Shown here: positions 1 through 14,117 of the stretch, in pieces
Layout: each line of letters starts with the position of its first letter
Position numbering within the stretch: position 1 is the stretch's first letter
Source of the DNA: Paracoccaceae bacterium
GTDB taxonomy: Bacteria > Pseudomonadota > Alphaproteobacteria > Rhodobacterales > Rhodobacteraceae
DNA length: 14,117 bases
NCBI GenBank assembly: GCA_007119835.1
Contig: SKOX01000034.1
Location: 1-14,117 of the forward strand
Direction: 5' to 3'
Notes under the pieces: generated by a model
What the model was told of the DNA's origin: nothing
The model's input: the letters and a program-made list of their open reading frames with translations, nothing else
Databases searched by the model: none
Translations under genes and position numbers: made by a program

Positions 1-310
1 CGAGATGCGGTTTTTGGCGACAGGAGCCGAGTGCGTCATCCGCTTTATGGATACTCGATAACCCAATCGAGGCTTCTCCCTCCGGTCTGCCGGCCCTACA
101 TGTTGTGGGGGCGACGGAAAAACACGCTGATTGTGTGCCTTGCCTGTCGATCCCACACCGGCGTCGGGCAACTCGTCAAGAGCAGCAAGGCGCGCGCCGC
201 GCGCGGCATGCGCAAGGGGTTCCCGCCGCCGAAGTCGCGCCTGCCGTCGAGCTAGTTCGTCTCGACCGTCGGCGGCGCGCCGCCTTGCGGCCTCCAGGCG
301 CTACACCGGT
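1..310 (+). other. Gene-poor left edge with a possible 3' end of an unrecognised ORF
   Basis: No recognisable gene lies here. One plus-strand frame is open from base 1 to a TAG at 253-255. Its last 30 or so codons, from about 163, end almost only in G or C as real genes in this window do, and encode a basic tail containing GMRKGFPPPKSRL. The upstream part lacks this bias and resembles no family I know, so a small or truncated gene is possible but unproven. Two short inverted repeats flank it: CTCGAT/ATCGAG at 54-59 and 66-71, and a perfect 14-bp palindrome GGCGGCGCGCCGCC at 271-284. The second lies between this ORF and the convergent regulator gene and could act as a weak bidirectional terminator, although no T-run follows on either strand. 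Confidence 0.25.
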
Positions 311-1102
311 TCAATGGCCGGAGTCGCGCAACATGCGCCGCCGCACCGTCGCCTCGCGCGCGCGCATCAGCCGGTGCGCAGTCGTCATGTGCTTCGACAT
401 CGCGGCGCGGGCCTTCTCCGTCTCGCCCGCGCGCAGGGCGGCGACCACCCGGGTCTGGTAGGCGAGCCCGGTCTCCCACAGCGCCGGGTCCGTCGCGCTG
501 TGCAGGCCGCGGCTCACGGTAACCTCGCTCAGCATCTCGGCAAGAAAGCGTATGACGAAGCGCAGAAGCGGGTTGTCCGACAGGCCCGCAAGGGCCGCGT
601 GGAAACGCAGCGACGCGGCGTGGCGGGCCGCCTCGTCACCGGCCTCGGCCGCCGGCGGGGCGCTGTCGTCGATGGCGGCCTCCAGCATCGACAGCTGCGC
701 CTCGCTCAGCCGCCCTGCGAGGCTCGCCGCCAGCTCGGGCTCCAGCGCCCGGCGGATCTGGTAGATGTCGTCGATCGAGAGATCCTCGAAGTAGAAGTGG
801 TTCGACAGCAGCGCCGCCGCCCGCGCCTCGGAGACGCGGTGGACGAAGACGCCGCCGCCGGGGCCGGTGCGCGAGATCACCAGGCCCTCGGCCTCGAGCA
901 GGCGGATCGACTCGCGGATGGTGCTCTTGGCCATGCCGAACCGGGCCATCAGGGCGGCTTCCGTGGGCAGGCGATGGCCCGGCCGCCAGCCCTCCTCCAT
1001 CACCCACTGCTTGATCGCCTCGGCAGCCTGGCGCGGGCGCGACAGCCGCGGCCCCGGGCGCGGCTCAGAGCGGGTGATGGCAGGCGGCAAGCTGCTCTCC
1101 AT
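311..1102 (-). CDS. GntR family (FadR/FCD subfamily) transcriptional regulator
   Basis: This 263-residue protein is a one-component repressor-type regulator. An N-terminal winged helix (residues about 23-90) carries the typical RLPTEAALMARFGMAKSTIR recognition-helix region followed by LEAEGLVISRTGPGGGVFV. The all-helical C-terminal part (about 108-250) fits an FCD effector-binding domain, with likely metal or ligand residues D111/D112, H168 in RFHAAL and H238. The ATG at 1102 was chosen because it gives the usual short arm before the DNA-binding domain; a longer frame reaches back to 1150 but only through the end of the preceding gene. The start lies 38 bases inside the upstream ATPase gene, so the regulator is probably co-transcribed and perhaps translationally coupled with the transporter. 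Its likely target is the palindrome at 6501-6520, which would make the locus autoregulated. The ligand is unknown; a substrate or product of the transporter and M20 hydrolase is a reasonable inference. Confidence 0.9.
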   Translation of the reverse strand: MESSLPPAITRSEPRPGPRLSRPRQAAEAIKQWVMEEGWRPGHRLPTEAALMARFGMAKSTIRESIRLLEAEGLVISRTGPGGGVFVHRVSEARAAALLSNHFYFEDLSIDDIYQIRRALEPELAASLAGRLSEAQLSMLEAAIDDSAPPAAEAGDEAARHAASLRFHAALAGLSDNPLLRFVIRFLAEMLSEVTVSRGLHSATDPALWETGLAYQTRVVAALRAGETEKARAAMSKHMTTAHRLMRAREATVRRRMLRDSGH

Positions 1103-2012
1103 CGATGACGCGCAGCAGAGGCATCTCGCGGCGGCAACGGTCCGAGGCACGGGGACAGCGCGAGGCGAAGGCGCAGCCCGGCGGCGGGCTGAGCGGGTCG
1201 GGCAGCTCGCCCGAGGTGCCGCCCCCGAGCGCCCGGCCGACCTTCGGCGCGCTCTCGGCGAGGAGCTGCGTGTAGGGGTGGCGCGGGGCCGAGAAGACGC
1301 GGTCGGCCGGCCCCTGCTCCACCACCGCCCCGAAGTAGAGCACCGCGATCCGGTCGCTCACCGCCTCGACCACCGCGAGGTCGTGCGAGATGAAGAGATA
1401 GGTCAGCCCGAACTCGGCCTTCAGGTCGGCGAGCAGGTTCAGGACCTGCGCCTGCACCGAGACGTCGAGGGCCGAGACCGGCTCGTCGAGGATGAGGATG
1501 CGCGCGTTCGCTGCCAGCGCCCGGGCGATGCCGATCCGCTGCGCCTGCCCGCCGGAGAATTCGTGCGGGTAGCGGTCGAGGAATTCGGGCCGCAGGTTCA
1601 CGGCGTCGAAGATCTCGGCGATGCGCCGCGCGCGGGCCGCCCGGCCCATGCCGTGCAGGCGGATCAGCGGCACCTCGAGGATCTGGCGGATGGTCTTGCG
1701 GGGATTGAGGCTCGAGACCGGGTCCTGGAAGACGTACTGGATGCGGCGGCCGAAGGTGGCGGGATCGGCGCGGCCGAGCCGCTCGCCCTCGATCTCGACG
1801 ATGCCTTCGGTCGGCGGCTGCAGGCCCACCAGCATCCGGGCGAGCGTGGACTTGCCGCAGCCGGATTCGCCGACGATCCCGAGCGTCTCGCCGGTCTCGA
1901 CCGCGAGGTCGGTGGGATGGACGGCGTGCAGCACCGCCCGCGGCGGCCCGATCAGCCGCTTGCCGATCGGGAAGCGGCAGGCGAGGCCTTCGGTGCGCAG
2001 CGCCAGCGTCAT
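1065..2012 (-). CDS. Peptide-type ABC transporter ATP-binding protein (DppF/OppF class)
   Basis: This 315-residue cytoplasmic ATPase powers import together with the fused DppC-DppD protein. It has a complete nucleotide-binding domain: Walker A GESGCGKS (48-55), Q-loop FQDP (95-98), signature FSGGQ (152-156), Walker B ILILDE (172-177) and the switch histidine H210. The C-terminal oligopeptide-transporter extension contains HPYTQLL and the cysteines C280, C286, C293 and C311 in the usual CAFASRCP arrangement, which in some relatives binds a metal or iron-sulfur centre. The ATG shares an ATGA overlap with the stop of the upstream gene, and a weak AAGGG lies before it. Length and order fit the second ATPase of a family 5 peptide importer. 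The substrate cannot be read from this subunit; dipeptide, oligopeptide, nickel and glutathione importers all look alike here. Confidence 0.95.
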   Translation of the reverse strand: MTLALRTEGLACRFPIGKRLIGPPRAVLHAVHPTDLAVETGETLGIVGESGCGKSTLARMLVGLQPPTEGIVEIEGERLGRADPATFGRRIQYVFQDPVSSLNPRKTIRQILEVPLIRLHGMGRAARARRIAEIFDAVNLRPEFLDRYPHEFSGGQAQRIGIARALAANARILILDEPVSALDVSVQAQVLNLLADLKAEFGLTYLFISHDLAVVEAVSDRIAVLYFGAVVEQGPADRVFSAPRHPYTQLLAESAPKVGRALGGGTSGELPDPLSPPPGCAFASRCPRASDRCRREMPLLRVIDGEQLAACHHPL

Positions 2013-3889
2013 TCGGCTGCCCTTTCGGCGGGTTCGGGGTAGAGGCAGCGGACCTTGCGGGCCGTGCCTTCGAGGGCGACGTCGCCTTCGCGGCAGTCGG
2101 GCCGCACCTTGGCGCAGCGCGGCGCGAAGGCGCAGCCGTCGGGCAGGTCGTCCGCCGCCGGGGGCAGGCCGGGGATCGCCTCGAGGCGCCGCCTTCCGCC
2201 GCCGAGCTCCGGCACGCAGGCGATGAGCCGCGCGGTGTAGGGGTGGGCGGGGGCGGTGAGCACCGCCGCGGTCGGTCCCTCCTCGACGATGCGGCCGGCA
2301 TACATCACCGCCACCCGGTCGCAGAGCTGGGCGACCACGCCGAAATCGTGGGTGATGAACAGGATGGCGAGGCCGCGCGAGCGCCCCAGGTCGGCGAGGA
2401 GCTTCAGCACCTGCGCCTGCACCGTGACGTCGAGCGCGGTGGTGGGCTCGTCGGCGATGATGATGTCGGGATCGTTGGCGAGCGCCATGGCGATGCCGAC
2501 GCGCTGACGCATGCCGCCCGAGAGCTCGTGCGGAAAGGCGCCGGCGCGGCTCGCGGGATTGGGGATGCGCACGTCCTCCAGCAGCTTCACCGCCCGGGCA
2601 TGCGCCTCGCCGCGCGACACGGGGTGATGGACGCGGATCGCCTCGGCGAGCTGGTCGCCGACGGTGTAGAGCGGATGCAGCGTCGAGAGCGGGTCCTGGA
2701 AGATGTAGGCCACCCGGTTGCCGCGTAGGGCGCGGAGGCGCCGGTAGGGCGCCCCGACCAGATCCTCGCCGTCGAGCCGGACCGCCCCGCCGGCGATCAC
2801 CCCCGGCGGCGAGGCGACGAGACCCATCACCGACAGCGCCGCGACCGACTTGCCGCACCCCGACTCGCCGATCAGCCCGACGCATTCCCCGGGGGCCAGG
2901 GCCAGGTCGACGCCGCCCACCGCCACGGCGGTGCGGCGGCCCATGCGGAACTCGGTCCTGAGCCCGTCGATGCGGAGGAGGCTCTTGTCGTCCGGTGTTG
3001 CCGGCGGCGGCTCGCGCCGGTCGACGAGGGTCGCGGCCATGGGGCGGGCGAGCGCGCCCGAGCGCAGGCGCGGGTCGAGCGCGTCGCGCACCCCGTCGCC
3101 GAGGAGGTTTATCGACATCACGATCAGCAGGATCATCACGCCGGGCACGATCGAGGTGTGCGGCGCGGTGATCAGCGCGCCGCGCGCCTCGCCCAGCATC
3201 GAGCCGAGATCGGCCTGCGGCGGCTGGCTGCCGAGCCCGAGGAAGGAGAGGCCGGCGGTCTCGAGGATCATCCAGCCGACGGTCGTCGACATCGCGATGA
3301 CGATCACCGGGACGACGTTGGGCAGCACCTCGGTCAGCAGGATGCGGGTGTGGCCCATGCCCGACAGCCGCGCGGCGTCGACGAACTCGCGGTGGGCGAG
3401 GCCGACGGTGACGCCGCGGATGTTGCGGGCGAAGAACGGGATGTTGACCACCGCCACCGCGATCAGTGCGTTCATCAGCCCGGGGCCGAGGGCGGCGACG
3501 ATCGCGAGCGCGAGCAGGATGTAGGGGAAGGCCATCAGCATGTCGACGCCGCGCATCGTCACGTTGTCGGTCCGCCCGCCGGCATAGCCCGCGACGATGC
3601 CGATGGTCGCGCCGATCACCGCCGCGATCATCGCCGCGGCGAAACCGACCGCGAGGCTGAGCCGGGTGCCCCACAGGAGGCGGGAGAGCAGGTCGCGGCC
3701 GAGATGGTCGGTGCCGAGCAGGTGGCCTTCGGAGAGCGGCCTGAGGAAGCGGTTGGCGGTGTCGGTCGCGTTCGGCGGATGCAGCGGCAGGAGCGGCGTG
3801 ACGAGCGCGAGGACGACGATGACGCTCAGCACCACCGCGCCGAAGCCGGCGAGGCGGTTGCGGAACAGCAGGCGCAGGAAGAGCCGCAT
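2009..3889 (-). CDS. Fused ABC permease (DppC class) and ATP-binding protein (DppD class)
   Basis: A single 626-residue open frame joins two subunits that are usually separate. Residues 1-283 are a DppC-type permease: a first membrane segment at about 13-33, the HLLGTDHLGRDLLSRLLWG motif, several further membrane segments, and the cytoplasmic coupling helix HREFVDAARLSGMG. Residues from about 284 on are a DppD-type ATPase with Walker A GESGCGKS (341-348), signature LSGGM (456-460), Walker B IIIADE (476-481), H514, and the C-terminal HPYTARL plus cysteine-rich extension. No stop separates the halves. An internal ATG at 3040 (M284) has no Shine-Dalgarno sequence before it, so a true fusion is preferred over two genes, though internal initiation is not excluded. 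The start overlaps the dppB-type stop by one base (TGATG), and the end overlaps the next ATPase by ATGA. Permease/ATP-binding fusions of this family are known in other bacteria. Confidence 0.9.
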   Translation of the reverse strand: MRLFLRLLFRNRLAGFGAVVLSVIVVLALVTPLLPLHPPNATDTANRFLRPLSEGHLLGTDHLGRDLLSRLLWGTRLSLAVGFAAAMIAAVIGATIGIVAGYAGGRTDNVTMRGVDMLMAFPYILLALAIVAALGPGLMNALIAVAVVNIPFFARNIRGVTVGLAHREFVDAARLSGMGHTRILLTEVLPNVVPVIVIAMSTTVGWMILETAGLSFLGLGSQPPQADLGSMLGEARGALITAPHTSIVPGVMILLIVMSINLLGDGVRDALDPRLRSGALARPMAATLVDRREPPPATPDDKSLLRIDGLRTEFRMGRRTAVAVGGVDLALAPGECVGLIGESGCGKSVAALSVMGLVASPPGVIAGGAVRLDGEDLVGAPYRRLRALRGNRVAYIFQDPLSTLHPLYTVGDQLAEAIRVHHPVSRGEAHARAVKLLEDVRIPNPASRAGAFPHELSGGMRQRVGIAMALANDPDIIIADEPTTALDVTVQAQVLKLLADLGRSRGLAILFITHDFGVVAQLCDRVAVMYAGRIVEEGPTAAVLTAPAHPYTARLIACVPELGGGRRRLEAIPGLPPAADDLPDGCAFAPRCAKVRPDCREGDVALEGTARKVRCLYPEPAERAAE

Positions 3890-4836
3890 CAGGTCTTGAT
3901 CCGCGGGTCGAGCCAGGCCTGCGCCACGTCGACGAGGATGTTGAAGCCGACGTAGCAGGCGGCGACGAAGACGACGCCGCCCTGCACCAGCAGGATGTCG
4001 CGCTTGAGGATCGCGTCGACCAGCATCCGCCCGATGCCGGGCCACTGGAACACGATCTCGATATAGACGGCCCCCGACAGCACGAAGCCCGCCTGCAGGC
4101 CCAGGATCGGGATCACCGATACCATCGCCGCGCGCAGCGCATGGCCCCAGATCACCCGGCGCTCGTGCACGCCCTTGGCGCGGGCGGTCCGGATGAAGTC
4201 CTGGCGCAGCACTTCGAGCATGTTGGCCCGTGTCAACCGCGCCACCACGCCGGTGGCGACCAGCGACAGCGCGATGGCGGGCATCGCGAGGTGGCGGATC
4301 AGGTCGGGAAGGTCGCCGCCGCCGAACATCGAGTACATCCCCGACACCGGCAGCCAGCGCAGGTGCACCGCGAAGAGCAGGATCATCATCATGCCGAGGA
4401 AGAAGGACGGCACCGAGATGCCGAGGATCACCGCCGCCGTGATCGCCTTGTCGGCGAGGCCGTACTGCCGCGCGGCCGAGACCACGCCGGCGACGATGCC
4501 CAGAAGCGCGCAGAGCACGAAGGCGGTGCCCGCGAGGACCAGCGTCGCGGAGAAGCGGTCGAGGATCTCGTCGAGGACGGGGCGGTTGAGCGCGAAGGAC
4601 CGGCCGAAATCGCCCTGCACGAGGTTGCCGACCCAGACGAAGTATTGCTGCCAGAGCGGGCGGTCGAGGCCGAGATGGCGGTTCAGCCGCTCGACGTTCT
4701 CGGGCGTGGCGTAGGCTCCTAGGATCGCCGTGGCGGGGTCGCCCGGGATCAGCGCCATGATCAGGAAGACGATCACGGTGATGCCGAACAGCACCGGGAT
4801 CGCCGAGACCAGCCGCTTCAGGATGTAGGCGCCCAT
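3889..4836 (-). CDS. Peptide-type ABC transporter permease (DppB class)
   Basis: This 315-residue inner-membrane permease starts with the hallmark first helix of the DppB family (residues about 8-30, KRLVSAIPVLFGITVIVFLI) followed by PGDPA. A periplasmic segment leads to GDFGRSF and five more hydrophobic segments (about 96-120, 132-156, 182-200, 237-260 and 284-305). The EAA-type coupling loop is EVLRQDFIRTARAKG (208-222), and the C-terminus LDPRIKT is typical. The ATG at 4836 was preferred over an out-of-frame ATG at 4849 because GGAG lies seven bases before it. It forms the translocation pore with the DppC half of the next protein, whose start overlaps this stop by one base. A strong hairpin separates it from the upstream binding-protein gene. 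Confidence 0.95.
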   Translation of the reverse strand: MGAYILKRLVSAIPVLFGITVIVFLIMALIPGDPATAILGAYATPENVERLNRHLGLDRPLWQQYFVWVGNLVQGDFGRSFALNRPVLDEILDRFSATLVLAGTAFVLCALLGIVAGVVSAARQYGLADKAITAAVILGISVPSFFLGMMMILLFAVHLRWLPVSGMYSMFGGGDLPDLIRHLAMPAIALSLVATGVVARLTRANMLEVLRQDFIRTARAKGVHERRVIWGHALRAAMVSVIPILGLQAGFVLSGAVYIEIVFQWPGIGRMLVDAILKRDILLVQGGVVFVAACYVGFNILVDVAQAWLDPRIKT

Positions 4837-4858
4837 GGCCGCGCTCCATGAGGTCTAG

Positions 4859-4884
4859 GCCCGGGCGTGCCGAGACGCCCGGGC
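4859..4884 (-). terminator. Intercistronic stem-loop between binding-protein and permease genes
   Basis: A perfect 10-bp inverted repeat, GCCCGGGCGT and ACGCCCGGGC, encloses a six-base loop in the 58-base gap after the binding-protein stop. No T-run follows on the minus strand, so it is unlikely to stop all transcription. In known binding-protein-dependent transporters such hairpins protect the 3' end of the upstream message or cause partial termination, so that the binding protein is made in excess of the membrane parts. That role is inferred here. Confidence 0.55.
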
Positions 4885-4894
4885 GGGCGTGGCG

Positions 4895-6469
4895 TCAGTT
4901 CTTCGCCACGTCCTTGAGCAGCAGGAAGAAGGACGGCTCGAGGCTGAAGTTCTCCACCCTGTCGTTCGTCACCGCGTTCTGCACCCAGTTGGCGACGAAG
5001 ACCCAGGGCGCGTCCTCCTGAACGATCTCCTGCATCTCCTTGTAGAGGCGGGCGCGCTCGTCCTGGTCGGTCTCGACCCGGGCCTGCTCCAGCAGCTGGT
5101 CCACCTCCGGATTGGAGTAGTAGCCCGAGTTGAAGCCGCCCTCGTCCGGCCAGGCCTCGGTGCGCAGGGTCAGGAAGGGCAGGGTGTCGGGATCGTTGGT
5201 CATCCACGCCATCTGCGCCATGTCGGCCTGCCCCTCGAGGCCAGGGTTCACCCGGCCGAGGAAGGTGTTCCACTCGTAGGTCTCGATGCGCACGTCGAGG
5301 CCCACCGCGGCGAGGTCCGCCTGGATCGCGGTGCCCATCGGCACCGGGTCGAGCATGCCCGAGCCGCCCTCGGTGACGTAGAAGGTGAGCTCGGCCCCCT
5401 CGGCCCCGGCCTCGGCCAGCAGCTCGCGGGCGCGGTCGGGGTCGTGGGGATAGGGGTCGAGCCCGGCATAGGCCCAGGAGAAGGCCGGCGCGACGGGGCC
5501 CGAGGCGACGGTGGCCGTGCCCTCGAGCACGTCGTTGACCAGCGCCTCCTTGTTGATCGCGTAGTTGGCGGCCTGGCGGACGCGGACGTCGGCGAAGGGG
5601 CCTTCCTTGGTGTTCAGGATCAGGAACCAGACGTGCGGGCCCGCCTGCTCGACGATCTCGAAGCCCGCACCCTCGAACTGCGACAGCGCCACGGGGGGAA
5701 CCTCGACCATGATGTCGATGCCGCCCGCGAGCATCTCGGCGGTGCGGGTGTTGGCGTCGGTGATCGGGCGGAAGATCACCGCCTCCGCGGCGGCTTCGCC
5801 GTCCCAGTAGTCGGGATTGCGCAGCAGCGTCACCCGCTCGTTCGACCGCCATTCCTCGAAAACGAAGGGCCCGGTGCCCGACGGGTTCCGGCCGAAGTCC
5901 TCGCCATGCTCCTCGACGGCTGCGGGCGAGACGATCAGGCCCGTGGGATAGGCGAGGTTCGACAGGAACGGCGCATAGGGCTCGTTGAGGGTGAAGCGCA
6001 CTGTGCGGTCGTCCACCGCCTCGACCTCCTCGATGGCCGAGAAGAAGAAGCTGAGCGGGAACGGCCCGGTCGCCTCGTGCATCGGGTGGTCCTCGTCGAG
6101 CATCCGCTCGAAGTTCCACACCACCGCCTCGGCATCGAGCGCGCTGCCGTCGTGGAAGGTCACCCCCTCGCGCAGGGTGAAGGTGTAGACGGTGCCGTCC
6201 TCGTCGATCTCCCAGTCCTCGGCGAGGGCGGGCTCGACCTCCAGCGTGCCGGGCGCGTAGCGCACCAGCCCGTCGTAGAGGTTCATCAGGATCCGGAAGT
6301 CGTTGACGGCGGTGACCGCATGCGGGTCGAGCGCCTGCGGCTCGGCGATCTGGCCGACGACCAGCACGCCGGGCGGCGTCTGGGCCAACGCGGGCGCCGT
6401 CAGCGCCGACGTGGCGAGGAAAGCGGCGGTCAAGAGGCCGGCGTGTCGGCGGGTGAGGGGGAAAGGCAT
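4895..6469 (-). CDS. ABC transporter substrate-binding protein, family 5 (peptide/nickel type)
   Basis: This 524-residue periplasmic protein captures the substrate for the downstream permeases. Residues 1-29 are a classical signal peptide: positive TRRH, a hydrophobic core, and ALA before Q30 as the likely cleavage site; no lipobox cysteine is present. The mature part has family features: IAEPQALDPHAVTAVNDFR near the N-terminus, YDGLVRYAPGTLEVEPALAEDWEI, FTLREGVTFHDGSALDAEAVVWNFERM, and later RVRQAANYAINKEALV and an EPSFFLLL C-terminus. The ATG at 6469 is preceded by AGGGAG at good spacing; the frame is open farther upstream, but that stretch lacks a signal sequence and runs through the divergent promoter. 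It is the first gene of the transporter operon. Substrate specificity is not readable; the linked carbamoylase suggests an N-substituted amino acid or small peptide derivative. Confidence 0.95.
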   Translation of the reverse strand: MPFPLTRRHAGLLTAAFLATSALTAPALAQTPPGVLVVGQIAEPQALDPHAVTAVNDFRILMNLYDGLVRYAPGTLEVEPALAEDWEIDEDGTVYTFTLREGVTFHDGSALDAEAVVWNFERMLDEDHPMHEATGPFPLSFFFSAIEEVEAVDDRTVRFTLNEPYAPFLSNLAYPTGLIVSPAAVEEHGEDFGRNPSGTGPFVFEEWRSNERVTLLRNPDYWDGEAAAEAVIFRPITDANTRTAEMLAGGIDIMVEVPPVALSQFEGAGFEIVEQAGPHVWFLILNTKEGPFADVRVRQAANYAINKEALVNDVLEGTATVASGPVAPAFSWAYAGLDPYPHDPDRARELLAEAGAEGAELTFYVTEGGSGMLDPVPMGTAIQADLAAVGLDVRIETYEWNTFLGRVNPGLEGQADMAQMAWMTNDPDTLPFLTLRTEAWPDEGGFNSGYYSNPEVDQLLEQARVETDQDERARLYKEMQEIVQEDAPWVFVANWVQNAVTNDRVENFSLEPSFFLLLKDVAKN

Positions 6470-6573
6470 GGCTGGCACTCCCTGTTGCTCTCGCTGCCGG
6501 CAATTTATCATGATAATTTGGATTCGGGAAAGGATGCGTTCCCCGGACCGGTGCGCGAGAGGAGGCTCTGCCC
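6470..6573. promoter_or_regulatory. Divergent promoter region of the uptake/hydrolysis locus
   Basis: These 104 bases separate the start codons of the transporter operon (minus) and the DUF1028-carbamoylase operon (plus). The centre is A+T-rich in otherwise GC-rich surroundings. On the plus strand TATCAT (6506-6511) and GATAAT (6512-6517) each resemble a -10 box in five of six positions; on the minus strand GATAAA covers the same place. No convincing -35 box at standard spacing was found for either direction. The plus-strand gene has AGGAGG at 6560-6565, eight bases before its ATG. The central palindrome overlaps all -10 candidates, so one bound regulator could control both directions. Confidence 0.65.
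6501..6520. promoter_or_regulatory. Palindromic operator, probable GntR-family regulator site
   Basis: The sequence CAATTTATCATGATAATTTG is an inverted repeat in which 18 of 20 positions pair; the central 12 bases TTATCATGATAA are perfect. A dimeric FadR-type GntR protein is encoded at the end of the adjoining operon, and such proteins bind short palindromes of this size. The site overlaps the possible -10 elements in both directions, which suits repression. The link to this regulator is inferred from position and symmetry. Confidence 0.6.
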
Positions 6574-7233
6574 ATGACGGTGTCGGTTCTTGCCCGCGAT
6601 CCCGCCACGGGGCGGCTGGGCGGCGCCGCCGTGACCGGCAATCTCTGCGTCGGCGGATGGGTGCTGCGGGGCGATTCGCGCACCGGCATCGTCGCGGCAC
6701 AGGGCGAACAGCCCTCGACGATCTGGGCCGACGAGGCCTTCGACCTGCTGCACCAGGGCCATGAGGCGCAGGCGGTGGTGGACCGCATCGTGTCGCAGGA
6801 CGACGGACGCGCGTGGCGCCAGCTGTCGGTGCTCGGTCGTTCGGGCGCCGAAGGCGCGTTCACCGGCCGCGCGAACCGCGACTGGAAGGGCGCGCTTGCC
6901 GAGCGCGACCTGGTGATCGCCGGAAACATCCTCGCCGGACCGGAAGTGCTGGAGGCGGCCCGGCACGGCTTCCGCGACGCCTCCGGGCCGATGGAGGACC
7001 GGCTGATGGCCGCGCTGCGTGCCGCGGAGACCAGCGGGGGCGACAGCCGCGGCCATCTCTCGGCGGCACTCTTGATCGTCTGCGACACCGAACCGCCGCT
7101 CAGCCTGCGGATCGACTGGGACGAGGCGCCGCTCGAGGCGCTCGCCCGCCTGCTCGAGCGCGCCCGCCGGCCCGACTACGTCCGGTGGGTCGCCGGCCTT
7201 CCCGTCCGAACAGACCCGGAGCGTCACGCATGA
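6574..7233 (+). CDS. DUF1028 family protein (putative Ntn-hydrolase-like)
   Basis: This 219-residue protein shows the DUF1028 pattern throughout: an N-terminal VSVLARDPATGRLGGAAVTG, then GIVAAQGEQ, the central GNILAGPEVLEAA (117-129) and GGDSRGHLSAALLIV (155-169). No signal peptide or membrane segment is seen, so it should be cytoplasmic. The reaction is not established for the family, whose members often sit next to peptide transporters and M20 or hydantoin-type hydrolases, as here. The segment around residues 20-50 differs from the usual form, with NLCVGGWV in place of the common aromatic-rich stretch. AGGAGG eight bases before the ATG fixes the start. The stop overlaps the next gene by ATGA, so the two proteins are probably made together. 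It could process the imported substrate or a product of the hydrolase; which one is unknown. Confidence 0.85.
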   Translation: MTVSVLARDPATGRLGGAAVTGNLCVGGWVLRGDSRTGIVAAQGEQPSTIWADEAFDLLHQGHEAQAVVDRIVSQDDGRAWRQLSVLGRSGAEGAFTGRANRDWKGALAERDLVIAGNILAGPEVLEAARHGFRDASGPMEDRLMAALRAAETSGGDSRGHLSAALLIVCDTEPPLSLRIDWDEAPLEALARLLERARRPDYVRWVAGLPVRTDPERHA

Positions 7234-8465
7234 CAGACACCCTCACCCGAACCGACTTGGGCGCGGAGGCCGCCCGCTGGATCGAGCGGCTCGCCCGCGT
7301 CTCCGAACCCGGGCCGGGCGTCACCCGCCTGCCCTTCACCGAGGAGCATCGCTCCGTGCTGCCGCTGCTGACCGAGCTCATGGAGAGCGCCGGGCTCGGC
7401 GTCAGGATGGACGCCGCAGCCACGCTGATCGGCCGGCGCGGGGGTCCCGCGGGGGCGCCCACGCTGCTCATGGGCTCGCATCAGGACAGCGTGCGCCAGG
7501 GCGGCGCCTACGATGGCGCCATGGGCGTGGTGCTGCCCGTCCTGGCGCTGCGCGCGCTCGGCGACGCGCCGCTGCCGTTCGCCGTGGAGGTCCTCGCCTT
7601 CGCCGACGAGGAGGGCGCGCGCTTTCCCACCGCCCTGATGGGGCCGCGGGCGCTGGCCGGAACCTTCGACCCTGCGGTCCTCGACCTGGCCGATCCCGGC
7701 GGCGTGACGCTGCGCGCGGCAATGGAGGGCTTCGGCCTCGACCCGGACGCCGTCGCGGGCCTGCGTCGCGATCCCGCCGGTGTCATGGGCTGGATCGAGT
7801 GCCACATCGAGCAGGGCCCGGTGCTCGAGGCCGAGGGCGAGGCGCTCGGCGTCGTCACCGCCATCTGCGGCATCGAGCGGCACTCGGTGATCTGGGATGG
7901 CGAGGCCGCCCATGCCGGCACCGTGCCCATGGCGCTGCGCCGGGATGCGTTGGCCGCGGCGGCCGACCTGGTGCTGGCGGTGGAGGCCCGGGCGCGCGAG
8001 ACCGAGGGGCTGCTCGCCACCGTCGGCGCGCTGAAGGTTCTCCCCGGCGTCGTCAACGCGGTCCCGGGCCAGGTGGAGATGACGGTGGAGATCCGCGCCC
8101 CCGACGACGCGGTGCGAGAGGCCGCCGGCGCGGCGCTGAGCGCGCGGGCCGAGCAGATCGCGGCTGCCCGTGGCGTGCGGGTGGCGATGCGGCGCACATA
8201 CGCCCAGCCCGCCACGCCCTGCGACCCCCGGCTGCAGGATGCGCTCGCGGCGGCGGTCAGGGCCGTCGGCGGTCGCGGCATGCGCCTCGCCTCGGGCGCG
8301 ACCCACGACAGCTCGGCGATGGCCGACCTCTGTCCCGTCGCGATGCTCTTTCTGGCCTGCCGTGACGGCATCAGCCACAACCCAGCCGAGTACTGCGCCC
8401 CCGAGGTCATGGGGCATGCGGTCGAGGCCCTCGCGGCCCTGCTGCCGAATCTCGAGCGTTCCTGA
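7230..8465 (+). CDS. M20 family Zn-dependent hydrolase (hydantoinase/carbamoylase, N-carbamoyl-amino-acid amidase type)
   Basis: This 411-residue enzyme belongs to the amidase, hydantoinase/carbamoylase branch of the M20 metallopeptidases, which hydrolyse N-carbamoyl or N-acyl amino acids and allantoate-like ureides. The two-metal site looks complete: H84 in GSHQDSV, D95 in YDGAMG, E127 and E128 in ADEEGARF, H192 in ECHIEQGPVLE and H383 in GISHNPAEY. H228 in AHAGTVPM matches the residue that reaches across the dimer in relatives, and the insert between two halves of the catalytic domain is the dimerisation lid. SGATHDSS stands where many relatives have a GHDA motif, which may affect specificity. 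No signal peptide is present, so it acts in the cytoplasm after uptake by the adjacent transporter. The start overlaps the DUF1028 stop (ATGA). Whether the substrate is a carbamoyl, formyl or acyl amino acid cannot be told from sequence. Confidence 0.9.
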   Translation: MTDTLTRTDLGAEAARWIERLARVSEPGPGVTRLPFTEEHRSVLPLLTELMESAGLGVRMDAAATLIGRRGGPAGAPTLLMGSHQDSVRQGGAYDGAMGVVLPVLALRALGDAPLPFAVEVLAFADEEGARFPTALMGPRALAGTFDPAVLDLADPGGVTLRAAMEGFGLDPDAVAGLRRDPAGVMGWIECHIEQGPVLEAEGEALGVVTAICGIERHSVIWDGEAAHAGTVPMALRRDALAAAADLVLAVEARARETEGLLATVGALKVLPGVVNAVPGQVEMTVEIRAPDDAVREAAGAALSARAEQIAAARGVRVAMRRTYAQPATPCDPRLQDALAAAVRAVGGRGMRLASGATHDSSAMADLCPVAMLFLACRDGISHNPAEYCAPEVMGHAVEALAALLPNLERS

Positions 8466-8466
8466 A

Positions 8467-8487
8467 GACCCGTCGCATGGTCGGGTC
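8467..8487 (+). terminator. Possible terminator hairpin after the carbamoylase gene
   Basis: Perfect six-base arms GACCCG and CGGGTC surround a nine-base loop, beginning one base after the hydrolase stop. No T-run follows, so factor-independent termination is doubtful. Position is the main support. Confidence 0.25.
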
Positions 8488-8714
8488 GAGGCATCTGGAG
8501 GTCATCGCCTGATCCGCGACCGGAACCTCCCGGGGCGACCGGCCTGCCATGGTCAGGTGAAACGCGGCGAGGGCGCAGATCCGCGCCACCTCGGCCGCGT
8601 GGCCGCCGTGATCGGCCGGCGGCTCAACCCGCGCGCTCGCCCAGGTCGACGTCCGGCGATGACCTCCCCTGCCGCCAGTGCAATGGCGGGCCGATCACGG
8701 GCGAAGCCAGTTCA

Positions 8715-9040
8715 TCAGGCGGCGTCGGTGATGTCCTCGATCCAGGTCAGCACCTTGACGCCCTGCGGAAATCCGAGGGTCGGGATGGCCATCAGGGCCA
8801 CCTGCTTCAGCTCCTCCGCGGGAACGCCCTCCTCGAGCGCGCGCCGGGTGTGGGAATGGACCGCGCCCTCCGAAAGCGCGCCGATCGCGAGCGCGAGCTT
8901 CACGAGGCGCGCCGTCCGGCCGTCGATGGGGCCGGCCTCCGAACAGGCCTTGCCGAGCGCGGCGTACGCCCTCCAGACCTCGGGATAGGCGCGGGCCACT
9001 TCGCCGGCCCCCGACGCAGCTCTTCGGGTGTCGTGGTCAC
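8715..9040 (-). pseudogene. Carboxymuconolactone decarboxylase family protein, probable frameshift
   Basis: From the TGA at 8715 back to about 9007, this frame encodes a protein of the small (about 108 residue) carboxymuconolactone decarboxylase/AhpD-like family: EVARAYPEVWRAYAALGKA, GRTARLVKLALAIGALSEGA, VHSHTRRALEEGVPAEEL and ALMAIPTLGFPQGVKVLTWI. The frame lacks an ATG of its own. In another frame a GTG at 9040, with GGAGG seven bases before it, starts MTTTPEELRR, the expected N-terminus. The two frames meet at a run of five C (9008-9012; G on the coding strand), and adding one base there gives a continuous 108-residue protein. So it is a recent single-base loss or a sequencing error. The peroxidatic CxxC of AhpD is absent (EGAVHSH in its place), so thiol peroxidase activity is unlikely and the function is unknown. 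If the frameshift is real, initiation at an in-frame GTG near 9017 could give a shortened protein. Confidence 0.75.
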
Positions 9041-9429
9041 GGTCCGGCCTCCGTCCTTGCTCCGCCCGCCGGCCTACCGGCTGGTGGGACGCTTCGCAAC
9101 GCTCAGAGCGGCAGAAACCCGAGGCGGTCGCGCTGCGCGATGCGGTCGCTGTCCGCCGGGACGATCGCCAGCCCGTCCGCCGCCGCGAGAAGCGCGATCC
9201 GGGCCGAAAACGACGGCGACAAGCGTGCTGAGGCGGGGTCGCCAGGGCACCGACCTGCGGCAGCTCGCCGAGGCGGCGCTCGACGGGTTCTGAGCATCCT
9301 CGCCGTCGAGGACGAGGCATCGCAGCCCGTTCCGGCCGCGCGGTGGCCGCGGGCCTCGCCCGCGCAATCCTTCACAATTGCTGCACTTCAGGCAGCCACT
9401 TCCATGCCGACCGCTGTTTGCGCAGCGAC
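9041..9429. other. Gene-poor interval, probably gene decay
   Basis: No intact gene is supported in these 389 bases. They contain the Shine-Dalgarno sequence of the decarboxylase-family gene (9048-9052), the possible MoeA-like remnant, and a short stretch up to a plus-strand TGA at 9291-9293 that looks coding in both directions and cannot be assigned. The part next to 9430 (about 9365-9429) is less GC-rich and holds only a weak five-base hairpin GCTGC/GCAGC near 9380-9397, possibly the 3' untranslated region of the small membrane protein gene. Confidence 0.4.
9103..9231 (-). pseudogene. Possible 3' remnant of a MoeA-like molybdopterin protein gene
   Basis: A 42-codon minus-strand stretch ends in RIALLAAADGLAIVPADSDR and, after a few residues, LGFLPL before TGA at 9103. 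This resembles the last beta-barrel domain of MoeA-type proteins, which typically end with an alanine-rich helix, a DGL-(V/I)-P core and a short hydrophobic strand. Codons end mostly in G or C. Upstream, the same frame turns into low-quality sequence while another minus frame (about 9232-9300) looks coding, suggesting a frameshifted, truncated gene. It lies 62 bases before the frameshifted decarboxylase-family gene on the same strand, so the two may have been an operon. A LysR-type C-terminus is the main alternative. The evidence is by eye only. Confidence 0.3.
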
Positions 9430-9744
9430 TCAGAATACCACCGCAAGGATGAACGCGATGATCGCGAGTATGGCTGCGAGTCCCAGCCCGATGCCGAGGC
9501 GTCTGTTCGACATCTGCTTCGTGCCGGATGTGCCGGGGTTGACCGCGGGGCGGTCCTGCAATCCGGCGTCGCCGGGGCCGGCCCGGACTTCGCCCGTTTC
9601 CGGATCGGGGCGGGCCGGTCGGCGGCGAGGATCCTGTCCTTCGCCCGTTTCGGGGGCCAGGGATTCGTCGTCCTTCCCGGCGCGCGCTTCGTCGGGAGGC
9701 TGTGGCGGCGTCGCTGTCGGATCCGTGCGGTCTCTGCCGACCAT
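9430..9744 (-). CDS. Small tail-anchored membrane protein, unknown function
   Basis: This 104-residue protein has a long hydrophilic, proline- and charge-rich N-terminal part (residues 1-79), with the short repeat-like PETGEGQDP and DPETGEVRA, and a single C-terminal membrane segment (about 83-103, LGIGLGLAAILAIIAFILAV) that ends at the stop codon. RR just before the helix suggests a cytoplasmic N-terminus. I recognise no family. GGAGG five bases before the ATG supports the start, and a good EcfG-type stress promoter lies 44 bases upstream of it. Small membrane proteins without known function are common among EcfG targets, so a role in the general stress response is inferred. No signal peptide is present. 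Confidence 0.75.
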   Translation of the reverse strand: MVGRDRTDPTATPPQPPDEARAGKDDESLAPETGEGQDPRRRPARPDPETGEVRAGPGDAGLQDRPAVNPGTSGTKQMSNRRLGIGLGLAAILAIIAFILAVVF

Positions 9745-9787
9745 GATGGCCTCCGTTCAGTGGCTGAGGCTGGGAAGGTGACGGGAA

Positions 9788-9812
9788 AACGCGCGGCTCC
9801 GGGCGGTGTTCC
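9788..9812 (-). promoter_or_regulatory. EcfG-type (general stress response) promoter
   Basis: Read on the minus strand, GGAAC (9812-9808) and CGTT (9791-9788) are separated by exactly 16 bases, which matches the GGAAC-N16/17-CGTT consensus known for the alphaproteobacterial general-stress sigma factor EcfG. The -10 element lies 43 bases before the ATG at 9744, leaving room for a leader of roughly 35-40 bases with a clear GGAGG. No competing housekeeping promoter of similar quality was seen nearby. Confidence 0.75.
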
Positions 9813-10068
9813 TCCTCCGGACGGTGAATTCGGCAGATGGAGCGTCGCTCTGGGTCAATAATGGCGCAGGCACCCGGAGGTGGCGTCTCGGATCTGGCGC
9901 AAATTCTCGGGCAATATCACTCGAGCCACACTACACGACTCTAACCGATTGTACCGGATTCGCCCGTGCAGAGGCGCTTCCGCCCGAAGCGGAACCTGGG
10001 CCTCCTGGCCGATCCGGGGCCCGCAGCATTGCCGGCGGATCGGACTTGCCCCGGCACCGGCAGGAGGG

Positions 10069-10088
10069 GCCCCGCACCACAACGGGGC
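10069..10088 (-). terminator. Possible terminator hairpin after the PRC-barrel gene
   Basis: Perfect six-base arms GCCCCG and CGGGGC flank an eight-base loop, six bases past the stop codon. No T-run follows on the minus strand, so this may be only a 3' stabilising structure. Confidence 0.35.
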
Positions 10089-10094
10089 GCTGCA

Positions 10095-10907
10095 TCACAT
10101 CCCGCCCCAGTACGGACGAGCGTCATAGTAGCTGTGGAGCCGCGCCTCGTAGCCGCGGTCGATGGGCTTCGTGGCGTCGTATTCCGGACTGCCCTTGACC
10201 TTTTCCCGGCTGACATCGACGAGCACCTTGCGCTCGGCCCAACTCACATCGCTTGCCCAGTCCGGAGCGATCAGCACCAGCCTGCCCGGCCACCAGTTCC
10301 GCGTGTCGACGAGCAGGTAGCGCGTCTTCCAGCTTCCGGCCTCGACGACGAGATCCTCGATGTGGCCGACATCGCCATCCGTCGCCTGGACGTAATACCC
10401 GGTCACCTCGTTCGCGCTGCGCAGGTGAGGGTCGCCCTCCCGGTTCTCCGCGGCAGCCGTCCCGGGTGGCCGCGGGGCCGCAGGATCCGCCTCGCCCTGC
10501 AGCGGGACGGGCGTGGCGACAGGGGGCACGGCACCCGCGGCGCCTGCCGCCGGCGTGTAGTAGGCGGGCATCCCGTGGGCGCCGCCCCAGTAGGGCGCCC
10601 AGCCGTAATGGCCGTAGAGATCCGCCTCGACCTGGCGCGACACGGGCCTGTCGGCGTCGAGCGGCGGGCTGTTCTCCACGCCCTCCCGGGTGAGGTCGAC
10701 GGGGAATGCGCGTCTCTCCGGATCGCCGTCGCCGAAGGCGGTCGGGGGCAGCAGGACCTTCCGGCCGGGCAGCCAGGCACCGGTGTCGATCACCGCCCAG
10801 CGCACGTCCCATGCCCGGTCGTCGATCAGGAAGTCGCTCACGGCCCCGATGCCGCCGTCGGTCGCCTGGACGGAATAGCCGATGAGGTCCGAGATCCTCC
10901 ACAACAT
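10095..10907 (-). CDS. Tandem PRC-barrel domain protein
   Basis: This 270-residue soluble protein consists of two homologous copies (about 3-109 and 162-269). Each begins with a variant of GYxVQATDGxxG, continues with (V/L)(I/V)DTxxWxPGRxVLxxP, then a VDxxRExV strand, and ends in a conserved PYWGG. This is the PRC-barrel pattern, a small beta-barrel found in photosynthetic reaction-centre H subunits, RimM and many stress-related proteins of Alphaproteobacteria. The linker (110-161) is rich in Pro and Ala. No signal peptide or membrane segment is seen. The start at 10907 has AGGGAG eight bases upstream and begins directly with the first barrel; the frame extends to 10937 but without such a site. 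It is separated by 136 bases from the upstream iron-sulfur operon and probably has its own promoter, which I could not identify. The molecular function is unknown; a structural or stress role is inferred from the family. Confidence 0.85.
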   Translation of the reverse strand: MLWRISDLIGYSVQATDGGIGAVSDFLIDDRAWDVRWAVIDTGAWLPGRKVLLPPTAFGDGDPERRAFPVDLTREGVENSPPLDADRPVSRQVEADLYGHYGWAPYWGGAHGMPAYYTPAAGAAGAVPPVATPVPLQGEADPAAPRPPGTAAAENREGDPHLRSANEVTGYYVQATDGDVGHIEDLVVEAGSWKTRYLLVDTRNWWPGRLVLIAPDWASDVSWAERKVLVDVSREKVKGSPEYDATKPIDRGYEARLHSYYDARPYWGGM

Positions 10908-11018
10908 GACGCATCTCCCTTCGAATGCCGCATCCACACCCTACGCGCGGCGGGCCCCGTGGGTTCGAGCCGAAGCGGCCGCAATCGCCGCGGGAGCCGG
11001 CGTCGCCACGCCCGGGGA

Positions 11019-11034
11019 GCCCCCGAAGGCGGGC
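11019..11034 (-). terminator. Weak hairpin downstream of the Nfu-type gene
   Basis: The coding-strand sequence GCCCGCCTTCGGGGGC can fold into an imperfect stem capped by a TTCG loop, ten bases after the Nfu stop. The stem has a G-G mismatch and no T-run follows, so it is a weak candidate for ending the iron-sulfur operon. Confidence 0.25.
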
Positions 11035-11043
11035 GGTCCGGCT

Positions 11044-12291
11044 TCAGCGTCCGCCGGCAGTCTCGGCGACGTTGCCCAGGCGGCCGGCTTCGCGGGCGTG
11101 GAAATCGCGGTCGCTTTCGCCCTCCCGCGGTCCGCGGGCGAGCGCGCGGGCGAGGTCGAAGAAGCCCTTGCCCGGCAGGCCCTCCCGCCCCCGGCCGACG
11201 GCGCGGGCGGCGATGAAGGGGCGGCCGGCGGCGGCGTCCTCGCGCATCGTCGTCTCCAGGGCGCGCGTGACCCGGCTCACGGAGCCGGGGAGCCAGAGCC
11301 CGAGCGCGCGGGCGAGGCTGCCATAGCTGACCGGCACCTTGTCGGCGGGCAAAGCTTCGAGATGGGCGCGCACACGGGCAGCAAGATCCCGTTCCGTGTC
11401 GGCGGCGGCTTCGGCCAGGCGCGGCGGCGGGATCTCCCGGGCAGCGCCGCCCGCATCGATCTCCGCCGCCCAGGCCCGGGTCGCGCTGCGCACCACGATC
11501 CGCGTCTTGCCGGCGTCGGCGCCTTCGCCGACCTCCGTCACGCCGACGACCTCGCCGGTCGCGAACGCCTCGCGAAGCGCCTGCGGCGTCAGCCCCAGAC
11601 GCGGTGCGAGCTGGTCGGGATCGACGACGACCTGCCCGTCCTCCCAGGCGATCATGTCCGGCGGCAGCGGACGGTGCAGGACCGGCGACGGCCCGTTCTC
11701 CCGGGCATAGTAGGGCGCGCTGCCGGCCGCGTGGTCGGTGACGTCGACGATGCCCGCGATCTGCGGCAGGGCCGCGCGCAGCATCCGCTCCACGCCCTGC
11801 CGCAGCGTGGCCGAGGAGGCGGCGCAGCCCTGGCACCCGCCCGACATGCGCAGATAGACATTGCCGTCTCCGACCCGCTCGACCGCGATGTGGCCGCCAT
11901 GGGCGGCGACCGCGGGATTCACCTGACGCTCGAGCAGCTCCTCGACGGCCTGGCGCAGGGCGGCGTCGGGATCGCCTGCCTCCCGCGCGTCGCCGCCCGC
12001 CCCGAGCGGCGCGGAGGTCTCGTCCAGCACCTGGCGGATCGCGGCGGCGATCGCGGGCTTCAGCACCGACCAGTCGGCCGCCGCCTCCTTCCGCACCCAG
12101 ATCGTCGCGTCGGCGACCTCGATCCGGCCGACCCCCTCGATGCCGAACAGCGCGCGGGCCAGCGGCGCCTCGTCCGTCGCCTCGAGCCGCGCCGACCGGC
12201 CGGCCTGGACCGGCATGTCCAGAACGAAGCCCATGACGTCGGCTTCGCGGGCGGAGGCCTGCGCCCGGATGCGGCGCGGCAGTTCAGACAT
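11044..12291 (-). CDS. Nfu/NifU-type Fe-S scaffold protein with DUF6522-like and unassigned C-terminal domains
   Basis: This 415-residue protein is more than twice the usual length of an alphaproteobacterial Nfu protein. Residues about 20-92 match the Nfu N-terminal domain (FVLDMPVQAGRSARLEATDE, ARALFGIEGVGRIEVADATI). Residues about 112-188 are the NifU C-terminal scaffold with HGGHIAVERV and the cluster-binding CxxC at C153/C156 in GGCQGCAAS. Residues about 208-288 resemble DUF6522 (DGQVVVDPDQLAPRLGLTP, then a beta-rich half). The last domain (about 300-402) has VSYGSLARALGL, a RPFIAARAV core and GLPGKGFFDLA; I cannot assign it. The ATG at 12291 overlaps the upstream Mrp gene by eight bases and has GGAG seven bases before it. 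It probably receives or transfers iron-sulfur clusters with the adjacent Mrp ATPase in the cytoplasm. The two added domains may provide target binding or regulation, which is inference. Confidence 0.85.
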   Translation of the reverse strand: MSELPRRIRAQASAREADVMGFVLDMPVQAGRSARLEATDEAPLARALFGIEGVGRIEVADATIWVRKEAAADWSVLKPAIAAAIRQVLDETSAPLGAGGDAREAGDPDAALRQAVEELLERQVNPAVAAHGGHIAVERVGDGNVYLRMSGGCQGCAASSATLRQGVERMLRAALPQIAGIVDVTDHAAGSAPYYARENGPSPVLHRPLPPDMIAWEDGQVVVDPDQLAPRLGLTPQALREAFATGEVVGVTEVGEGADAGKTRIVVRSATRAWAAEIDAGGAAREIPPPRLAEAAADTERDLAARVRAHLEALPADKVPVSYGSLARALGLWLPGSVSRVTRALETTMREDAAAGRPFIAARAVGRGREGLPGKGFFDLARALARGPREGESDRDFHAREAGRLGNVAETAGGR

Positions 12292-13450
12292 CCTCCATCT
12301 CCGTGCTCTGCATCGCGCGCAGGACCTTGAACGTGTAGATGCCGGTGCTGTGGCCGTCGCTGAAGTCCATGCCGAGGGCATAGTTGCCGACGCTCCAGAT
12401 CCGGGTGATCCGGAGGTCGAGCGGCACGGACGCCGGGTCGAGCAGCCGGCGGCCGGTTATTTCCTCGCGGCATTGCGCGCAGGAGCAGGCAAGCCGCAGA
12501 TCGCGGTCGGCGAGGGTCTGGTCGTGGCCGTCGGCCCACCGCAGGCGCAGGCCGCTCCCGCCGTGATCGAGACCGACCAGCAGGTCGGGCGGCCCGTCGC
12601 CGCCTGCCGGTGCCGGAGCGGGCCTGCCGGTGCCGTCGGCGAGCGTCCAGGCGAAGGGCGTGGCGATGCCCGGCGCCGCACTGCGGCCGTGCGCCAGCGT
12701 CGCCGCGATCTGGCGATAGGCGTGGGCGGCCGGGCTGTCGGGCGCGGCCTTGACCAGCGGCAAGCCGTCGTCGCCGCAATCGACCACCGCCGGATCGAGC
12801 GGCACCTTGCCCAGGAAGGGCACGTCCAGCTCGCGCGCGATCTTCGCCCCGCCGCCGTCATGGAAGATGTGCGTGACCGTCCCGCAGGAAGGGCAGGTGA
12901 AGCCGCTCATGTTCTCGACGATGCCCAGGATCGGCACGTTGACCTGTTCCATCATCCGCAGCCCGCGCCGCGCGATCTTCAGGCTGACGTCCTGGGGCGT
13001 GCTGACGACCACGGCGCCCTCGAGCGGAAACGCCTGCGCCATCGTCAGCTGGATATCGCCCGTTCCCGGCGGCAGGTCGAGCAGGAGGACGTCCAGTGCG
13101 CCCCACTCCACCTGCCCGACGAACATCTGCAGGTATTTCGTGACCATCGGACCGCGGAGGATCGCGGGCTTGTCGTCGTCGGTCAGCATGGCCATCGACA
13201 TGACCTTGACGCCATGCGCCTCGGCCGGGATCACCTTGCCATCGGGCGACATCGTGGGCTTGTCGGCCGCAATCCCCAGCATTCCGGGGATGGAGGGGCC
13301 ATAGATGTCGGCATCGACGACACCGACGGCGAGCGCCGCCTCGGCCATGGCCACGGCGACGTTGGCCGTCACGGTCGACTTCCCCACGCCGCCCTTGCCG
13401 CTGCCGATCGCGATCAGCCTGGGAGCGGCATTCGTGTCATTGGCAGGCAT
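12284..13450 (-). CDS. mrp: Mrp/NBP35 (ApbC) family Fe-S carrier ATPase with C-terminal DUF971 domain
   Basis: This 388-residue P-loop ATPase belongs to the Mrp/ApbC/NBP35 group that carries and delivers iron-sulfur clusters. It has the deviant Walker A GKGGVGKST (18-26), DADIYGPSIPGMLG (47-59), LLLDLPPGTGD (122-132), STPQD (150-154) and the cluster-binding CxxC at C186/C189 in FTCPSCG. The N-terminal DUF59 domain of many relatives is missing, as Walker A begins at residue 18. Residues about 292-378 form a DUF971 domain (LRLRWADGHDQ, RLACSCAQCREE with C322, C324 and C327, IWSVGNYALGMDFSDGHSTGIYTF), a fold also found at the N-terminus of gamma-butyrobetaine hydroxylase. AAGGAG six bases before the ATG at 13450 fixes the start. 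The gene overlaps MarR by 14 bases and Nfu by 8, indicating one tightly coupled operon. Confidence 0.92.
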   Translation of the reverse strand: MPANDTNAAPRLIAIGSGKGGVGKSTVTANVAVAMAEAALAVGVVDADIYGPSIPGMLGIAADKPTMSPDGKVIPAEAHGVKVMSMAMLTDDDKPAILRGPMVTKYLQMFVGQVEWGALDVLLLDLPPGTGDIQLTMAQAFPLEGAVVVSTPQDVSLKIARRGLRMMEQVNVPILGIVENMSGFTCPSCGTVTHIFHDGGGAKIARELDVPFLGKVPLDPAVVDCGDDGLPLVKAAPDSPAAHAYRQIAATLAHGRSAAPGIATPFAWTLADGTGRPAPAPAGGDGPPDLLVGLDHGGSGLRLRWADGHDQTLADRDLRLACSCAQCREEITGRRLLDPASVPLDLRITRIWSVGNYALGMDFSDGHSTGIYTFKVLRAMQSTEMEDV

Positions 13451-14036
13451 GGTCTTCTCCTTCGGTTCCAATGGCGCTCGCGGGTCCGAAACTCGCGCAC
13501 AGCCTCTCGATGTCATCGGCGGACAGTTCGGCCGCCATGCACGCGCAATGGCCGCTCTCGCCGGCCGGGGTGAAATGGCTGCAGTCGCGGCAGGTGCCGA
13601 AAGCCGGCACCGCCCTGAGGCCCGCGAAGGCGGACGCCAGCCGCGACAGCGTTGCGAGGAACCGGTCGCGCTCGCCAGCCTCGAGGCCGTTGATCACCCC
13701 GATCACGTCGCGAAGCGGATCGTGCTCGAGCAGGGCGCGGCCGGTCTCCGTCAGGTCGAAGCGCACGCTGCGCCGATCCAGGGTTGAGCGCCGCCGGGCG
13801 ACGAGGCCGCGGCTCTCCAGGCTCTTGACGATCTGCGAGGCGGTCCCCCGGGTCGTCGCCTGGAAGTTCGCGAAGGCCGACGGGGTGCGGGTGCTGCCAT
13901 TGGCGCGCGCGAAGAAGCGCAGACAGGTCCATTGCGCTGCCGTCAGCTTCGAACGCCCATCCTCGATGCGGGCGGCGCGGCCGATGTGGATGAGCAGTTC
14001 GGCAATGCGGTCTGGCGTGTCGGACCGGGCTTCCAT
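13437..14036 (-). CDS. MarR family regulator with C-terminal cysteine cluster
   Basis: This 199-residue protein has a MarR winged-helix core (about 8-140): LTAAQWTCLRFFARANGSTRTPS, recognition helix region TTRGTASQIVKSLESRGLV and the wing RRRSTLDRRSVRFDLTETGRALL. Past the usual end of the domain comes a cysteine-rich tail: C149-x2-C152-x11-C164-x-C166-x13-C180, with H154 and H163 nearby, which could bind an iron-sulfur cluster or zinc. The gene overlaps the Mrp ATPase gene by 14 bases and heads the operon, so I infer that it represses its own operon and may sense cluster status, iron or oxidants. The ATG at 14036 gives the expected N-terminus, but no clear Shine-Dalgarno sequence precedes it, so a leaderless or weakly translated start is possible. 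A similar cysteine tail occurs on other MarR proteins; its ligand is not known to me. Confidence 0.85.
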   Translation of the reverse strand: MEARSDTPDRIAELLIHIGRAARIEDGRSKLTAAQWTCLRFFARANGSTRTPSAFANFQATTRGTASQIVKSLESRGLVARRRSTLDRRSVRFDLTETGRALLEHDPLRDVIGVINGLEAGERDRFLATLSRLASAFAGLRAVPAFGTCRDCSHFTPAGESGHCACMAAELSADDIERLCASFGPASAIGTEGEDHACQ

Positions 14037-14117
14037 GGCCGGATTGGTAGCGGATCGAAATCAATAGGGCAAGCGATGCTGCTGCGGCCCAGCCGACCAT
14101 GTTCCAGGCCTCGCCGA
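14037..14117 (-). promoter_or_regulatory. Promoter region of the MarR-Mrp-Nfu operon with candidate operator
   Basis: This edge region is less GC-rich than its surroundings near 14043-14068. It contains ATTGGT (14043-14048) and ATCAAT (14060-14065), an inverted repeat with one mismatch and an 11-base gap, of the size of a MarR operator. On the minus strand TTGCCC and TACCAA, 17 bases apart, could be weak -35 and -10 boxes overlapping it. Possible plus-strand starts at 14076 and 14099 run off the window, so a divergent gene cannot be judged. Confidence 0.3.

Follow-up and report, generated by a model that had tools for sequence, protein, structure and literature searches.

The window, i.e. the complete stretch of 14,117 nucleotides analysed here (Paracoccaceae bacterium, contig SKOX01000034.1), carries three overlapping genes on the minus strand, headed by the gene of a MarR-family regulator with a cysteine-rich tail. 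The features relevant for this study are as follows.

13437..14036, minus strand: marR, first gene of the operon, 199 aa, winged-helix MarR-family regulator
13485..13601, minus strand: cysteine tail, codons 146-184 of marR, C149-x2-C152-x-H154-x9-C164-x-C166-x13-C180, possible HiPIP-like Fe-S domain
12284..13450, minus strand: mrp, Mrp/NBP35 P-loop ATPase (PF10609) fused to a C-terminal GBBH-like_N/DUF971 domain (PF06155)
11044..12291, minus strand: nfu, 415 aa, Nfu_N, NifU and DUF6522 (PF20132) domains followed by an unnamed C-terminal region
14042..14065, minus strand: putative operator ATTGATTTCGATCCGCTACCAATC, an imperfect palindrome in the promoter spacer, matrix score 27.6
14067..14072, minus strand: -35-like hexamer TTGCCC (family consensus TTGTCA, from an alignment of 53 upstream regions)
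14044..14049, minus strand: -10-like hexamer TACCAA, 17 bp from the -35-like hexamer and 7 bases before the marR ATG

The mrp gene starts with an ATG at position 13450 and overlaps marR by 14 bases (13437-13450). With the start of nfu at 12291 and the end of mrp at 12284, the second overlap amounts to 8 bases. Both overlaps were given correctly to the base in the earlier note on this DNA, which did not mention that DUF6522 and another C-terminal region are fused to nfu. The three genes are probably transcribed as one mRNA. In a relative from Defluviimonas, the Nfu C-terminal region matches the DNA-binding domain of O6-methylguanine methyltransferase below threshold (E 0.076). The gene following nfu on the same strand (10095-10937) contains two PRC-barrel stretches with weak likeness to photosynthetic PuhA; no such gene appears in the list of neighbours that recur beside the trio.

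Mrp and Nfu of the window look accessory, since the genome encodes another Mrp on a separate contig (54% identity) and since the Nfu query found matches in 121 of 149 genomes of the order at 1e-20, but a whole-length match in only nine, the remaining matches covering the Nfu part. A Cys-tail MarR stands in front in seven of these nine genomes; in G117, a regulator gene directly in front is absent, and in G124 the contig end falls within mrp. The complete marR-mrp-nfu trio was seen in 7/149 genomes of the order, including that of the window.

Predicted promoter and operator upstream of marR

The upstream region 14037-14070, named in the earlier note as a target for DNA-binding assays, was found to hold the predicted operator. 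The promoter of the window reads TTGCCC-17-TACCAA around ATTGATTTCGATCCGCTACCAATC and forms with the operator a conserved block (14042-14072) that had escaped the earlier note. Neither of the two hexamers of the window was called by a consensus promoter scan. In relatives, the block upstream of marR consists of TTGtCA-17 bp-TAYYAA enclosing TTTCG-N3-CG-N-TA, ends 6-7 bases ahead of the marR ATG in most cases and adjoins marR with its operator element in 52 of 57. The upstream regions of 53 out of 58 loci (57 loci and the window) could be aligned on the operator site, and 49 of these 53 have TTG at the -35 place. The position of the operator between the -35-like and -10-like hexamers argues for repression by blocking of the polymerase. 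With 7 bases between the -10-like element and the ATG (6-7 in most relatives), the sequence also suggests a leaderless marR mRNA.

A second operator copy at a distance of 44-46 bp is present in 28 of 32 loci with a divergent RpoH-like gene, compared to 6 of 21 loci without it. It was not seen in the window, where the contig ends 81 bp upstream of marR and a divergent gene may lie beyond this end. When 20 genomes (15 with and 5 without a MarR match) were searched with the exact operator pattern, 1-7 matches per genome were obtained. The reversed pattern, used as control, gave as many or more matches in 14 of the 20 genomes (e.g. 5 vs 7 in G034 and 2 vs 6 in G037) and fewer in six, including the window genome (2 vs 0) and G090 (7 vs 2). 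A broad genome-wide regulon is thus not supported. The two matches in the window genome are the marR operator and one GC-rich site.

MarR core and cysteine tail

The MarR_2 and MarR domains of the protein pass the curated Pfam cut-offs, and residues 1-142 yielded MarR proteins as fold matches. None of the nine listed NCBIfam families of named MarR equivalogs (HpaR, OhrR, MprA, FabT and others) was reached, the best score being 31 bits against cut-offs of 121-250, and the Rrf2 domain PF02082 gave no Pfam match at E 0.001. Residues 1-148 hold C38 as single cysteine, i.e. the protein does not have the N-terminal cysteine pair of the ChlR type. A remote MarR paralogue in the window's genome (contig C252; L002, L234) has a HiPIP gene about 0.3 kb downstream.

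The positions of C149, C152, C164, C166 and C180 are exactly those claimed earlier. Together with H154, these residues are invariant across all 121 aligned proteins, a set made up of the query and the 120 listed of 1834 matches, picked by whole-protein similarity and including one protein (99% identical) that is the window's own. In the wider alignment, C149, C152, C164 and C180 are kept in 54 of 54 rows. C164 and C180 are separated by 15 residues in 113 of the 114 tails that fit the search pattern (14-17 allowed), near copies included. The five-cysteine motif proposed in the earlier note holds for the Rhodobacteraceae, where C-x2-C, C-x-C and the last cysteine are kept in 57/57 loci; C166 is absent from the loci examined outside this family. 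It is found in all 57 Rhodobacteraceae loci irrespective of mrp and in 6/6 of L210-L215, compared to 0/49 in the other three sets, and was rejected as a marker of Mrp linkage.

Many MarR proteins bind small molecules. The tail could accordingly be only structural, as an aid to dimerisation or folding, with the MarR pocket sensing a small ligand such as a compound that harms Fe-S enzymes, and the MarR matches of residues 1-142 would suit this explanation. We consider it clearly improbable: outside residues 20-96, F146, G147 and the four tail cysteines are the sole invariant columns of the 54-row alignment, and mrp, nfu and the sigma factor gene described below each recur beside marR more often than any catabolic or efflux gene.

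Homology of the tail to HiPIP was not supported at the sequence level. The tail has no Pfam match at E 5, including the HiPIP family PF01355, and hhalign against HiPIP gave P values of 0.03-0.06 at a probability of 1-2%, with zf-CHCC (P 0.57) and FdxA (P 0.28) as comparison profiles. By sequence, tail profile A4 obtained no match among solved structures at E 10 and profile A5 four unconvincing ones. For the structural model of the tail, HiPIP-like chains were the only matches, at weak Z, and the raw Foldseek list includes BIR domains and a protein titled zinc-bound (YfgJ). The latter entries, as well as the C-x2-C...C...C pattern, would also suit a zinc site or thiol switch, in which oxidants or electrophiles expel zinc held by the four cysteines and thereby change the affinity for DNA. 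Overall, we regard this explanation as rather unlikely; the neighbouring genes, which bear on it as well, are considered in the following section.

Conservation, partner genes and mobility

With a 28-row alignment as query, 73 loci were found in named genomes. Among the 57 Rhodobacteraceae-type loci (L033-L089), in which the near copies L041, L042 and L047 count as three, the marR-mrp-nfu operon is found in 46, and two more (L053, L063) are cut by a contig end before nfu. The earlier note had regarded a lack of conservation of the MarR-Mrp pairing as an argument against its proposal; with the pairing in 46 of 57 loci, this argument falls away. An Mrp match is in place at 49 of the 57 loci (L034 contains only a remnant), and in eight the five-Cys MarR occurs without mrp and nfu. 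L210-L215 were counted apart because at least three of the L212-L215 genomes are also represented in L033-L089.

The flanks of the Rhodobacteraceae trio vary, except for a divergent RpoH-like sigma factor gene in 32/53 loci. Beyond marR, mrp, nfu and this gene, the largest neighbour cluster is a broad family of ABC-type ATPases (22 loci within six genes), followed by the short-tail branch's own neighbours, and no further conserved flanking genes emerged from the clustering, one count of which was affected by shadow ORFs, a confounder in GC-rich DNA, and the other derives from a simple gene caller. Three tested RpoH-like proteins of Rhodobacteraceae score below the curated RpoH cut-offs, while one from Bradyrhizobium passes. 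In the window genome, two RpoH-like genes and the gene of a more distant sigma factor lie on contigs other than that of the window.

Outside the Rhodobacteraceae, the sigma factor is a commoner partner than Mrp. Class-wide, 46 of 289 genomes have a match at 1e-8, tail-less MarR proteins included. In the contexts of the 20 best-scoring of the 45 other matching genomes (G349 skipped), the four-Cys tail is present in 19; a divergent RpoH-like gene accompanies 14 of the 19 loci with at least 900 bp upstream, and Mrp none. In the Bradyrhizobium-type set of 15 loci, likewise without Mrp, the four-Cys tail and the divergent RpoH-like gene are each present in 14, L105 being kept in this set though its tail was unread, and L104 (cut by a contig end) being omitted from the set counts. 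In several of these loci, fdxA lies directly downstream. Bradyrhizobium erythrophlei GAS478 has six Cys-tail MarR loci (L095-L099, L105), several beside fdxA or an RpoH-like gene. Three other class-wide loci (L176-L178) have marR beside a stand-alone gene for Nfu, DUF6522 or the Nfu C-terminal region. The 14 contexts of the short-tail branch (L196-L209) retain the four cysteines in 13 cases, with neither a recognised Fe-S neighbour nor an RpoH partner. A MOSC-type gene (one member Pfam-tested) is near in seven loci of this branch, which has an operator of the same type; an alternative neighbour is an unnamed 249-aa protein whose cluster comprises 15 loci, including L184 and L187. The frequency of the sigma partner and the short-tail branch favour the zinc site or thiol switch, as an RpoH-like sigma factor would fit a general response to oxidative or protein damage in which downstream Fe-S carriers help.

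In a 110-row tree, which omits L104, L105, L193, L208 and identical proteins, the trio label requires 6 changes compared to a shuffled mean of 28.4; this count omits 24 ungrouped rows, and relatedness alone favours such clustering.

Extended copies of the locus were found on plasmid pOA238_160 of Octadecabacter arcticus (fdxA, sdhB, an unnamed 112-aa gene, aconitase, marR-mrp-nfu, sigma factor) and in Antarctobacter heliothermus L073 (fdxA, sdhB, the same unnamed gene, lipoyl synthase, aconitase, trio, sigma gene). Extra operators lie before the sigma gene in both and, respectively, between the unnamed 112-aa gene and aconitase and between the unnamed gene and lipA; in L073, no operator was found directly before aconitase. 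The site before marR is low-scoring in both copies (13.0 and 14.7). The nameable genes beside the extra operators of L073 and L110 encode Fe-S proteins and the sigma factor; one unnamed 112-aa gene is among the neighbours. Polaromonas plasmid pE10SP1 carries sufBCD, cysteine desulfurase, sufU, BolA, Grx4 and NifU-type genes, mrp, lipA, aconitase and two Cys-tail MarRs. No operator site scoring 14 or more was found there; a looser pattern returned one exact site between a MarR and aconitase and two poorer sites elsewhere. Upstream of the suf genes of this plasmid (L229:1500-1660), a sequence resembles an IscR type 1 site.

In Roseibaca ekhonensis, about 13.8 kb containing the trio match the corresponding stretches of Antarctobacter heliothermus and Roseisalinus antarcticus at 99.95-99.96% identity (L041, L042, L047), and the latter two share 97.5% identity over 17 kb. 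At 99.95-99.96% over this length, the sequences point to recent transfer across genera. All three species presumably come from Ekho Lake. Such near-identity, like the plasmid location of some copies, would also be expected if the operon were passenger baggage hitch-hiking on plasmids, with a regulator unrelated to Fe-S status. This is very improbable, given that the trio stays intact in many genera while most flanks change, that the operators are conserved, and that other branches of the family adjoin Nfu, DUF6522 or FdxA or share a plasmid with LipA.

On plasmids of Defluviimonas and Maritalea, marR is replaced by an Rrf2 gene that shares 4 bases with mrp. The RirA and NsrR models recognise both Rrf2 proteins at scores under their cut-offs, and the best solved relative of the Defluviimonas protein is NsrR. 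DUF2249 genes are located near both operons, and nirK about 2.7 kb away in Maritalea. In our analysis, this exchange is the strongest indirect argument that the marR position belongs to a sensor of Fe-S clusters or NO.

Proposed function and relation to known systems

The genomes point, short of proof, to an Fe-S cluster on the cysteine tail that reports cluster damage. We favour, at a probability of roughly 0.58, a local, autoregulated and horizontally moving switch for Fe-S repair with a labile cluster on the tail. The marR product would act locally as a MarR-type repressor and control its own operon as well. Its tail would form a small HiPIP-like Fe-S domain with the cluster on C149, C152, C164 and C180, and C166 and H154 near the site. 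With an intact cluster, the dimer would occupy the operator and exclude RNA polymerase. Loss of the cluster through oxidants, NO, iron shortage or metals, a trigger to which the partner genes, the Rrf2 exchange and the tail model point, would release the repressor, so that Mrp and Nfu are made and clusters re-delivered. Relatives with a larger set of targets would additionally release an RpoH-like sigma factor, ferredoxin FdxA, SdhB, lipoyl synthase or an extra aconitase from repression. Restored cluster supply would re-arm the repressor. The module would pass between species, in several cases by plasmid, as a self-contained response to Fe-S damage.

The earlier note had proposed cluster-sensing autoregulation with feedback from the controlled Mrp and Nfu. 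Its sensing part is strengthened by the conserved pairing, the operator, the genes at the extra operators of L073 and L110, the NsrR/RirA-type Rrf2 proteins in the MarR position and the tail model. A private loop of cluster transfer from these two proteins to the tail is not required, because eight of 57 loci lack both genes and the sigma gene is commoner class-wide, which makes Mrp and Nfu one of several targets. Direct cluster transfer from Mrp or Nfu to the tail is possible, though unnecessary.

ArnR of Corynebacterium binds a [4Fe-4S] cluster, and substitution of its cysteines abolishes cluster and DNA binding (PMC12343034). It resembles the window MarR in joining a MarR/ArsR-like winged helix to a C-terminal domain that has conserved cysteines (PMC12343034). 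Compared by description, ArnR has three conserved cysteines and controls nar and hmp, whereas the window MarR has four or five and is linked to Fe-S carriers. ChlR of cyanobacteria is a MarR-type activator (135 residues in Synechocystis) with a proposed oxygen-sensitive [4Fe-4S] cluster and proposed N-terminal ligands (PMC4500134); in contrast, the cysteines of the window MarR reside in a separate C-terminal tail and its operator position suggests repression. IscR exerts Fe-S-dependent feedback on Fe-S genes (PMC8593673). The Rrf2 regulators IscR, NsrR and RirA belong to a different protein family, to which the window MarR has no match, although an Rrf2 gene fronts mrp-nfu in the two plasmid operons as marR does here. 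A study on Antarctic Polaromonas called its plasmid-borne Fe-S assembly genes the first reported (PMC6015842). Like the window, plasmid pE10SP1 combines mrp and nfu with Cys-tail MarR genes, of which it has two, beside suf genes, lipA and aconitase; the term MarR does not occur in the accessible main text (PMC6015842). The same applies to the accessible text of a review on cold plasmids, which lists aconitase and succinate dehydrogenase on pOA238_160 (PMC4224046). A literature search with most subscription journals outside its coverage returned no paper on a Cys-tail MarR regulator or on DUF6522.

Tentatively, the family may represent an undescribed type of regulator, in which a HiPIP-like [4Fe-4S] domain on a MarR repressor commands self-contained mobile kits for Fe-S emergencies (Mrp and Nfu; SdhB, LipA, aconitase and FdxA; a private RpoH-like sigma factor), all with a single operator type and exchanged by plasmids. 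The favoured cluster-sensing switch is directly testable with the exact operator (14042-14065) and four mutable cysteines. Even with zinc in the tail, the operon would remain unusual as a unit of Fe-S carriers under oxidant control. If the switch is real, it would add a further lineage of Fe-S homeostasis regulators outside Rrf2, which travels with repair genes and often with its own sigma factor, and would account for the second Mrp, Nfu, LipA, SdhB and aconitase genes that some marine bacteria have on plasmids or islands.
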